Below, one piece after another: positions 1 to 64,000 of a stretch of 64,000 nucleotides of DNA (positions are counted from its first letter, which is position 1; each line of letters opens with the position of its first letter). Made by a program: the position numbers and the translations under genes. The notes under the pieces were generated by a model, which saw only the letters and a program-made list of their open reading frames with translations, searched no databases and had not been told where the DNA came from. Source of the DNA: Pseudovibrio japonicus (GTDB lineage: Bacteria; Pseudomonadota; Alphaproteobacteria; Rhizobiales; Stappiaceae); contig NZ_BMXE01000008.1 in the NCBI RefSeq assembly GCF_014651595.1, positions 186,001-250,000 on the forward strand, given 5' to 3'.

Positions 1-170
1 AAACTGCTGGTCTCGTCACCGGTGCTCTTGTTCCGATTATCCTCACCAGCCGCGCGGACAATGATCGTGCGCGCCTCGTTTCTTGTGCTCTTGCCTCCAT
101 GTACGACTACTACCTGCGCAACGGTGTAGCGTTCGACAATGAGCAGAAGCTTGCAGAAGCTGCAGAGTGA
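1..170 (+). CDS. pta: phosphate acetyltransferase, C-terminal end (partial)
   Basis: The reading frame beginning at base 3 is open to a TGA at 168-170 and gives 55 residues that end in LAEAAE. Residues such as GALVPIILTSRAD and the following RLVSCALASMYDYY match the C-terminus of phosphate acetyltransferases, which interconvert acetyl-CoA and acetyl phosphate in the cytoplasm. The gene is cut by the left window edge. The stop lies 25 bp before the ackA start, the usual pta-ackA arrangement, so the two are very probably co-transcribed. In marine alphaproteobacteria pta is often the last step after sulfoacetaldehyde acetyltransferase, but the upstream genes are not visible. Confidence 0.88.
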   Translation, partial: TAGLVTGALVPIILTSRADNDRARLVSCALASMYDYYLRNGVAFDNEQKLAEAAE

Positions 171-195
171 TTACGGGATAGCTGAGAAGATAATA

Positions 196-1377
196 ATGAC
201 AATCGAAACTATTCTTGTTCTGAACGCTGGATCTTCTTCCATCAAATTCCAGCTGTTCAAAGGCGAAGAAAGTGTGCTTTCCGGCCAGATTGATGGCTTG
301 GGAGCATCTGCTTGGGTAAAAGGCAAATCTGCTGAAGGCAAAACGATCATGGATCGTGCGCTATCAACAGAGGAAGCTCAGAACCACAACACCGCGCTTC
401 AGGTCATCCTTGCGCTGCTCAAAGAGTTCGATACGGAACTCGAAGTGGACGCAATCGGTCACCGTGTTGTGCATGGCTCCTCCAAGTACTCCGCACCTGT
501 GCTGGTGACGGATGAGGTTGCCGCTGAGCTGGAAACCTTCAACCCGCTGGCACCACTGCATAACCCGCACAACCTTGCAGGCATTGCAGGCGCGAAAGCT
601 GCCTTTCCGGGCAAGCCGAACGTAGCGTGTTTTGATACTGCGTTCCACCGCACGCAGGACTTCAAGAACGAAGCCTACGCCATTCCGACCAAGTACTACG
701 ACGAAGGCATTCGCCGCTATGGTATGCACGGCCAGTCCTTCCACTATATTGCCGAGGAACTGCACAACGTTGCTCCGGAAGTGGCAGATGGCAAGGTAGT
801 TGTTGCCCACCTTGGCAATGGTGCGTCCATGTGCGCAATCGAAAACGGCAAATCCGTCACCACCACCATGGGCTTTACGCCAGTTGATGGTCTGGCCATG
901 GGCACACGCTCCGGTCTGATCGATCCGGGTGTCATCTTCTACCTGATGGAAGAAAAAGGCATGTCGGTGAAAGAAGTTGCCAACCTGCTGAATAAGGAAT
1001 CCGGCATGAAAGGCCTCTCCGGAATCTCGCAGGATATGCGTGATCTGGAAGAATCCGACAGCCCGGAAGCAAAGCGCGCACTCGACTACTACGACAACCG
1101 CATCAAGCGTGAGCTCGGTGCTCTGGTTGCAGTCATGGGCGGTCTGGATGCAATCGTCTTTACCGGTGGCATCGGTGAGAACTCTTCCCTGACACGCGCA
1201 GGCGTGTGCAAGGGCCTTGAGTTTCTCGGCGTGGAAATCGACGAGGAAGCAAACAAGGCACGTGCGAAGGAAGCAATCACAATTTCCAAGCCGTCTTCCA
1301 AGGTTAAGGTCATGGCGATCCCAACCAATGAAGAGGCGATGATTGCCCGTCAGACTCGTGTGATCTGCGAAGCATAA
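196..1377 (+). CDS. ackA: acetate kinase
   Basis: Acetate kinase interconverts acetyl phosphate plus ADP and acetate plus ATP. The 393-residue product has the usual family length. It opens with the ASKHA-fold phosphate motif LVLNAGSSSIKF and contains GHRVVHGG-like GHRVVHGSS, the FDTAFH motif, HLGNGASMCAI, GFTPVDGLAMGTRSG and the C-terminal FTGGIGENS adenosine motif. An in-frame ATG at 139 would add 19 residues that overlap the pta coding frame and look unlike the family, so the start at 196 is chosen. Together with pta it forms the Pta-AckA overflow and energy-conserving pathway. A good intrinsic terminator follows 34 bp downstream. Confidence 0.97.
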   Translation: MTIETILVLNAGSSSIKFQLFKGEESVLSGQIDGLGASAWVKGKSAEGKTIMDRALSTEEAQNHNTALQVILALLKEFDTELEVDAIGHRVVHGSSKYSAPVLVTDEVAAELETFNPLAPLHNPHNLAGIAGAKAAFPGKPNVACFDTAFHRTQDFKNEAYAIPTKYYDEGIRRYGMHGQSFHYIAEELHNVAPEVADGKVVVAHLGNGASMCAIENGKSVTTTMGFTPVDGLAMGTRSGLIDPGVIFYLMEEKGMSVKEVANLLNKESGMKGLSGISQDMRDLEESDSPEAKRALDYYDNRIKRELGALVAVMGGLDAIVFTGGIGENSSLTRAGVCKGLEFLGVEIDEEANKARAKEAITISKPSSKVKVMAIPTNEEAMIARQTRVICEA

Positions 1378-1410
1378 TCGACCAAAACGTGGTCTCGATC
1401 ACAATGTTTA

Positions 1411-1450
1411 AACCGCACTTTTCTACAAGGAGAAGTGCGGTTTCTTTTTT
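1411..1450 (+). terminator. rho-independent terminator of pta-ackA
   Basis: The sequence AACCGCACTT pairs with AAGTGCGGTT around a short loop and is followed by TTCTTTTTTG. It sits just downstream of ackA and fits a strong intrinsic terminator. Confidence 0.85.
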
Positions 1451-1531
1451 GTTTGCCTAGACCTATCAAAGCAAACTGGAGAGTTGCCCAAACATATTCC
1501 TATGGGTTTTAATATCAAAAAAATTGATATA

Positions 1532-2053
1532 ATGAGATATGCAACTCGTGTATACAGAGCTTCAATGAACACTGGCACTCCAATGATTATCGCTGCAACC
1601 ACACTTGCACTTCCGGTTTCTCTGACCGCCGCTGAGCTGCGTCTGGTGGAATACCACCAAAGAAATCTTGCCTACATCATCGTGCCTCGAACCGCCAAGA
1701 AACTTCCTGCACTTTTGCTGTTTCATGACTGGAACGGATTAACCGACGCAGCGATCCAACAGGCGGCAAAAATCGCAGAACAAGGCTATGCCGTGTTCCT
1801 CCTTGATCTGTTTGGCGGCAAGGTTCCCCAGTCCAGAGAAGAAGCCGGACCACTGGTAGAAGCCATGCTGACAACAGAGCACCAGCAGGAGTTACTGGCA
1901 AATGTCTGTTCCGGTTTGCAGCTGCTTGAAAGTGTCGAGGAAGTAGAGCCGATCGGCGTGTCCGTACATGGCTTTGGTCTTGGAGAGCAGGTTGCTGAAT
2001 GTATCTCAAAAAGTGATATGATGCCTGCGCTTCCATTGCTGGCGGCGGCTTAA
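1532..2053 (+). CDS. degenerate dienelactone-hydrolase-like protein
   Basis: The product (about 173 residues from this ATG) has an alpha/beta-hydrolase N-terminal half typical of the dienelactone hydrolase family: LLLFHDWNGL, GYAVFLLDLFGGK and a later VHGFGLGEQVA at the nucleophile elbow. In active relatives that elbow reads roughly G-x-C-x-G-G; here the cysteine position is glycine, and the protein stops about 24 residues later, so the acid and histidine of the triad are missing. A hydrophobic N-terminus (residues ~12-34) after a basic stretch looks like a signal peptide. No clear ribosome site decides between starts at 1484 (TTG), 1502, 1532 and 1565. It may be a pseudogene or a non-catalytic remnant; nothing downstream restores the missing half in another frame. 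Confidence 0.5.
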   Translation: MRYATRVYRASMNTGTPMIIAATTLALPVSLTAAELRLVEYHQRNLAYIIVPRTAKKLPALLLFHDWNGLTDAAIQQAAKIAEQGYAVFLLDLFGGKVPQSREEAGPLVEAMLTTEHQQELLANVCSGLQLLESVEEVEPIGVSVHGFGLGEQVAECISKSDMMPALPLLAAA

Positions 2054-2156
2054 GCAGACCCCGCCCGTGTCAGGTTGCAATCTCACGCATTGCATCATTC
2101 CGCCTGACCAAATACTAAATGAGCGAAGAAGAACTGTGTAAAGAAAGGAGGGAGGC

Positions 2157-2774
2157 ATGTCCTCACCGGTCAATGCAGTCGTGTTTGACATTGGCAATGT
2201 TCTGATCCTGTGGGATCCGGAGAACTTGTATAATGATCTCATCCCGGATGCATCCGAGCGCGAATACTTCCTGAGTGAAGTGTGTCCCTACGAGTGGAAC
2301 TTGGAGCAGGACCGTGGCCGTCCCTGGGATGAAGCCATCTCAGAGCGTCTCGAAAAGTTCCCGCAGTATGAAGAGTGGATCAAAGCCTACTACGAGCGTT
2401 GGGAAGACATGCTCGGCGGTGCGATCGAGGCCAATGTCGCACTCCTAAAGGATCTCAAGGAGAAGGGGGTTCCCCTCTACGCAATCACAAACTTCTCAAC
2501 CGAGAAGTTCGAGGAAGCAAAGCGCATCTTCCCGTTCCTGGCTGACAGCTTCATCGACACCGTTATCTCGGGTGAAGAGAACCTGCTCAAGCCGGATGCT
2601 GCGATCTACAACATCCTGTTTGAACGCAACGGCCTCAAGCCATCAGAGCTCGTATTCATCGATGATACGCAAAAGAACGTGGTCGCTGCACAGGACATTG
2701 GCATGAAGGCACTGCACTTCTCGGAGGCAGACAAGCTTCGTTCAGAACTGAAGCAGCTGGGCCTTCCACTTTAG
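2157..2774 (+). CDS. HAD-superfamily hydrolase
   Basis: A 205-residue haloacid-dehalogenase-like phosphatase with motif I FDIGNVLILWD near residue 10, motif II in AITNFS near 116, motif III lysine in LLKPDAAIY near 145 and motif IV FIDDTQKN near 170. The first aspartate of motif I is D10 (VFDIGN), with the usual second Asp position occupied by N or shifted, as in the epoxide-hydrolase-N-terminal-like HAD subgroup. The start is supported by a very good AAGGAGGG site 6-8 bp upstream. The substrate cannot be told from sequence. The stop codon lies inside the inverted repeat that follows. Confidence 0.85.
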   Translation: MSSPVNAVVFDIGNVLILWDPENLYNDLIPDASEREYFLSEVCPYEWNLEQDRGRPWDEAISERLEKFPQYEEWIKAYYERWEDMLGGAIEANVALLKDLKEKGVPLYAITNFSTEKFEEAKRIFPFLADSFIDTVISGEENLLKPDAAIYNILFERNGLKPSELVFIDDTQKNVVAAQDIGMKALHFSEADKLRSELKQLGLPL

Positions 2775-2879
2775 AGCGTATTCCCGAAAAGTGGCTCCGG
2801 TTTTCGGACAAGAATACGCATGAAAATAAAGAGTTGGAGCTTGGTGCGTGAATGCATATGAACGCAACACGCTCTAAAG
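2769..2879. repeat. palindromic intergenic repeat element
   Basis: A 111-bp element bounded by a perfect 10-bp inverted repeat, CTTTAGAGCG at 2769-2778 and CGCTCTAAAG at 2870-2879. Inside, 2777-2818 forms a second imperfect palindrome (CGTATTC..CCGAAAA / TTTTCGG..GAATACG). The GAGCG-x-TTCCCGAAAAGTGG core resembles mosaic palindromic repeats described in Rhizobiales (RIME-like). The left arm overlaps the stop codon of the HAD gene. Confidence 0.6.
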
Positions 2880-2949
2880 CCAGACACTTGCATCCCGCAT
2901 CATCTGCGGGAGTGCGGAGCAGGGCGCTCGTGCAATTGACGGCGCCCTT

Positions 2950-3300
2950 AAGCTCCCAAAAAACTTATCCCCCTACCTAAAACCGGTCCTATGCTTGTTC
3001 TCGTGCCCACGCAATCGGGCAGGGATGGACCGTCCGTCCCTCGGCGTGGGTGGGGTTGGGCTACCGGCATGAGGTAACGTATCGTGTCGGGAGGTCCGGT
3101 GAAGCGCAATACCCTTTTGAGGCCACAGTGGTGAAAGGGAGCTTGGGGTCGTTCCGGAGGGCGTCCGGTGGTGGCAGGAAACTGCCAATGACACGAAAAC
3201 GTGTCAGTCGCGCCTGTCCGAGAGGGAGCCCGCGTGTTCATGATAAAAGACCCGGGCGAGGCGAGCAGCCAATGCCGAAGAAACATATTTAACAAGTAGC
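2950..3300. other. GC-rich structured intergenic region, possible non-coding RNA
   Basis: No convincing gene lies between 2880 and 3417. The stretch holds several good hairpins: CCCACGC (about 3007-3013) with GCGTGGG (about 3044-3050) enclosing AGGGATGGAC / GTCC..TCCCT; TGGCAG-GAAA-CTGCCA (about 3172-3188, GNRA-type loop); and immediately after it TGACACG-AAAA-CGTGTCA. Both strands are open in places but the encoded peptides resemble nothing. I could not match it to tmRNA, RNase P RNA, 6S or SRP RNA. The density of paired helices suggests a structured transcript, strand not determined. Confidence 0.4.
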
Positions 3301-3351
3301 GCAGGCAGAGCCTGTTCGCCTTGCTCCACCCGTTAAAGCGGGAAACTTCAG

Positions 3352-3382
3352 ACAAAAACACCGCATGGAGAACCACGCGGTG
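3352..3382 (-). terminator. rho-independent terminator of the DUF4265 gene
   Basis: Read leftward, CACCGC at 3377-3382 pairs with GCGGTG at 3359-3364 and is followed by TTTTTGTC. It lies 35 bp beyond the stop of the leftward DUF4265 gene. Confidence 0.75.
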
Positions 3383-3417
3383 ATAATCGTCGTTGTCAGC
3401 TTGGATCTGGTCGGAGG

Positions 3418-3876
3418 CTAGACCTGATGCCCGCAGTGACCTTCTTCAAATGCCCAGATACCAAGACCTTCCCCTTCTTCAAGGATCGAGTAGGCCGCAT
3501 GGATATCGACAGACACAGGAACGTCCACGCTGAACAGCGGTGGGTCCGCATCAATGTCTTCGCATGTGCAACCAAGCTTCTCCAGCTTGCCCCATTGTTT
3601 GGCAAACTCTTCGGGCTGAGTGGTCTCTTCCACCATGATCCGGTAGGTGGAGTTGCCGGAGGCCTTGGCGACGCGGTCAAAGACAAGCTGCCCGCGTTCT
3701 CTGTTTGCAAGCAACTCATCGCCATTGGCAACACCGCACGCAAAGAAAGGCGTATTCTCCAGCTTATAGCGATTGCCACCGAGTGAGCGCACCCACACAG
3801 TTTCACTCTCAATACCGTGCCAGTCGTGTGGGTCCAGCTTGAAGACAAGCTTGTGCAGATTGCTGTTCTTATTCAT
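3418..3876 (-). CDS. DUF4265 domain protein
   Basis: A 152-residue cytoplasmic protein without membrane segments. The order VWVRSLGGNRYKLENTPFFACGVANGDEL near residues 25-55, followed by a VFDRVAKASGNSTYRI stretch and a C-terminal HAAYSILEEG segment, matches the DUF4265 family, whose function is unknown to me. The start at 3876 (MNKNSN) has GAGG four bases upstream; the longer TTG-started frame to 3888 would place that site inside the gene. It stands alone between its own terminator and the dapD terminator, so it is probably monocistronic. Confidence 0.75.
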   Translation of the reverse strand: MNKNSNLHKLVFKLDPHDWHGIESETVWVRSLGGNRYKLENTPFFACGVANGDELLANRERGQLVFDRVAKASGNSTYRIMVEETTQPEEFAKQWGKLEKLGCTCEDIDADPPLFSVDVPVSVDIHAAYSILEEGEGLGIWAFEEGHCGHQV

Positions 3877-3974
3877 GGGGCCTCGCAAATTCTAAGCGCA
3901 ATATACCCATGCGCTCCTGCGAAGCAACCAGCATCTTGAGTATATGTGTTCAGAAAAGAATGCATGCATACAAA

Positions 3975-4003
3975 GAATAAAGCCGGAGCATTTGCCCCGG
4001 CTC
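3975..4003 (-). terminator. rho-independent terminator of dapD
   Basis: On the minus strand AGCCGG(GG) and CC(GG)CT arms pair around a short loop and run into TTTATTCTTTG. It is 26 bp beyond the dapD stop. Confidence 0.7.
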
Positions 4004-4028
4004 TCATTGATCAGATCTGATCAGAAAA

Positions 4029-4880
4029 TCAGTCGCGCAGCAGGTCGTTCACAGAGGTTTTGGAACGGGTCTGTGCATCAACGCGCTTCACGATAACCGC
4101 ACAGGCCAGGCCTGGTCCTGGGGTACCGTCTGGCAGCGGTTTGCCTGGCATGGTACCTGGAACAACAACGGAGTATGCAGGAACTTCGCCCACGAAAACT
4201 TCGCCGGTGTTGCGGTCGATGATCTTGGTGGTTGCGGAGATGAACACGCCCATTGCAAGCACAGCACCTTCGCGTACGATCACGCCTTCAACAACTTCAG
4301 AACGAGCGCCGATGAAGCAGTTGTCTTCAATGATAACCGGGCCAGCCTGAAGCGGCTCAAGAACACCACCAATACCAACACCACCGGAAAGGTGAACGTT
4401 TTTGCCGATCTGGGCACAGGAACCAACAGTCACCCATGTATCAACCATGGTACCTTCGTCCACGTAAGCACCAAGGTTCACGAAAGAAGGCATCAGAACT
4501 GCGGACTTGCCGACGAATGCAGAGCGACGAACGATGGAGCCAGGAACCGCACGGAAACCAGCTTCTTCAAAATCAACGGCACTCCAGCCGTCAAACTTGG
4601 AAGGAACTTTATCCCACCACGGAGCTTCACCTGGACCGCCTTTGATGATCTGCATTGGGTTTAGGCGGAAGGAAAGCAGCACTGCTTTTTTCACCCACTG
4701 GTTTACAACCCAATCTCCAGAGGTTTTGTCAGCAACACGCAGCTTGCCGTGGTCCATCAGATTCAGTGCGGTGTTTACAGCATCACGCACGTCACCAGTC
4801 GTATCGGTGTTTACATTGTCACGGTCATCAAACGCAGCGTTGATGATGGCCTCAAGGGCCGCAAGATCAATCTGGCTCAT
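4029..4880 (-). CDS. dapD: 2,3,4,5-tetrahydropyridine-2,6-dicarboxylate N-succinyltransferase
   Basis: DapD transfers succinyl from succinyl-CoA to tetrahydrodipicolinate in the succinylase branch of lysine and meso-diaminopimelate synthesis. The 283-residue product has the family length. It shows the N-terminal helical domain, then the left-handed parallel beta-helix built of hexapeptide repeats ([49 protein letters not shown]), and the C-terminal DLLRD end. A start at 4880 gives MSQIDL, normal for the family. In many alphaproteobacteria dapD lies beside dapE; that partner is not in this window. Confidence 0.97.
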
Positions 4881-4990
4881 TGGCGGCAGACTCTCACATT
4901 TAACGGGTTACGAATTAGAGTTACCGAGGCGTACGCAAGCGCAAACCAGAAGTCAATACTCTCTGGCTTCCGGTTGTCTCATCTATCGAT

Positions 4991-5884
4991 TTAGGTTGTT
5001 TCAGGTGCCTTGAACGGCTGCTGAGACTGCTCCATCAGCCACTTCTGGAAAGAGGCAACAGGGCGCGTCAGCGGGCGATTGGCGTTTCTGACGAACCAGT
5101 AACCGCTCTCCAGAGAAAGGCGTGGCCAGTCCGGCACAACAAGGTGGCCTGCAGCCACTTCCTGTTCAACAAACCGGGTATCAATCGCAATAGCACCCAT
5201 GCCCGCAACAGCAGCCTGAATAGCCATATTCCGGCTCTCAAACATAGCACCGGAGATCTGGTTGGAATTTGGCAGGCCCGTACCATTCAACCAGCGCGGC
5301 CAGTCTTCACGTCGGGAGGATGTATGCAGCAACTTCAGTTTATCCAGCAGCTTGATATCCGGGTTCGGATCGCCGTTACTCAGTTGAGGCGCAAAGGCAA
5401 CGACCAGATCCTCCTGCCAGAGCATATTTCGCTCCACATGAGGCCATGCTCCATCCCCCAGCCGGATCGCACAGTCATAGCTTTCCCGGTCAAGGTCCAC
5501 CACGCGCATGCTCGTCGAGATCAGCAACTCAATATCCGGATGCTTCTCCTGAAAGTCCGGCAAACGCGGAATAAGCCAGCGGGTGGCCACAGTAGAAAGG
5601 GTAGAAATGCGCAGCTCTGTCCGACTTCTGCGCCGGAAGGCTTCCACTGCATGCTCGATCTGGTCAAACGAATTGCCAAGATTAGAGGAAAGGCGCTGCC
5701 CTTCCTCGGTCAGTGCAAGGCCGCGGCCATCACGAATAACAAGAGCGGCACCGAGCTCGTTCTCAAGCGAACGCAGCAAGTGCGTCAGAGCGGAGGGTGT
5801 AACGCCAAGATCTTCTGCTGCACGAGCGGCGCGACCATGTTTGGCCAGCAGTGAAAATGCGTGTAGCGCGCGCAGTGAAACCAT
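4991..5884 (-). CDS. LysR-family transcriptional regulator (GcvA-like)
   Basis: A 297-residue LysR regulator. Residues 1-60 form the winged helix-turn-helix (SLRALHAFSLLAKHGRAARAAEDLGVTPSALTHLLRSLE), and residues ~90-290 the periplasmic-binding-protein-like effector domain. The start at 5884 has AAGAAGGG about 9 bases upstream. The sequence resembles the GcvA subgroup. Its target is not evident: the next gene on its 5' side is co-oriented and the 190-bp upstream gap carries its own promoter region. The LysR and dapD genes are 110 bp apart with no terminator between them, so readthrough is possible. Confidence 0.88.
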   Translation of the reverse strand: MVSLRALHAFSLLAKHGRAARAAEDLGVTPSALTHLLRSLENELGAALVIRDGRGLALTEEGQRLSSNLGNSFDQIEHAVEAFRRRSRTELRISTLSTVATRWLIPRLPDFQEKHPDIELLISTSMRVVDLDRESYDCAIRLGDGAWPHVERNMLWQEDLVVAFAPQLSNGDPNPDIKLLDKLKLLHTSSRREDWPRWLNGTGLPNSNQISGAMFESRNMAIQAAVAGMGAIAIDTRFVEQEVAAGHLVVPDWPRLSLESGYWFVRNANRPLTRPVASFQKWLMEQSQQPFKAPETT

Positions 5885-6075
5885 GACGAATGCCCTTCTT
5901 TATGAGTTCTTGAATTAATCTCAATAAAGGGAAAATAGGCATTCGTCCAGATGATCGTGATATTTTTTCTCTTTTGGCCTTATTACGCGCAAATTTTGCA
6001 ATTTTTGACCAAAACTGCCCCTACTGGAGTTTAATGCGTAAAATGACGGGGGCATCATGTTTTGTAAGAATTACC

Positions 6076-6774
6076 CTAATTCTTGAGTTCCCTTAGGATG
6101 TTATGGAGAAACCCATCCAGATGGTCGGTTACGAAGTCCACATGGGGCTCAGTACCGTTTGAAAGCTCCCAATCCTCACGGAAAACCTCGCGTGTTCCGT
6201 CCGGAATAACCAAAACTGTCCGCATGCCAAGAGAGTTTGGTACAATCAGATTGCGTGACAGATCCTCAAACATTGCAGCACTGTTCGGGAGAATGCCATT
6301 CTTCTCCAAAAAGCGTCGGTAAGTCTCTGCAGCTGGTTTCGGGACCAGATCCGCTTCCATAATGCCGAAGATATCTTCAAAGTGATGGGTAATCCCAAGA
6401 CGGTTGGCAACAGACTCCGCATGTTTGCGCGTTCCGTTGGTCAGAATATAGCATTTGCCCGGTAGCTGATTGATCGCCTCCGCAAGCTGCGGATTGGGGT
6501 CAAGGACCGAATGGTCGATGTCATGCACGAATTCGAGAAATTCGTCGGCCTCAATGTGATGCTCCATCATCAAGCCACGCAGCGTGGTGCCATACTCTTT
6601 GTAATAGGTAAGCTGGAGCTCTCTGGCCTCGTGAACCTGCTTTCCGGTGAGTTTTTGTACAAACTCGGAAATCCTCTGGTCAATCTGATCGAACAGCTTT
6701 GAGTGGTGAGGATAAAGGGTGTTGTCTAAATCAAAAATCCAGCTTTTAACGCCGGTAAATGGGGATTGTGTCAT
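6076..6774 (-). CDS. HAD hydrolase, pyrimidine 5'-nucleotidase type
   Basis: A 232-residue HAD phosphatase with motif I FDLDNTLYPH at the N-terminus, ILTNGTRKHA (motif II), VPKPAAETY (motif III) and MFEDLSRNL (motif IV). The DLDNTLYP signature and overall length match the pyrimidine 5'-nucleotidase subgroup (SDT1/YjjG-like relatives) found upstream of argB or dapD in alphaproteobacteria. The start at 6774 (MTQSPF) is favoured by GGAAAAG seven bases upstream; an upstream in-frame start would add 18 residues. It probably removes phosphate from UMP/CMP-like nucleotides; the exact substrate is inferred from the family. Confidence 0.82.
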   Translation of the reverse strand: MTQSPFTGVKSWIFDLDNTLYPHHSKLFDQIDQRISEFVQKLTGKQVHEARELQLTYYKEYGTTLRGLMMEHHIEADEFLEFVHDIDHSVLDPNPQLAEAINQLPGKCYILTNGTRKHAESVANRLGITHHFEDIFGIMEADLVPKPAAETYRRFLEKNGILPNSAAMFEDLSRNLIVPNSLGMRTVLVIPDGTREVFREDWELSNGTEPHVDFVTDHLDGFLHNILRELKN

Positions 6775-6990
6775 ACTTTTCCGTTCAGCTATCAGCATTG
6801 CCGATATTTGTTGTTTAACGCCAAGCAAAACAGGAAAAAGTTAGGATATCAAGGGAGGCGCCTGTCTTTCGCCTCTCTGGACCAAACAATAAAGTGAAGT
6901 GGCGAAAGCTCACCACTGGATTTCGGAGGTAAGATCTGAATGAGATCGGACCCTGAAGCACGATGCATGACTTGGGGGCACGCAGCACAC

Positions 6991-7878
6991 TTAAGGCACG
7001 ATCAAAGTACCTGCGCCGTGATCGGTGAACAGCTCCAGAAGGACTGCGTGTGCGACTTTTCCGTCAACAATAACTACACCTTCAACGCCCTGTTCAAGCG
7101 CATCAAGACACGTCTCAACCTTCGGGATCATACCGCCTGAGATTGTCCCGTCTTCAATAAGAGCACGGGCACCGGCGCGGGTCAGCTGCTTGATCAGCTT
7201 ACCGTCTTTGTCCAGAACACCCGGGACATCCGTAAGGAACAACAGACGTTTTGCATTCAGTGAACCAGCGATTGCACCAGCAAACGTATCGGCGTTGATG
7301 TTATAGGTCTCACCATCGCGGCCCGGAGCCACAGGAGCCACAACAGGAATGAGGTCACGCTCAAGGATTAGCTCAAGAACCTTTGAGTTCACGTTCTCAG
7401 GCTCGCCCACGAAGCCAAGATCCAGAACTTCCTCGATCTTGGAATCCGGATCACGGTGTTTGCGATGCAGCTTACGGGCTGTGACCATGTCACCATCTTT
7501 GCCGCAAAGGCCAATAGCGCGGCCACCTTCGCGGTTGATGCTGGCAACAATGCCCTTGTTGATGGAGCCAGCCAGCACCATCTCGACGATCTCAACGGTG
7601 GCCTGATCGGTAACACGCAGACCGCCTTTGAACTCGCTTTTGATATTCAGGCGGTCGAGCATGGAGCCGATCTGAGGGCCGCCACCGTGAACGACCACAG
7701 GATGCACACCAGACTGGCGCAGCAGAGTAATGTCTCGGGCAAAAGCGCGGGCAAGGGAGTCGTCTCCCATTGCATTGCCGCCGTATTTTACAACAACACG
7801 CCGGTCATCATAACGCTGCATGTAGGGGAGAGCTTGGGCAATGACATGCGCACGATTACTGTTTTCCGAGAAACTCAT
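6991..7878 (-). CDS. argB: acetylglutamate kinase
   Basis: ArgB phosphorylates N-acetyl-L-glutamate, the second and often feedback-controlled step of arginine synthesis. The 295-residue product has the amino-acid-kinase fold: [13 protein letters not shown] near residue 28, [12 protein letters not shown] near 65, [14 protein letters not shown] near 120, the [15 protein letters not shown] stretch near 195, and [14 protein letters not shown] near 242. Length and motifs indicate the hexameric, arginine-sensitive class common in alphaproteobacteria. It is in the same orientation as the downstream HAD gene (216 bp gap), and close to the engB-yidC block. Confidence 0.97.
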
Positions 7879-8023
7879 AGCGATAGGTACACCTGGAGAA
7901 AGAATGGACTGATACGCAGATCACGCGGACTGCGTGACAGGTATATAACCGCATTATAATCACGCCACAAATGTTCCGTCACTTGAACCTGCGTGGATTT
8001 ACTCAAGTAATGGGCGAAATTGC

Positions 8024-8950
8024 CTAATGTCTCTCCCGAAGATACTCCGAAAAGCCATCCTCACATGTGGGAGGTAGGAACAGGAAGCCTTGAGCATTCG
8101 TACAGCCGCTGCTCTCCAGCAGTCGCATCTGCTCTTCGGTCTCCACGCCCTCTGCCGTCACTTCCATGTCCAGCAAGTGCGCCAACTCAATCAGATGAGC
8201 GCAGGTCGCACTGTGCAGGTTGGAGTGTGGAACGCCGGAAACGAAGCTGCGGTCGATCTTGATCCGGTCAACAGGACAGTCGAGCAGGTGCTTCACGGAG
8301 GCAAAGCCGGTCCCGAAGTCGTCAAACGCAACCGAAAGACCCATCTCCTGCAGTGTGCGCATGTTCTCCATGGCATGAGCAGCCCGGTCCAGATCAATCC
8401 ACTCGGTGACTTCCAGCTCAAGAAAATGGCTGGGCGTCGCCGTGTCTTGCAGGATCTTTTGAATGCGGGAAACGATGTGCGGATCGGCAAAAATCTTGCC
8501 GCAAATGTTCACGGAGATTTTGAAATCTGGATCAACAAGATCGCCCCAACTACGGCCCATCTTGCAGGCTTCATGGATCACCCAGTACCCAACATCCTTG
8601 CCAAGGCAACTACGGAACAGGGTGGAGATGAAGCGGGAAGGGGGCAGCAGACCATTTTCCGGATGCTCCCATCTGATCAACGCTTCCGCGCCAACCAGCT
8701 TGCGGTCAGTCACACGCACGATGGGCTGATAATGCAGCACAAACTCATCGCGAAGATAGGCCGAAATCAGAGACCTCTCCAGCGGATTCGGACCAAGCTG
8801 ACGCGCCCGATGCCACTTGCGAAAGTTCAACCCTGCCAACGCCAGCGTTGGAAATGCCCGGACGAACCGCCGCAGGTAGGTGAGGGCATTGGTACCGGTA
8901 GGCTCAGGCGTAAGCGCCCATTGCTGCCGGGCGGATGGAGCTGCGCACAT
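8024..8950 (-). CDS. EAL-domain cyclic-di-GMP phosphodiesterase
   Basis: A 308-residue protein whose residues ~58-300 form an EAL domain, which hydrolyses c-di-GMP. The catalytic set appears complete: EAL at 89-91, N148 in SVNIC, E183 in LEVTE, the DDFGTG loop at 210-215, K231 in RIKID, E267/E270 in AEGVE and Q287 in AQGFLF. There is no GGDEF, PAS or transmembrane segment; the first ~57 residues are unlike any domain I know. An AAGGAG site seven bases before 8950 supports the start. It is likely an active, soluble phosphodiesterase controlling attachment or motility; the regulatory input is unknown. Confidence 0.9.
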   Translation of the reverse strand: MCAAPSARQQWALTPEPTGTNALTYLRRFVRAFPTLALAGLNFRKWHRARQLGPNPLERSLISAYLRDEFVLHYQPIVRVTDRKLVGAEALIRWEHPENGLLPPSRFISTLFRSCLGKDVGYWVIHEACKMGRSWGDLVDPDFKISVNICGKIFADPHIVSRIQKILQDTATPSHFLELEVTEWIDLDRAAHAMENMRTLQEMGLSVAFDDFGTGFASVKHLLDCPVDRIKIDRSFVSGVPHSNLHSATCAHLIELAHLLDMEVTAEGVETEEQMRLLESSGCTNAQGFLFLPPTCEDGFSEYLRERH

Positions 8951-9233
8951 ACATCAGCTCCTTTTCCCGGAGGTGGCTTTGTAACTGCCTCTTTGCCTGT
9001 CTTTGTAAGACATTCGACGATCTCCCCTTCGACGATGGCCTACACATATTCGAGGGGTAAAATGACCTAGGGTCAAGTAATCACTGGGGGGTCTGGGGAA
9101 AACGCCGTAAAACCCGAGAATAAGGGAGAAACCGCAGTATTGCAGGATGGACAAGGCCTGCCTGATATGTTTGAGAGTCCGCCCTCAAGTTGAGAAGGGC
9201 GCAGGATCACAAGATGCCTGCGCCGCCAATTGA

Positions 9234-9884
9234 CTAGCCGTAACTGACCAGCTGAGCGATCTCAGCGCGCAGCTCATCCAGACCTTTGCCTTTTTCAGAG
9301 GAGGTGGCAATGATCTCCGGGTGCGCAGCCGGACGTTTTGCGAGCAGTTTCAGAGTCTCTTCTTTCACGCGCTCAAGCTGCCCAGGCTTCAGTTTGTCAG
9401 CCTTGGTCAACACAACCTGATAAGGAACTGCAGACTTGTCCAAAATGGACATGGCTTCCAGATCGTTCTTTTTGATGCCGTGCCGCGAGTCAATCAGCGA
9501 GAACACACGGCGCAGCGTGCTTCGGCCGCGAAGATAGTCAAAAATGAGCGATGTCCAGGCGTCCACCATCCCCTTTGGTGCCTCCGCATACCCATAGCCG
9601 GGCATGTCGACGATCTTGAGGATGGAGTGTTCCGCTCCAAAGAAGTTCAGCATCTGGGTGCGGCCCGGCGTGTTGGATGTACGGGCCAGTGCCTTCTTGC
9701 CGGTTAGCTTGTTAATCAGGCTGGACTTGCCAACATTGGACCGGCCTGCAAATGCAATCTCGATGCCATCCAGCACAGGCAGCTGGTGCATCTCTTTAAC
9801 GCTGGTAATAAATTCCCAGGGACGCGCAAACAGAAGGCGTCCCGCCTCCAGCTGCTCTTCTGAATATTCTTTTTCTGAGCTCAT
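9234..9884 (-). CDS. engB: ribosome biogenesis GTP-binding protein
   Basis: A 216-residue GTPase of the YihA/YsxC/EngB family, needed for assembly of the 50S subunit. Motifs are G1 [11 protein letters not shown]3 [10 protein letters not shown]4 TKADKL and G5 SSEKGKG. The ATG at 9884 is preceded by AAGGCAGGG and gives the family-like N-terminus MSSEKEY; the in-frame start at 9905 is less likely. It lies directly downstream of yidC in the conserved rpmH-rnpA-yidC-engB order, separated by the terminator-like hairpin at 9993-10023. Confidence 0.96.
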
Positions 9885-9992
9885 GCCCTGCCTTTTAACC
9901 TGCAATTTTGATTTGGTCGAGAGCTGTTTTCCAAAGCCTCAGCTTTATGTTTGCCCTCCCGCTTCTTCATCGTGAAGAGCGGGTATCCCAAG

Positions 9993-10023
9993 CAAAAAAC
10001 GCGACCCTGAGGCCGCGTTTTTA
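9993..10023 (-). terminator. hairpin terminator between yidC and engB
   Basis: AAAAACGCG...CGCGTTTTT around GGCCTCAGGGT forms a strong stem; read leftward it ends in CGCGTTTTTTGCTT. It is 24 bp past the yidC stop. A second imperfect stem (CCCGCTTCTTC / GAAGAGCGGG, about 9958-9983) follows. engB may therefore have its own promoter or depend on readthrough. Confidence 0.7.
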
Positions 10024-10046
10024 TGTTCATCTCCAAAGAGCAAAGC

Positions 10047-11855
10047 TTACTTGCTTTCTTCCTTTGGCTTGCGTTTGAACGTGTCTTTCAGGTTATCGAA
10101 AAGCTCAAGCTTCACGCCCTGACGACGCATGATGATTCCCTGCTGAGCAACGGACAGTGTGTTGTTCCAGGCCCAGTAGATCACAAGACCAGCCGGGAAG
10201 GTTGCCAGCATGAACGTGAACAGAACAGGCATCCAGTTGAAGATCATCTGCTGTGCAGGCTCAGCTGGTGCTGGGTTCATCTTCATCTGCAGGAACATGG
10301 TGATACCCATGATCAGCGGCCAGATACCAATCATCAGGAAGCTTGGTGGATCCCATGGGATCAGGCCAAACAGGTTGAAGATGGTCGTCGGATCTGGAGC
10401 AGAAAGGTCCTGAATCCATCCGAAGAATGGCGCATGACGCATCTCAATGGTAACGAACAGAACCTTATAGAGCGAGAAGAAGACCGGAATCTGGATCACC
10501 ATTGGCAAACAACCTGCCAGCGGATTGATCTTCTCCGTCTTGTACAGCTCCATCATGGCTTGCTGCTGCTTTTGCTTGTCGTCCTTAAACTTCTCGCGGA
10601 TCTCAGTCATCTTCGGCTGCACGAGTTTCATTTTACTCATGGAGACGTAGGACTTGTTTGCCAACGGGAAGAAGATTGCCTTCACGATCACAGTCACGAG
10701 AAGGATTGCGATGCCGAAGTTGCCAACCAGCGAGTAGAGCCAGTCAATTACCCAGAACATTGGTTTGGTCAGGAAGTAGAACCAACCCCAGTCGATCATC
10801 AGATCGAAGTTGTCAATGTTGAGAGCTTCCTGATAGCCATCGATCAGGCTGGTAACCTTTGCACCAGCGTAGAGCAGGGAGGAGCTCGTAGCAGTCCCAC
10901 CGGCAACGGCCTGAACCGGATCTGCCAGATAATCAGTCTGGAAATTCTGGGTACCTGCGCTGTAGGAGAAGTTTGGCTGGAAGTCTGTGCCCTGATTTGG
11001 GATCAGCGTTGCCGCCCAGTACTTATCGGTAAAGCCGAGCCAACCGGTATCGGTGCGGCCCGGGCGAATGCTTCCCTCTTCCGCAAGGTCAGAATATTTG
11101 ATCTCCTGCAGGCCTTCGTCGCCGATAACGCCGATCAGACCTTCGTGGAGAACGAAGAAGCCAGCGGTTTCCGGCTCACCGGTACGCGCGATCAAGCCGT
11201 AAGGATAAAGCTGAACATTCTCTCCGGTGTTGTTCTGAACTTCCTGCTCAACGGTGAACATGTAGTTCTCGTCAACGGAGAAGGTGCGGGTGAAGGTCAG
11301 ACCTTCGCCGTTGTCCCAGCTAAGAATGATCGGTGAGGAAGGCGTCAGCTCGCCGGATGTCTCGGCTGTCCAGACAGTATCGGCATTAGGAAGGTTAACC
11401 TGTACACCCGGGTCGGCAACCCAGCCATGCTCTGCGTAGTATGGCGCGTTGCTGCCTTTGGGCGAGAATAGGATAACTGTCTCGCTGTCCTCGTCAATTG
11501 TCTGGCGGTAATCCTTCAGGCGAAGGTCGTCCAGCTTCGCGCCTTCCAGATTGACAGAACCGGAGAGGCTCGGGGTGTCAATGATCAGGCGAGGGGATGC
11601 GGCCAATGCTTGTTCGCGACTGACGAATGATTGAACTGCGGTCCCGCTTTCGGCGCCCGGAGCCACTTGACCAGATGCGCCTTCAGGAAGGGCAACGGGT
11701 GCGCTGGAACCGGCTTGTTGTGCATCTTCTGCCAGCTGCGCCTGTTGCGCGTCCTGCTGAGCTTCTAACTGTGGTCCGGCAATAAAATATTGCCAGCCCA
11801 ATAGCACAACCAGCGACAGCACGATCGCTACGATCATATTGCGATTATCGTTCAT
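10047..11855 (-). CDS. yidC: membrane protein insertase YidC
   Basis: YidC inserts and folds inner-membrane proteins with or without SecYEG. The product, 602 residues from the start MNDNRN at 11855, has an N-terminal membrane segment (VAIVLSLVVLLGWQYF), a large periplasmic beta domain (~residues 70-345), and the conserved C-terminal five-helix core (FGIAILLVTVIVKAIFFPL; PVFFSLYKVL; GLVIYWAWNNTLS) with the hydrophilic-groove arginine region near KAIFFPLANKSY. A Gln/Ala-rich linker follows the first helix. A four-residue-longer GTG start exists. It belongs to the rpmH-rnpA-yidC-engB block; the small yidD gene often placed between rnpA and yidC is absent here (49 bp gap). Confidence 0.97.
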   Translation of the reverse strand: MNDNRNMIVAIVLSLVVLLGWQYFIAGPQLEAQQDAQQAQLAEDAQQAGSSAPVALPEGASGQVAPGAESGTAVQSFVSREQALAASPRLIIDTPSLSGSVNLEGAKLDDLRLKDYRQTIDEDSETVILFSPKGSNAPYYAEHGWVADPGVQVNLPNADTVWTAETSGELTPSSPIILSWDNGEGLTFTRTFSVDENYMFTVEQEVQNNTGENVQLYPYGLIARTGEPETAGFFVLHEGLIGVIGDEGLQEIKYSDLAEEGSIRPGRTDTGWLGFTDKYWAATLIPNQGTDFQPNFSYSAGTQNFQTDYLADPVQAVAGGTATSSSLLYAGAKVTSLIDGYQEALNIDNFDLMIDWGWFYFLTKPMFWVIDWLYSLVGNFGIAILLVTVIVKAIFFPLANKSYVSMSKMKLVQPKMTEIREKFKDDKQKQQQAMMELYKTEKINPLAGCLPMVIQIPVFFSLYKVLFVTIEMRHAPFFGWIQDLSAPDPTTIFNLFGLIPWDPPSFLMIGIWPLIMGITMFLQMKMNPAPAEPAQQMIFNWMPVLFTFMLATFPAGLVIYWAWNNTLSVAQQGIIMRRQGVKLELFDNLKDTFKRKPKEESK

Positions 11856-11904
11856 CGACTGGATCACTCATTTTCATAAGGGTGGAATAAACATTCATCA
11901 CTGA

Positions 11905-12309
11905 TCAGTCCGCCTGCACTTTATCATAGGGAGGGTTAGATTTCGCCAGCGAATTCGATTTTGATTGGATAGGGCGCGATTTACGAGGCTTGAATGCATT
12001 TCTCACACTTCCTCTAAGGTCCTTTAAAAGCTCCTCAAAGGGCTGGGAAAGTGCAGCTCTCCGGCCAACCAGTACGTAGTCGGCGCCAGTCTGTGCGATA
12101 TCCAGATCAAGAGAGGCGACAGCGGCTCGAAGTCGGCGCTTAATTCGGCTGCGCTCAACAGAGTTTCCGGTCTTTTTGGTAACCGTGTAACCCATCCGAG
12201 GGGCGCCATCACTGCGGGTTTTAGCCGCTTGAAGCACAAAAGCACGCCGAGCTGTCCTTCCGCCTTTGGCGACGGTAAGAAACTCGGAGCGCTTTTTGAG
12301 TGTTTTCAT
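11905..12309 (-). CDS. rnpA: ribonuclease P protein component
   Basis: The protein cofactor of RNase P, which matures the 5' end of tRNAs. From the ATG at 12309 the product has 134 residues. The N-terminal LKKRSEFLTVAKGGR and the RNR-type motif region GNSVERSRIKRRLRAA (residues ~50-65) are diagnostic. A longer TTG-started frame reaches to 12363 but begins nine bases from the rpmH stop and adds 18 unlike residues; no strong ribosome site decides. It lies 62 bp downstream of rpmH, as in most bacteria, and is probably co-transcribed with it. Confidence 0.94.
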   Translation of the reverse strand: MKTLKKRSEFLTVAKGGRTARRAFVLQAAKTRSDGAPRMGYTVTKKTGNSVERSRIKRRLRAAVASLDLDIAQTGADYVLVGRRAALSQPFEELLKDLRGSVRNAFKPRKSRPIQSKSNSLAKSNPPYDKVQAD

Positions 12310-12371
12310 GTTTTTGCGGCGGAACTTGGGTTCAATGGAAGTGAAGTGAATGCCGCCGCGCAACGTCGCGA

Positions 12372-12506
12372 TTAAGCGCTAAGACGCTTACGACCTTTAG
12401 CACGACGACGTGCCAAAACCTGGCGGCCATTTTTGTCTGCCATACGTGCCCGGAAGCCGTGGCGACGCTTGCGAACAAGGTTGCTCGGTTGGAAAGTACG
12501 TTTCAT
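12372..12506 (-). CDS. rpmH: 50S ribosomal protein L34
   Basis: A 44-residue, Arg/Lys-rich protein starting [20 protein letters not shown] and ending KGRKRLSA, an unmistakable L34. It is the first gene of the leftward rpmH-rnpA-yidC block. It is too short for common ORF cutoffs but certain from sequence. Its promoter should lie in the 12507-12952 gap. Confidence 0.98.
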
Positions 12507-12952
12507 TTTATTACCCTAGCAGAGCCATCGGCTCCAACTTAAACGTTAACTTGGACTGTGCGCCTTGTCCCCGAAATCACCGCGACTCTCTACAAGTTGC
12601 AGGACTTTGCGCATGGGACGCGCACTCCTACTCGTCGGCGCTTATATTAGTGTGCGTGCTCCAAGTCAATAATTGCTGCGTTGGAATCTGCGATATCCTG
12701 ACTCTTTATTTACCTCACAGACCCGTGTGTGACTGTGACCCCTCATTCAAAACCAAGTGAAACTACGGGGATTGCACGAACCTGTGATCACACCGGAGGT
12801 CTTTCTAATTGTATGGAAATTGTAATACTTCAATTCACGATCCGAATAGACCTACAAAAAACATAGTAACCTATTCGGCTTAAACTGGCTAACAACAACA
12901 GGGGTTTCAGTTTTCGCAGGTCTGACTGCTGAAACCATCTAAGGAAGAGCAC
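12507..12952. other. 446-bp divergent intergenic region
   Basis: The gap between rpmH (leftward) and the TVP38 gene (rightward). It must hold the promoters of both. I see no 9-mer DnaA boxes, so no sign of an origin although rpmH is near oriC in some bacteria. No convincing ORF is present. Confidence 0.6.
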
Positions 12953-13729
12953 ATGGGAATCACGGAACACAACGATAACAAATCAGCAGCCGACGGAGCC
13001 ATCGGTTTCATTAAGCGCTGGGGGCTCCTGATTGTTATCCTTGCTGTGTCCGCCTATGGCGCCTCGCAGGGCTGGCATAAGGAAGTCACACTCAGCAATC
13101 TGATCAAGAACCGGCAGATGCTGGCAGATTTCCTGGCGGCCTATCCGCTCCTCACACCGTTTATCTATTTAGTGGTCTACACGCTCGCTGTTGCTCTCTC
13201 GTTCCCGGGGGCTTCCCTGATGACAATCACGGGTGGTTTCCTGTTCGGTTGGCTGTTTGGTGGCTTACTGACGGTCGTGGCGGCAACTATCGGAGCATCA
13301 GTGCTGTTTGTGGCAGCAAAGACATCCGTCGGCGCAACGCTTAAGGAAAGAGCAGGGCCCTTTCTTGATAAAATGTCTGCAGGCTTCCGCGAGAACGCCT
13401 TCAGCTACCTTCTCTTCTTGCGTCTGACCCCGGTATTCCCGTTCTGGTTGGTGAACATCGCGCCAGCCCTGTTCCGCGTCCCGCTGGTTACCTATTTTGT
13501 CGCAACCTTTATCGGCATCATTCCGGGCACCTTTGCGTATGCATTCATCGGTGCTGGTCTGGACAGCGTGATTGCAGCACAGGAAATGGCAAATCCCGGC
13601 TGTTCCGCCGCAGGAACCTGCGAAGTGGACATCTCCGCGCTGATTACGCCTGAGCTATTATGGGCATTTGCAGCGCTTGGACTGGTCGCGCTCATTCCGC
13701 CAATCATAAAACGCTTCCGCGACGCCTAA
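12953..13729 (+). CDS. TVP38/TMEM64 (VTT-domain) membrane protein
   Basis: A 258-residue polytopic inner-membrane protein of the TVP38/TMEM64, DedA-related family. It has a first membrane segment at ~20-38, then the VTT domain with the motifs FPGASLMTITGGFLFG (~85-100) and a later FLRLTPVFPFWLVN (~158-172) and GIIPGTFAYAFIGAG (~184-198). A Cys pair, C218 and C224, lies before the last helix. AGGAAG precedes the start. Family members are thought to move or scramble lipids or solutes; substrate unknown. The next gene, 40 bp downstream, is a mercuric-reductase-like flavoprotein, a pairing often found and sometimes fused in other bacteria. Confidence 0.88.
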   Translation: MGITEHNDNKSAADGAIGFIKRWGLLIVILAVSAYGASQGWHKEVTLSNLIKNRQMLADFLAAYPLLTPFIYLVVYTLAVALSFPGASLMTITGGFLFGWLFGGLLTVVAATIGASVLFVAAKTSVGATLKERAGPFLDKMSAGFRENAFSYLLFLRLTPVFPFWLVNIAPALFRVPLVTYFVATFIGIIPGTFAYAFIGAGLDSVIAAQEMANPGCSAAGTCEVDISALITPELLWAFAALGLVALIPPIIKRFRDA

Positions 13730-13769
13730 TGCTCATAGAAGATCAATTTCGAAAGCACGGACTTTCTCG

Positions 13770-15215
13770 ATGACACAAAATAATAACTCCAAGATACTGA
13801 CACCGGACATCTGCGTGATTGGCGCTGGCTCGGGCGGCCTTTCGGTCGCTGCAGCTGCAGCAGCTTTCGGGGTGGATGTTGTCCTGATTGAAAAAGGCAA
13901 GATGGGCGGCGACTGCCTGAACTATGGCTGTGTCCCCTCCAAGGCACTTATCGCAGCAGGCAAGGCAGCCGCAACCTTCCGTTCCTCGGAAAAATTCGGT
14001 GTAGTTGCCACGGAGCCCGAGGTCGATTTTTCCAGAGTGAATGACCATGTCCATGATGTCATCGCGACCATTGCACCGCATGACTCTGTCGAACGGTTCG
14101 AAGGGTTGGGCGTCAACGTCATTCAGGGCGCAGCTGAGTTTATCTCGGCTGATACGGTTAAAGTGGGCGAACAACTGATCAAAGCGCGCCGCTTTGTGGT
14201 TGCTACCGGATCCAGTGCCGCGGTTCCACCGATACCGGGGATTGATGATACACCTTACCTGACCAACGAAAACCTGTTTGAGCTCAAAGAGCGTCCGGAG
14301 CACCTGATCATTATCGGGGCAGGGCCAATCGGCATGGAGATGGCTCAGGCCCACCGCCGCCTCGGAAGCCGCGTAACTGTCATCGAGGCGCTGCGCCCAT
14401 TGGCGGTGACCGATTATGACCACGCGGATCTGGTCATCCGGAAAATGGAAGATGAGGGCGTGGAAATCCTCTCAGAGACCAAGGTGCTCAGTGTTGAAAA
14501 AACAGAGGTAGGTGTCAAAGTCAGCATCAAGGTGGATGATGAAGCCGAGGGCACCGTCGAAGGCTCGCACCTATTGATCGCAGCAGGGCGTGCGCCGAAT
14601 ATCTCTTCCCTTGGTCTTGAGGCGGCTGGCATCGAGTTTACGCGTCGCGGCATCACAACAGATGATGGCCTGCGCACAACCAACCGCAGGGTCTACGCAA
14701 TTGGGGATGTTGCCGGTGGTGTGCAGTTCACGCATGCTGCTGGCGCACATGCATCTCTGGTCGTCCGCTCCATCCTGTTCCGCATGCCGATCAACCACAA
14801 CAGCATCACCATGCCTGCTGTGACCTACACCGAGCCGGAAATCGGTCAGGTGGGCCTCTCGGAGCAACAGGCCCGCACCAAACTGGGTGACAAACTAAAA
14901 GTGTTGACAGCAGAGTTCTCGGGCAACGACAGAGCACTGGCTGAAGGTAAGGGCGTTGGTCAGATCAAGCTGCTGGCCGATAACAAGGGACGGCTTGTCG
15001 GCGCATCAATTGTTGGTCCGGGTGCTGGCGAGCAAATCGGCTTGTTGACGTTGATGATCTCGCAGAAGCTGAAGGTAGGCGCTCTGCTGGGCGTTGTGTT
15101 CCCGTATCCGACCCTGAACGAAGGAATTCGCAGGGCTGCCCTGACTTACTATGCGGATGCTCCGAAAAATCCGTGGGTCCGCAGAATTCTGGCTCTCCTG
15201 AGAAAGTTTGGCTGA
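13770..15215 (+). CDS. pyridine nucleotide-disulfide oxidoreductase (mercuric-reductase-like)
   Basis: A 481-residue class I flavoprotein disulfide reductase. Residues ~11-40 hold the FAD-binding VIGAGSGGLSVAAAA motif; the redox-active disulfide is in GGDCLNYGCVPSKAL (~45-60); the NAD(P)H motif GAGPIGMEMAQ is at ~178; the second FAD motif YAIGDVAGG at ~310. The C-terminal interface reads VFPYPTLNEG in place of the HPTLSE of dihydrolipoyl dehydrogenase, as in the mercuric-reductase-like and LpdA-unrelated subgroups; the C-terminal Cys pair of true MerA is absent, as is an N-terminal HMA domain. It forms an operon with the TVP38 gene. Substrate unknown; a thiol/disulfide function tied to the membrane protein is inferred. 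Confidence 0.88.
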   Translation: MTQNNNSKILTPDICVIGAGSGGLSVAAAAAAFGVDVVLIEKGKMGGDCLNYGCVPSKALIAAGKAAATFRSSEKFGVVATEPEVDFSRVNDHVHDVIATIAPHDSVERFEGLGVNVIQGAAEFISADTVKVGEQLIKARRFVVATGSSAAVPPIPGIDDTPYLTNENLFELKERPEHLIIIGAGPIGMEMAQAHRRLGSRVTVIEALRPLAVTDYDHADLVIRKMEDEGVEILSETKVLSVEKTEVGVKVSIKVDDEAEGTVEGSHLLIAAGRAPNISSLGLEAAGIEFTRRGITTDDGLRTTNRRVYAIGDVAGGVQFTHAAGAHASLVVRSILFRMPINHNSITMPAVTYTEPEIGQVGLSEQQARTKLGDKLKVLTAEFSGNDRALAEGKGVGQIKLLADNKGRLVGASIVGPGAGEQIGLLTLMISQKLKVGALLGVVFPYPTLNEGIRRAALTYYADAPKNPWVRRILALLRKFG

Positions 15216-15345
15216 CGCAGTTATGACCAGTAATAACAGAAGTTTGTTGCTTGGTAGGCGTCATCTGCTAAAAATGAGTTAGGCATAGCGCGTAACAACA
15301 ACCTGCGCTGCACGATTATTGTGTACCAACTCATCAGGTAGGTGG

Positions 15346-16893
15346 ATGGTTCAAGATAGTAGGAAAGTGGCCTCTGAAACAGAGGTCACACCGAAAAAGA
15401 TGGACACGGATGAAGTCCCGAAAGGGAGGCTCCACCGATTATTCCCTAGTGGAATGGGTCTTTCTGGCAAGCTTCTAGTGCTGACAATCTTGTTTGTCAT
15501 GCTCAGTGAAGTGCTAATTTTCGTCCCCTCAATCGCAAATTACCGCAACACCTGGCTCCGTGACCGTCTCGCTGTGGGCGGTGTAGCCGCCACCTTGCTG
15601 ACTGACAGCGAGACTCTGTCTCCTCAGGTGCAGGACAAACTGCTTGAAGCGACAGGCGCACAGGCCATCTCTCTGGTCGTAGGTGAGCGCCGTAATCTGA
15701 TTGCCATGGAGAGTTCAGAAATGAACATCACCAAGACGATCGATATGACCCATGACTCTCCATGGGAGGCGATTGAATGTAGCCTTCAGTTTCTGATTGG
15801 AGGCTACACAGGACAAATCCGTGTGATCGGCGACGTTGATATGAGCTCCGGTGGCAGAGTGGATATGATTTTCCCGGCTTCATTGGTGCGAGCCGATCTG
15901 CAGAAGTACGCGCTCAACATCCTGCAACTTTCCCTGCTGATTTCCTGTTTGACAGCCGCACTCGTCTATCTGTCCATCCGCTCTTTGCTGTTGCGCCCGT
16001 TGCAACGACTTACCGCCTCGATGCGCCGCTTTGCTGAAGCGCCGGAGAATGCGCGCGAGATCATCAAGCCGAGCGGGCGGGTTGATGAGTTGGGCGAGGC
16101 CGAAGTTCAACTGCAATCCATGCAGAAATCGCTGAACCACACATTGAACCAGCAGCGCCGTATGGCAGCGCTGGGAATGGCGGTTTCCAAGATCAATCAC
16201 GACATGCGCAATCTGCTGGCATCCGCCCAGCTGTTTCTGGAGCGCTTAGAAATGCTGCCGGATCCTACGGTGCAGCGTGTTGCCCCGAAAATTCTGGCGA
16301 CGCTCGATCGCGCCGCCAGCTACACGAGCGCAGTACTGTCCTACGGAAAGGCACAGGAACCGCCGCCGGAACTACGCTTGATCCGTCTTGCTCCGATCCT
16401 GCGTGATGTGGAGGAGGTGCTGGGCCTCTCCAGATACTCAGAAGAAATTGAGATGCACATCAATGTGCCGGAGACGCAGGAGCTGGAAGCAGACCCGGAG
16501 CAGATCTTCCGTGTGCTTCTCAACCTCTGCCGAAATTCAGTACAGGCAATGCAAGCCTCCAAGGGCACGTCCGGTGTCGTTTGCCGCATCGAGATCCACT
16601 CACAAGTGCAGGACGACATGCTGTGTATCTACGTTGCTGATACGGGGCCGGGGATACCGGAAAAGGCGCAGGAAGGCCTGTTCAAAGCATTCCAGAGCTC
16701 GGGCAAGGCTGGTGGTACCGGACTGGGTCTGGCCATCGCCGCAGAGATTATAGTTGCCCACGGCGGTCAGATCACATTGGAAAAAAATGTGACCACCGGA
16801 GCGTGTTTTAAAATCCAGCTTCCATATCGGCAGGGCGCGCAAGCGACTGAAAAAATTACAAGACTATTCCCGGCGGATACCAGCAAGGGCTAA
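15346..16893 (+). CDS. membrane sensor histidine kinase (orphan)
   Basis: A 515-residue kinase. A membrane segment near residues 40-62 (LSGKLLVLTILFVMLSEVLIFV), a periplasmic sensor region to ~178, a second helix (ILQLSLLISCLTAALVYLSI), a HAMP linker, a HisKA-type H box with the histidine in SKINHDMRNLL, then N box NLCRNSVQAM, G1 DTGPGIP and G2 GTGLGLAIA of the HATPase domain. The start at 15346 follows AGGTAGGTGG; a longer TTG start at 15319 lacks such a site. No response regulator is nearby, so the partner is unknown. The single-gene unit ends in a good terminator. Confidence 0.92.
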   Translation: MVQDSRKVASETEVTPKKMDTDEVPKGRLHRLFPSGMGLSGKLLVLTILFVMLSEVLIFVPSIANYRNTWLRDRLAVGGVAATLLTDSETLSPQVQDKLLEATGAQAISLVVGERRNLIAMESSEMNITKTIDMTHDSPWEAIECSLQFLIGGYTGQIRVIGDVDMSSGGRVDMIFPASLVRADLQKYALNILQLSLLISCLTAALVYLSIRSLLLRPLQRLTASMRRFAEAPENAREIIKPSGRVDELGEAEVQLQSMQKSLNHTLNQQRRMAALGMAVSKINHDMRNLLASAQLFLERLEMLPDPTVQRVAPKILATLDRAASYTSAVLSYGKAQEPPPELRLIRLAPILRDVEEVLGLSRYSEEIEMHINVPETQELEADPEQIFRVLLNLCRNSVQAMQASKGTSGVVCRIEIHSQVQDDMLCIYVADTGPGIPEKAQEGLFKAFQSSGKAGGTGLGLAIAAEIIVAHGGQITLEKNVTTGACFKIQLPYRQGAQATEKITRLFPADTSKG

Positions 16894-16900
16894 TTTCCAT

Positions 16901-16933
16901 AAAAGCTGCAGTGTGCAAATGCAGCTTTTCTCT
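16901..16933 (+). terminator. terminator of the histidine kinase gene
   Basis: AAAAGCTGCA and TGCAGCTTTT pair around GTGTGCAAA, followed by CTCTCG. The perfect 10-bp stem sits 8 bp past the stop codon. Confidence 0.65.
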
Positions 16934-17084
16934 CGATTATGCCGCAAAGCCCTACGTCTTTGTTCTGATAGTCAGAAATTGTTATCCCCAAAACGCGAAA
17001 TCACTTTAAAAAACTTCTCCAAAGCGCTTGCCAAGGTCCGGGAAGGCGGCTACATAGACCCCCGTTCCGCAGGGAACACGGCCT

Positions 17085-17161
17085 GCACCGGTAGCTCAGC
17101 TGGATAGAGCACCAGACTACGAATCTGGGGGTCGGGGGTTCGAATCCTCCCCGGTGCGCCA
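17085..17161 (+). tRNA. tRNA-Arg (anticodon ACG), copy 1
   Basis: A 77-nt cloverleaf: acceptor GCACCGG/CCGGTGC, D arm GTAGCTCAGCTGGATAGAGC, anticodon stem CCAGA/TCTGG with loop CTACGAA (anticodon ACG, read as ICG after deamination), T arm GGGGGTTCGAATCCTCC, discriminator G and an encoded CCA. It is identical to the copy 74 bp downstream. Confidence 0.97.
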
Positions 17162-17235
17162 TTTCCTCTCTTAAAGGAGGTCATGGCAAAAAATAGCACT
17201 AGGCCAACATATAATTCTTGTTCGCAAGAAACTGC

Positions 17236-17312
17236 GCACCGGTAGCTCAGCTGGATAGAGCACCAGACTACGAATCTGGGGGTCGGGGGTTCGAATCCTC
17301 CCCGGTGCGCCA
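17236..17312 (+). tRNA. tRNA-Arg (anticodon ACG), copy 2
   Basis: The second 77-nt copy, identical to the first over its full length, with the same ACG anticodon and encoded CCA. The 74-bp spacer between the copies is unrelated to the sequence flanking them, so the duplication is confined to the gene itself or is old. Confidence 0.97.
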
Positions 17313-17383
17313 CTTCTTCTTCCCCGAAAACTTAATTGCTCCACTTCAATAACCGAGTTGCGCTTATCAAATATTCAGTGCAA

Positions 17384-18604
17384 TCAATTGCTTGAAGCAA
17401 GGTTCTCTTCTGCGCTTTCTCCCTGTGGAAGGTTTTCCAGCAGAAACTTGATGATATTTTCGCCCATCACAGCTGCGATCTGATCTTCAGTAAAACCCTT
17501 CTTCAAAAGCTCTTGCGTCAGGATTGCGTATTCTGAGATATCAAACGCGGTGGTCACCGACCCATCAAAGTCAGATCCCAGTGCAACACTGTTAATTCCC
17601 GCAATCGAAACAGCATACTCAATGGAGTCCGCAACACCCTTAGGGCTGATGTCACAAGCAGCTGCATCCCAGAACCCAATCCCAATGAGTCCGCCATTTG
17701 CGGAAATGGCCCTGACCTGTTCATCGGTGAGGTTACGCGGTGTGTCACAGATACCCTTCAGGCCCGTATGGGAAACAACAATCGGACGTGTTGTCATCGC
17801 CAGAACATCTTCAATCACTGCAGGAGAGGAGTGCGCCACGTCGACAATCATCTCCTTCTGCTCCATCAGCTGCACAACTTCCTTGCCGAAATCGGTCAGG
17901 CCAGCCTTGGATTGGCCGTGCAGAGAGCCGCCGAGCTTATTATCAAAGAAATGCTGCAGACCCATCAAGCGCAGCCCGCCGTCGTATAGGCGGTTGACAT
18001 TCTTGATGTCCCCATCCAGTGCATGCCCACCTTCAGTGCCAAGAATACCGGCAATCATCGTGGAGCCGTTCGCCCGCGCGTCCAGCACAGCTTGCAGCTC
18101 TTCCTGAGTGTGAACCACCTTGACTTGTTCCGGATGTTTCTTCTCCAGAGCATACAGGCGCCGCGCCTGTAAAAGAGCGCGTTCGGAAAGCTTGTTGAGT
18201 GCCTCTGACGGCCAGCTCTGCAACCGGCCAAGTAAGGTGATGTTATCCGCCGCCTCCGCTGAGTTCTTTTCGTAGTTCTGGCCGCGGGGAGATTTGGTGA
18301 CGCTTGTGAAGATTTGCACGCCAACATTGCCTTTGACGAAGCGCGGAAGGTCAGAGTGCCCAATTGAGGACTCATCCGAAATATTCCGGCCCCAGAGCAA
18401 AACATCATTATGCAGGTCCGCAATCCGAAGCCTGTCGTGTAAGGCCTGCGTATCAGAACTGATGGCATATGGCTCGTGCTCAACAACCACGTTTCGGCTG
18501 TTGTCGACATACTGGGCAACATAGCCTGTGCGAAGGGCGCCATAGCCCACAGCAGCAACTAAAACAATGGCCCCTAAACCAACCTTTAAATAAGAAATGC
18601 CCAT
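17384..18604 (-). CDS. membrane-anchored dipeptidase (peptidase M19)
   Basis: A 406-residue zinc dipeptidase of the renal-dipeptidase family, which cleaves dipeptides (some members act on D-amino-acid dipeptides). An N-terminal membrane anchor or signal (LKVGLGAIVLVAAVGYGAL) precedes the catalytic TIM barrel. Metal ligands include the HND motif in DLHNDVLLWG (~65), the bridging Glu in GTEGGHALDG (~196), His in VDVAHSSPAV (~258) and in VVSHTGLKG (~280), and an Asp in ALGSDFDGSV (~343). It likely acts in the periplasm. It stands alone, with the tRNA genes convergent to its 3' end. Confidence 0.9.
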   Translation of the reverse strand: MGISYLKVGLGAIVLVAAVGYGALRTGYVAQYVDNSRNVVVEHEPYAISSDTQALHDRLRIADLHNDVLLWGRNISDESSIGHSDLPRFVKGNVGVQIFTSVTKSPRGQNYEKNSAEAADNITLLGRLQSWPSEALNKLSERALLQARRLYALEKKHPEQVKVVHTQEELQAVLDARANGSTMIAGILGTEGGHALDGDIKNVNRLYDGGLRLMGLQHFFDNKLGGSLHGQSKAGLTDFGKEVVQLMEQKEMIVDVAHSSPAVIEDVLAMTTRPIVVSHTGLKGICDTPRNLTDEQVRAISANGGLIGIGFWDAAACDISPKGVADSIEYAVSIAGINSVALGSDFDGSVTTAFDISEYAILTQELLKKGFTEDQIAAVMGENIIKFLLENLPQGESAEENLASSN

Positions 18605-18815
18605 AATATGTGTCCAATATGTTTGCAGTCATCGACCGAGAAATAATAGGTTACCTTAGGGTAGATTCGGTGTTTGTCCAGTTATCTCAACCACGAACTA
18701 GCTTTGCTCATGCCCGGGCGCAACGCTTATTTCCTTGTTGGCACAAAGATCCTTGGGGTAAAATAAGCGCGAATTTCATCGGTTTTATAAATGGTTAAAG
18801 GCGAGAGGCGTCATC

Positions 18816-19400
18816 ATGAACGCTCAACAACTAGTCGATCTAATTTCCTCACGCACATCAGCACCCCTAAAACGTATGGAAACACCCGGTCCAAATGCTG
18901 AGGAGCTGAAACTGATTGTGGAAGCTGCAGCAGCTGCACCCGATCATGGCCGGCTGCATCCTTTCCGCATCCTCGAGATCCCAAGCGATGCGAGGGATGC
19001 TTTGGGAGAGCTTTTTGCGCAAGCTGTCAAAGAGAGGCAGGAGGCGCCGACCGATGAGGCACTGGCGCGTGCAAGGGAAAAGGCGCAAAGAGGGCCAGTG
19101 CTCTTAGTATTGGTTGGATGTTTTCACGGCTCGGAAGAGACCAGCATTCCAAAATACGAACAAATGATCTCCGCAGGCACTGCTCTGCAAAACATGGTGC
19201 TCGTTGCACACGCGCTCGGGTATGCCTCAAGGATTACGAGCGGCGAAAGTGCACGCGCGGCGAGCTTCCATAAAGGCTTGGGTCTTTCTGAAAATGAAGA
19301 GTTCCTCTGCTTCATCTCTCTCGGCAAGATTGATGATCCAAGACCTGCCAAAGGACGACAGGAAGCGCAGGAACTCCTTTCAATCTGGACGCCAGATTAA
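18816..19400 (+). CDS. nitroreductase-family flavoprotein (YdjA-like)
   Basis: A 194-residue FMN-dependent nitroreductase-fold protein. ISSRTSAPLKRM near residue 10 and AAAAPDHGRLHPFRIL near 38-53 carry the FMN phosphate contacts as in the short YdjA/TdsD-like group, and GTALQNMVLVAHALGY near 120 is the helix that packs on the flavin. Members reduce nitro compounds, quinones or flavin-linked substrates with NAD(P)H; the natural substrate is unknown. GAGAGGCG lies about 8 bp before the ATG. It converges on mog with only five bases between stops and no terminator. Confidence 0.87.
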   Translation: MNAQQLVDLISSRTSAPLKRMETPGPNAEELKLIVEAAAAAPDHGRLHPFRILEIPSDARDALGELFAQAVKERQEAPTDEALARAREKAQRGPVLLVLVGCFHGSEETSIPKYEQMISAGTALQNMVLVAHALGYASRITSGESARAASFHKGLGLSENEEFLCFISLGKIDDPRPAKGRQEAQELLSIWTPD

Positions 19401-19405
19401 GACAA

Positions 19406-19930
19406 CTACTTCGCCTTTGGGCGGAAGGCCACGATCACATCTGGATCTGTTTCAATGCGCCCTGCACCAATCAGGTCCAGACAATAGGGAACCGCCTGAA
19501 ACACAGCATCAAGGCAGGTCTTGATGCTGGCAGGTTTGCCCGGCAGATTGATGATGAGGCTTTTGCCACGAATGCCGGCGGTCTGGCGCGAAAGAATTGC
19601 AGTTGGAACCTCTTTCAAGGACAGCTGGCGCATCAACTCACCAAAACCGCGAAGCTCCTTCTCCATAACCAGTTCCATCGCTTCCGGTGTAAGGTCGCGA
19701 GGGGAGGGACCGGTTCCGCCTGTCGTGAGGATCAGGTCAACCTCGTCTTCATCCGCCAGTTTTTTCAAAGTGCTGCTGACACTCTCAATTCCATCTGGAA
19801 TGATCTTATGGATTGGCTCCCATGGGCTCGTCACGGCTTTCTCAAGGTATGCAAGAATAGCGGGGCCGCTTTTGTCTTCGTAAGTCCCATCGCTGGCGCG
19901 GTCGGAGATGGTAACAGCTGCAATTTTCAT
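19406..19930 (-). CDS. mog: molybdopterin adenylyltransferase
   Basis: A 174-residue MogA protein that adenylates molybdopterin before molybdenum insertion. The N-terminal VTISDRASDGTYEDKSGP, the central LTTGGTGPSPRDLTPEA (conserved GGTGP, ~70-85) and GFGELMRQLSLKEVPTAILSRQ (~97-118) match E. coli Mog closely, more than MoaB. It stands apart from other cofactor genes. Its presence means the cell makes molybdoenzymes, none of which is in the window. Confidence 0.93.
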   Translation of the reverse strand: MKIAAVTISDRASDGTYEDKSGPAILAYLEKAVTSPWEPIHKIIPDGIESVSSTLKKLADEDEVDLILTTGGTGPSPRDLTPEAMELVMEKELRGFGELMRQLSLKEVPTAILSRQTAGIRGKSLIINLPGKPASIKTCLDAVFQAVPYCLDLIGAGRIETDPDVIVAFRPKAK

Positions 19931-20395
19931 AGATATCTCTCATAGATACGAAGGGTTTGGCGCAAGAGTAAGCATGGAGGTGCTCAGGTTCAAACATTAA
20001 TTGCCCGCTAAAATCCTTGTCCTCCTATTCTTTGTCCCCCGCAGAAAGCACCATGGATTTTCCGGCGGTCTCTTCTGCGCCCCTTGTGTTTCTCACTCTG
20101 CATTTTGATAGACTGACGCTGCGTGATTTAAACGCTACTATTCCGTCATTACTAGTCGTTTTTTGAGGCTGACTGCGTAATCGGGGGGAGACGCTGCAAC
20201 ACAGCGATATGCATTTTACCCGTAACAGGAATGGTCTCTTGGAGGTTCGACACCCGCTGGGGTGTGTCGGAGCTTTTTCTCGCATATGCACTGGACTGAA
20301 GAGTATCGGTTAAGTGCTCAGGATAGCTCGGTGACTTGACTATTGAAAATGCCCTCAATCAGCCTCAGGGCTGCAAAGCATAAGGAAGCCGCTTA
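19931..20395. other. 465-bp intergenic region before the redox operon
   Basis: Between divergent mog and the Rieske/glutamate-synthase-like gene. It should contain both promoters. No convincing ORF, repeat or known riboswitch was seen. Confidence 0.5.
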
Positions 20396-22012
20396 ATGCG
20401 TAAGGCGCAAGTTGCTGCACTCGATGAACTTGAAGATCGTAAGCCTGCTTATGCACTTGTTGGTGAGGTCGACCTTGTCATTGTCAGGTATGATGATGAG
20501 ATCTCCGTGCTGTACGGACGGTGTCTCCATCGCGGAGCGCTCTTATCTGATGGGTTCGTCAGAGGTCGCAATCTGATTTGTGGGTTACACCAATGGGATT
20601 ATCGGCTGAGTTCGGGTGTCAGTGCTTACGACAACAAAGAATGCCTGCAAAAATTTACCCACTTCGTCGAGGATGGCAACGTTTATGTCGATGAAGATGA
20701 AGTGACCGCCTGGGCCAAAGACAACCCGCAACCTTACTTCCGCAAAGCTTATCTGGGCCAATACGCAGATTTTCACGGCACTGAAGAAGAACCACATAAC
20801 AAACTGATACAGACATATGCGCGCTCGGGCTTGAAGGGCACTGGTCATCACGGCGCAATTGAAGCCATGGGGGTACCCACGACAGAGCTACCCCAGTGGC
20901 AAGACATTCAGATCCTGACAGCACAACTGCATAATCCGCCGCGTCTGGATGAAGAACCTGTTGGAACCGATGTGGTCATCGGCCCCAAAGCGCAAAAGCC
21001 TCTCCATCTGAAAATCCCGCTCTTAGTCTCGGACATGAGCTTTGGTGCGCTCTCAGAGCCAGCCAAAATCGCTCTCGCCCGCGGAGCAGAAAGTGTAGGG
21101 ACCGGAATTTGCTCCGGTGAAGGGGGCATGCTGCCTGAGGAGCAGGCTGAGAACACGCGGTACTTTTATGAGTTAGCTTCCGCCCGGTTTGGTTTTTCAT
21201 GGGATCAGCTGGAAAGAGTTCAGGCCTTCCATTTCAAAGGCGGACAAGCAGCAAAAACCGGAACTGGCGGGCATCTTCCGGCCGCAAAAGTAACCGAAAA
21301 AATTGCAAAGGTGAGGGGCCTCAAAGCAGGCGAGGGGGCAATCTCTCCGGCAAGGTTCCCCGAATGGATGAAAACAGCAGATTTTCGCGAGTTTGCCGAC
21401 AAAGTACGTGACAAGACCGGGGGAATCCCGATTGGCTTCAAACTGTCAGCACAGCATATCGAAAAGGATATAGATGCCGCGCTGGAAGTTGGAGTGGACT
21501 ACATCATTCTCGACGGACGAGGTGGCGGAACTGGTGCATCCCCGTTGGTGTTTAGAGATAACATCTCGGTTCCAACCATACCGGCGCTGGCACGCGCGCG
21601 ACGCCATCTGGACCGCAGTGGTCGGCGGGATGTTACGCTTGTTATCACGGGGGGGCTACGCAAACCCGAAGACTTCGTCAAAGCAATAGCTTTGGGTGCA
21701 GATGCAATCGCATTGGCAAACGCGCCTATGCAAGCCATCGGCTGTATTGCCATGCGCGCATGCCACACGAACAACTGTCCCGTCGGCATAGCAACGCAGA
21801 AAGACCACCTTGTTGCGCGTCTGGAGGTTGAGAAATCAGCAAAGCGTCTGGAGAAGTTCTTCACGGCGTCTGTAGAGCTGATGAAGGTGATGGCCCGGGC
21901 ATGTGGGCATGCGCATATCTCGGATTTCTCAATCAATGACATCACCAGTTGGAAGAAGGAAATGTCGGAGCTCGCCGGTATCAGCTGGGCTGGGCACGAC
22001 CCTAATGAGTAA
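20396..22012 (+). CDS. Rieske domain plus FMN-binding glutamate-synthase-like protein
   Basis: A 538-residue fusion. Residues ~5-95 form a Rieske [2Fe-2S] domain with C43-x-H45 and C62-x2-H65. Residues ~150-530 match the FMN/3Fe-4S domain of glutamate synthase: LVSDMSFGALSE, ICSGEGGMLPEE, KGGQAAKTGTGGHLP, PIGFKLSAQHIEKDI, DGRGGGTGASP and the cysteine cluster C450-x5-C456-x4-C461 ending in CPVGIATQ. The glutaminase and FAD subunits of true glutamate synthase are absent, so this is an FMN enzyme of the archaeal-type GltB-like family with its own Rieske centre. AAGGAAG lies seven bases before the ATG. It heads a five-gene redox operon; the reaction is unknown. Confidence 0.9.
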   Translation: MRKAQVAALDELEDRKPAYALVGEVDLVIVRYDDEISVLYGRCLHRGALLSDGFVRGRNLICGLHQWDYRLSSGVSAYDNKECLQKFTHFVEDGNVYVDEDEVTAWAKDNPQPYFRKAYLGQYADFHGTEEEPHNKLIQTYARSGLKGTGHHGAIEAMGVPTTELPQWQDIQILTAQLHNPPRLDEEPVGTDVVIGPKAQKPLHLKIPLLVSDMSFGALSEPAKIALARGAESVGTGICSGEGGMLPEEQAENTRYFYELASARFGFSWDQLERVQAFHFKGGQAAKTGTGGHLPAAKVTEKIAKVRGLKAGEGAISPARFPEWMKTADFREFADKVRDKTGGIPIGFKLSAQHIEKDIDAALEVGVDYIILDGRGGGTGASPLVFRDNISVPTIPALARARRHLDRSGRRDVTLVITGGLRKPEDFVKAIALGADAIALANAPMQAIGCIAMRACHTNNCPVGIATQKDHLVARLEVEKSAKRLEKFFTASVELMKVMARACGHAHISDFSINDITSWKKEMSELAGISWAGHDPNE

Positions 22013-22054
22013 ATCTGGCTGCTTTGAACAGCAGAAAATCAGTAGGTCGTATAA

Positions 22055-22324
22055 ATGGTTGTTGCTGAAATTATTATTCTGATCGCACAAATTTACTGCG
22101 TGATTGGTTTTATCGTTGCCATTGTGTTTATCACCATCGGGCTGAGCCGCGTGGAACTTGCTGCCCGCAAGGCCTATCTTTTCCGTCTGCAAATCCTTCC
22201 AGGGCTCATCCTGCTCTGGCCAATTGTGATTGTTCGCTGGGTTGCGTTGGAGCGCTCAGGTGAAAAAGCTTTGCTTGATGAAGAAGAAAAACAGTTAGAC
22301 GAAGAGCAAGAGGGCAAAAAATAA
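22055..22324 (+). CDS. small membrane protein of the redox operon
   Basis: An 89-residue protein with two predicted helices (residues ~4-27 and ~46-62) around a short cytoplasmic-looking loop (SRVELAARKAYLFR) and a very acidic, Lys-tipped tail (LLDEEEKQLDEEQ). The family is not recognised. It begins 42 bp after the Rieske/FMN gene and its TAA shares one base with the ATG of the next gene, so translation is coupled. It is probably a small subunit of the membrane part of the complex. Confidence 0.7.
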   Translation: MVVAEIIILIAQIYCVIGFIVAIVFITIGLSRVELAARKAYLFRLQILPGLILLWPIVIVRWVALERSGEKALLDEEEKQLDEEQEGKK

Positions 22325-22491
22325 TGCAGCGCGCCTTCCGAAGAGCCCATCGTTCCCTTTGGCTTGTTCTGGCTTTTCTCATTCCAATTGTCCTGGGCTT
22401 GGCGCTCATGATGCGACCCACGGGAACGCACGAGCAGCCGCCCGTTCCCCTTGATGACGCGGCAAAGTCGGCTCTGGAGGCAAACCAGTGA
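22324..22491 (+). CDS. 55-residue single-pass membrane protein
   Basis: This short ORF runs from the ATG in TAATG (one-base overlap with the upstream stop) to a TGA that overlaps the next gene's GTG in GTGA. It encodes MQRAFRRAHRSLWLV..., a basic N-terminus, one hydrophobic helix (residues ~12-30), then a Pro-rich periplasmic-type tail (EQPPVPLDD) ending in LEANQ. Overlap at both ends is strong evidence that it is a real gene. It is not recognised; a subunit or assembly factor of the adjacent membrane redox protein is likely. Confidence 0.75.
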   Translation: MQRAFRRAHRSLWLVLAFLIPIVLGLALMMRPTGTHEQPPVPLDDAAKSALEANQ

Positions 22492-23555
22492 GTGTTAAAT
22501 ATGTGCCGGTAATCTGGAACCGCACCAAACTTGCCTACGATGCTGTCGTGCTGGCAACCGTTGGCGCATATCTTGGCATCTATCTCTACGTGGCACCGCA
22601 GTTCCAAACAGTCACAATGCCGATTGACTGGGATATCTACAAAGCGCAGGCATTTGGTACCTGCGTCTTCTTTTTACTGACCTTCATATTATGCATCGGA
22701 CCCATGGCACGGCTGGACAAGCGCTTCTTGCCACTGCTCTATAACCGCCGCCACCTTGGCGTAATCACCTGCGTGCTCGCCTACTTCCACGTTGACAACA
22801 TCCTTGGCTGGTACAACGCGTTCTCACCAATCAATCGCTATGTCTCGGTCTTCATTGTCAACACGAGTTTTGACCGCTTCCTGGGTTTCCCCTTTGAGAT
22901 CCTTGGGGTCCTGGCGCTTCTGATCCTGACGATCCTTGCGGTTACCAGTCATGACTTCTGGCTCCATTTCCTGAAGCCAACCCTCTGGAAATTCCTCCAT
23001 ATGGGGATCTATCTGGCCTACGCTTTGATCGTCGCCCATGTGGCTCTCGGCGCTCTGCAAAGCGCTGCAGGTCCCTTTATGACCACTGCTGTTGGCGCCT
23101 CCGTCGCCCTCGTGGCCGCATTGCATCTACTGGTTGCAAGAAAAGAGCACCTGTTTGACACGCAAGAAAGTCCAATGGATGACAGCGGCACTTGGATGGA
23201 TGCAGGTGATCCAACGGAGGTCCCTGACAAACGCGCGCGGATTATCTCCATCACGGACGATGAACGCGTTGCAATCTTCAGAAACGGCAAAAAGCTCTCT
23301 GCCATCTCCAATGTTTGTGCCCATCAGAACGGACCTTTGGGAGAAGGGAAGATCGTATATGGCTGTGTAACCTGTCCATGGCACGGTTACCAATATCGGG
23401 TGGAAGACGGGAGATCTCCGCCGCCATTCACGGAGAAGATTTCCACCTACCGGCTCAAACTGGAAGATGGTCGCCTGTGGCTGAATATAGAAGCGCTGCC
23501 TCCTGGCACTTATGTTGAGCCCGTCGTTGCTCCCATACTGGCAGAGGGAAGCTAA
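22488..23555 (+). CDS. ferric-reductase-like b-type membrane protein with C-terminal Rieske domain
   Basis: A 355-residue protein. Residues ~18-215 contain about six membrane helices of the ferric-reductase-like type. Histidines H89 and H101 in one helix region and H171 and H184 in another are spaced as in bis-heme b proteins of this fold, giving a path for electrons across the membrane. Residues ~240-345 form a Rieske domain with C277-x-H279 and C296-x2-H299 (CPWH). The GTG start overlaps the upstream stop in GTGA, and the stop overlaps the next ATG, so all genes of the operon are translationally coupled. There is no NAD- or FAD-binding domain; the FMN protein encoded first is a plausible partner. 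Confidence 0.85.
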   Translation: MSVKYVPVIWNRTKLAYDAVVLATVGAYLGIYLYVAPQFQTVTMPIDWDIYKAQAFGTCVFFLLTFILCIGPMARLDKRFLPLLYNRRHLGVITCVLAYFHVDNILGWYNAFSPINRYVSVFIVNTSFDRFLGFPFEILGVLALLILTILAVTSHDFWLHFLKPTLWKFLHMGIYLAYALIVAHVALGALQSAAGPFMTTAVGASVALVAALHLLVARKEHLFDTQESPMDDSGTWMDAGDPTEVPDKRARIISITDDERVAIFRNGKKLSAISNVCAHQNGPLGEGKIVYGCVTCPWHGYQYRVEDGRSPPPFTEKISTYRLKLEDGRLWLNIEALPPGTYVEPVVAPILAEGS

Positions 23556-24325
23556 TGGCGAAAAAGAAACCTGATCCCTTCTTCATCGGTTGGGCGAAAA
23601 AGCCGCCGAAGGTCCTTCAAGGGTTCCTTTTCTTGATCTCGGCCGTGCTGGTTGGGGCTGCGGTCGGTGTCGCATTGGGCATAGGCGCATCTGTTCCGGA
23701 TCCCGGCGATGCGCGCTTTGAGTGGGGAGCCGGATACCAGACGTTCACCGGCTACGTTGATGCCAAACCTTACCCGCTCCTGAGGCTCCCTGCGGGCGAA
23801 GATGGTCGGGACCAGCCGCATGCGATGCTGATCTCAGGCATTGGCAAACGCGGCATGCAACAGCTTGCAGGTCCGCTAGATGGTCAAGCCGTTGATGCAG
23901 GCGGTATCCTGCTCAAACGCGGCGATCTGGACATGCTGCAAGTGGGTGGAGATGTGTCACTTCGCGCGGCTGAAAACCCAATACCCAACTTCACGCCAGC
24001 TCCTGCAGAGCATCTGGGCAAGTGGCGCTTATCCGGCGAGATCTGCGACGGCAAGTGCTACACTGGAGCAATGCGACCCGGTGTCGGATTGGCACATAAG
24101 GCCTGCGCGAACCTCTGCATCATCGGTGGAATCCCACCGGTTTTTGTTACCACCACACCCTTGATGGGCAGCCAGTTCTTTCTCTTAGCCGACGAGAATG
24201 GTGAGCCCTTATCATCTGAAGTGCAGGATTGGGTCGCCCTGTTGATTTCACTGGAAGGTGAGGTTGAGCGCCGTGATGACCTGATGATCTTCAAGGTGAA
24301 CCTGGATAGCGCAAAACAGCTCTAA
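23555..24325 (+). CDS. membrane-anchored protein with Cys/His motif
   Basis: A 256-residue protein with one N-terminal membrane helix (residues ~21-46, LQGFLFLISAVLVGAAVGVAL) and the remainder predicted outside the cytoplasm. Residues 164-188 hold the striking pattern C164-x3-C168-x12-H181-x2-C184-x3-C188, followed by IIGGIPPVFV, which suggests a bound metal, FeS cluster or covalent cofactor. I do not recognise the family by name. Its ATG overlaps the stop of the ferric-reductase-like gene, so it is the last gene of the redox operon and probably the periplasmic partner. Confidence 0.75.
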   Translation: MAKKKPDPFFIGWAKKPPKVLQGFLFLISAVLVGAAVGVALGIGASVPDPGDARFEWGAGYQTFTGYVDAKPYPLLRLPAGEDGRDQPHAMLISGIGKRGMQQLAGPLDGQAVDAGGILLKRGDLDMLQVGGDVSLRAAENPIPNFTPAPAEHLGKWRLSGEICDGKCYTGAMRPGVGLAHKACANLCIIGGIPPVFVTTTPLMGSQFFLLADENGEPLSSEVQDWVALLISLEGEVERRDDLMIFKVNLDSAKQL

Positions 24326-24546
24326 ATCATTCCGCCGTGATGCCTGTGAGGGCGAACAGATTGCCGACCAAACTCAGCGTGCCCAAAGGTTGGAGTGGCG
24401 TAATCAGACTTAGGCTGTTAGAAAAGCCCAAGTTTGCAGTGCAGCACAACTTGTGTTGCCTCCTCCTCCTAGGTGTTCTTTCATACCACATGTGCCCAAG
24501 CGTGTGAGCGAAACAGTGCCGTTGCTATGCACAATCCGGTGATCCA

Positions 24547-25206
24547 ATGATACAGTTTTTTGCCTATCCAGAATCCGTCTTCTGCGCGAAAGTTCGCATT
24601 GCTTTGGACATGAAAAACTTGGATTACGCCGAAGTCCCTCCTCCTGATGGATATGGATCAGCCGCCTACAAGAAGATTATTCCAGCAGGGTCCATTCCGG
24701 GCTTGCAGGATGGCGGAGCAGCGCTGTCTGACTCAAATGCGATCCTCGAATATCTCGAGGAAATCGCGCCATCTCCAGCCTTGCTGCCGGAAAAACCCGC
24801 TGAACGTGCCAAGGTCAGAGCGCTGATGGGCCTGCACGATACTCGTATTGAGCCATCCGTTCGCGCATTCTACGCATCAATCAAGGCCGGCAAGTCCCCT
24901 AAGGATGAGGTCTACAAGGAGCTGATTGCGGATATGAGCGCTGCGTTTGAGCGTCTGGAAGACGTGATTGATGCCGAGCCTTATGCGGTCGGGCCGTACG
25001 TCACCTTGGCCGAATGTGCCTACGCAACCACATTTTCTCAAGCGCAACAGCTTGCTGCATTGTTTGGCGGTGAGCTCCAGCTCAAGCCAAAGTGCCAACG
25101 CTGGTGGCAGGCGATGCAATCCCTGTCTCATGCGGCAACATCCATCGATATGAACCGCAAGGCTATGCAGGACTGGGTGAGCAAATTCATTCAGGTAGAT
25201 GCATAA
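24547..25206 (+). CDS. glutathione S-transferase family protein
   Basis: A 219-residue two-domain GST. The thioredoxin-like domain (1-75) starts IQFFAYPESVFCAKVRIALD, contains AGSIPGLQDGG with the cis-Pro and SDSNAILEYLEE with the glutathione gamma-glutamyl contact; the helical domain has PYVTLAECAYAT near 155. A Cys or Ser near residues 10-13 could be catalytic. The substrate is unknown. The gene stands 221 bp downstream of the redox operon and ends in a bidirectional terminator. Confidence 0.85.
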   Translation: MIQFFAYPESVFCAKVRIALDMKNLDYAEVPPPDGYGSAAYKKIIPAGSIPGLQDGGAALSDSNAILEYLEEIAPSPALLPEKPAERAKVRALMGLHDTRIEPSVRAFYASIKAGKSPKDEVYKELIADMSAAFERLEDVIDAEPYAVGPYVTLAECAYATTFSQAQQLAALFGGELQLKPKCQRWWQAMQSLSHAATSIDMNRKAMQDWVSKFIQVDA

Positions 25207-25224
25207 ACCCGCACTGAGACCAAC

Positions 25225-25256
25225 AAAAAAGGCGCTGCAAGATGCAGCGCCTTTTT
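25225..25256. terminator. bidirectional terminator between GST and ABC binding-protein genes
   Basis: AAAAAAGGCGCTGCA and TGCAGCGCCTTTTT form a near-perfect stem with A-tract and T-tract on the two sides, placed between two convergent genes. Confidence 0.88.
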
Positions 25257-25274
25257 GCTGTTTATGAGCAGTTT

Positions 25275-26051
25275 TTACTGCGCCAGACCCCATTTACGGG
25301 CTGTCGCGTCAAGGAAACCATCCATCTTTTTGATTTTGATCCAGTTGTTGACGTAGTTGATCCAAACCTGATCATCCTGTGGCATAAGCATTGCGATCGG
25401 GGTTGGCTCTCTGCTCTCGGAAACCGGAACATTCACAATCTGGTTAAACTTCTCTTTCAGCGTTGCGCCCTCAATGTTGGAGGTTATGAAGACGTCAGCA
25501 CGACCTGACAGTACATCCTGATATCCACGCGCAGGGGCCTCAACAACCCTGATGGTCGCATTTGGGAACCATTCCTTACTGAGCGCCTCAAAAGTAGTGC
25601 CAAGCGTGGTTGCCACAGTCACATCTTGCTGATTAATGCTTTCCCAACTGTCGAACTTCTCAACTTTGTCACTGGTGGTGAACGGCAGGATCTCAGCAGA
25701 GATGTAGCTGTCGGAATACCCGGCCACCTTCATGCGGCTAGGAGAGATGGAAGCTGAACCAGTCAAGTAATATTTGTCTGCAACGATACCATTTACCAAT
25801 GTCTTCCAGTCGGTTGGGACAAAGGTGAGCTCCACGCCAAGGTCGGCTGCAAGTTCGTTCATAATGTCGATATCATACCCTTTATATCCATTGCTGGCAG
25901 GGTCGCGAACGGACATGGGGTTCCAGTCGCCGGTTGTTCCGACCTTCAGTTCACCAGAATCCAGAATCTCGTTGAGCGCGGATTGCGCATATGCAGAACC
26001 GGAGAACAATGTGCTCACGGCAAAAATTACAGTAAGAAATGAGCGTAGCAT
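25275..26051 (-). CDS. ABC transporter periplasmic binding protein (polar amino-acid type)
   Basis: A secreted solute-binding protein of about 258 residues (family 3). The signal peptide MLRSFLTVIFAVSTLFSGSAYA ends at about residue 22. The mature part starts with LNEILDSGELKVGTTGDWNPMS, then GYKGYDIDIMNELAADLGV and the LSGRADVFITSN hinge region. The start at 26051 follows AAGGAG at 11 bases; an in-frame upstream start adds 19 unlikely residues. It is divergent from a His/Gln-type permease, with about 257 bp shared between the two starts; no ATPase is in the window. Confidence 0.88.
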   Translation of the reverse strand: MLRSFLTVIFAVSTLFSGSAYAQSALNEILDSGELKVGTTGDWNPMSVRDPASNGYKGYDIDIMNELAADLGVELTFVPTDWKTLVNGIVADKYYLTGSASISPSRMKVAGYSDSYISAEILPFTTSDKVEKFDSWESINQQDVTVATTLGTTFEALSKEWFPNATIRVVEAPARGYQDVLSGRADVFITSNIEGATLKEKFNQIVNVPVSESREPTPIAMLMPQDDQVWINYVNNWIKIKKMDGFLDATARKWGLAQ

Positions 26052-26308
26052 CTTCGTGAATGCTCCTTGAAACGCAGTTTGATTGTGGCCAAATGCAAAC
26101 CTAGTCATTTTAGCAGCAACTACAATATCGTTTTTTATAGAAAACCGATTTCAACTAATTGTGTGCGGTAAGTTTGTATAAGATTTGTATAAGAGCGCAC
26201 AACACTCTAGGTTCTGTCTCCGGTAATCTACCAGTAATCGGGTAGATGCAAGCTCTTCGTGTGCTTCGCTCCAGATGGAAGCCTGATGATAATTGGAAGG
26301 TAGATACC

Positions 26309-27055
26309 TTGAAATTCCGAAATGCTGCAGTGCTCGTCGCATTAGCGTTGGTTTTGGCGGGCTGTTCTGGAGGTCAGTGGGGCTGGTATGTGGTCTCACC
26401 GGGCACTGAAACGGGAAGAGTGAATCTCGGCTTCATGATCGCAGGCCTGCAAGAAACGCTCAGCGTTTCGCTCACGGCAATCGTGATTTCCATGGTGGTC
26501 GGTCTCTTTGTTGCTTTGCCGGGTCTTTCCGAGAATAAGTATGGCCGTGCTTTCAACAGAACCTACGTTGAAGTGGTGCGCTCTGTGCCAAGTCTGGTGC
26601 TGATCTTCTGGGTCTACTACGGCCTTCCGGTTGTTGCGAGCATCTCAATTGATGTGTTTTGGGCTGGTGTTCTGGCACTCGCCTTGTCAGACAGCGCCTT
26701 TCAGGCTGAGATATTCAGGGCAGGTATTCAGTCGGTAGATAAAGGGCAGGTCGAAGCAGGCCGCTCGCTTGGGCTGAGCTACTTCCAGCGCCTACGCTTT
26801 ATCATCCTCCCGCAAGCTATCCGGCGCATGCTGCCACCATTGGGAAACCAGCTGGTTTACATGCTGAAGATGTCCAGTTTGGTCTCCGTGATCGGCCTGC
26901 AGGATCTGACCAGACGCGCCAACGAGTTGGTCGTGACGGAATACCGACCACTGGAGATCTACAGCGTTCTTGTGCTGGAATACCTGGTGCTGATCCTGAT
27001 CGTGTCTCAAGGGGTCCGCTGGCTGGAGCGCCGCTATAAGGCAGAACGCATCTAG
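26309..27055 (+). CDS. amino-acid ABC transporter permease with lipobox-like N-terminus
   Basis: A permease of the HisM/GlnP family, 248 residues from the TTG at 26309, which has GGAAGG eight bases upstream; an ATG at 26246 without such a site would add 21 residues. The core has four or five membrane helices, RSVPSLVLIFWVYYG and the EAA loop EAGRSLGLSYFQRLRFIILPQA. The N-terminus is odd: after a hydrophobic stretch it reads VLAGCSGG, a perfect lipoprotein signal-peptidase II site (residues ~12-19), before a region (GLQETLSVSLTAIVISM) that starts the normal permease. It may be just the first membrane helix. It partners the divergent binding protein. Confidence 0.85.
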   Translation: MKFRNAAVLVALALVLAGCSGGQWGWYVVSPGTETGRVNLGFMIAGLQETLSVSLTAIVISMVVGLFVALPGLSENKYGRAFNRTYVEVVRSVPSLVLIFWVYYGLPVVASISIDVFWAGVLALALSDSAFQAEIFRAGIQSVDKGQVEAGRSLGLSYFQRLRFIILPQAIRRMLPPLGNQLVYMLKMSSLVSVIGLQDLTRRANELVVTEYRPLEIYSVLVLEYLVLILIVSQGVRWLERRYKAERI

Positions 27056-27072
27056 CTGCAAAAGCAGGGGGA

Positions 27073-27531
27073 CTAGCTTTCCTCCGGCGCCCAGTTCGCG
27101 AGCAACGCCTTCAATTCAGGCTCATCAACAGCGTGAACAGCATCGCTCACGGAAAACCACTTCCGTGTGCGTTCCTCTTTCTCGGGCCAGTCATCAAGCA
27201 TCTCGGTCACTTCAAGCGGATAAACTTTGACCTGGCATAAGATTGGATCTTTGGTGACCCGAAGCTTGGGGTAATGGTAGCTACCGGCAGACTGCTTGGA
27301 AAGCTCGCCTTGAATCCCGGCTTCTTCATAGGCTTCCTGTTCCGCAGCTTGCGCACCACTGAGATCCTTCATGGGCCAGCCTTTTGGCAGAACCCAGCGT
27401 TTGGTCTCTCGGGAGGTTATAAGAAGGATTTGCAGCTTGCCTTTTTTCTTCTTTTTGAAAGGCAGCGCGGCAAACTGGCGTTTTGGTTCTGACCAGGTTT
27501 GCGCCTCTGTCTTTCTTGCAGCGCTCTTCAT
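27073..27531 (-). CDS. NUDIX hydrolase
   Basis: A 152-residue NUDIX protein. The 23-residue signature appears as GAQAAEQEAYEEAGIQGEL (approximately GX5EX7REUXEEXGU with AEQEAYEEAG in place of the REXXEE core: E-A-Y-E-E-A-G retains the metal-binding glutamates). WVLPKGWPMKD precedes it. A Lys-rich stretch (FKKKKKGK) lies just before the first strand. Start 27531 has AAGGAAG seven bases upstream; the longer frame to 27645 is unlikely. This is the diphosphoinositol-polyphosphate-phosphohydrolase-like bacterial group; substrate unknown. It converges on the permease gene with a gap of 17 bp. Confidence 0.87.
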   Translation of the reverse strand: MKSAARKTEAQTWSEPKRQFAALPFKKKKKGKLQILLITSRETKRWVLPKGWPMKDLSGAQAAEQEAYEEAGIQGELSKQSAGSYHYPKLRVTKDPILCQVKVYPLEVTEMLDDWPEKEERTRKWFSVSDAVHAVDEPELKALLANWAPEES

Positions 27532-27899
27532 GGGTATCTTCCTTGCAGTGAGAAGGCCGTATTCCATTCTTGTTTGAAGCTGTCTTTGGCCCTGTACAGA
27601 TCTTCCCTTGGTGATGGTGGAGGTTGGATCTGCCCCTCTGATCAATTGTACTACTTATTCTTGTCAGTGCTATTGCAAAATATCGCTATTCAAACAGCCC
27701 TTTGAGCCAAATCCCTCTCGAATTCCTCCTATTTAGGATATTTATCTCGAATTTTCCAAATAATACTTTTTGCCTAGACTTCAGAGCAAGACTGTTGCTA
27801 AAAATACTTTAAACTTGAAATATTAAAATTGAGTTCGTGGCTGGGTGCTCATTGAGAGTAAGCCAAACGCGATAAAAGAACATAACAGGGAGCCTGATA

Positions 27900-29132
27900 G
27901 TGGCACTGGATACAGTCAGCGTTGAACAACGGGATGAAGCTGATCAGCTTGCACATCTGCGGCAGCTCTTCTCAATTCCCGACGGGATTATCTATCTGGA
28001 CGGAAATTCGCTGGGCGCTCTACCAAAAAATGTGTCTGCGGTTCTGACCAACGCGGTTGAAGAGCAATGGGGCAAGAGCCTCATAAAAGGCTGGAACTGC
28101 CACAACTGGATTGATCTGCCAAGCAAGATTGGAAACCGGATAGCAAAACTGGTTGGTGCAGATGAAGGAACGTTGATCTGCGCTGACAGCACGTCCCTGA
28201 ATGTATTCAAAGTGCTTGCCACGGCCATCAAGCTTCGGCCAGAACGGCGGGTTATTCTCTCTGACACTGGCAATTTCCCGACTGATCTTTACATGGCTCA
28301 GGGCCTCAAGGAGCTGACAGGCGGTGATATTGAGCTGCGTCTGGTCGCCCCTGAAGAGGTGGAAGCCGCACTGGATGAAACCGTTGCGGTGATGATGCTG
28401 ACGGAAGTGGATTACCGGACAGGCCGCAAACACGACTTGAAGGTGCTGACTGAAAAAGCCCATGCTGTTGGAGCGCTGGCTATGTGGGACCTGTGCCACT
28501 CTGCCGGTGCATTCCCTGTCCATCTAAAGGACGCCAAAGCGGACTTTGCTGTTGGCTGCTCCTACAAATACCTCAATGGTGGCCCGGGTGCGCCAGCATT
28601 TGTCTACGTGGCGCCACAGCACCAAGGTACCTCGGGTAACCCGCTGACTGGTTGGATGGGGCACGACGCACCGTTTGCCTTTGATCTTGGATATACGCCC
28701 TCTGCAAAAACCGACCAGATGCGTGTTGGCACACCCCAAGTGCTCGCCATGACGGCTCTGGATGCGTCTTTGGATGTGTTCGATAAAACCAATCTGGAAG
28801 CATTGCAGGCCAAGTCGATCGGACTGAGCGAACTGTTCATTTCCGAGGTAAAGCGCCGTTGTCCAAATCTGGCACTCGCCTCACCAACCGATCCGATGAA
28901 ACGCGGCTCGCAGGTTTCCTTCCGGCACGAGCAGGGCTACGCCGTCATGCAGGCGCTAATCGACTGCGGCGTGATCGGTGACTTCCGTGCGCCAGATATC
29001 ATTCGCTTCGGGTTCGCTCCACTTTACCTTTCCTATGCGCAGGTTCTTAAAGCCGCTGAGATTCTTGAGGAAATTATTGCAGGTGATCTCTGGGACAAGC
29101 CGGAATACCACCAGAAAAGCAAGGTGACATAG
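27900..29132 (+). CDS. kynU: kynureninase
   Basis: Kynureninase cleaves kynurenine to anthranilate and alanine with pyridoxal phosphate. The 410-residue product has the family length. Motifs: YLDGNSLGALP (~30), GWNCHNWIDLP (~62), CADSTSLNVFK (~95), the SDTGNFPTDLY region, MWDLCHSAGAFP (~196) and the PLP lysine in GCSYKYLNGGPG (~225). The GTG at 27900 has AGGGAG seven bases upstream. It precedes kynA by two bases; together they turn tryptophan into anthranilate, but the kynurenine formamidase (kynB) is not present next to them. Confidence 0.96.
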   Translation: MALDTVSVEQRDEADQLAHLRQLFSIPDGIIYLDGNSLGALPKNVSAVLTNAVEEQWGKSLIKGWNCHNWIDLPSKIGNRIAKLVGADEGTLICADSTSLNVFKVLATAIKLRPERRVILSDTGNFPTDLYMAQGLKELTGGDIELRLVAPEEVEAALDETVAVMMLTEVDYRTGRKHDLKVLTEKAHAVGALAMWDLCHSAGAFPVHLKDAKADFAVGCSYKYLNGGPGAPAFVYVAPQHQGTSGNPLTGWMGHDAPFAFDLGYTPSAKTDQMRVGTPQVLAMTALDASLDVFDKTNLEALQAKSIGLSELFISEVKRRCPNLALASPTDPMKRGSQVSFRHEQGYAVMQALIDCGVIGDFRAPDIIRFGFAPLYLSYAQVLKAAEILEEIIAGDLWDKPEYHQKSKVT

Positions 29133-29134
29133 AT

Positions 29135-29977
29135 ATGGCTGATAGCACGAATACGGAATTGGAGCACCACGGGGCGGAACTCTCCTTCAAAGAAGATATG
29201 TCCTATGGTGATTATCTCCGCCTCACAGATATCCTCGGCGCGCAAGCGCCGTTGACAGAGGCACACGATGAGCTTTTGTTCATAATCCAGCATCAGACGG
29301 CAGAACTTTGGATGAAGCTGGCGATCAGAGAAATGTCCGAGGCCTGCACCGCTCTGGCACAGGACGAGTTTGCGCAGGTCTCCAAACTTATGGCTCGCGT
29401 CAATAAGATCTTTGCTCAGCTCAATGGAGCCTGGGATATCCTGCGCACCATGACGCCGAGTGATTACACGACCTTCCGCGATAGCCTGGGCAAGTCCTCG
29501 GGGTTCCAAAGCTACCAGTACCGCGCCATTGAGTTTGTCGTCGGTAACAAGAACCCGGCCTTGATGAAACCACACGAGCACATGCCAGAGGTTTCCCAGT
29601 GGCTCCACCAGATCTACGAGGCTCCGGGCATCTATGATCAGATGGTCCGCGCCTTGGCACGCGCTGGCTTCGAAATCTCCGTAGATGTGCTCAATCGGGA
29701 CGTTACGAAACCTTACACAACCGATGCGTCAGTTCAGAAGGCTTGGGAAATAATATATCGCAATCCGCGCGATAATTGGCATTTCTATGATCTTGCAGAG
29801 AAGCTAATAGACTTTGAGGACTTCTTCCGGCGCTGGCGATTCAATCATCTCACAACCGTAGAGCGCATTATTGGAAACAAAATGGGGACCGGAGGCACCT
29901 CTGGAGCGCCGTATCTGAAAAAAATGTTGGATACTGTGCTGTTTCCAGAACTTTGGCAGGTGCGTAGCGATTTGTAA
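29135..29977 (+). CDS. kynA: tryptophan 2,3-dioxygenase
   Basis: A 280-residue heme enzyme that opens tryptophan to N-formylkynurenine. Motifs include SYGDYLRLTDIL (~25), FIIQHQTAELWMK with the distal-side His (~50), SSGFQSYQYRAIEF (~115), and the C-terminal RWRFNHLTTVERIIGNKMGTGGTSG loop segment with the proximal His. Length matches bacterial TDO. Starts two bases after the kynU stop. The order kynU-kynA differs from the common kynA-kynB-kynU, and a separate formamidase would be needed. Confidence 0.96.
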   Translation: MADSTNTELEHHGAELSFKEDMSYGDYLRLTDILGAQAPLTEAHDELLFIIQHQTAELWMKLAIREMSEACTALAQDEFAQVSKLMARVNKIFAQLNGAWDILRTMTPSDYTTFRDSLGKSSGFQSYQYRAIEFVVGNKNPALMKPHEHMPEVSQWLHQIYEAPGIYDQMVRALARAGFEISVDVLNRDVTKPYTTDASVQKAWEIIYRNPRDNWHFYDLAEKLIDFEDFFRRWRFNHLTTVERIIGNKMGTGGTSGAPYLKKMLDTVLFPELWQVRSDL

Positions 29978-30295
29978 GATTGCTGCAAAAATGACCTGAT
30001 TTGCGAAATTAATTTATTCCAAGATTCACTCGAACTTTGCATCTAAGTGGAAATATCTATATATATCAGGCAATATATGCGCAGTCGAAGCTATTTTCAT
30101 GCAACTTATGGGAAGTTTGCTTGGGAAGGGAATCTGGAAAATTTCACTCAATTTGTCCGGATAGAACCACAATAATCGAGTGATTAGGCTACAAAAACCG
30201 CGGAATCCTGCCTTGAAATAATATGCTGCTAGAGGCATTAGGTAGGAGCTTGACAACAATAAAACGCCAGTTCTTTGTAGTCTGGGGGGATAATA
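29978..30295. other. 318-bp AT-rich intergenic region upstream of the liv operon
   Basis: No ORF. It is clearly richer in A+T than the flanking genes and probably carries the promoter of the branched-chain-type transporter; no operator was recognised. Confidence 0.5.
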
Positions 30296-31069
30296 ATGCT
30301 GGAAATCGAACAGCTGTCGAAGCAGTTCGGCGGGTTTAGAGCCGTCAGTAATTGCTCATTTTCGGTTCAAAAGGGCACAATCACAGGTTTAGTCGGTCCA
30401 AATGGAGCTGGCAAAACCACAACGTTCAATCTTATTGCAGGTGCCTTGCAGCCAACTGCTGGGAAAATTCGTTTTTTGGGAGAAGACGTAACCGGCCTCA
30501 GCTCTGATCAGCTGTTTCACAAGGGCTTGGTGCGCACTTTCCAGATCCCGCATGAATTTCACCACCTGTCTGCTCTTGAAAACCTGATGTTGGTTCCGCC
30601 CTCTCAAAAGGGCGAGAGTCTATTCCAGAACTGGCTCAGCTATGGCAGCGTGAAAAAGCAAGAAGAGGAAGTGCGCCAGAAGGCTCTGGAGACACTCAAG
30701 TTTCTGGAACTGACGCACCTCACGAATGAGCGCGCAGGCAATCTGTCAGGCGGACAGAAGAAGCTCCTTGAGCTTGGCCGCACCATGATGACTGACGCGA
30801 AGCTTGTGCTGCTCGATGAGCCCGCTGCCGGCGTCAACCGCACCTTGCTGCGCCGTTTGGAAGACAAGATCGAGATCCTCAATCAGGAACGTGGCTACAC
30901 CTTCATCCTGATCGAGCACGACATGGAGATGATCGAGAAGCTTTGCGATCCGGTCATCTGTATGGCGGAAGGCTCGGTTCTGATCGAAGGCGATTTCCAG
31001 ACTGTCCGTTCCGATGCGCGCGTGCTTGAAGCCTACCTGGGTGAAACTGTGGGGGAGGCAGCACTCTGA
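30296..31069 (+). CDS. livG: branched-chain amino-acid-type ABC transporter ATPase (LivG)
   Basis: A 257-residue ABC ATPase. Walker A GPNGAGKTT at ~34-42, the Q loop, signature NLSGGQKKLLELG near 151, Walker B KLVLLDEPAAGVN near 173 and the H loop in FILIEHDMEMI near 205. The AGVN after Walker B and the LSGGQKK signature are LivG hallmarks. GGGGGA precedes the start. It is the first gene of the GFHM-binding-protein operon and shares one base with livF. Substrate cannot be told from the sequence; leucine/isoleucine/valine or an aromatic acid (given kynU-kynA upstream) are both possible. Confidence 0.93.
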   Translation: MLEIEQLSKQFGGFRAVSNCSFSVQKGTITGLVGPNGAGKTTTFNLIAGALQPTAGKIRFLGEDVTGLSSDQLFHKGLVRTFQIPHEFHHLSALENLMLVPPSQKGESLFQNWLSYGSVKKQEEEVRQKALETLKFLELTHLTNERAGNLSGGQKKLLELGRTMMTDAKLVLLDEPAAGVNRTLLRRLEDKIEILNQERGYTFILIEHDMEMIEKLCDPVICMAEGSVLIEGDFQTVRSDARVLEAYLGETVGEAAL

Positions 31070-31839
31070 TGACGTCTCAAGCAATTGCAGAGCAACCAAT
31101 GCCCAAGAAAACCGAGCCGCAAAAGTACTCCGGTAAACCAATCCTCACCATGACAGGCGTTCGTGGTGGCTATGGCGACGCAGATATCCTGCAAGGCGTT
31201 GATATGCAGGTGACCGAGCAGGAAATCGTGGTGATTGTCGGCCCGAACGGGGCAGGCAAATCAACGGCTATGAAAGCGATCTTTGGTCTGTTGAAAGTGC
31301 GAGGCGGTTCCATCGTTGTCAACGGAACTGATATCGCTGGCTGGAAGCCGAACCGCATCGTGCAGCACGGCGTTTGCTACGTGCCGCAGGTCAACAACAT
31401 CTTTCGTGAGATGACCATTCACGAGAACCTCGAAATGGGTGCCTTCCTCAGGAAAGGTGACATTTCTGAAAGCCTGGAAAGGGTCTACACCCTGTTCCCT
31501 GATCTCAAAGAGCGCCGCAATGCGCTGGCAGGCAACCTGTCCGGCGGTCAGCGCCAGATGGTTGCCATGGGCCGAGCGCTGATGCTCAACCCCTCTTTGC
31601 TTCTGTTGGACGAGCCAACCGCTGGTCTTTCTCCAAAATACATGGAGCAGATTTTTGAGATCACCCGCAACCTGCGTGATGCAGGTCTTTCGATCTTGCT
31701 CGTAGAGCAGCATGCCAAGCAAGCGCTGGCATTTGCTGACAAAGGCTATGTGCTTGCCGCTGGTAGCAACCGGCACGAAGGCACGGGTCAGGAGCTGCTG
31801 GCAGATCGTGAAGTCGCTGAAATGTTCCTCGGTGGGTAA
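31069..31839 (+). CDS. livF: branched-chain amino-acid-type ABC transporter ATPase (LivF)
   Basis: A 256-residue ABC ATPase with an extra 22-residue N-terminal extension compared with LivF. Walker A GPNGAGKST (~57), VPQVNNIFREMTIHENLEMG after the Q loop, signature NLSGGQRQMVAMG (~150), Walker B LLLLDEPTAGLSP (~175) and H loop LVEQHAKQAL (~210). These match LivF closely. The ATG overlaps the livG stop by one base (TGATG), indicating coupling. Confidence 0.93.
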   Translation: MTSQAIAEQPMPKKTEPQKYSGKPILTMTGVRGGYGDADILQGVDMQVTEQEIVVIVGPNGAGKSTAMKAIFGLLKVRGGSIVVNGTDIAGWKPNRIVQHGVCYVPQVNNIFREMTIHENLEMGAFLRKGDISESLERVYTLFPDLKERRNALAGNLSGGQRQMVAMGRALMLNPSLLLLDEPTAGLSPKYMEQIFEITRNLRDAGLSILLVEQHAKQALAFADKGYVLAAGSNRHEGTGQELLADREVAEMFLGG

Positions 31840-31853
31840 TAAGGGAAACTCCA

Positions 31854-32726
31854 ATGCCATTCATGGAATTCGTCAATTTTTACCTCATGCCGGGGATTGT
31901 GCTGGGCTCGATCTACGCTCTGGGCGCAGTCGGTATTACGCTGGTTTTCGGCATTTTGAGATTTGCGCATCTGGCGCACGGTGACCTCGCAACCCTCGGC
32001 GCATTTGCTGCACTGGGCGTGGTGACCATATTTGGAGTAAGCCCCTGGGTCGCGCTCCCTGCTGCAATGGTTTTCTGCGCCTTCATGGCAATCGGCATCG
32101 ACAAACTGTTTTACGATTACCTTTCAGAGCGCCCGAAGATTATCGTGGTGATGTCTTCTCTGGGTATCGCTCTGATGCTGCGCGCTATCGTACAGGTGGT
32201 CTGGGGTGTTGATACAGAAACCTATACCCGCGGTATCGTCCGGCCAGACGATTACTGGGGTATCCGTATCCGTGACCGCGAGATCTACACCATCATCGCC
32301 ATGTTCGTGATTGTTGGTGTGCTCTGGGCCTTCCTGCAGAAAACCAAATGGGGCAAGGCCATGCGCGCCATGTCCGACAACCCGGATCTTGCATTGCTGT
32401 CCGGCGTCGACAACCGCAAAATTACAATGCTGACCTGGGGTATTGTCGGCATGCTGTGTGCAGCCTCCGGCTTCTTCCTCGGCATCAACACAGAGCTAAA
32501 ACCGCTCATGGGCTGGACAATGCTTCTGCCAATGTTCGCAGCGGCAATTCTTGGTGGTGTCGGTCGTGTGGAAGGTGCCGTGATCGGCGGCCTGATCGTC
32601 GGTATTGCGGAAGAAACGTCTGTTCTGTTTATCCCGGGAGAGTACAAAGCCGCGATGGCGTTTGCGATCCTCCTGCTCATCCTTCTTGTGCGGCCAACTG
32701 GCTTGCTCAAGGGTAAAGTTCTGTAG
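31854..32726 (+). CDS. livH: branched-chain amino-acid-type ABC transporter permease (LivH)
   Basis: A 290-residue permease with about eight membrane segments. LMPGIVLGSIYALGAVGITLVFGILRFAHLAHGDLATLG (residues ~8-45) is the conserved LivH opening; the C-terminal ILGGVGRVEGAVIGGLIVGIAEE (~230-250) is the EAA-equivalent region. A weak GGGAAAC lies upstream of the ATG. It lies 15 bp after livF. Confidence 0.93.
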   Translation: MPFMEFVNFYLMPGIVLGSIYALGAVGITLVFGILRFAHLAHGDLATLGAFAALGVVTIFGVSPWVALPAAMVFCAFMAIGIDKLFYDYLSERPKIIVVMSSLGIALMLRAIVQVVWGVDTETYTRGIVRPDDYWGIRIRDREIYTIIAMFVIVGVLWAFLQKTKWGKAMRAMSDNPDLALLSGVDNRKITMLTWGIVGMLCAASGFFLGINTELKPLMGWTMLLPMFAAAILGGVGRVEGAVIGGLIVGIAEETSVLFIPGEYKAAMAFAILLLILLVRPTGLLKGKVL

Positions 32727-32738
32727 GAGGGGAAAATC

Positions 32739-33719
32739 ATGGAACTCATCGGTCTGCTAAACTATGCGGTGTTCATGGCGATCTTTATCGGCATTTACTC
32801 CCTTCTTGCACTCGGTCTTAACATCCAGTGGGGCTTTTCCGGTCTCTTCAACGCAGGTATCGCGGGCTTCTTCGCCGTTGGTGCGTACACATCCGCGCTG
32901 CTGACAGCACCAGAATCCAGTGTTCACCTTGGCGGCTTCCAGCTGCCGGTGGTTGCTGGCTGGATCGGTGCTATGATCGCCGCCGGTCTGATTGCATGGC
33001 CCATCGGCAAGGTGTGCCTGCGCTTCCGCTCCGACTATTTGGCAATCGCCACAATCGGTGTTGCGGAGATCATCCGTCTGGTCGTGAAGTCTGAAGGCTG
33101 GATGACAGGTGGTGCTCGTGGCGTGAACAAGATCCCGCGCCCCTTCGGTGACCTGACCTACCTGTATTCCCAGCTCGCCTATCTGGCGCTGGTAGTAGCG
33201 ATCGTCTTCGTCGTCTACCTGGCTATTGAGCGCCAGATCTCAGCACCGTGGGGCCGCATGATGCGCGGCATCCGTGACAACGAAGATGCTGCAACGGCTA
33301 TGGGTAAGGACATCAAGGCCCGCCGTCTTGAGGCATTTATCTTCGGTGCTGCTGTCATGGGGCTGGGAGGAGCGCTGTTTGCACACTTCAACCGCTCTAT
33401 CACTCCAGAAGCGATTGACCCGATGATCGCAACCTTCCTGATCTGGATCATGTTGATCCTAGGCGGGTCAGGGAACAACCGTGGTGCGCTCCTCGGTGTT
33501 GCAGTTGTCTGGATCATTTGGTCTGCATCTGAGTTTGTAACTGATCAGCTACCAACCGAATACGCCATTAAAGCCAAGTACATGCGCGTGTTTATCATTG
33601 GCTTGCTTCTGCAGTTGGTCCTTCGGTTCAGACCGGAAGGGATCCTGCCGGAACCTCAGGGAACCGCAGACAGACCAGAAGTCAAAACACTTCAAAACCA
33701 AGAAAGTGCAGCGAAGTAA
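32739..33719 (+). CDS. livM: branched-chain amino-acid-type ABC transporter permease (LivM)
   Basis: A 326-residue permease. LGLNIQWGFSGLFNAGIAGFFAVGAYTSA (~28-56) and the later EAFIFGAAVMGLGGALFAHF (~190-215) are typical of LivM. About nine membrane segments. Twelve bases after livH; AGGAGGGG precedes the ATG. Together the two permeases and ATPases make a complete membrane machine. Confidence 0.92.
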   Translation: MELIGLLNYAVFMAIFIGIYSLLALGLNIQWGFSGLFNAGIAGFFAVGAYTSALLTAPESSVHLGGFQLPVVAGWIGAMIAAGLIAWPIGKVCLRFRSDYLAIATIGVAEIIRLVVKSEGWMTGGARGVNKIPRPFGDLTYLYSQLAYLALVVAIVFVVYLAIERQISAPWGRMMRGIRDNEDAATAMGKDIKARRLEAFIFGAAVMGLGGALFAHFNRSITPEAIDPMIATFLIWIMLILGGSGNNRGALLGVAVVWIIWSASEFVTDQLPTEYAIKAKYMRVFIIGLLLQLVLRFRPEGILPEPQGTADRPEVKTLQNQESAAK

Positions 33720-33800
33720 CGCCAGCACTCATGGAAATTAATTTTAACGCCCTGATCAATCTGCATTCCGTTTAAAACAGGGCTATTTGGAGGTGAACTG

Positions 33801-35000
33801 ATGCTTAAGAAAATCGCATTGGCAGCAGGCTTGTTCAGCGCTACTGCACTTGCATCCAACGCTGTTCAGGCAGAGGTGAAAGTCGGTCTTCTGGGAGGAA
33901 TTTCCGGCCCAATCGCAGCTATGGCTCCACCAATGCTTGATTCAGCACAGCTGGCAATCCAGCAGGTGAACGAACAGGGCGGTATTCTGGGTGGCCAGAC
34001 GCTTGAAGCTGTTGTTGGTGATAGTGCTTGTAATCCGCAGAACGGCGTAGACTCAGCAACCAAGCTGGTTAACATCGAACAGGTTGCAGGTCTTATCGGC
34101 CCGCACTGCTCGGGTGCTGTTCTGGCTGTTGCGAACTCCGTAACCGTTCCAGCGGGCATTACCCTGATCACACCATCTGGTACATCCCCTGAGATCACAG
34201 GTCTGGATGACAAGGGTCAGGTATTCCGTACAGTACCCTCCGATGACTTCCAGGGCCGCTCTCTGGCACGTACGCTGCTAGACCTGGGCACTAAGAAGGT
34301 TGCTGTCGCATACCTGAACAACGATTACGGCAGTGGCTTGGCCAACGCGTTCAAGGTTGAGTTTGAAGCAAACGGCGGTGAACTTGCTGGTTATTCCGCT
34401 CACGAAGAAGGTAAGGCATCTTACCGTTCAAACCTCGCTGAACTGTCCCGTGGTGGTGCTGATACACTCGTCATCTTCGACTACGGCGATGGCACCGGTC
34501 TGACCATCCTGCGTCAGGCGCTGGAAAACGGCTTCTTCACCAATTTCGTTGGCGGCGACGGCATGAAGTCCGACGCGATTATCCGCGAACTCGGTGCTGA
34601 CAACCTCACAACCTTCATCGCCTCTTCTCCGGTCGGCGAGAAATCCAACAGCCTTGAAATCTTCAACGAAGCTTACAAAGCCGTTGGCGGCAACCCGGAT
34701 GCAATCTTCGTATCCAACTCCTACGACGCGGCATTCCTGATGGCACTTGCTCTGGAAAAAGCTGGCGGCGATTCCTCTAAGGTATCTGCTGCCATGTCTG
34801 CTGTGTCCGATGGGCAGGGTGAAGCTGTGCTTCCAGGTGAATGGACAAAGGCAGTTGAGCTGATCGCTGCTGGCAAAGACATCGACTACAAAGGCGCTTC
34901 CGGTGACCTGAACTTCGATAATGCAGGCGACGTTCCTGGCTCTTACGGCCTGTTCAAGGTCGAGGGTGACGCATTCGCTCTGCAGCAGGCTCTGAACTAA
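33801..35000 (+). CDS. branched-chain amino-acid-type periplasmic binding protein
   Basis: A 399-residue LivJ/LivK-like binding protein. The signal peptide MLKKIALAAGLFSATALASNA ends at VQA (residue ~24). The mature part starts EVKVGLLGGISGPIAAM and shows the Venus-flytrap pattern NEQGGILGG, AGLIGPHCSGAVLAV and VAYLNNDYGSG. It follows livM by 81 bp and TTTGGAGG precedes the ATG. The ligand is not known; the C60-C86-like Cys pair (ACNPQ, PHCSG) suggests a disulfide. It closes the operon and is followed by a terminator. Confidence 0.92.
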   Translation: MLKKIALAAGLFSATALASNAVQAEVKVGLLGGISGPIAAMAPPMLDSAQLAIQQVNEQGGILGGQTLEAVVGDSACNPQNGVDSATKLVNIEQVAGLIGPHCSGAVLAVANSVTVPAGITLITPSGTSPEITGLDDKGQVFRTVPSDDFQGRSLARTLLDLGTKKVAVAYLNNDYGSGLANAFKVEFEANGGELAGYSAHEEGKASYRSNLAELSRGGADTLVIFDYGDGTGLTILRQALENGFFTNFVGGDGMKSDAIIRELGADNLTTFIASSPVGEKSNSLEIFNEAYKAVGGNPDAIFVSNSYDAAFLMALALEKAGGDSSKVSAAMSAVSDGQGEAVLPGEWTKAVELIAAGKDIDYKGASGDLNFDNAGDVPGSYGLFKVEGDAFALQQALN

Positions 35001-35021
35001 GTTTCAGCCCCATCAAAAAAG

Positions 35022-35054
35022 AAAAGCCGGCCTCATCAGGGGCCGGCTTTTTTA
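35022..35054 (+). terminator. terminator of the liv-type operon
   Basis: AAAAGCCGGCC / GGCCGGCTTTTTT with loop TCATCAGG; the T-tract lies right after the stem, 22 bp past the stop codon. Confidence 0.9.
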
Positions 35055-35085
35055 TTGTGGTATCGTTGGAGTCAAACCAGAACTG

Positions 35086-35253
35086 TCACTTGGTGAGGAT
35101 GAGCTTTCCGAGTTTTGTGATCGACAATCGGTAGTGATCTTCACGATGGGAGATCGTGATCTCTCTCTCATCTCCAAACAGTGCTTTGCTATCAACAGTG
35201 CGCCTATCTGGCTGATTTACTGAGCTTTCCTGAGTTTTTTCCATATCAGTCAT
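35086..35253 (-). CDS. hemP: hemin uptake protein HemP
   Basis: A 55-residue protein starting MTDMEKTQ. Its C-terminus (EITISHREDHYRLSITKLGKLILTK, residues ~31-55) matches HemP/HmuP, small proteins of hemin-uptake loci that in rhizobia are needed for hmu expression under iron limitation. The start at 35253 has AAAGG eight bases upstream; the frame continues to 35307 without a site. It is divergent from the exb/tonB cluster, and its upstream region holds a TGA-N9-TCA operator-like site. Confidence 0.88.
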   Translation of the reverse strand: MTDMEKTQESSVNQPDRRTVDSKALFGDEREITISHREDHYRLSITKLGKLILTK

Positions 35254-35338
35254 TCGCCTCAGCCTTTCCCCGAATTCGGCTAGAGTGGACAGTCGCGATA
35301 TCCTCAAGAGTTAGGGAGACCCTATCGCGTTTATTTCT

Positions 35339-35353
35339 TGACTTTAATACTCA
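35339..35353. promoter_or_regulatory. candidate RirA operator (IRO box)
   Basis: TGA-CTTTAATAC-TCA exactly fits the TGA-N9-TCA iron-responsive operator described for RirA in Rhizobium. It is 86 bp upstream of the hemP start and 198 bp upstream of the small exported-protein gene that leads into exbB. A one-mismatch copy lies at 35507-35521 (TGA-N9-GCA) and another in the rirA upstream region (39347-39361, TGC-N9-TCA). The pattern is short and could occur by chance; context makes it credible. Confidence 0.5.
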
Positions 35354-35550
35354 TGTTTTACTACAAGTGCAATGCCTGCTCTTCAAATCCTGAAGATCGC
35401 GTCCTTCAGGATCCCGTTCTGGGGCAGGTTTCATATCGGTGCGCAAGCCAACTGTTTGTCTCTCCCCCGCAGTCAGCCAGCCCACGATATCTTTGATATC
35501 TGCGACTGATTTGCATTTGCAATAAGATTTGATTGTTTGGATTGGGGCCT

Positions 35551-35994
35551 ATGAATACGTTGCTGAAGCTGTCGTCTCTTGCACTCGCTCCCTTGTGGAT
35601 AACACAGGTAACCGAAGCACATGCGGCGGACACCAAACAAGAGCCTGTCATCACCCTCCAGTTGAACAAAGCCGATACCACCCAGAATGGGTGTCGCGTC
35701 AGCTTGGTGGTTCGCAATCACCTTCAAGAAGAAGTCACACAACTGGCCTTAGATTTGGTTCTCTTTGATAATGCAGGCGAAATCGCAGATTTTCTAAGCA
35801 TGAAGACAGGGCGCCTTCCTTCTGGAAAGACACGGGTTCGACAATATGACCTCCCATCCGGCGATTGTGCCGCTATCTCTTCAGTGCTCGTCAACAATGT
35901 CACTCAGTGCGAGGGCACCGCAAATGTCTCCCCAGCTAGATGCTTAGATGCATTGAAAGTATCCTCTCGCGCTGCAATAGAACTAACGCTCTGA
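35551..35994 (+). CDS. small exported protein upstream of exbB
   Basis: A 147-residue protein. The first ~25 residues (MNTLLKLSSLALAPLWITQVTEAHA) look like a Sec signal peptide cut after AHA. The mature part is a single beta-rich domain with four cysteines (GCRV, GDCAAI, TQCEG, ARCLD), probably disulfide-bonded. I recognise it as the kind of conserved hypothetical gene found before exbB in Rhodobacterales, with no known function. An in-frame TTG at 35533 is possible. It is 42 bp upstream of exbB and likely shares its promoter. Confidence 0.7.
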   Translation: MNTLLKLSSLALAPLWITQVTEAHAADTKQEPVITLQLNKADTTQNGCRVSLVVRNHLQEEVTQLALDLVLFDNAGEIADFLSMKTGRLPSGKTRVRQYDLPSGDCAAISSVLVNNVTQCEGTANVSPARCLDALKVSSRAAIELTL

Positions 35995-36036
35995 ACTGCC
36001 ATACGACCAAACCAGAAGAACGACGAGACCTCCAGT

Positions 36037-36771
36037 ATGAATGCCATGATTGAAAACCTGGGCCTGACCGTTGCCGTGAGCCCACTGATGGATCTGCTCG
36101 CCAAAGGCGGGGTCGTCGTTGGATTGTTGCTGGTCGTGAGCGTGCTTGCGCTGACAATCGTGTTCGCAAAACTCTGGCAATTCTGGCTGGCTGGCGTCGG
36201 TCGCCATCGCAAAGCCGAACAGTCGGTTGCTGTCTGGCGTGTGGGTAAGCGCGCTGAGGCCTACAAGATTGTAGCTTCTGATCGTTCTCCACTGTCAGAT
36301 GTTTTGGCGCACACCATGCGCGGCCTCATGAAACCGCAGGTGCCGGAAGAAAAGGTCCGCGAAGATGTTGAGCGTGTTTGCCTTACTCACCTTGGTGATC
36401 TGCGCAGCTATCTACGCGCACTGGACATGATCGCCCAAATCGCTCCACTGCTGGGCCTCTTTGGAACTGTACTCGGTATGATCGGCGCGTTTCAGGCAAT
36501 GGCAGATGCAGGATCTCAGGTAGACCCATCCACATTGGCTGGAGGCATCTGGGTGGCATTGATGACAACAGCCGTTGGACTGGCCGTTGCAATCCCGGCA
36601 TCGGTCATGCTGTCTCTCTTCGAAGGCCGGATCGAAAAAGAGCAGGGCGCCATGGAAAGGATGGTGACAGAACTCTTCACCGGAGCGGTGACCTCTGCCA
36701 CAGCCCAACCTGAAGAAGCGACTAGTGCAAGCAAGCTGCCACGCTTCGAGGTGGTCCACGATGCGCCTTAG
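36037..36771 (+). CDS. exbB: ExbB/TolQ-type proton channel subunit
   Basis: A 244-residue membrane protein of the MotA/TolQ/ExbB family. Three helices: ~25-45 (GGVVVGLLLVVSVLALTIVF), ~130-150 (LDMIAQIAPLLGLFGTVLGMIGAF) and ~172-192 (GGIWVALMTTAVGLAVAIPASV). It forms with ExbD the proton-driven motor that energises TonB. It overlaps the exbD start by 11 bp. Start assigned at MNAMIENLG; the ribosome site is weak, consistent with coupling to the upstream gene. Confidence 0.93.
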   Translation: MNAMIENLGLTVAVSPLMDLLAKGGVVVGLLLVVSVLALTIVFAKLWQFWLAGVGRHRKAEQSVAVWRVGKRAEAYKIVASDRSPLSDVLAHTMRGLMKPQVPEEKVREDVERVCLTHLGDLRSYLRALDMIAQIAPLLGLFGTVLGMIGAFQAMADAGSQVDPSTLAGGIWVALMTTAVGLAVAIPASVMLSLFEGRIEKEQGAMERMVTELFTGAVTSATAQPEEATSASKLPRFEVVHDAP

Positions 36772-37144
36772 CACGGCCCCAAAACGTAGCAGAGCGCCGG
36801 GTCTTACATCTCTGATAGATGTGATTTTCCTCCTCCTGATGTTCTTCATGCTCGCCTCCACCTTTTCCATTTACCAGCGGTTGGATGTGACATCAGGGGC
36901 TGAAGGGGCAGGGCAGATGGAACGATCCCCCATCCTGCTGCAGGTTTTCGCTGAGGGCCAGCTGTCATTGAATGGTGAGCGGGTGGATATCGGGGCGTTG
37001 ATTTCATCTCTTGAGGATGATGGGATCGAAAAGGCGCGACCAGTGGCGCTCATACCAGCCAGAGATTCGACCGTTCAGGACGTCGTAAATGCGCTTGAGC
37101 AGCTCAAAGCCGCAGGCTGGTCCGCAACCATCGTCGCCAATTGA
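36761..37144 (+). CDS. exbD: ExbD/TolR-type protein 1
   Basis: A 127-residue biopolymer-transport protein. Residues ~12-34 form the single membrane helix with LTSLIDVIFLLLMFFMLAS, where the Asp is the conserved proton-carrying residue. The periplasmic part ends with VVNALEQLKAAGWSATIVAN. It overlaps exbB by 11 bp. This is the first of two tandem exbD genes. Confidence 0.92.
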   Translation: MRLSTAPKRSRAPGLTSLIDVIFLLLMFFMLASTFSIYQRLDVTSGAEGAGQMERSPILLQVFAEGQLSLNGERVDIGALISSLEDDGIEKARPVALIPARDSTVQDVVNALEQLKAAGWSATIVAN

Positions 37145-37177
37145 AGTCAGCATATTGTGAGATAAGAAGTTTTAAGA

Positions 37178-37564
37178 ATGCGTCTGAAGACAAAACCACA
37201 AAAGAGGACTTTGGAGAACACGATCCCATTGATCAACATCGTGTTCCTCATGCTCATTTTCTTTCTCTTTGCCGGTTCGATTGATCGCGACGACGCCAAG
37301 AATGTAAGCCCAGCAGAAACACAGCAGCAATCCAATCGTGAACTGATAGCCGGCGCATTGATCATCGCCGCTGACGGAACAATGGCCCAAAACGAACAGC
37401 CCGTCCTCATGGAGAACCTGACACCACACGAAGGCACCGAAGAGCCGCTGATGATAGTTGCGGACAAGGAGCTATCCGGCCAAGCACTTGCCAGAACTCT
37501 CGCTGCGCTAAAGAAACAAGGCTTTGCCAATATCACGCTGATCACTGTGAAGGCTGCTCAATGA
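37178..37564 (+). CDS. exbD: ExbD/TolR-type protein 2
   Basis: A 128-residue paralogue of the preceding gene. The helix reads IPLINIVFLMLIFFLFAGSIDRD; the conserved membrane Asp is replaced by Asn (LIN), so the residue thought to carry protons is missing in this copy. The C-terminus VADKELSGQALARTLAALKKQGF resembles the ExbD dimer domain. It overlaps tonB by four bases (ATGA). A tandem exbD with D-to-N change suggests a heteromeric ExbD ring. Confidence 0.9.
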   Translation: MRLKTKPQKRTLENTIPLINIVFLMLIFFLFAGSIDRDDAKNVSPAETQQQSNRELIAGALIIAADGTMAQNEQPVLMENLTPHEGTEEPLMIVADKELSGQALARTLAALKKQGFANITLITVKAAQ

Positions 37565-38778
37565 GAAGGGGCCCTTTCCAAAAGGTCGGAGGCCCAGCAC
37601 TTACCGCCGCCTTGCTGGTCTCCGTAAGTGTCCACGCTGCTGGGTTCGCGTGGTTCTATGCACAAGGCTCCGATGTTCAAATTGCCTCTACTCACTCAAC
37701 CTCAATTTCAGTCGTCGGCTCCATTGAAGACCTGATTGCAGGATCAAAGGAAGTTGTCGAACCGGTAGAGCCAGACCTCCCAACAGAACTTTATCCTCGT
37801 GAGATTGAAGCAGAACAGCCGGTGGAACCGCTCAAAGAGATTGTGCCAACTGAACTGGCAGTAGCGGAGATTACACCAGTTCAGTCCGCTGACCCGATCG
37901 TTCCAGCAGTAGTGCCGGTCGCGGAAGGTGTGACCATCAAGTCGGAAAACGAGCCGGTCCAACCCAAGGAAGAGATTGAATCCGTCAAACCTCAGCTCCA
38001 GCCAGAGCAAATCAACTCCGCAGAAGTACAGGAGCTTAAGCCTGCCGAGACTGCAAAGCCTCAGTCGGTCCAACAGCCAAAACCAGCAGAGCAGGTGAGA
38101 GAGAGCGAACCTGCTCAGCCTCCAGAGCCAATGGAAGCCGTCCAGCCGGAAGAAGCTAAGCCAATTGAGCCAGAAAAGCCGGAAGAATTGAACCCGGTCG
38201 AAAAGAGACAAGCCGAACCGGTTGAGGATACTAAGGACCTTGAGGCAAAGCCGCTCGAGACTGAAGTTGCCGCGCAATCCGTTCCGATCCCACGCGCCGC
38301 GCCCCCACGCCCAAAGCTACTGCAGAAAACCAAACCCAAGAGAACAGCGAACAAAGAACCTGCCAGAAGGACGGGCAACTCAGACGTCAACTCGGCACGA
38401 GGCTCTCAGTCTGCGCGCAAAGGCTCAAGCTCTGCGAAAAATGGCAGTGATATAGCTGGATCTGGCAACACGGCAGGCAATGCTGCCACGAGCAACTATT
38501 GGGGCAAGGTACAGACGAAGATCCAGCGTGCTGCACAGAAACGATACCCACGCCGTGAAAAGAAGAGGAAGAAATCTGGCGTTGTCCATGTGAGCTTTGC
38601 CGTGCACAAAGATGGCTCAGTGACAGGAATTAAACTGTCCCGCTCCAGTGGAAATGAGCGGTTCGATCAGGCTGCCCTAAAGGCGGTTGAGGCAGCAGCG
38701 CCATTCCCGCCTTTTCCACCTTCCATAAGAAGCGGAACAGTTCGCAAAACCGCACCGATCACCTTCAAGCCTTACTAA
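37561..38778 (+). CDS. tonB: TonB
   Basis: A 405-residue energy transducer. A membrane anchor at ~12-30 (ALTAALLVSVSVHAAGFAWFY, with the Ser-His pair of TonB anchors) leads to a long Pro/Glu/Gln/Lys-rich periplasmic region (~55-260), a basic Ser/Asn linker, and the C-terminal TonB domain (~310-405) with VHVSFAVHKDGSVTGIKLSRSSG and FDQAALKAVEAAAPFPPFP. It is the last gene of the exbB-exbD-exbD-tonB unit. No outer-membrane TonB receptor is in the window. The acid-to-basic repeats make it long for the family. Confidence 0.95.
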   Translation: MRRGPFQKVGGPALTAALLVSVSVHAAGFAWFYAQGSDVQIASTHSTSISVVGSIEDLIAGSKEVVEPVEPDLPTELYPREIEAEQPVEPLKEIVPTELAVAEITPVQSADPIVPAVVPVAEGVTIKSENEPVQPKEEIESVKPQLQPEQINSAEVQELKPAETAKPQSVQQPKPAEQVRESEPAQPPEPMEAVQPEEAKPIEPEKPEELNPVEKRQAEPVEDTKDLEAKPLETEVAAQSVPIPRAAPPRPKLLQKTKPKRTANKEPARRTGNSDVNSARGSQSARKGSSSAKNGSDIAGSGNTAGNAATSNYWGKVQTKIQRAAQKRYPRREKKRKKSGVVHVSFAVHKDGSVTGIKLSRSSGNERFDQAALKAVEAAAPFPPFPPSIRSGTVRKTAPITFKPY

Positions 38779-38806
38779 CAAAAAAGGCAGCGATTGCTCG
38801 CTGCCT
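38779..38806 (-). terminator. terminator of rirA (hairpin shared with tonB end)
   Basis: GGCAGCGA / TCGCTGCC with loop TTGC; read leftward it runs into CCTTTTTTGTT. It lies between convergent tonB and rirA, so it terminates rirA directly and may slow tonB transcripts. Confidence 0.8.
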
Positions 38807-38831
38807 GATCATCTCGTCTTTGCTGGCGCGC

Positions 38832-39302
38832 TTATTCAGCAGCAGCCATGTTCTTTGGCAGAAGCGGGTCTTCAATCTGCAATAGATGACGAATGCTTGC
38901 GCGGTTATCCGCAAGGTCTGCAATGGTGCACTTGTCGAGCACGCCGAGGAACGCTTGCAGCGCTTCATGCAGAACCGCGTTAAAGCCGCAGTGATTGACC
39001 AGTGGGCAGTCCTGACGGCTGCTGTCAAAGCACTCCGCGAGAATGAAGGACTCTTCCGTCGCACGCACCACCTGACCCACAGTGATCTGATCAGCAGGGC
39101 GCGGCAACATGATACCACCGTTGCGCCCTCGGATGGTTTTCATCAGATCAGCGTCAACGAGTACCTTCATGATTTTGAAAAGGTGGGTTTCCGACATGGA
39201 AAACGAAGCTGCAATCTCTGCAACTTTGCTTGGCTTGCCAGGATTTGCCGCACAATACATCAGGGCACGTACAGCATAGTTGGTTTGTTGAGTGAGTCTC
39301 AT
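38832..39302 (-). CDS. rirA: Rrf2-family iron-responsive regulator RirA
   Basis: A 156-residue Rrf2 regulator. The N-terminal winged helix reads MRLTQQTNYAVRALMYCAANP, followed by the recognition region and RGRNGGIMLPRPADQITVGQVV. Three cysteines C91, C99 and C105 (CFDSSRQDCPLVNHC) are the FeS ligands spaced as in Rhizobium RirA, and ECFDSS...HCGFNAVLHEAL is characteristic. RirA represses iron-uptake genes when FeS cluster is present. The start at 39302 removes 12 residues of a longer frame. A TGC-N9-TCA site upstream suggests autoregulation. Neighbours are hemP and exb/tonB. Confidence 0.9.
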   Translation of the reverse strand: MRLTQQTNYAVRALMYCAANPGKPSKVAEIAASFSMSETHLFKIMKVLVDADLMKTIRGRNGGIMLPRPADQITVGQVVRATEESFILAECFDSSRQDCPLVNHCGFNAVLHEALQAFLGVLDKCTIADLADNRASIRHLLQIEDPLLPKNMAAAE

Positions 39303-39809
39303 AGGATTAGCTATGCGTCTTCCGGCGTCTGTCGTCAATATAAATATGCATCTTTAACTCAACAATAAACCATCCGCAGTTTAGAGTCATTAAAAACTTT
39401 GCCGGACAGGACACAAACCGACGCCGTCTTTGGCCAATGCACGCACAAAACTACCTAACTCCTGCCGGTCCTTCAATGCTCCCAATGCAGATATCTGGAG
39501 TGTTAAACTCCTCACATCTTCAGAGCGTTAGGTGTGCCCCCGATCAACGGTGAAGGTGAGTACGGTAAGGCACTTGAGTTGCAAAGTGGGTTTCGTAAAA
39601 AAACGGAGAGAAACAAGTGTCAGCTTTGCTGGACCGACAATTTGTCCCAGTCTAGAATCATGGGCAAATCAAGGGATTACGGGTTCTCAGCCCCGTACAT
39701 AGAAGGAAGCCCATGGCGCGAAGGGCGCTCATGGGCGATTTCTTGGATCCACAGAAGCCACAGGCTAGCTGAGGTATAGCGCCGCTGACGGTCGCAATCT
39801 CAGGGAAGT
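39303..39809. other. 507-bp intergenic region
   Basis: Carries the rirA upstream region with the one-mismatch IRO site at 39347-39361. The remainder (39370-39800) has an 81-residue open frame on the plus strand (39534-39779) that resembles nothing and lacks a ribosome site, so it is not called. No repeat or RNA was recognised. Confidence 0.5.
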
Positions 39810-40790
39810 TTAGCCCAGCTTTGCACGATCGTGGGGGAGGGAGTAATCAATCTTCGGACCCACCGGAACGATTCCTGTCGGGTTTATCGTTCCGTGACTG
39901 GAATAGTAGTGATCCTTGATGTGATCCATATTTACGGTCCCTGCGATGCCAGGCATCTGGTAGAGGTCGCGCAGATAGCCCGATAAATTCGGATACTCCT
40001 TGATCTGCCGCAGATTGCACTTGAAGTGGCCAACATAAACCGGGTCGAAACGCGCCAGTGTTGTAAACAAACGCCAGTCAGCCTCAGTGATCGTGTTGCC
40101 TGTCAGATAGCGCTGGGTAGCCAATTTGGCATCAAGCCAATCCAGCGTGTCAAATAGCGGGTACACAGCCTCTTCATAGGCCGCCTGTGTGGTAGCAAAA
40201 CCTGCTTTGTAAACACCGTTGTTAACTGTGGAGTAGATCCGATCATTGAGGGCATCAATCTCACTGCGCAGAGCTTCGGGATAATAGTCCCCCGGCTTCG
40301 CGCCAATGCCGTCAAACGATGTGTTGAACATCCGAATGATCTCGGAAGACTCGTTTGAGACGATAGAGTTGGTTTTCTTGTCCCAGAGGAGCGGTACAGT
40401 AACCCGGCCTGAGTAGTCCGGCTGCGCTGTTGTGTAGACCTGATAGAGGAACTTTGCGTGGTTGACGGTATCAGGCACAACACCAGCGCCCTCCTCGAAG
40501 GTCCAGCCGTTTTCTGCCATATGCCAGTGAACCACCGAAACCGAGATACTGCTCTCCAGACCCTTGAGAATTCGGAAGATCAAGGTCCTGTGCGCCCATG
40601 GGCAGGCGAGGGAGACATAAAGATGATAGCGACCCGCTTCGGCCTTGAAGCCGTTCTGGCCATCTGGCCCAGGGCCTCCATCTGGAGTGATCCAGTTCCG
40701 GAACTGAGCGTCCTTGCGCATAAAACGCCCGCCCGTTGATGAGGTCTCATACCACTGGTCGACCCAGCGACCATCCTGAAGCAAACCCAT
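39810..40790 (-). CDS. glutathionyl-hydroquinone reductase (omega-like GST)
   Basis: A 326-residue protein of the Xi-class GST / glutathionyl-hydroquinone reductase family (YqjG, PcpF). The active-site CPWAHRTL holds the catalytic Cys near residue 60; NESSEIIRMFN (~143) binds glutathione and a C-terminal domain contains LTGNTITEADWRLFTTLARFD (~225). Residues 1-50 (GGRFMRKDAQFRNW) are the family-specific N-terminal stretch. It removes glutathione from glutathionyl-hydroquinones. AGAGG lies eight bases before the ATG. It is monocistronic. Confidence 0.92.
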   Translation of the reverse strand: MGLLQDGRWVDQWYETSSTGGRFMRKDAQFRNWITPDGGPGPDGQNGFKAEAGRYHLYVSLACPWAHRTLIFRILKGLESSISVSVVHWHMAENGWTFEEGAGVVPDTVNHAKFLYQVYTTAQPDYSGRVTVPLLWDKKTNSIVSNESSEIIRMFNTSFDGIGAKPGDYYPEALRSEIDALNDRIYSTVNNGVYKAGFATTQAAYEEAVYPLFDTLDWLDAKLATQRYLTGNTITEADWRLFTTLARFDPVYVGHFKCNLRQIKEYPNLSGYLRDLYQMPGIAGTVNMDHIKDHYYSSHGTINPTGIVPVGPKIDYSLPHDRAKLG

Positions 40791-40980
40791 GACCTAAACC
40801 TCTTTATTCTTGATAAGATCTGCGTGGCACCAAGGCACGCGCATCGGTTGGTACTGAAAGCATTCCGTGCTCGCCTGCGTTGCTGGCAAGAGGAGACACC
40901 AAACCAGAAATCGCTTGTATTCGCCAATCACGCTTCCGTGCGCACTATACGTCTTCCCGGCACAGGGCTCCAGTATAAGC

Positions 40981-41673
40981 TTACCCCAAATACTGCCGCA
41001 GTGCCGGAGGTGGGTTATCAAGAAGGTCCTCAGTCTCGGCGGGCGGGTGTGCCCGCCCATCTGCCACAAGGATCGCCTGGCGGGTGATGCGGCGCGCATC
41101 CTGGGGATCATGGCTGACCATCAAGAGGGTCGTGCCGGTTTCCGCAGCCAGTTCAGCAACCAGATCCAGCATCTCGGCCTTCAGTGCCGGACCAAGTGCT
41201 GCAAAGGGCTCATCCAGCAACAACAGGTCACGGTGCTGCACGAGAACGCGGGCAAGCGCCACACGGCTTTGCTGACCGCCTGACAGCTCCGCCGGTTTCC
41301 GTGCGCCCATACCCGCAAGGCCAACCCGCTCCAGCGCGGCCTGAACCTGATCCTGCTCTGTATGCGAGAGTTTCCCGCTTGGGTGCAAACCAAGAGCTAC
41401 GTTCTGCTCAGCCGTTAAATGGGGAAACAGATTGCCATCCTGAAACAGCATAGCAATGGGCCGCTTGCCGGGTGCCAGCTTAGTCAGGTCCTGCTGTTGC
41501 CAGTAAATACTGCCTGCCGATATTTCGCGAAACCCGGCAATAGCCTCCAAAAGAGTGGACTTTCCAGCTCCCGAGGGACCGATGACAGCAACACTGTTGC
41601 CAGCATCCACGCTTAAATCGGCCTGCAAGTGAAATGCACCATTTGAGATGGTGCAGGTGTCAAGCTTCAGCAT
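40981..41673 (-). CDS. thiQ: thiamine ABC transporter ATPase
   Basis: A 230-residue ABC ATPase. Walker A GPSGAGKSTLLEA (~residues 32-42), signature ELSGGQQSRVALAR (~130), Walker B LLLLDEPFAALGP (~152) and H loop MVSHDPQDA (~185). The GYPSGKL-like H/G spacing and size match ThiQ (short, about 230 residues). The start at 41673 has GGAGG eight bases upstream and overlaps thiP by 14 bp. It is the last gene of the riboswitch-controlled thiBPQ operon. Confidence 0.93.
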   Translation of the reverse strand: MLKLDTCTISNGAFHLQADLSVDAGNSVAVIGPSGAGKSTLLEAIAGFREISAGSIYWQQQDLTKLAPGKRPIAMLFQDGNLFPHLTAEQNVALGLHPSGKLSHTEQDQVQAALERVGLAGMGARKPAELSGGQQSRVALARVLVQHRDLLLLDEPFAALGPALKAEMLDLVAELAAETGTTLLMVSHDPQDARRITRQAILVADGRAHPPAETEDLLDNPPPALRQYLG

Positions 41674-43207
41674 GCCAGCGTCCTCCACGGTCCAAAAGCC
41701 AGAACAGGGCCAGCGATAACATCAACAACAGCAAAGCGCCACCAGCGGCTGCTTCCATCTTATAAGCGCCCATCAGGCGATAAATCTGTAAGGGCAGCGT
41801 CGCAATTTCCGGATCTGCAAACAGGGCAATCACGCCCAGATCTCCCATGGAAAGCGCAGCTGCAAGCCCAGCCGCAAAGCCGATTTGTGGGCGCATGCGA
41901 GGAATAAGGACCCGCGTAAAGAACACCCAGCCTTCCATATTGAGCGAGAGTGCCAGTCGTCCATGACGTGACACAGTCTCCCGTGCGGCTGGCACAAGAA
42001 TACGAAGCGCAAACGGCAGTGCCATGGCAGCGTTCACCAGCGCCGTAACGGGAAGCGCAAGATCACTCGGGTTTGCCCATGGGCGAATGATGATGAAAAG
42101 GCCAGTCCCGATCACAAGCGGCGAAGCGGCAAGGCCAAGTATGCCGCTTACTTCAACCATCCCATGCCGACGTACTGCAACGGCAGCGGCCATCGGCAGC
42201 GCAAGCAACAGCAAAATAACAGTGCTGGCTGAGGCGACACCAATCGAGATCAGGGCTGACTTCAGAACGATAACCGGCAATTCGAATAGACCACTGATCC
42301 CGGAAAGCACAACAGCGCTTAAGGGGAGCAGTAAGAACACGGCTGCCAGAACGATCCAAATCGTATCGACGACCGGCGTGCCCCCATCCCAACGCTGGAT
42401 TGCTCTGTCGAGACCCGCCCCAAAACCTTCTCCGCGCGAAAGCCTCAGGGCTGCAAAGGCTGCTGCTGCGGTCAGCGCCAATTGCACGGCAGAGAGCAAG
42501 GCCGCTCGCCCAAGATCAAAGTCGTAAGTGAAAGCCTGATAAATCGCTAGCTCAATGGTTGTTGCCCGAGGCCCGCCGCCAAGAGTAAGCGCAACAGCAA
42601 AGCTTGTCAGGCAAATGGCAAAGATCACGGCAAGCGCACCGGGTAAAATACGCGCAAGCATGGGAAGCTCAATTAGCCGAAACAGTGACCAGCCATCACA
42701 GCCCATTTGCGCGGCAAGGCGAAAACGTTCTGAAGGAACTTCTTGCCAGCCCTGCAAAATGAGCCGGGTTGCCAGAGGCAGATTAAAAAAGACATGGGCC
42801 AGCACAACACCATGCAGACCGTAAATACGAATGGGGGAGGCACCAAAATAAACGAGCACATCAGAAATCCAGCCCGACCGGCCAAAGACCTGAAGCAACC
42901 CGAGAATGGCTACGATCACTGGAAGAATAAAAGGTGCGCCAAGTAAGGCAATTAACAGGCTGCGCCCCGGAAAACGACGCCGTGCCAGAGCCCGTGCAAC
43001 GGGTACAGCAAGTGCAACACTGATCACCGCCGAAAGCACGGCCTGCGTGAGCGTAAACTTGAGTGCTGCCCAGTCAGAGGAGGAAAAGCCGTGCCCCGCT
43101 TCAGCGCGTAAGGCAACGGCTGCCAACGTGCCAAGAATGAGTGCCGCGACAAGCAATGCCGCGGCAACACCGGGAAGCGAGCTTACTGGCTGAGCGCTTC
43201 GAGCCAT
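41660..43207 (-). CDS. thiP: thiamine ABC transporter permease
   Basis: A 515-residue fused permease with two copies of the transporter domain (roughly residues 50-240 and 300-500) and about 12 membrane helices. The first half carries the EAA-like loop in SERFRLAAQMGCDGWSLFRLIELP; the second ends with MGDLGVIALFADPEIATLP. The fusion of two permease domains in one chain is typical of ThiP. It overlaps thiB by 25 bp and thiQ by 14 bp, so the three are coupled. Confidence 0.93.
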   Translation of the reverse strand: MARSAQPVSSLPGVAAALLVAALILGTLAAVALRAEAGHGFSSSDWAALKFTLTQAVLSAVISVALAVPVARALARRRFPGRSLLIALLGAPFILPVIVAILGLLQVFGRSGWISDVLVYFGASPIRIYGLHGVVLAHVFFNLPLATRLILQGWQEVPSERFRLAAQMGCDGWSLFRLIELPMLARILPGALAVIFAICLTSFAVALTLGGGPRATTIELAIYQAFTYDFDLGRAALLSAVQLALTAAAAFAALRLSRGEGFGAGLDRAIQRWDGGTPVVDTIWIVLAAVFLLLPLSAVVLSGISGLFELPVIVLKSALISIGVASASTVILLLLALPMAAAVAVRRHGMVEVSGILGLAASPLVIGTGLFIIIRPWANPSDLALPVTALVNAAMALPFALRILVPAARETVSRHGRLALSLNMEGWVFFTRVLIPRMRPQIGFAAGLAAALSMGDLGVIALFADPEIATLPLQIYRLMGAYKMEAAAGGALLLLMLSLALFWLLDRGGRWHAEA

Positions 43208-44163
43208 TCCGGCAGAGCCTCACCTCTTGCTGCAACTGCCTCTTTAGGGGCAAAGAACAGAGCTTCTTTAGGCATCTGCAAACGATCAAAGCCTTCAGGC
43301 AGGCCATTTGCCGGGGTAACAGCAGGATACATCCAGTTGGTCGTTGGAATGATCGACTGGAAGGCATCAGAGACCACGAAATTCAGGAACTGTTCCGCCA
43401 GCTCAGGCTGATCAGTGCCCGCAAGTTTCGCCGCCACTTCAACCTGCATGTAATGGCCTTCGTCAAAGGCTGCACTGGTCTTACTGTCGTCTTCCTCGGC
43501 AATCAGATGATAGGCAGGAGAGGTGGTGTAGCTGAGCACCATGTCCGCCTCCCCATCAAGGAAAAGACCATAAGCCTCTGACCAGCCTTTGGTAACGGTC
43601 ACGATATTATCGGAAAGATCTGCCCAGATATCAGCAGCTTCATCACCGTAAGCAGACTTCACCCAAAGCAGCAGACCAAGGCCCGGAGTTGAGGAGCGTG
43701 GATCCTGAATCAGAATTTTCTTGTCGCTCTCGGCAAGCTCGCGGAAATTGGCCGGAACCTTTTCGCCTGCCTTGTGCACGAAGGCAAAGTAGCCCCAGTC
43801 GTAAGGCACAAATGTCTCGTCAGCCCATTCAATTGGCAGTGCGTAGTCTGCCTCAACCGCATGAGGTGCAAACAGGCCGGTCTTCTTAGCAGTCTCGATC
43901 AGGTTTGTATCCAGACCCAGCACCACATCCGCATCAGAGTTTTCACCTTCAAGGCGAATGCGGGAGAGCAGCGCGGCGCCGTCTTCGACACCAACAAGTT
44001 TCAGATCACACTCACAAATTGCCTCAAAAGCCTCTTCCACTTTGGGACCTGGACCCCAGTCAGAGACGAAGCTGTCATAGGTGTAAACTGTCAGTTGGGG
44101 CTTTTCGGCAGCCATCGCCGATGTTGCAGTGAGTAATCCCGCAGCAATTAACAGATGTTTCAA
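43183..44163 (-). CDS. thiB: thiamine ABC transporter binding protein
   Basis: A periplasmic binding protein of about 326 residues. The TTG at 44163 (KHLLIAAGLLTATSAMA signal peptide) has GGGGGA six bases upstream; the ATG at 44175 lies too close and lacks a site. The mature part begins AEKPQLTVYTYDSFVSDWGPG, the ThiB opening, with APHAVEADYALPIEW and FAFVHKAGEKVPANFRELAE. First gene of the operon controlled by the TPP riboswitch 45 bp upstream. Confidence 0.93.
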   Translation of the reverse strand: MKHLLIAAGLLTATSAMAAEKPQLTVYTYDSFVSDWGPGPKVEEAFEAICECDLKLVGVEDGAALLSRIRLEGENSDADVVLGLDTNLIETAKKTGLFAPHAVEADYALPIEWADETFVPYDWGYFAFVHKAGEKVPANFRELAESDKKILIQDPRSSTPGLGLLLWVKSAYGDEAADIWADLSDNIVTVTKGWSEAYGLFLDGEADMVLSYTTSPAYHLIAEEDDSKTSAAFDEGHYMQVEVAAKLAGTDQPELAEQFLNFVVSDAFQSIIPTTNWMYPAVTPANGLPEGFDRLQMPKEALFFAPKEAVAARGEALPEWLEALSQ

Positions 44164-44207
44164 GTCATCCCCCATTGCGGCGAGAGGGTAAGGATGGGTG
44201 AAACCGG

Positions 44208-44300
44208 TACCTTTCCCTCCGCCGGTTCTAGCCGGTTCAGGTTCAACGGGTTTGCCGGATCAGCATCTCAGCACGAAAAAAAGCGTGCACCCCGAGGTCA
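44208..44300 (-). promoter_or_regulatory. TPP (THI-box) riboswitch upstream of thiBPQ
   Basis: On the minus strand the order CTCGGGGTGC, a variable hairpin with a run of T, GCTGAGATGC, then ACCCGTTGAACCTGA (the THI-box core) and a GCCGG / CCGGC helix is seen. These are the conserved segments of the TPP-binding aptamer (CUGAGA and GAACCUGA). The gene start is 45 bp further down, with GGAGGGAAAGG between; regulation by translation or termination cannot be decided from sequence. Confidence 0.9.
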
Positions 44301-44424
44301 AGCGGTTCTTAGCTGGAAAAGGAGAGTTGCGCAACTGGATATACCAGAGGTTTAGCCAGCGTCCCAACGAACGGACGGGAAAAGCCCGGACAGATGGCTG
44401 CCCGGACTGATCTTCTCTTATCTA

Positions 44425-46692
<2,268 letters not shown>

Positions 46693-46750
46693 CTAGAATG
46701 AATGTAGGTTGTGAAGTGCATTAAGTGAAATTGCATCTTCTGCACCTATT

Positions 46751-46765
46751 CATAAGAAATTCTTA
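46751..46765. promoter_or_regulatory. 15-bp palindrome between katG and copA
   Basis: ATAAGAA-A-TTCTTAT is a perfect inverted repeat 149 bp upstream of katG and 112 bp upstream of copA. Its size and A+T content resemble operators of the Fur family (Irr, PerR) but the regulator is not determined. Confidence 0.4.
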
Positions 46766-46815
46766 TCAGCTAGAACGGAGGGGTAAAATTTCTTCTCAGC
46801 CTATACATTTTTCTC

Positions 46816-46846
46816 TTGACCTTCCAGTGACTGGAAGCATTAGGGT
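46816..46846 (+). promoter_or_regulatory. CueR/HmrR-type copper promoter of copA
   Basis: A -35 element TTGACC at 46816-46821 and a -10 element TAGGGT at 46841-46846 are 19 bp apart, and the perfect dyad CTTCCAG-TGA-CTGGAAG lies in the spacer (46821-46837). A long spacer with an embedded palindrome is the hallmark of MerR-family metal promoters. copA starts 30 bp downstream and the cognate regulator gene follows it. Confidence 0.88.
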
Positions 46847-46876
46847 GAGTTCAATTGAGAAGGAAAGGGGGAAATT

Positions 46877-49336
46877 ATGTCCCACAGTTCAACACTTAAA
46901 ATGCAAATTGAAGGCATGAATTGCGCCTCGTGCGTAGGTCGTATTGAAAAGGCTCTTAACAGTGCCTCAGGCGTGAGCAACGTCTCCGTCAACCTGGCCT
47001 CGGAGAGCGTACAAGTAAATTATGACGAGACCCTGACCCCTAAGGACGTCGCGGATACACTGCAGCAGGCCGGGTATCCCGCTGTTTCAGAGAGCATCAC
47101 GTTTGATGTGGCAAACATGAGCTGCGCCTCCTGCGTTGGGCGGGTAGAAAAAGCCTTGAAAGCCGGAGATGGTGTCCTCGAAGCCTCAGTTAATCTGGCA
47201 ACCGAGAGCGCAACCGTACGCTATGCTGCCGGGGCAATAACACCGGCCGCCATTGCAGAACTGTCGACCGCTGCTGGCTATCCAGCGACGTTGGAGAAGG
47301 CCGAGCCCACAGAAACGGCTGACCGCAAAGCCGACGAAATCCGTCACCTAAAAAACAAAGTGCTGCTTTCTGCTGCATTGGCACTGCCGGTTTTTCTGAT
47401 TGAAATGGGAAGCCATTTCATTCCCGGCGTACACACGCTCGTCGCCAATACCATTGGGATGCAGAACAGTTTCTACCTGCAGTTTGTTCTCACAACAATC
47501 GTGCTCTTCGGGCCCGGTCTCCAGTTCTACACGAAGGGGTTCCCATCACTCTTCAAGGGTGCCCCAGACATGAACTCGCTGGTAGCACTTGGCACAACGG
47601 CTGCCTATGTCTTTTCTCTGGTCTCGACATTTGCACCGCACATCCTGCCAGCTGGCACCGTGAATGTGTACTATGAAGCAGCGGCTGTTATCGTCGTCCT
47701 GATCCTGCTTGGCCGGTTTTTGGAAGCCCGCGCAAAGGGACGGACAGGCGAAGCCATCCAAACGCTCATTGGAATGCAGGCGAAAACGGCGCGTGTCCAG
47801 CGCAATGGTACAACCGTTGAAGTTCCAATCGAAGAGATCGTTGTTGGCGATGAAATCCAGGTGCGTCCAGGTGAGAAGATCGCAGTTGATGGCACAGTGA
47901 TCTCCGGCTCCTCATTTGTGGACGAAAGCATGATCACCGGTGAGCCAATTCCGGTCGAGAAGGCATCTGGAGATGAGGTTGTCGGCGCAACCATCAACGG
48001 CACCGGAGCCCTCAGCATTCGTGCGGGCAAAGTCGGAAACGACACTGTGCTCTCGCAGATCATTCAGATGGTGGAGCAGGCTCAGGGTGCAAAGCTGCCT
48101 ATTCAGGGTCTGGTTGATAAGATCACCGCGTGGTTTGTTCCAGCTGTAATCACCATTGCACTCATCACAATGGCTGTCTGGTTCCTGTTTGGTCCTGATC
48201 CTGCTCTTAGTCTGGCTCTGGTTGCCGGTGTTGCAGTGCTCATCATTGCCTGCCCATGTGCAATGGGTCTCGCAACACCAACTTCTATCATGGTTGGTAC
48301 AGGTCGTGCTGCAGAACTTGGTGTTCTGTTCCGTAAAGGCGATGCGTTGCAGATGCTTCAGGAAACCAAAGTTGTGGCTCTGGACAAGACCGGCACACTC
48401 ACTGCTGGCCACCCTGAACTAACCGACATCATCCTGCGGGATGGTATGGAAGAAAGCCATGTTCTGAAACTGATTGCTGCTGTTGAGCAAAACTCTGAGC
48501 ACCCAATTGCAAAGGCCATTGTGAAAGCCGCTCAGGAACGTGGGTTGGACCTGCCAACACCTGAGAGCTTCGACTCCCTAACCGGCTTCGGCGTAAGCGC
48601 AAGCGTAGACGGTCATGAGGTACTGGTCGGTGCAGATCGGTTGATGGAGCGCGAAGGCATCACCCTGGGCAAGCTCTTTGGTGAAGGAAGTGCTTTGGCA
48701 ACACACGGCAAAACACCACTGTACGCTGCCGTGGATGGTCAGATTGCAGCAGTAATCGCCGTTGCCGATCCAATCAAACCAACCACACCAGCCGCTATCA
48801 AAGCGCTTCATGCTTTGGGTCTGAAGGTTGCAATGATCACCGGTGATAACCAGAAGACAGCTGACGCAATTGCTGCTGAGCTTGGTATCGACACCGTAGT
48901 TGCCGAAGTGCTTCCGGACGGAAAGGTCCGTGCTCTGGAAGACCTGCGCAAAGGCGCCTCCGGTAAACTGGCTTTCGTCGGTGATGGCATCAACGATGCA
49001 CCAGCGCTTGCAGCTGCAGACGTTGGCATCGCAATCGGCACCGGTACTGATGTGGCGATTGAAGCGGCAGACGTTGTCCTGATGGCAGGGGATCTGAATG
49101 GTGTGGTCAATGCCTTCCACATCTCTCAGCAGACCATGCGCAACATCCGGCAGAACCTGTTCTGGGCCTTCGGCTACAACACATTGCTCATTCCAGTTGC
49201 AGCAGGTGTGTTATATCCCTTCGGAGGTCCGCTTCTCTCACCGGTGCTGGCCGCAGGAGCAATGGCACTGTCAAGCGTGTTTGTCTTGACCAACGCCCTG
49301 CGTCTCCGCTGGATCAAAGCGACAGCTGCACACTAA
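46877..49336 (+). CDS. copA: copper-exporting P-type ATPase
   Basis: An 819-residue P1B-type ATPase. Two N-terminal metal-binding HMA domains carry GMNCASC (~residues 13-19) and NMSCASC (~81). Membrane helices follow; the CPC motif is C459-P460-C461, phosphorylation motif DKTGT starts at D503, then HP in EHPIAKA, and GDGINDAP near 700. ATP-dependent export of Cu(I) from the cytoplasm is the family function. GGGGG precedes the ATG. The downstream MerR gene is two bases away, so both are controlled by the copper promoter. Confidence 0.96.
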
Positions 49337-49352
49337 AATGGACGGAATGACG

Positions 49353-49748
49353 ATGAATATTGGCGAAGTAGCAGAACGCTCTGGCATCCCAACCAAAACC
49401 ATTCGGTACTACGAGGATATTGGTTTTCTTCGTCCCAAACGGAATGAAAACGGATACCGGATCTTTGAAGACACCGAACTGCACAAGCTGATATTCATTG
49501 GCCGTGCTCGCTCCCTTGGGTTCAACATTGAAGAGTGCCGGGCCTTACTGGCACTCTATGATGATAAAGAGCGCGGAAGTTCGGATGTGAAACTCATCGC
49601 AAAACAGCACGTCCAAGAGATTGAACGCAAAATCACTGACCTTATCGCTATGCGCGATACGCTCACCCATCTGATAGACGCCTGTGCTGGCGACCATCGC
49701 CCCGATTGTCCGATCCTCGACAACCTGAGTGATGTGAAGACGAACTAA
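49353..49748 (+). CDS. cueR: copper-sensing MerR regulator (CueR/HmrR)
   Basis: A 131-residue MerR-family regulator. Residues 1-40 form the winged helix-turn-helix (MNIGEVAERSGIPTKTIRYYEDIGFL). The C-terminal metal loop CAGDHRPDCP has two cysteines eight residues apart, the Cu(I)/Ag(I) binding pair typical of CueR/HmrR. The ATG at 49353 is preceded by GGACGGA; an earlier ATG at 49338 starts two bases after the copA stop. The product very probably activates the promoter at 46816-46846. Confidence 0.92.
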   Translation: MNIGEVAERSGIPTKTIRYYEDIGFLRPKRNENGYRIFEDTELHKLIFIGRARSLGFNIEECRALLALYDDKERGSSDVKLIAKQHVQEIERKITDLIAMRDTLTHLIDACAGDHRPDCPILDNLSDVKTN

Positions 49749-49790
49749 GCTAGCCGCAAAACGTGGCGCCCCATCGCACCACCAGATCAT

Positions 49791-49829
49791 AAAAACAGCG
49801 CACGGATTGAGTTCCTTGCGCTGTTTTTG
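49791..49829. terminator. bidirectional terminator between cueR and cstA
   Basis: AAAAACAGCGCA and TGCGCTGTTTTT pair around about 14 bases. It lies between convergent cueR and cstA and carries a T-tract on both strands. Confidence 0.85.
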
Positions 49830-49856
49830 TCTCTGGAGACTGAGAAGACCAGTGGG

Positions 49857-51302
49857 CTATTCACCGGGCTCAGGAACGTCTTCGTGATCCAGCGTCCTGC
49901 CTTTAATCCTCTTCCATAAGCCTGAGAGAATTAGAAGTGCTGTAAGCATACCAGCGATGGTGGAGAGCGTCATTGGCAGATCAAGGCCAAGATCGCTGGA
50001 GTTCAGAATGTAGGTCACAACAACGGTGGTCATGAAGAGCGCTGGAATGGTGCAGATCCAGTGCAGCTTGTTATGCCGTAGCATGTAAGCGGCAGCGGTC
50101 CACAGCATCAAGGCAGCTGTCGCCTGATTGGCCACGCCGAAGTAACGCCACAGGATCCCAAAGTCGATCTGAGTGAGAATTGCACCGCCAATGAACAGAG
50201 GCAAAGCCAAAAGCAGCCGTGCCTGAATCAGATGCTGAGGGATATGGAAGTACTCAGCAAGGATGAGGCGGGAAGAGCGGAACGCCGTGTCTCCAGAGGT
50301 GATTGGCAGAATAATCACCCCAAGAATGGCGAGGAAACCACCAAATGCGCCCAGAAGGCCATTGGAGGCTTCATAAACAAGGTTGGCAGGGTTTTCTCCC
50401 ATCCCAACGGCAAGCCCTTCAACACCGCCGAAGAAAGACAGCGCGATTGCACACCAGATGATCGCAATAATACCTTCACCGATCATGGCGCCATAGAACA
50501 CGAAGCGACCGTTATGTTCGTTTTCCATGCAACGCGCCATGAGTGGGGACTGGGTGGCATGGAAACCCGAGATTGCGCCGCAAGCAACAATGATGAACAA
50601 AGCTGGCCACAGCGGCATGTCATTCGGGTTCAGGTTTTGGAAGAAGTTGGCTGCTTCAACACCCGGAAGCATGGAATGCTCACTGGATACCACCAGTGCA
50701 ACTGTCAGGCCGATGGACATGAACAACAACAGCGCACCAAATACCGGGTAGAACCGACCAATGATCTTGTCGACAGGAACAATGGTTGCCACCAGATAGT
50801 AAGCAAAGATGCAAACCAGAAAGATGGTTACGTTAAGGCCAGTCAAACGGCTAAGCAGGCCGGCGGGTGCAGAAACAAACACCACACCTACAAGCAGCAG
50901 AACTACAATTGCAAAGATATTCGAGACATGCTTTGCATGGCTGCCAAGGTACTTACCTGCAAGGTTTGGCACAGACTGTCCTTTGTTGCGAACGGACAAC
51001 ATGCCAGAAAAGTAATCATGCACACCGCCCGCAAAAATGCAGCCAAACACAATCCAGAGCATGGCTGCCGGGCCATATAGCGCACCAAGGATAGGGCCAA
51101 ATATCGGCCCAACACCTGCGATATTCAGCAGCTGGATCAAATAGACTTTCTTGGTGGACATGCGCACGTAATCGACACCGTCTGCATGCGAATGGGCAGG
51201 GGTCAGGCGAGCGGGCCTTGTTCCAAAAATCTTCTCGACAAACACGCCATAGGTAAAGTAGCCGCCAATCAACAGGCCAATACTTAAGAGAAACCAGGAC
51301 AC
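49857..51302 (-). CDS. CstA-family transporter (carbon starvation protein A)
   Basis: A 481-residue inner-membrane protein with some 12-14 helices. PIFGPILGALYGPAAMLWIVFG (~67-88) and VHDYFSGMLSVRNKGQS (~94-110), and AIWCAIALSFFGG later, match the CstA domain. This is the short subfamily; E. coli CstA has about 700 residues. It contributes to peptide or pyruvate uptake in relatives, so substrate is uncertain. The gene is alone; a promoter should lie in the 800-bp gap upstream. Confidence 0.85.
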   Translation of the reverse strand: MSWFLLSIGLLIGGYFTYGVFVEKIFGTRPARLTPAHSHADGVDYVRMSTKKVYLIQLLNIAGVGPIFGPILGALYGPAAMLWIVFGCIFAGGVHDYFSGMLSVRNKGQSVPNLAGKYLGSHAKHVSNIFAIVVLLLVGVVFVSAPAGLLSRLTGLNVTIFLVCIFAYYLVATIVPVDKIIGRFYPVFGALLLFMSIGLTVALVVSSEHSMLPGVEAANFFQNLNPNDMPLWPALFIIVACGAISGFHATQSPLMARCMENEHNGRFVFYGAMIGEGIIAIIWCAIALSFFGGVEGLAVGMGENPANLVYEASNGLLGAFGGFLAILGVIILPITSGDTAFRSSRLILAEYFHIPQHLIQARLLLALPLFIGGAILTQIDFGILWRYFGVANQATAALMLWTAAAYMLRHNKLHWICTIPALFMTTVVVTYILNSSDLGLDLPMTLSTIAGMLTALLILSGLWKRIKGRTLDHEDVPEPGE

Positions 51303-52161
51303 CTTTTTTCCTCCGCAGTCATCAGGGTGTCATTTGACCGTTTTTTAGGCGGTTAATTCGCAGGTATCAGCAATGCGACGATAATGCGCTGCCTAGCAGT
51401 ATCTAAGAGAAAAAAGAGGTTAAGTAACATGCTAAAGCTTCAGGTAAATCTGAGCTATTACTGATCCTAACTACTTATAATAACTCATGAATAACAAGAT
51501 ATTGTTACTGACTCTTCGGGCAATTTCCTAACATGGCAAACTTGCTTTCATTGGCCTCCACACCTTTTATCCAGACTGGCTTGCGTACTGCAATATTACC
51601 GTGATCGCTCCAAAACGAAGCCAGGTGCGCGTCTGCTGAATTCGTTGCCAGACTTGCAACCACAAGTGTATTTGTCGCGTTGCAGAAGTCGGGTCGAAAG
51701 TACATCCAAATTCGCAGCCTATTAGACCTAAGTATTCTCGACGTAAGTAGGCTTGCTCAGCCACTCGACTGGTAACAAACTGATAGATGCAACTGGCTCA
51801 ATTGGGGGTAGTCACTTGATCTTGTAAAATCTCAATCCTGACCTTCGGGACACGACGCAAAACTCTTTGAAAGGGTGGGCAGGTCTTGGCTGGCAGTTAG
51901 CTGCACGCAAGGATCTGCGGGGAACCACAAAAGGCAGATGCAAGCTAGTCCTTTAAAAACAAAGACTTTTTGCGGTGAAGTCGCACCCTTATGTGCTCTT
52001 CGGCTAGCAGGATTTGGACGATAAGCAAGATCAAAAACCAGTCTCAGAGCCAGCTGGTCAGTGGGAGGAACTGGCCACTACGAGCAAATTTAGCTTGAGA
52101 TTTGGGGCGTGGATCGCACCGTAAGGTCAACTTCTATCCGGCCCCAAATGGGAGGAGAGTA
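51303..52161. other. 859-bp intergenic region with gene remains
   Basis: Between divergent cstA and the DUF4212 operon. It contains the decayed gene described at 51505-51764 and no other convincing gene. The right part (51800-52100) shows no ORF longer than about 40 residues, no repeat and no RNA I recognise. Confidence 0.5.
51505..51764 (-). pseudogene. possible frameshifted remnant of a secreted protein
   Basis: On the minus strand one frame (51764 leftward) reads AEQAYLRREYLGLIGCEFGC and then runs into a neighbouring frame (from about 51700) reading RPDFCNATNTLVVASLATNS and ending AMLGNCPKSQ with a stop at 51505. Joined they give a plausible protein with several cysteines. A single indel near 51700 would explain the split. 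I do not recognise the family; it may be chance. Confidence 0.3.
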
Positions 52162-52422
52162 ATGTCTGATAACTCATCCAAAAACGCATATTGGTCGGCC
52201 AATATGCGCATCATCAAAATCAGCCTTGTCATATGGGCGTTGGTTTCATTCGGGTTTGGCATTCTGCTGCGCCCATTGTTGAGCGGCATTTCTGTCGGTG
52301 GAACTGATTTGGGCTTTTGGTTCGCACAGCAAGGTTCCATTCTGGTCTTTCTGGCGATCATCTTTTTCTACGCATGGCGTATGAATCGTCTCGACCGTGA
52401 ACACGGCGTTGAAGAAGAATAG
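52162..52422 (+). CDS. DUF4212 small subunit of a solute symporter
   Basis: An 86-residue protein with two membrane helices (residues ~13-35 and ~51-72; the second followed by RMNRLDREHGVEEE). It matches DUF4212, the small partner of the VC_2705-type sodium:solute symporters found directly in front of them. GGAGGAGAG lies 5 bp before the ATG. The symporter gene starts 14 bp after the stop. Confidence 0.9.
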   Translation: MSDNSSKNAYWSANMRIIKISLVIWALVSFGFGILLRPLLSGISVGGTDLGFWFAQQGSILVFLAIIFFYAWRMNRLDREHGVEEE

Positions 52423-52436
52423 GGGCTTCGTAGAAC

Positions 52437-54224
52437 ATGGATCAGTTTACCATTAACTTGTTCTTTGTAGGCAGCTCCTTTGCTCTCTACATCGGCATCG
52501 CGATCTGGGCTCGGGCGGGCTCCACATCAGAATTTTATGCAGCTGGTCGGGGTGTTCACCCTGTCACCAACGGCATGGCAACCGCTGCGGACTGGATGTC
52601 TGCTGCATCATTCATTTCCATGGCTGGGCTTATCGCTTTCACCGGCTATGACAACTCATCCTACCTGATGGGTTGGACCGGCGGCTACGTTCTGCTGGCG
52701 CTGCTACTGGCACCATACCTGCGCAAGTTCGGCAAGTTTACCGTTTCCGAGTTCATCGGTGACCGCTTCTACAGCCAGACAGCCCGTATCGTTGCTGTTG
52801 TGTGTCTGATCGTTGCATCCACCACCTACGTGATCGGTCAGATGACCGGCGTTGGCGTTGCGTTTGGCCGCTTCCTTGAGGTTGAGAACACAACAGGCCT
52901 GCTGATCGGCGCATGTGTGGTGTTCGCCTACGCAGTGTTTGGCGGCATGAAGGGCGTGACCTATACGCAGGTCGCTCAGTATGTGGTACTCATCACCGCC
53001 TACACCATTCCGGCAATCTTCATCTCCTTGCAGCTGACTGGCAATCCGGTCCCGGGCCTCGGCCTGTTTGGCAATGACGTTGCAAGCGGTGAGCCTTTGT
53101 TGACCAAGCTCAATCAGATTGTGACTGAGCTGGGCTTTAACTCTTACACCTCAAGCAACGCCGACACCCTCAACATGGTGCTCTTCACCCTGTCCCTGAT
53201 GATCGGTACTGCAGGTCTGCCGCACGTGATCATGCGCTTCTTCACCGTGCCAAAAGTGTCAGATGCACGTTGGTCTGCAGGTTGGGCGCTGGTGTTCATT
53301 GCCCTGCTTTACATCACCGCACCTGCGGTAGGTGCGATGGCACGTCTCAACATCACCGAGATGATGTGGCCAAACGGCGGCGTCAACGGTGGGGCAGTTG
53401 CTGTCGAACAGATCGAGAAGGATCCAAAATACGACTGGATGCACACCTGGCAGAAGACAGGACTTCTGAACTGGGAAGACAAGAACGGCGATGGCAAGAT
53501 CCAGTACTACAATGACAAAAACGCCGACATGGAGACACTGGCGAGCGAAAAAGGCTGGGCTGGCAACGAACTGACAAAGTTCAACCGGGACATTCTGGTG
53601 CTGGCAAACCCTGAAATCGCCAACCTACCGGGTTGGGTGATCGGTTTGGTGGCAGCTGGTGGTCTTGCAGCAGCGCTGTCAACCGCAGCAGGCCTCTTGC
53701 TTGCGATCTCCTCTGCGGTCAGCCATGACCTGATCAAGGGCGCAATCAAGCCTTCGATCTCGGAGAAAGGCGAACTCCTGTCTGCGCGCTTGGCAATGGC
53801 AGTGGCAATCGGTGTGGCAACGTATCTGGGTCTGAACCCTCCAGGCTTTGCTGCACAAACGGTGGCGCTGGCATTTGGTCTTGCAGCTGCGTCCATCTTC
53901 CCGGCACTGATGATGGGTATCTTCTCAACCCGCGTCAACAACACCGGGGCTGTGGCTGGTATGCTGGCTGGTTTGGTCGTCACCCTTGTCTATATCTTCC
54001 TGCACAAGGGCTGGTTCTTCATTCCAGACACCAACAGCTTCACTGATGCTGACCCGCTTCTGGGTACGATCAAGTCCACATCCTTCGGTGCAATCGGCGC
54101 AGCGGTAAACTTCGCTGTCGCTTACACCGTGACCGGCATGACCAAGGAAACCCCGCAGGTCATCAAGGATCTGGTTGAAAGCGTGCGCATCCCACGTGGT
54201 GCAGGCGCAGCACAGGACCATTGA
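52437..54224 (+). CDS. sodium:solute symporter (VC_2705/ActP type)
   Basis: A 595-residue symporter with about 13 helices. YAAGRGVHPVTNGMATAADWMSAASFISMAGL (~31-62) is the sodium-binding core seen in ActP-like permeases for acetate or other short-chain acids. Unusually, the loop after ~helix 9 contains DKNGDGKIQYYN (residues 348-359), which matches a calcium-binding EF-hand loop. Its small partner is the DUF4212 gene. The operon goes on with a cNMP/CBS protein and an exonuclease-fusion. Substrate inferred from family only. Confidence 0.9.
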   Translation: MDQFTINLFFVGSSFALYIGIAIWARAGSTSEFYAAGRGVHPVTNGMATAADWMSAASFISMAGLIAFTGYDNSSYLMGWTGGYVLLALLLAPYLRKFGKFTVSEFIGDRFYSQTARIVAVVCLIVASTTYVIGQMTGVGVAFGRFLEVENTTGLLIGACVVFAYAVFGGMKGVTYTQVAQYVVLITAYTIPAIFISLQLTGNPVPGLGLFGNDVASGEPLLTKLNQIVTELGFNSYTSSNADTLNMVLFTLSLMIGTAGLPHVIMRFFTVPKVSDARWSAGWALVFIALLYITAPAVGAMARLNITEMMWPNGGVNGGAVAVEQIEKDPKYDWMHTWQKTGLLNWEDKNGDGKIQYYNDKNADMETLASEKGWAGNELTKFNRDILVLANPEIANLPGWVIGLVAAGGLAAALSTAAGLLLAISSAVSHDLIKGAIKPSISEKGELLSARLAMAVAIGVATYLGLNPPGFAAQTVALAFGLAAASIFPALMMGIFSTRVNNTGAVAGMLAGLVVTLVYIFLHKGWFFIPDTNSFTDADPLLGTIKSTSFGAIGAAVNFAVAYTVTGMTKETPQVIKDLVESVRIPRGAGAAQDH

Positions 54225-54231
54225 TGGAAGT

Positions 54232-54300
54232 TGCGGGCCGCTGATTTTCGGTGGCCCGCAGTCTCTTAAACCTGTCTTGCCCGGTTTAGATTGGGCAGGA
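54232..54300 (+). terminator. hairpins between symporter and DUF294 genes
   Basis: TGCGGGCC (54232-54239) pairs with GGCCCGCA (54253-54260), then a second short stem TGCCC/GGGCA lies at about 54278-54298. Neither has a T-tract, so they may stop 3' decay or attenuate rather than terminate fully. Confidence 0.45.
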
Positions 54301-54328
54301 CATCTTTCTCCCAGTTGAAGGTGGAGCC

Positions 54329-56158
54329 ATGCCTCTAACACCAGAGCAAGTCCTGCGGTTCCTGAAATCGGTCCACCCCTATGACACGTTGTCTGAGGGT
54401 GATCTGGAGGCTTTGTCCTCTCAGATAGAGGTGTGGGAACGGGCAGCTGGCACCAACATTTATGAGTTGGGAGAGGAATTACCTGGTCTCTTTCTAATCT
54501 TTGACGGCGCAGTCGAGATCCGGGATGAGAATGATGCAGTCATAAGCCGCCTTGGAATACGCAACTCATTCGGCGAACGAGGCTTGTTTTTGGATGGACG
54601 CGCAGTCACATCCGCAAGGGCAGGGGACCAGACAACGCTTCTGGTTGTGCCGCATACACGTTTGACAGAGCTGATTGCCTCCCATCAAACCGTTGCGCGC
54701 TTCTTTGACAGAACTCAGAAAGCCCGCAGTCGTGAAAATGATCTGGTCATCATACCCGTCGAAACTTTTATGGCGCCAAACCCGATTACATGCCGCCCTG
54801 AAGATACAGTACAAGATGCCGCCACCCGAATGCGCGATGCTCGCGTATCCTCGCTTTGTGTGACAGATAACGAAGGAAGGCTGATCGGTATCATCACTCT
54901 GCGTGATCTGTCCTTCAAAGTTTTAGCCTCCGCGCTCCCGGTGGAGACACCAATTGAAGCGGTGATGACGGCAAACCCAATCACACTTACCCCCTCAGCT
55001 ATCGGGTCAGACCTGCTCCATCTCATGATGGAGCAGCGCATTGGACACGTTCCCATTGTCGAAGGTGGGCGTTTGGTCGGAATGGTAACACAAACCGATC
55101 TCACTCGTTTTCAGGCAATCAGCTCTGCTGAGTTGGTCAGCCAAATTGCCGTAGCAAGGGATGCTGATGAGATTGCGCGTGCAACAGCACGCATACCCAA
55201 CCTGCTGGTGCAGCTGGTCGCAGCTGGTAGTCGGCACGAAATCGTAACACGCCTGATCACGGATATTGCTGATGCAGCAACACGCCGCCTGCTGACACTT
55301 GCCGAAGAAAAACTCGGCCCGCCACCAGTGCCTTATCTCTGGCTTGCCTGCGGCTCTCAAGGACGCCGTGAACAGACCGGTGTCAGCGATCAGGATAACT
55401 GCCTCATTTTGGATGACCGCGTCACCGATGCGCAGCGTGAAGGCTATTTTGCGGATCTGGCACAACTTGTCTGTGATGGCCTCAACACCAGCGGCTACGT
55501 CTTTTGTCCCGGTGACATGATGGCGACCAACCCGCGCTGGAGCCAACCACTTGCCGTCTGGAAGAGCTATTTCGAAGGCTGGATCAAAACACCTGATCCG
55601 GAAGCCCAGATGCTCAGTTCGGTTATGTTCGACCTCAGGCCAATTGGCGGTGATACGAGCCTCTTCGAAGACCTGCAGGCCCAGACACTGGAAGCGTCGA
55701 GCAGAAATTCGATCTTCGTGGCGCACATGATCAGCAACTCACTCAAGCACACTCCACCACTGAGTTTGCTGCGCGGTTTGGCAACAATCCGCTCCGGCGA
55801 GCATAAGAACTCACTTGATATGAAACACAACGGAGTGGTGCCGGTGGTTGATTTGGCCCGCATTTATGCCTTGCAGGGGCAGATCGGAGCCGTCAATACA
55901 CGCGCACGCCTAGAAGAGGCCCGTGAGACTGGCCAGCTGAGTAAGTCTGGTGCCGGAGATCTTCTGGACGCCTATGATTTAATTGCCGAGACCCGCATCC
56001 AGCATCAGGCAGATCTGGTGAAACAAGGCGCTCAGCCAGACAATTTCCTGCAACCCTCAACCCTGTCAGACTTCGAGCGATCCCATGTGCGCGATGCGTT
56101 TGTCGTCGTAAAATCAATGCAGTCGGCAATCGGGCATGGCCGCGGAATGCTGAGTTAG
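54329..56158 (+). CDS. cNMP-binding, CBS and DUF294 nucleotidyltransferase-like protein
   Basis: A 609-residue soluble protein. Residues ~15-120 look like a cyclic-nucleotide-binding domain (SFGERGLFLDGRAVTSARAGDQTTLLVV). Two CBS repeats follow (ITCRPEDTVQDAATRM and GHVPIVEGGRLVGMVT; ~145-265). Residues ~290-430 match the DUF294 nucleotidyltransferase-like domain with LACGSQGRREQTGVSDQDN (GSxxRxE and DQD), and a C-terminal DUF294-associated domain follows. The same arrangement accompanies symporters of the VC_2705 type in other bacteria, suggesting a role in sensing or adjusting uptake. The enzyme reaction is unknown. Confidence 0.9.
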   Translation: MPLTPEQVLRFLKSVHPYDTLSEGDLEALSSQIEVWERAAGTNIYELGEELPGLFLIFDGAVEIRDENDAVISRLGIRNSFGERGLFLDGRAVTSARAGDQTTLLVVPHTRLTELIASHQTVARFFDRTQKARSRENDLVIIPVETFMAPNPITCRPEDTVQDAATRMRDARVSSLCVTDNEGRLIGIITLRDLSFKVLASALPVETPIEAVMTANPITLTPSAIGSDLLHLMMEQRIGHVPIVEGGRLVGMVTQTDLTRFQAISSAELVSQIAVARDADEIARATARIPNLLVQLVAAGSRHEIVTRLITDIADAATRRLLTLAEEKLGPPPVPYLWLACGSQGRREQTGVSDQDNCLILDDRVTDAQREGYFADLAQLVCDGLNTSGYVFCPGDMMATNPRWSQPLAVWKSYFEGWIKTPDPEAQMLSSVMFDLRPIGGDTSLFEDLQAQTLEASSRNSIFVAHMISNSLKHTPPLSLLRGLATIRSGEHKNSLDMKHNGVVPVVDLARIYALQGQIGAVNTRARLEEARETGQLSKSGAGDLLDAYDLIAETRIQHQADLVKQGAQPDNFLQPSTLSDFERSHVRDAFVVVKSMQSAIGHGRGMLS

Positions 56159-56219
56159 AACATAATGAAAAAGGCTGGAGTTCTATGAAGAACGACCATA
56201 AAGGCCGGAGAGGAAAAGC

Positions 56220-56741
56220 ATGTTTCTTGAATTGATCGCAACCTTCGTTGCAGGCATTGCCGGGGCTGGTCTTGTGATGCTGATCAATCATGTCCTCGGT
56301 GGACGCCTGCCAAGATGGTTTGCGCCGGTTGCCGCCGGGCTAGCTATGCTTTTGACCACCATCTCAAGTGAGTACAGTTGGTTTGAGCGCACCAAAGACA
56401 CGCTGCCGGACGGAGTGATTGTCGCCCAGACAGTAGAAAGCAAGGCCTTCTACCGTCCGTGGACCTATCTCTACCCAATCACCGAAAGGTTTGTCGCAAT
56501 CGACACAGCCACAATCCAGCGGCACCCGGACCAACCGGACATGCGATTGGCAAACGCCTACTTCTTTGGCCGCTGGGCTCCGGTGAACAGGCTGCCAGTC
56601 CTCACAGATTGCCAAACCAGTCGCCGCGCAGCACTGACCGACGGCATTACCTTTGAAGACGGCGGAACCATCTCAGGAGCACAATGGGTCACGGCCTCAG
56701 AAGGGGATCAGATTATCACTACAATTTGTGGAGCGGGATAA
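56220..56741 (+). CDS. small membrane protein of the symporter operon
   Basis: A 173-residue protein. Two membrane segments at ~3-24 and ~33-48 (MFLELIATFVAGIAGAGLVMLI, WFAPVAAGLAMLL), then a soluble region with PDGVIVAQTVESKAFYRPWTYLYP and two cysteines. The family is not recognised by name. AGAGGA precedes the ATG, and its stop overlaps the ATG of the exonuclease gene by one base. Confidence 0.7.
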   Translation: MFLELIATFVAGIAGAGLVMLINHVLGGRLPRWFAPVAAGLAMLLTTISSEYSWFERTKDTLPDGVIVAQTVESKAFYRPWTYLYPITERFVAIDTATIQRHPDQPDMRLANAYFFGRWAPVNRLPVLTDCQTSRRAALTDGITFEDGGTISGAQWVTASEGDQIITTICGAG

Positions 56742-58153
56742 TGCTGGCGGGGCTCGGCCTGAGACTTCGGATATTTCTGCTGTTTGCTGGTGTTGCCGCT
56801 GCAAGCTGTACCGTTGTCGCCGCCGCGCTCTATTTCGGATACTCCCGTATTCCGGAAGCTGGTGCAGGTTCTGGGTTTGTGTTGGCCGGTCTCCTCTCCG
56901 TTTTTGGTCTCCTTGCCATCTCCGCAGCCATCTGGATGTTGTTTGACGAAAACGTCGCAAAGCCCGTCCAACAACTCTCCGCCGCCATCCGCACACGCGC
57001 CCATGCAGATGTGGACGCGCCCATTGATCTCGAAGGCGCAAAATATCTGGGCGATCTAGCTCCGGCAGCTTACGCTGTGACAGGCCGCCTGATAGATAAT
57101 ACCGCAGATGCCGGTGAACTGGTCGCCGATGCAACTGCCCAGCTCGCCGCGGAACGCGCGCAACTCGCATTACTGCTGACCGAGATCCCGGTCGCCATCG
57201 TGCTGGTAAGCCCTGCGCACAAGATCATGCTCTATGACGGACAAGCCGCAGACGTTCTCGGACAGGTCCACGTCCCCCGTCTCGGCGCGTCCATCTTTGA
57301 CTATTTTGTTGAGGAAGAGGTCCGCGCCGCCTACAACCAACTCACTGAAACACGTACGGAAATCGCCGTGGATGTGAAAGGCGCCCGCGGTAATCTAAGT
57401 TTTCAGGTGCGCCTGAAAAAGCTAAGCCAGTCTCCGGGCTACATGATCCTTATCGACGAAACCACCACCCGTATTGCCCCGGAAGCCCGCCGCCCGCTGA
57501 TCTACGATTTTGATGCGGCACAGCACAATTCTGAAAAAGCGATCGATCAGCGCTCGCTACAGGAACTGAGCTTTGTGGTCTTTGATACTGAAACCACAGG
57601 GTTGATGCCAAACAAGGATGAGATAGTCCAAATCGGCGCTGTGCGGGTCGTGAACGGGCGGATCATCCCCGGTGAAACCGTAGACCAGCTTGTCAATCCG
57701 GGCCGGCGCATACCGCCAGCATCAACAAAGGTCCACAGGATCACCGATGAAATGGTGGCAGAGGCTCCGGATGCTGCCACAGCAATCTCTGACTTCCATA
57801 TCTTTGCCCGCGATTCCGTAATCGTGGCTCATAACGCACCGTTCGACATGGCGTTCTTGCACAAATACGGACACATCTCAGGACAGGTTTGGGATCATCC
57901 AATCCTCGACACGGTGCTGCTATCGGCAATTGTCTTCGGTGCAGAGCAGGAACACACACTAGATGCTCTCTGCGCACGCCTCGACATCGAAATCCCACAG
58001 AACCTCCGCCACACTGCCCTTGGCGACGCACAGGCAACAGCCCAAGCCCTCTGCAAACTCCTCCCCATCCTAACCTCCCGCAGCCTAGACACCTTCGGCA
58101 AAGTCACCACCCAAACCCGCAAATACGGACGACTGCTAAAAGACATGAATTAG
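56741..58153 (+). CDS. membrane-anchored PAS-DEDDh exonuclease
   Basis: A 470-residue protein. Residues ~1-70 contain two membrane helices (LRIFLLFAGVAAASCTVV and VLAGLLSVFGLLAISAAIWML). Residues ~75-135 resemble a HAMP-type linker and ~140-255 a PAS-like region (LTEIPVAIVLVSPAHKIML). From ~275 to 450 there is a DEDDh 3'-5' exonuclease domain of the DNA polymerase III epsilon kind: ExoI FDTETTGL, ExoII HNAPFDMAFL and ExoIII HTALGDA. An exonuclease fused to a signalling-type anchor is unusual. It closes the operon and overlaps the small membrane gene by one base. Partner or target unknown. Confidence 0.87.
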   Translation: MLAGLGLRLRIFLLFAGVAAASCTVVAAALYFGYSRIPEAGAGSGFVLAGLLSVFGLLAISAAIWMLFDENVAKPVQQLSAAIRTRAHADVDAPIDLEGAKYLGDLAPAAYAVTGRLIDNTADAGELVADATAQLAAERAQLALLLTEIPVAIVLVSPAHKIMLYDGQAADVLGQVHVPRLGASIFDYFVEEEVRAAYNQLTETRTEIAVDVKGARGNLSFQVRLKKLSQSPGYMILIDETTTRIAPEARRPLIYDFDAAQHNSEKAIDQRSLQELSFVVFDTETTGLMPNKDEIVQIGAVRVVNGRIIPGETVDQLVNPGRRIPPASTKVHRITDEMVAEAPDAATAISDFHIFARDSVIVAHNAPFDMAFLHKYGHISGQVWDHPILDTVLLSAIVFGAEQEHTLDALCARLDIEIPQNLRHTALGDAQATAQALCKLLPILTSRSLDTFGKVTTQTRKYGRLLKDMN

Positions 58154-58451
58154 TCGCCTAAGTTCTTGCACCTCTTCAATCTCACCTGCTCAGCTTGCCG
58201 TACGTCGTGGAATACAGAAGGTGCGGCTTGACTACTGGCTGAAAGGCCCACGTTTCGTGCTCAAAAACAGTGCAGTCAACCAGAGTAATAGCCTTGTTTT
58301 CAGAATCATGAAGTGCATCCGAACTGTGCGACAGAGCCGCTGATTAGGGCAATGCCAGACAAGTTTCTGGTCCATGGTCGTATATGAGCATGCTTGACTT
58401 AAAGTGGAAGTGTTGATTGAGTGGAATTACGTATGTTTAAAAAGGGCTGCT

Positions 58452-59792
58452 ATGTTTATCAAAAAAGTCAAGTTAACCCTGTCTGCGCTTTTACTTAACG
58501 GGGTCATTGTGGGTCATGCTAACGCATGGTCTGATCACAATCTCATCACTTATCCAGTATTGCAGTCGATGCCGGAAGTCGCCGATCAAGCACCAGTGCC
58601 GGTTGAAACATTAACTGAGTTTGTGACGGCAGAAGCGCAGGGATTAGAAGACTTGCTTGCAGCCAATGAAGTTTGGTTGCGCGAAAACTTCCCTCATTAT
58701 AAACCGCGCCCTGACGCCATCGCGTTTGATGCAGATAGCTCGGATCTGCTCCTCAGCTTCATTCACGCGATCCGAATTAATCCAGAGGCACCTCTTACGC
58801 CGTATATTAAGCTTCTACCAGCGCAAGATACCCAAGGGCGCCGACTTATGCAGGCCTCTGAAGTTGCGGTGTATTCAAACTTGAATGATTACAAGAAATT
58901 GAGGTTTGTTGAGGTCAAGAGTGGTGACATGGTCACGCCGCTCGAAGTCTTATCGTCAGCAAATGACGACCCGGACAATGGGCTTGATATCGGCCTGTTT
59001 GAAGACAACGGCACTCCAGCTGGCAAAATGTACGGCTTTGGTGAGCAAGCTTTTGGCAACCCAGCAGTGGAGTTCAGCAGTCAGGCGCCATTTCATATGG
59101 CCTTTTATCATGAGGCAAGCATACTCTATACGCTAGCTCCTTTTCTGAATGACACCTTCCCTGATTATCGCGTGCATATGTACAAAGCATTGGCTGAATA
59201 TGCCTTCCGTACTGGGCATGATTACTGGGGCTGGCGCTTCATGGGGTGGGGGCTGCACTATGTTGGCGACATGTCAATGCCTTATCATGCCACATTGCAG
59301 CCAGGCGTAAGTACTGCCTCAAGTATCTGGACAAATACAAAAGATGTGATGGGCTTCCCTCAAGCCAAAACTGATGCGATCCAGTTGCTTTCAAATCGTC
59401 ACTTCGTTACTGAAAAGTTCCAGGCAGTGATCATTAACGACGCATATGCGGAGCAAGATTCTAGCAGCGTTGTACTTGAGGCACTAACAAAGCAAACACC
59501 GGCTGTAGAATACACCGATAGCACCTTTGTCGACGTGTTTGCCAAGAAGTCCTATGACAAATCAGACAAGTTGGCCGATTATCTTATACGTTTCGTTCCT
59601 GCCAAATTGGTGAGTGATCCAAGTTTCGAAGTAGACGGTAGCGAAGAGATCGAGCAGGTTGTTGAGCTGATTAGGGACGAGCATGGACATGATGGATTGT
59701 CAGAGATGACGAACATGGTTGGCGAACTCATGCATGATCATAATGCCAATACACGCAGCTTTGTTAAGTCAGTCTTGCAGAGCAAGAACTAG
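58452..59792 (+). CDS. secreted zinc phospholipase C / P1-nuclease-like protein
   Basis: A 446-residue secreted protein. The signal peptide FIKKVKLTLSALLLNGVIVGHANA ends at about residue 26 so the mature chain would begin with Trp (WSDHNLIT), as in phospholipase C and S1/P1 nucleases where the N-terminal Trp and a His bind zinc. Later GWGLHYVGDMSMPYHATLQ has the HxxxD...H zinc motif, and AFYHEAS and RTGHDYWGW offer further ligands. The start at 58452 follows AAGGG; a longer frame begins at 58404. Action on membrane lipids or nucleic acids is inferred; the pairing with no other gene makes a secreted nutritional or virulence-type enzyme possible. The sequence is AT-richer than neighbours. Confidence 0.75.
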   Translation: MFIKKVKLTLSALLLNGVIVGHANAWSDHNLITYPVLQSMPEVADQAPVPVETLTEFVTAEAQGLEDLLAANEVWLRENFPHYKPRPDAIAFDADSSDLLLSFIHAIRINPEAPLTPYIKLLPAQDTQGRRLMQASEVAVYSNLNDYKKLRFVEVKSGDMVTPLEVLSSANDDPDNGLDIGLFEDNGTPAGKMYGFGEQAFGNPAVEFSSQAPFHMAFYHEASILYTLAPFLNDTFPDYRVHMYKALAEYAFRTGHDYWGWRFMGWGLHYVGDMSMPYHATLQPGVSTASSIWTNTKDVMGFPQAKTDAIQLLSNRHFVTEKFQAVIINDAYAEQDSSSVVLEALTKQTPAVEYTDSTFVDVFAKKSYDKSDKLADYLIRFVPAKLVSDPSFEVDGSEEIEQVVELIRDEHGHDGLSEMTNMVGELMHDHNANTRSFVKSVLQSKN

Positions 59793-59811
59793 ATAAAATA
59801 TCTACACTCAA

Positions 59812-59835
59812 GTTACGCTGCTTCGGCAGCGTAAC
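59812..59835 (+). terminator. UUCG-capped hairpin after the phospholipase-like gene
   Basis: GTTACGCTGC-TTCG-GCAGCGTAAC is a perfect 10-bp stem with a cUUCGg tetraloop 20 bp past the stop codon. No clear T-tract follows, so it may be a stabiliser or a weak terminator. Confidence 0.5.
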
Positions 59836-59918
59836 ATTGCGGCTTGATGCAGCACCCGAGCGAGCCATGCTTACGGAATGATCGGAGGGCCCTGCCGGCA
59901 TAGCTCAGAAACACCCTC

Positions 59919-60692
59919 CTATTTTTCCTCGTCGGCAGCACTCTTCAGGCCAAGTCGGCTTATCAGTTCCATTGGCATCGGAAAGACAATCGTATTGCTT
60001 CTATCGCTCGCGATTGTTTGCAGTGAGGTCAGGTAACGCAGTTGCATAGCTTGCTGGTTCTGGGAGAGAATTCCGGCGGCTTCCAGAAATTTTTCTGCCG
60101 CTTGCTCCTCGCCCTGCGCGTCGATGACCTTGGCGCGGCGGAGCCGCTCTGCTTCTGCCTGCTTTGCGATGGCTCGGATCATGCGTTCATCAAGGTCGAT
60201 GTGCTTCAGCTCCACATTTGACACCTTGATACCCCAGGTCTCCGTCTGTTCATCCAAGATACGCTGAATATCGGCATTCAGCCGATCTCTTGAGGCAAGC
60301 ATTTCGTCAAGTTCGTGCTGGCCTGCGACCGAGCGCAGGGTTGTCTGGGCCAGCTGGGTCGTCGCCTGAAGGAAATCCTCAACCTGTATGATCGCCCGCT
60401 CAGCATCCACGGCGCGAAAATACACGACAGCGTTGACTCTCACGGAGACATTGTCCCGCGAAATGACGTCCTGCTCAGGCACATCCAGAACGCGCGTGCG
60501 CAAATCCACCCGGACCATCTGCATGATGCCTGGAAGCACGATGATCAGGCCCGGGCCTTTTACCTTCCAGAAACGCCCCAGCAGGAAGATCACACCGCGC
60601 TCATACTCCCGCAAGATCTTTAATGCCGAGAAAACAATCAGGACCGGGATCAGGATAATCAAAGTCCAGGAATAGTTGAGCAGTTCGTTCAT
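59919..60692 (-). CDS. slipin / stomatin-like SPFH protein
   Basis: A 257-residue SPFH-domain protein. An N-terminal membrane segment (residues ~8-26, [17 protein letters not shown]) is followed by [63 protein letters not shown] and the coiled-coil [28 protein letters not shown]. It forms membrane oligomers and is the usual partner of NfeD. It overlaps nfeD by four bases (ATGA). Confidence 0.94.
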
Positions 60693-62131
60693 GACTGGTC
60701 CTCACGTTTAAGGGGAGAGACGGTGAGGGTCAGACCCTCAATAGCTGATACTTCAACGGTGTTGCCCGGTCTGAGCGGCGCTGTACTGACTGCCTGCCAT
60801 ACTTCGCCGTGAACCCTGACGTGCCCCTTACCTCCACTCCAGTCCAAAACCACGGCTGTGCTGCTGAGCATTTCTTCCTGCCCTGTCACGACGGCACGGC
60901 CCCTCGAGCGCATGAGGAGATAGAGAGTGACGAAGAAAGAGCCGGCGGCCACGACTGCGATGGAGCCAATAAGCACGGGGGACACTTCCATCTCTGGCGT
61001 ATCGCTGTCGATTAGCATGATTGAACCCAGCACGAAGGCAACGGCACCGCCAAGGCCGAGCGCGCCGAAACTGGGCGCAAACGCTTCAGCGACCATAAGG
61101 CCAAGTCCCACAAGAATGAGAGCCAGTCCGGCATAGTTGACCGGCAGCAGCTGGAAGGCGTAGAGCGCGAGAAGCAGGCAGATCACACCTGTTATTCCCG
61201 CGATGAAAATGCCCGGACTGTAAAACTCCAGCACAATGCCGTAGATGCCGATCAGAAACAGGATATAGGCAACACTCGGATTGGTGATGACAGAAAGAAA
61301 CTCAGTGCGCCAATCTGGTTCCACCTGAACAATCGTCAGACCATCCGTATCGAGGGTAATCTGCCCTTCCGGCAGCTCAACAGACCGCCCGTTTATTTGC
61401 GCAAGCAGAGCACTGTCATTATCGGCAATCAGGTCTATGACCCCTTCCTGCAGAGCATCGACTGCCGTTAGGCTGGCAGCTTCGCTGACCGCCTGTTCTG
61501 CCCACTCTGCATTTCGGTTCCTCAATTGAGCGAGGCTCTTGATATAGGCTTTCGCATCGCTGATAGCTTTGTCGGAGGAGGAGGGGGCTGCATCTGAATC
61601 TGCATCTGTCTCCCCATCCTCGTCGTTGTTGTCCGAGCCGCCTGTGCCTGGAAAACCACCACCCACCTGAACCGGCGTTGCTGCACCAAGATTGGTTCCC
61701 GGTGCCATAGCTGCGATGTGGGTTGCATATAGAATGTAGGTTCCGGCACTGGCCGCACGCGCACCGCTCGGCGCAACATACCCAACAACAGGAACCGGAG
61801 AGGCCAAAATGGCATGAACGATGGTGCGCATTGCGGTGTCGAGACCGCCAGGGGTGTTCAAGGTGAGGATGACAAGCGTAGCCCCATCGGTCTCGGCGGA
61901 TTGAATGCCACGTACCACATAGTCAGCCGTTGCCGGCCCAATAGCGCCTTCGATACGGATGAGCGAGGCCGTCCGATCCGTTTGGGCAGCACCGGAGCTT
62001 GCAGTCAAAAACGCAGAAACGAAGAGGCCAGCGATGAGAATGGCCAGAAAAAAGACCGACCGAACACACGCAAATCCTAAGTTCTTAAGATTTGCAATCT
62101 GCCATTGCGTTCCTGTGGCTTCTAACAACAT
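60689..62131 (-). CDS. NfeD-family membrane serine protease
   Basis: A protein of about 480 residues that combines a ClpP/SppA-like serine protease domain (~residues 35-245) with four or five membrane helices (~255-375) and a C-terminal NfeD OB-fold (~400-480). [15 protein letters not shown] near residue 120 contains the catalytic serine region, and [12 protein letters not shown] the oxyanion loop. It cleaves the C-terminus of stomatin-like partners in the archaeal homologue. The N-terminal start is uncertain; ATG 62131 gives a later signal-like segment ([23 protein letters not shown]). A Glu/Asp-rich insertion ([15 protein letters not shown]) interrupts the protease domain. Confidence 0.87.
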
Positions 62132-62283
62132 TTCAAGGTGCGTTCTGTTTCTTAAGTTGGCTCCAAATATAACTCTGCGCAACCTGACTGAGGAAACGCA
62201 GTAGTAAGCACCATTCATCATGCAGTGCAGATATAAAATTCAGCTAATTATCTGAGGTAATACTGACACAGAACGCAGGTAAT

Positions 62284-62412
62284 GGAAAAACTGGTGAATA
62301 AGACAGTCTCTGAGCACTTAAGAAACCAACAAAGACCTGAAGAAACGCGACTGGGCCTTCGTAGGGCCAACCACCCTTAATGCCTTCATGTAAGCCATAG
62401 GAATGGCCAAAA
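62284..62412. repeat. direct repeat copy 1 (about 125 bp)
   Basis: From ACTGGTGAATAAGAC through GAGCACTTAAGAAACC to CATAGGAATGGCC this segment recurs at 63107-63233 with roughly 85-90 percent identity by eye. It lies upstream of the MVL-domain gene. A peptide frame on the minus strand stays open through both copies but I could not identify it. No inverted ends of an IS were found. Confidence 0.75.
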
Positions 62413-62569
62413 ACCAACCATGCGCTAACTTCCAACTGGGCCTTTTAATGGGGGCTTCTCATAACATAAATGTAACCTGCATTTGTTCGCGTTTGTGCCT
62501 GCATACAGTTGAACCTCAGCTCTGATCGGCTATCTAGATTGGGTGCGTATTTGTGCCTAGGAGCTCCAA

Positions 62570-62827
62570 ATGACCTACCAAAAAGCCAACAAGAAAATAC
62601 CTCTGTTCATTGCTGCTAGTGTCGCCGCCGTTTTGTATGGTGGTCAGGCGTTTGCCTACACTGAAGATGTGGAGGCTGGTCCAATTTGGAATCAACTCGA
62701 TGCCGAGGAAAAGTGCCCGCAGGTAGCGGCAGAGGCTGGAGGTACGTGGAACGGCCAATGGACGACAACAATACCCGGAGAGATGTCTGTTTGCGGCGTT
62801 GATTTCCCTGATGATCCTGATGATTAA
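62570..62827 (+). CDS. small secreted MVL-type lectin-domain protein
   Basis: An 85-residue protein with AGGAGCT just upstream of the ATG. Residues 1-29 (KANKKIPLFIAASVAAVLYGGQAFA) are a signal peptide. The mature part, AGPIWNQLDAEEKCPQVAAEAGGTWNGQWTTTIPGEMSVCGV, is one copy of the mannan-binding lectin (MVL) domain known from the cyanobacterium Microcystis viridis: the WNQ, CP, GGTWNGQW and SVC signatures and two cysteines are present. A role in binding mannose-rich glycans outside the cell is inferred. It is flanked by two copies of a ~125-bp direct repeat. Confidence 0.82.
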   Translation: MTYQKANKKIPLFIAASVAAVLYGGQAFAYTEDVEAGPIWNQLDAEEKCPQVAAEAGGTWNGQWTTTIPGEMSVCGVDFPDDPDD

Positions 62828-62877
62828 ACAGGCCGGCGGCTCTTCTCAGTATCCGCATCCAAGACCCTACCAAGGGC

Positions 62878-62908
62878 AAAAGGCTCTCCAATAGAGGAGG
62901 GCCTTTTC
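62878..62908 (+). terminator. terminator after the MVL-domain gene
   Basis: AAAAGGC-CTCC pairs with GGAG-GCCTTTT around AATAGA, and is followed by CCATATTT. It lies 50 bp past the stop. Confidence 0.65.
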
Positions 62909-63106
62909 CATATTTGAAGCAGATAGCAAGTCAAAGCCGCGAAATCCCTTAGGCTTCCAGACTTTCTTATCTGGTCGCTTTTCGGGTTTCCGGTGTTCTG
63001 CATTGCTAAAGTGTGTGAGTGCCACAGCGCTTCGACCATCTATGCTGGGCCATGACCTGTGGCTTAGCCAGCAAATCCTCCGTTCCGCAGACCAACTCAG
63101 AGCATG

Positions 63107-63233
63107 GGAAACTTTGTGAGCAAGACGGTTTCCGAGCACTTAAGAAACCAACAAAGGCCTGAAGAAACGCAACTGGGCCTTCGTAGGGCCAACCATCATT
63201 AATGCCTTCATGTAAGCCATAGGAATGGCCAGA
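63107..63233. repeat. direct repeat copy 2 (about 125 bp)
   Basis: The second copy of the repeat at 62284-62412, same orientation, about 823 bp downstream. It starts GGGAAACTTTGTGAGCAAGAC and ends CATAGGAATGGCC. Unique sequence resumes on both sides. Confidence 0.75.
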
Positions 63234-63421
63234 GACAACGTAAAATGCTGCTGCCGCGAAGTGGTAGAGGCAAAACGCAATGCACTGGTGCGGCCTGTGT
63301 AGGGGGATAAGTTTGATCGCCTCAAATTCTTCGTTTGCCTACCAAAAAAACAAAGTCGCTTGCAGCCTATAGGTTAGATGACGCGTGCGCCCTTAGTAGA
63401 CGTTGCCTGATCATGACTTTG

Positions 63422-64000
63422 TCAAAGTTGCACTTTGTGCATCGTACTGCGGTCATTCGTGGGCATCCAGTTAGGCTCTCTAAACCGCTCGATGCAGAAA
63501 TTCACGAACTCTTTGATTCTAGATAAGTTTCTTTTCTCAGGTAGGTAAACGATGTGTACTGCCTGGTTATCAGGCTTGTGGTAATCAGCTAGTAACTGAA
63601 CCAGTTTTCCCGATTCAATCAAAGGTATCGCGAAATGCTCCGCTATTCGCATGATGCCTATGCCATCCAGACATGCGGTTGTTAGCGTCATTCCATTGTT
63701 GGATCGAAAGTTTCCGGAAGCTCGGGCAAAGACCTTGGTCTCCCCTTCGAAGAAGGGCCACATATTCAAGTGCTGGGCATTGCCAGTCCACATCAGGCAA
63801 TTATGCAACTTAAGATCATCAGGAGTTTCTGGAGCACCGCATCTTTGTAGATATTTGGGAGAGGCGACTACCAAGCGATCAAGGTTGCAGAGTTTTCGTT
63901 GTATATGCGTAGAGTCTTCCATATCTCCCATTCTGATTGCAACATCGATGTTTTCGTGAAGCAGGTTCTGCTGGCGGTCTGTCAGTAACAGCTCAACTTC
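63422..64000 (-). CDS. LysR-family regulator, C-terminal part (cut by window end)
   Basis: The frame is open from the stop at 63422 to the window edge at 64000 and encodes at least 192 residues. The sequence (RLVVASPKYLQRCGAPETPDDLKLHNCLMWTG, SGKLVQLLADYHKP, KRNLSRIKEFVNFCIERF) is the effector-binding half of a LysR regulator of the large group next to aromatic or oxidative genes. The helix-turn-helix lies beyond the window; the ATG at 63931 is internal. Confidence 0.85.
   Translation of the reverse strand, partial: EVELLLTDRQQNLLHENIDVAIRMGDMEDSTHIQRKLCNLDRLVVASPKYLQRCGAPETPDDLKLHNCLMWTGNAQHLNMWPFFEGETKVFARASGNFRSNNGMTLTTACLDGIGIMRIAEHFAIPLIESGKLVQLLADYHKPDNQAVHIVYLPEKRNLSRIKEFVNFCIERFREPNWMPTNDRSTMHKVQL

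Follow-up and report, generated by a model that had tools for sequence, protein, structure and literature searches.

A conserved four-gene core with a Rieske-tailed, predicted bis-heme membrane protein and its Rieske-tagged partner enzymes in Pseudovibrio

Organization of the locus

We analyzed a window of 64,000 nucleotides from the marine bacterium Pseudovibrio, in which five consecutive genes (g1–g5) lie on the same strand (20396–24325). The open reading frame list and inspection of the junctions gave one gap of 42 bp and overlaps of 1, 4 and 1 bases, in agreement with the head-to-tail layout of the original prediction; the same arrangement was found in other genomes, and the layout is therefore not due to chance. 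Promoter or terminator signals above those of shuffled sequence were not detected. No Pfam family was matched by g2, g3 or g5, and none of the five proteins matched a molybdoenzyme family in Pfam.

Compared with a congener (G002), dN/dS values were 0.026 for g1, 0.087 for g3 and 0.026 for g4, and the synonymous sites of g5 were saturated (pN 0.04, pS 0.78). In the comparison with G005, another congener, all four genes were saturated at synonymous sites (pN 0.07–0.13, pS 0.76–0.85). These values cover g1, g3, g4 and g5, which are under purifying selection.

Table 1 Features of the g1–g5 locus, with positions in the window.
Feature	Position	Strand	Size or basis
g1, Rieske [2Fe-2S] domain and glutamate synthase FMN/[3Fe-4S] domain	20396..22012	+	538 aa
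g1 Rieske domain, residues 5–85; C43, H45, C62, H65	20408..20650	+	Pfam, alignment
g1 Glu_synthase (FMN, 3Fe-4S) domain, residues 196–504; C450, C456, C461	20981..21907	+	Pfam, alignment
g2, small membrane protein, matches no known family	22055..22324	+	89 aa; ORF, Pfam
g3, small membrane protein, matches no known family	22324..22491	+	55 aa; ORF, Pfam
g4, membrane protein, ferric-reductase domain (FRD) and C-terminal Rieske domain	22488..23555	+	355 aa, GTG start; two b hemes predicted
g4 FRD domain, residues 57–182; invariant His 89, 101, 171	22656..23033	+	Pfam, alignment
g4 Rieske domain, residues 236–309; C277, H279, C296, H299	23193..23414	+	Pfam, alignment
g5, N-terminal membrane anchor, then two small beta domains	23555..24325	+	256 aa, matches no known family
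g5 conserved Cys/His region, residues 161–198; C164, C168, H181, C184, C188	24035..24148	+	alignment

The two Rieske proteins and their relatives

Three Pfam families scored above their cut-offs in g1: Rieske (2.3e-12; 47.1 bits, cut-off 20.3), Glu_synthase (3.8e-90) and the overlapping FMN_dh. Glutaminase and GXGXG families were absent among its eight matches at E ≤ 0.1, and there was no CDGSH match. The four Rieske ligands and the three [3Fe-4S] cysteines were invariant in 42/42 aligned homologues. An FMN-binding domain with three [3Fe-4S] cysteines is also found in the large subunit of glutamate synthase (GltB), but g1 is without the glutaminase and GXGXG domains and its operon is without an FAD subunit; with 138.6 bits against the full-length GltB model (cut-off 1047), g1 lies outside that family. 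The domain composition, the ligands and the missing glutaminase and FAD subunit had all been read correctly in the original prediction. The alignment also revealed a segment common to g1 and GltS, a Lys and a Gly-rich turn followed by an Arg, which we take to line the substrate site. Judged by its enzyme family, g1 likely acts on an amino or imino acid; we know of no substrate for any Rieske- or CDGSH-tagged GltS-like enzyme.

The same genome encodes, on contig C3, a g1 paralogue with two N-terminal CDGSH motifs (66% identity over residues 129–536). A Type 5 class of CDGSH iron-sulfur proteins, comprising tandem CDGSH motifs and a glutamate synthase FMN domain, is described in passages of PMC3174974. 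Its members share with g1 the FMN/[3Fe-4S] core and an N-terminal His-ligated [2Fe-2S] carrier, but they are defined by two N-terminal CDGSH motifs, in place of which g1 has a single Rieske domain, and g1 thus falls outside the class. Unlike these proteins, g1 also tracks the membrane core in its occurrence.

The g4 protein matched Ferric_reduct (PF01794; 2.4e-10; 41.0 bits, curated cut-off 28) and Rieske (5.7e-13; 49 bits, cut-off 20.3), as had been proposed. A fourth invariant His, H184, lies just past the end of the FRD match, and H89, H101, H171 and H184, like the four Rieske ligands, were conserved in 78/78 aligned homologues. The predicted model has the six-helix STEAP/NOX fold of the FRD superfamily and places the heme His inside helices 87–109 and 164–191. 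The two-heme form of FRD proteins is characterized by four canonical His in TM3 and TM5 (PMC3591440, section 11). All four are present in g4, in line with the bis-heme claim, and from sequence and model g4 is predicted to bind two b hemes.

Within the FRD superfamily (STEAP, NOX, MsrQ/YedZ), g4 has the FRD core with the four canonical His and the STEAP/NOX fold. At the C-terminus, where NOX and long-form ferric reductases have their FAD and NAD(P)H domains, g4 has a Rieske domain. It scored 28.1 bits against the NCBIfam model of MsrQ (cut-off 130), outside that family, and retains the first heme His (H89, 78/78), whose replacement by Arg is a signature of MsrQ/YedZ (PMC3591440). A bacterial FRD model, M4, with a Rieske and an FMN domain is named in a figure legend of PMC3591440. 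A further difference of g4 is its fixed partners g2, g3 and g5, of which the FRD passages and sections 11–12 of that source make no mention. FRD-Rieske proteins and CDGSH-GltS fusions are known architectures; we found no description in the literature of the present gene set or of the Cys/His family of g5.

Distribution of the core and its partners

Among GTDB species genomes, the g5-type Cys/His domain was found in 498 stretches, of which we surveyed the best 80, all named alphaproteobacterial loci. The g2 family was present at 75/80 of these best loci and g3 homologues at 38/80 (clustering) to 40/80 (blastp), detection of g3 being limited by its shortness. In one genome (G276), g4 was present and g5 was not detected. 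Partner genes were counted within approximately 9 kb of the core, some contigs being shorter: for the best 80 of 498 loci, an FMN gene was found at 42 and absent at 38, a TPP enzyme was found at 38 (Rieske-fused by motif at 29, unfused by motif at 9), both were found at 22, and neither at 22, where again some contigs were short. Among class-wide loci, an FMN gene was found at 1/11 within the 14–18 kb examined, and two Pseudovibrio species (G008 and G011) kept the core with no intact FMN gene. The conserved unit is the four-gene core g2–g5, to which the FMN gene is attached as one partner among several; the fixed five-gene redox operon of the original prediction is not supported in that form.

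The Rieske-TPP enzyme was the commonest alternative to the FMN gene. That of genome G032 matched pyruvate oxidase best (PoxB/SpxB, 4.7e-115), from which it differs in its N-terminal Rieske fusion and in its score (385 bits, family cut-off 742). An unfused Rhizobium TPP enzyme was nearer to acetolactate synthase than to pyruvate oxidase, and the genome of the Pseudovibrio window contained no gene for a Rieske-TPP enzyme of this type at E ≤ 1e-120. In one genome, the partner was an FMN-reductase-type protein with a Rieske domain. A sodium/proton-exchanger-type antiporter adjoins the FMN gene in other genera.

A shared partner for the 22 loci with neither gene was sought by Pfam in nine neighbouring proteins from eight loci (L093, L106, L107, L112, L144, L151, L156 and L158), plus one from L215. 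Nothing was common to them beyond acyl-CoA-synthetase-type AMP-binding enzymes (L156 and L158); the other matches were amidohydrolase, TetR, RecQ helicase, TctA, a DAO/GCV_T protein and an S49 peptidase.

Across genomes, g4 was present in 6/7 carriers of the FMN-Rieske gene versus 13/240 genomes overall, and in 1/4 genomes with CDGSH-fused copies, in counts that take no account of shared ancestry. Four other genomes had the FMN gene with the core not adjacent. The FMN-Rieske gene thus tracks the core even where the two are not neighbours. The original prediction named regular separation of the membrane genes from the FMN gene in related genomes as evidence against itself, and in part this is what the loci show, the two often lying apart. 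The link is not dissolved by this, since nearly every genome with the FMN-Rieske gene has the core somewhere. TPP-Rieske enzymes occurred without g4 in 6/11 genomes, and haloarchaeal plasmids carried Rieske-FMN/Rieske-TPP genes with listed g4 matches of Rieske size (in a search confined to the plasmids); such enzymes may therefore function without the membrane proteins.

A candidate electron route across the membrane

With a probability of roughly 0.5, we interpret g2–g5 as a conduit from cytosol to periplasm fed by Rieske-tagged cytosolic oxidoreductases, with bound cofactors, heme pairing, topology, electron direction, Rieske-to-Rieske transfer and outer acceptor inferred from the domains, ligands, predicted folds, conservation and genome-level co-occurrence described above; the wire proposed originally is plausible. 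In this conduit, g4 would be a STEAP/NOX-type bis-heme protein with a cytosolic Rieske [2Fe-2S] centre in place of the FAD/NAD(P)H module, reduced by soluble enzymes with their own Rieske domain. The donor here would be g1, a GltS-type FMN/[3Fe-4S] enzyme; other genomes would use a TPP enzyme resembling pyruvate oxidase or, in a single case, the FMN-reductase-type protein. Electrons may pass directly from the Rieske centre of g1 to that of g4, although to our knowledge Rieske-to-Rieske transfer is not an established scheme. They would continue through the inner heme (H89/H171) and the outer heme (H101/H184) to g5, a predicted anchored periplasmic protein in which C168, H181, C184 and C188, with C164, probably hold a metal or redox thiol centre, and then to some further outer acceptor. 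The proposal for g4 and g5 resembles MsrPQ, the periplasmic methionine sulfoxide reductase, in which the FRD subunit MsrQ delivers electrons across the membrane to its periplasmic partner. YedYZ operates on the same principle, with an FRD protein that hands electrons through the membrane to its partner in the periplasm (PMC3591440, section 12).

It is possible, though we doubt it, that g1 and the membrane proteins have unrelated functions and share an operon fortuitously in Pseudovibrio, in which case the core would be a reductase of FRD type that acts on metals or in periplasmic repair and has a separate donor. The many loci with no FMN gene near the core (38 of the best 80 of 498; 10/11 class-wide), the retention of the core beside no intact g1 in G008 and G011 and the g1-like plasmid genes with no full g4 match among those listed point this way, but the co-occurrence of Rieske-FMN genes with g4, non-adjacent cases included, and the failure of CDGSH-fused copies to track g4 argue against it. 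Distinctly improbable is an inward flow, from a periplasmic donor via g5 and g4 to g1, which would reduce an imino or oxo acid as glutamate synthase does. The segment shared by g1 and GltS fits this, as does the GltS FMN domain, which normally consumes electrons reductively. The loci show no evident periplasmic donor, however, and the alternative partner tested (G032) is nearest to pyruvate oxidase, an oxidative enzyme. In addition, FRD enzymes of known function move electrons outward from cytosolic NADPH, according to passages of PMC3591440.

Compatible with the outward conduit is a variant, rather unlikely in our estimate, in which g5 handles or delivers a metal such as copper and the wire reduces it for uptake or delivery in a STEAP-like manner. 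Equally tentative is a plug-and-play Rieske bus, in which several unrelated oxidases of the cytosol (GltS-type FMN, TPP pyruvate-oxidase-type and FMN-reductase-type), each having gained an N-terminal Rieske domain, would discharge into one shared Rieske/bis-heme exporter that reduces a new periplasmic Cys3His family. In this reading, the antiporter next to the FMN gene might offset protons remaining in the cytosol, as a proton channel does in NOX2. The survey defines an uncharacterized, predicted periplasmic Cys/His domain in the 498 genome stretches. The swapping of partner enzymes between loci opens the outward conduit to direct testing. If this conduit is correct, it would constitute a new transmembrane route whose NOX/STEAP-type heme pair receives electrons from a Rieske centre and not from NAD(P)H/FAD or quinol, and it would give Rieske- and CDGSH-tagged GltS-like enzymes a concrete role.

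The operon and its conserved core

The original prediction of five genes arranged head to tail was borne out by the ORFs and gene junctions. Pfam showed that g1 joins a Rieske domain to the FMN/[3Fe-4S] part of glutamate synthase (Rieske-FMN), and identified g4 as a membrane protein with a ferric-reductase domain (FRD) and a C-terminal Rieske domain; no Pfam family was matched by g2 and g3 (small membrane proteins) or g5 (a predicted periplasmic Cys/His protein). The nearest flanking genes, on contig C8 of the genome, encode a molybdopterin adenylyltransferase (opposite strand) and a glutathione-transferase-like protein. Purifying selection was strong on the operon genes wherever measurable.

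Coordinates of the operon and of related features (G, genome; C, contig; L, DNA stretch read)
Feature	Location	Strand	Basis
Five-gene operon g1-g5	window, 20396-24325	+	ORFs
Two tandem tRNA-Arg (acg) genes, overlapping several short ORFs	window, 17085-17312
Three-segment g1 remnants, Pseudovibrio exalbescens	L046, 5703-6272 / L090
g1 paralogue with two CDGSH [2Fe-2S] motifs replacing Rieske (type 5 CISD), window's genome	G000:C3:576223-577446 (L048, 8906-10468)
Rieske-FMN gene directly overlapping a class I/II aminotransferase gene (G134)	L190, 1468-4280		Pfam

The conserved unit is a core of four genes (g2-g5), not five. A g5 scan of named genomes yielded 511 stretches, 498 of them encoding a relative, and the best 80 were examined as loci. 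These 80 were alphaproteobacterial so far as record titles give a group, with Pseudovibrio closest. A full g4 family member was present in 78/80, the exceptions being truncated at a contig end (L129) or out of frame (L157), and g2 was present in 75/80. In a class survey of 11 loci (own genome excluded), g2, g4 and g5 occurred together in all 11, and only one had the FMN gene inside the 14-18 kb retrieved. Long g4 matches were found in 4 of 45 searched relatives outside the genus, and g5 profile matches in 10 of 398 genomes drawn from the phylum, seven of them full length, all in the window's own class. Often g5 was directly followed by an extra gene for a small membrane protein of about 80-90 aa, falling into three sequence groups (L102, L114, L117 and others); none was seen in the window. 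The core on Rhizobium plasmids occurred with an SDR gene, and a CoA transferase and an unfused TPP enzyme were encoded nearby.

Partner enzymes and antiporters

Among 16 genomes of the genus, the window's included, g4 was present in 12 and intact g1 in 10, all with g4; of the g4 genomes, G008 had g1 remnants only and G011 no g1, and the four genomes without g4 had no g1 at E<=1e-60. P. exalbescens kept g2-g5 beside its decayed g1.

A sample of 240 genomes of the class contained g4 in 13 (E<=1e-30) and g5 in 17 (E<=0.001), the 12 full-length g5 copies all falling among the 13 g4 genomes. Rieske-FMN was found in seven (E<=1e-120, Rieske part covered), six of them with g4 (Fisher 4.7e-8, relatedness ignored); the seven spanned five families, four of these with g4, and the sole genome without g4 was incomplete (67%). 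Four of the six g4 carriers had g1 apart from the core, about 18 kb away (G069, G203) or on another contig (G183, G287). CDGSH-fused copies of the same enzyme occurred in 4/240, and of these four only the window's genome, with a Rieske and a CDGSH form side by side in its gene content, had g4; there the CDGSH paralogue adjoins a metallo-beta-lactamase-fold protein gene. TPP-Rieske was found in 11/240, five with g4. Because of the class-wide and genus patterns, g1 seems to depend on the core, but not the core on g1.

Of the best 80 g5 loci, 42 had an FMN-Rieske gene within about 9 kb of the core and 38 a TPP-enzyme gene: 22 carried both, 20 only the FMN gene, 16 only the TPP gene and 22 neither (some contigs end early). 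By motif, 42/42 FMN and 29/38 TPP proteins carried the Rieske domain. A Na_H_Exchanger-family antiporter, assigned by Pfam on three examples, adjoined the FMN gene in 14/42 FMN loci and was present in 0/38 other loci (p 3.5e-5, with relatedness ignored and Roseibium heavily represented); it also lay beside g1 in G069 and G183, away from the core. Most Roseibium/Labrenzia loci had the order antiporter, FMN, TPP-Rieske, g2, g3, g4, g5, followed by one more gene for a small membrane protein, absent from the window. In G276, where no g5 was found, a Rieske-FMN_red fusion directly followed g4 at the usual g5 position. The aminotransferase overlap in G134 is a hint of amino acid chemistry.

Haloarchaeal plasmids carried Rieske-FMN (three records) and Rieske-TPP (four records), each at 58-60% identity; in one record an annotated sodium:proton antiporter adjoined the TPP gene. 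No full g4 was found among the matches listed for these plasmids, all of them Rieske-sized only. In the plasmid stretches L164-L168, the haloarchaeal enzymes had genes for sulfur transfer, thiol redox functions and mercury reductase as neighbours, and a Mycobacteroides plasmid had a cation:proton antiporter near its Rieske-TPP gene, with no similarity to the other antiporters.

A candidate route for electrons

The Cys/His domain of g5 has small exported relatives, which occurred in a three-gene cluster (L062-L067, L079-L083, L177-L184) together with another exported Cys protein, matching no known family (13/13 distinct loci), and an SCO1/SenC protein (12/13; for L065, the thirteenth, only short flanks were read). 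This SCO1/SenC neighbourhood hints at a role in copper or thiol chemistry for the g5 centre.

Two papers already list FRD-Rieske proteins (PMC3591440) and CDGSH-GltS fusions (PMC3174974). In the open-licence literature, to which our search was largely confined, we found no description of the five-gene set, the Rieske-FMN/Rieske-TPP pair or the g5 family. The general kind, transmembrane electron transfer via an FRD protein, is already known. The most likely reading, to which we give a probability of about one half, is that the core is an electron exporter: a cytosolic oxidase with a Rieske tag would pass electrons to the Rieske centre of g4, thence to the inner and outer hemes, and from the outer heme through g5 to an outer acceptor. 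As predictions, its structural steps have good support, co-occurrence points to g1 as a donor, and we infer the direction of flow and the outer acceptor.
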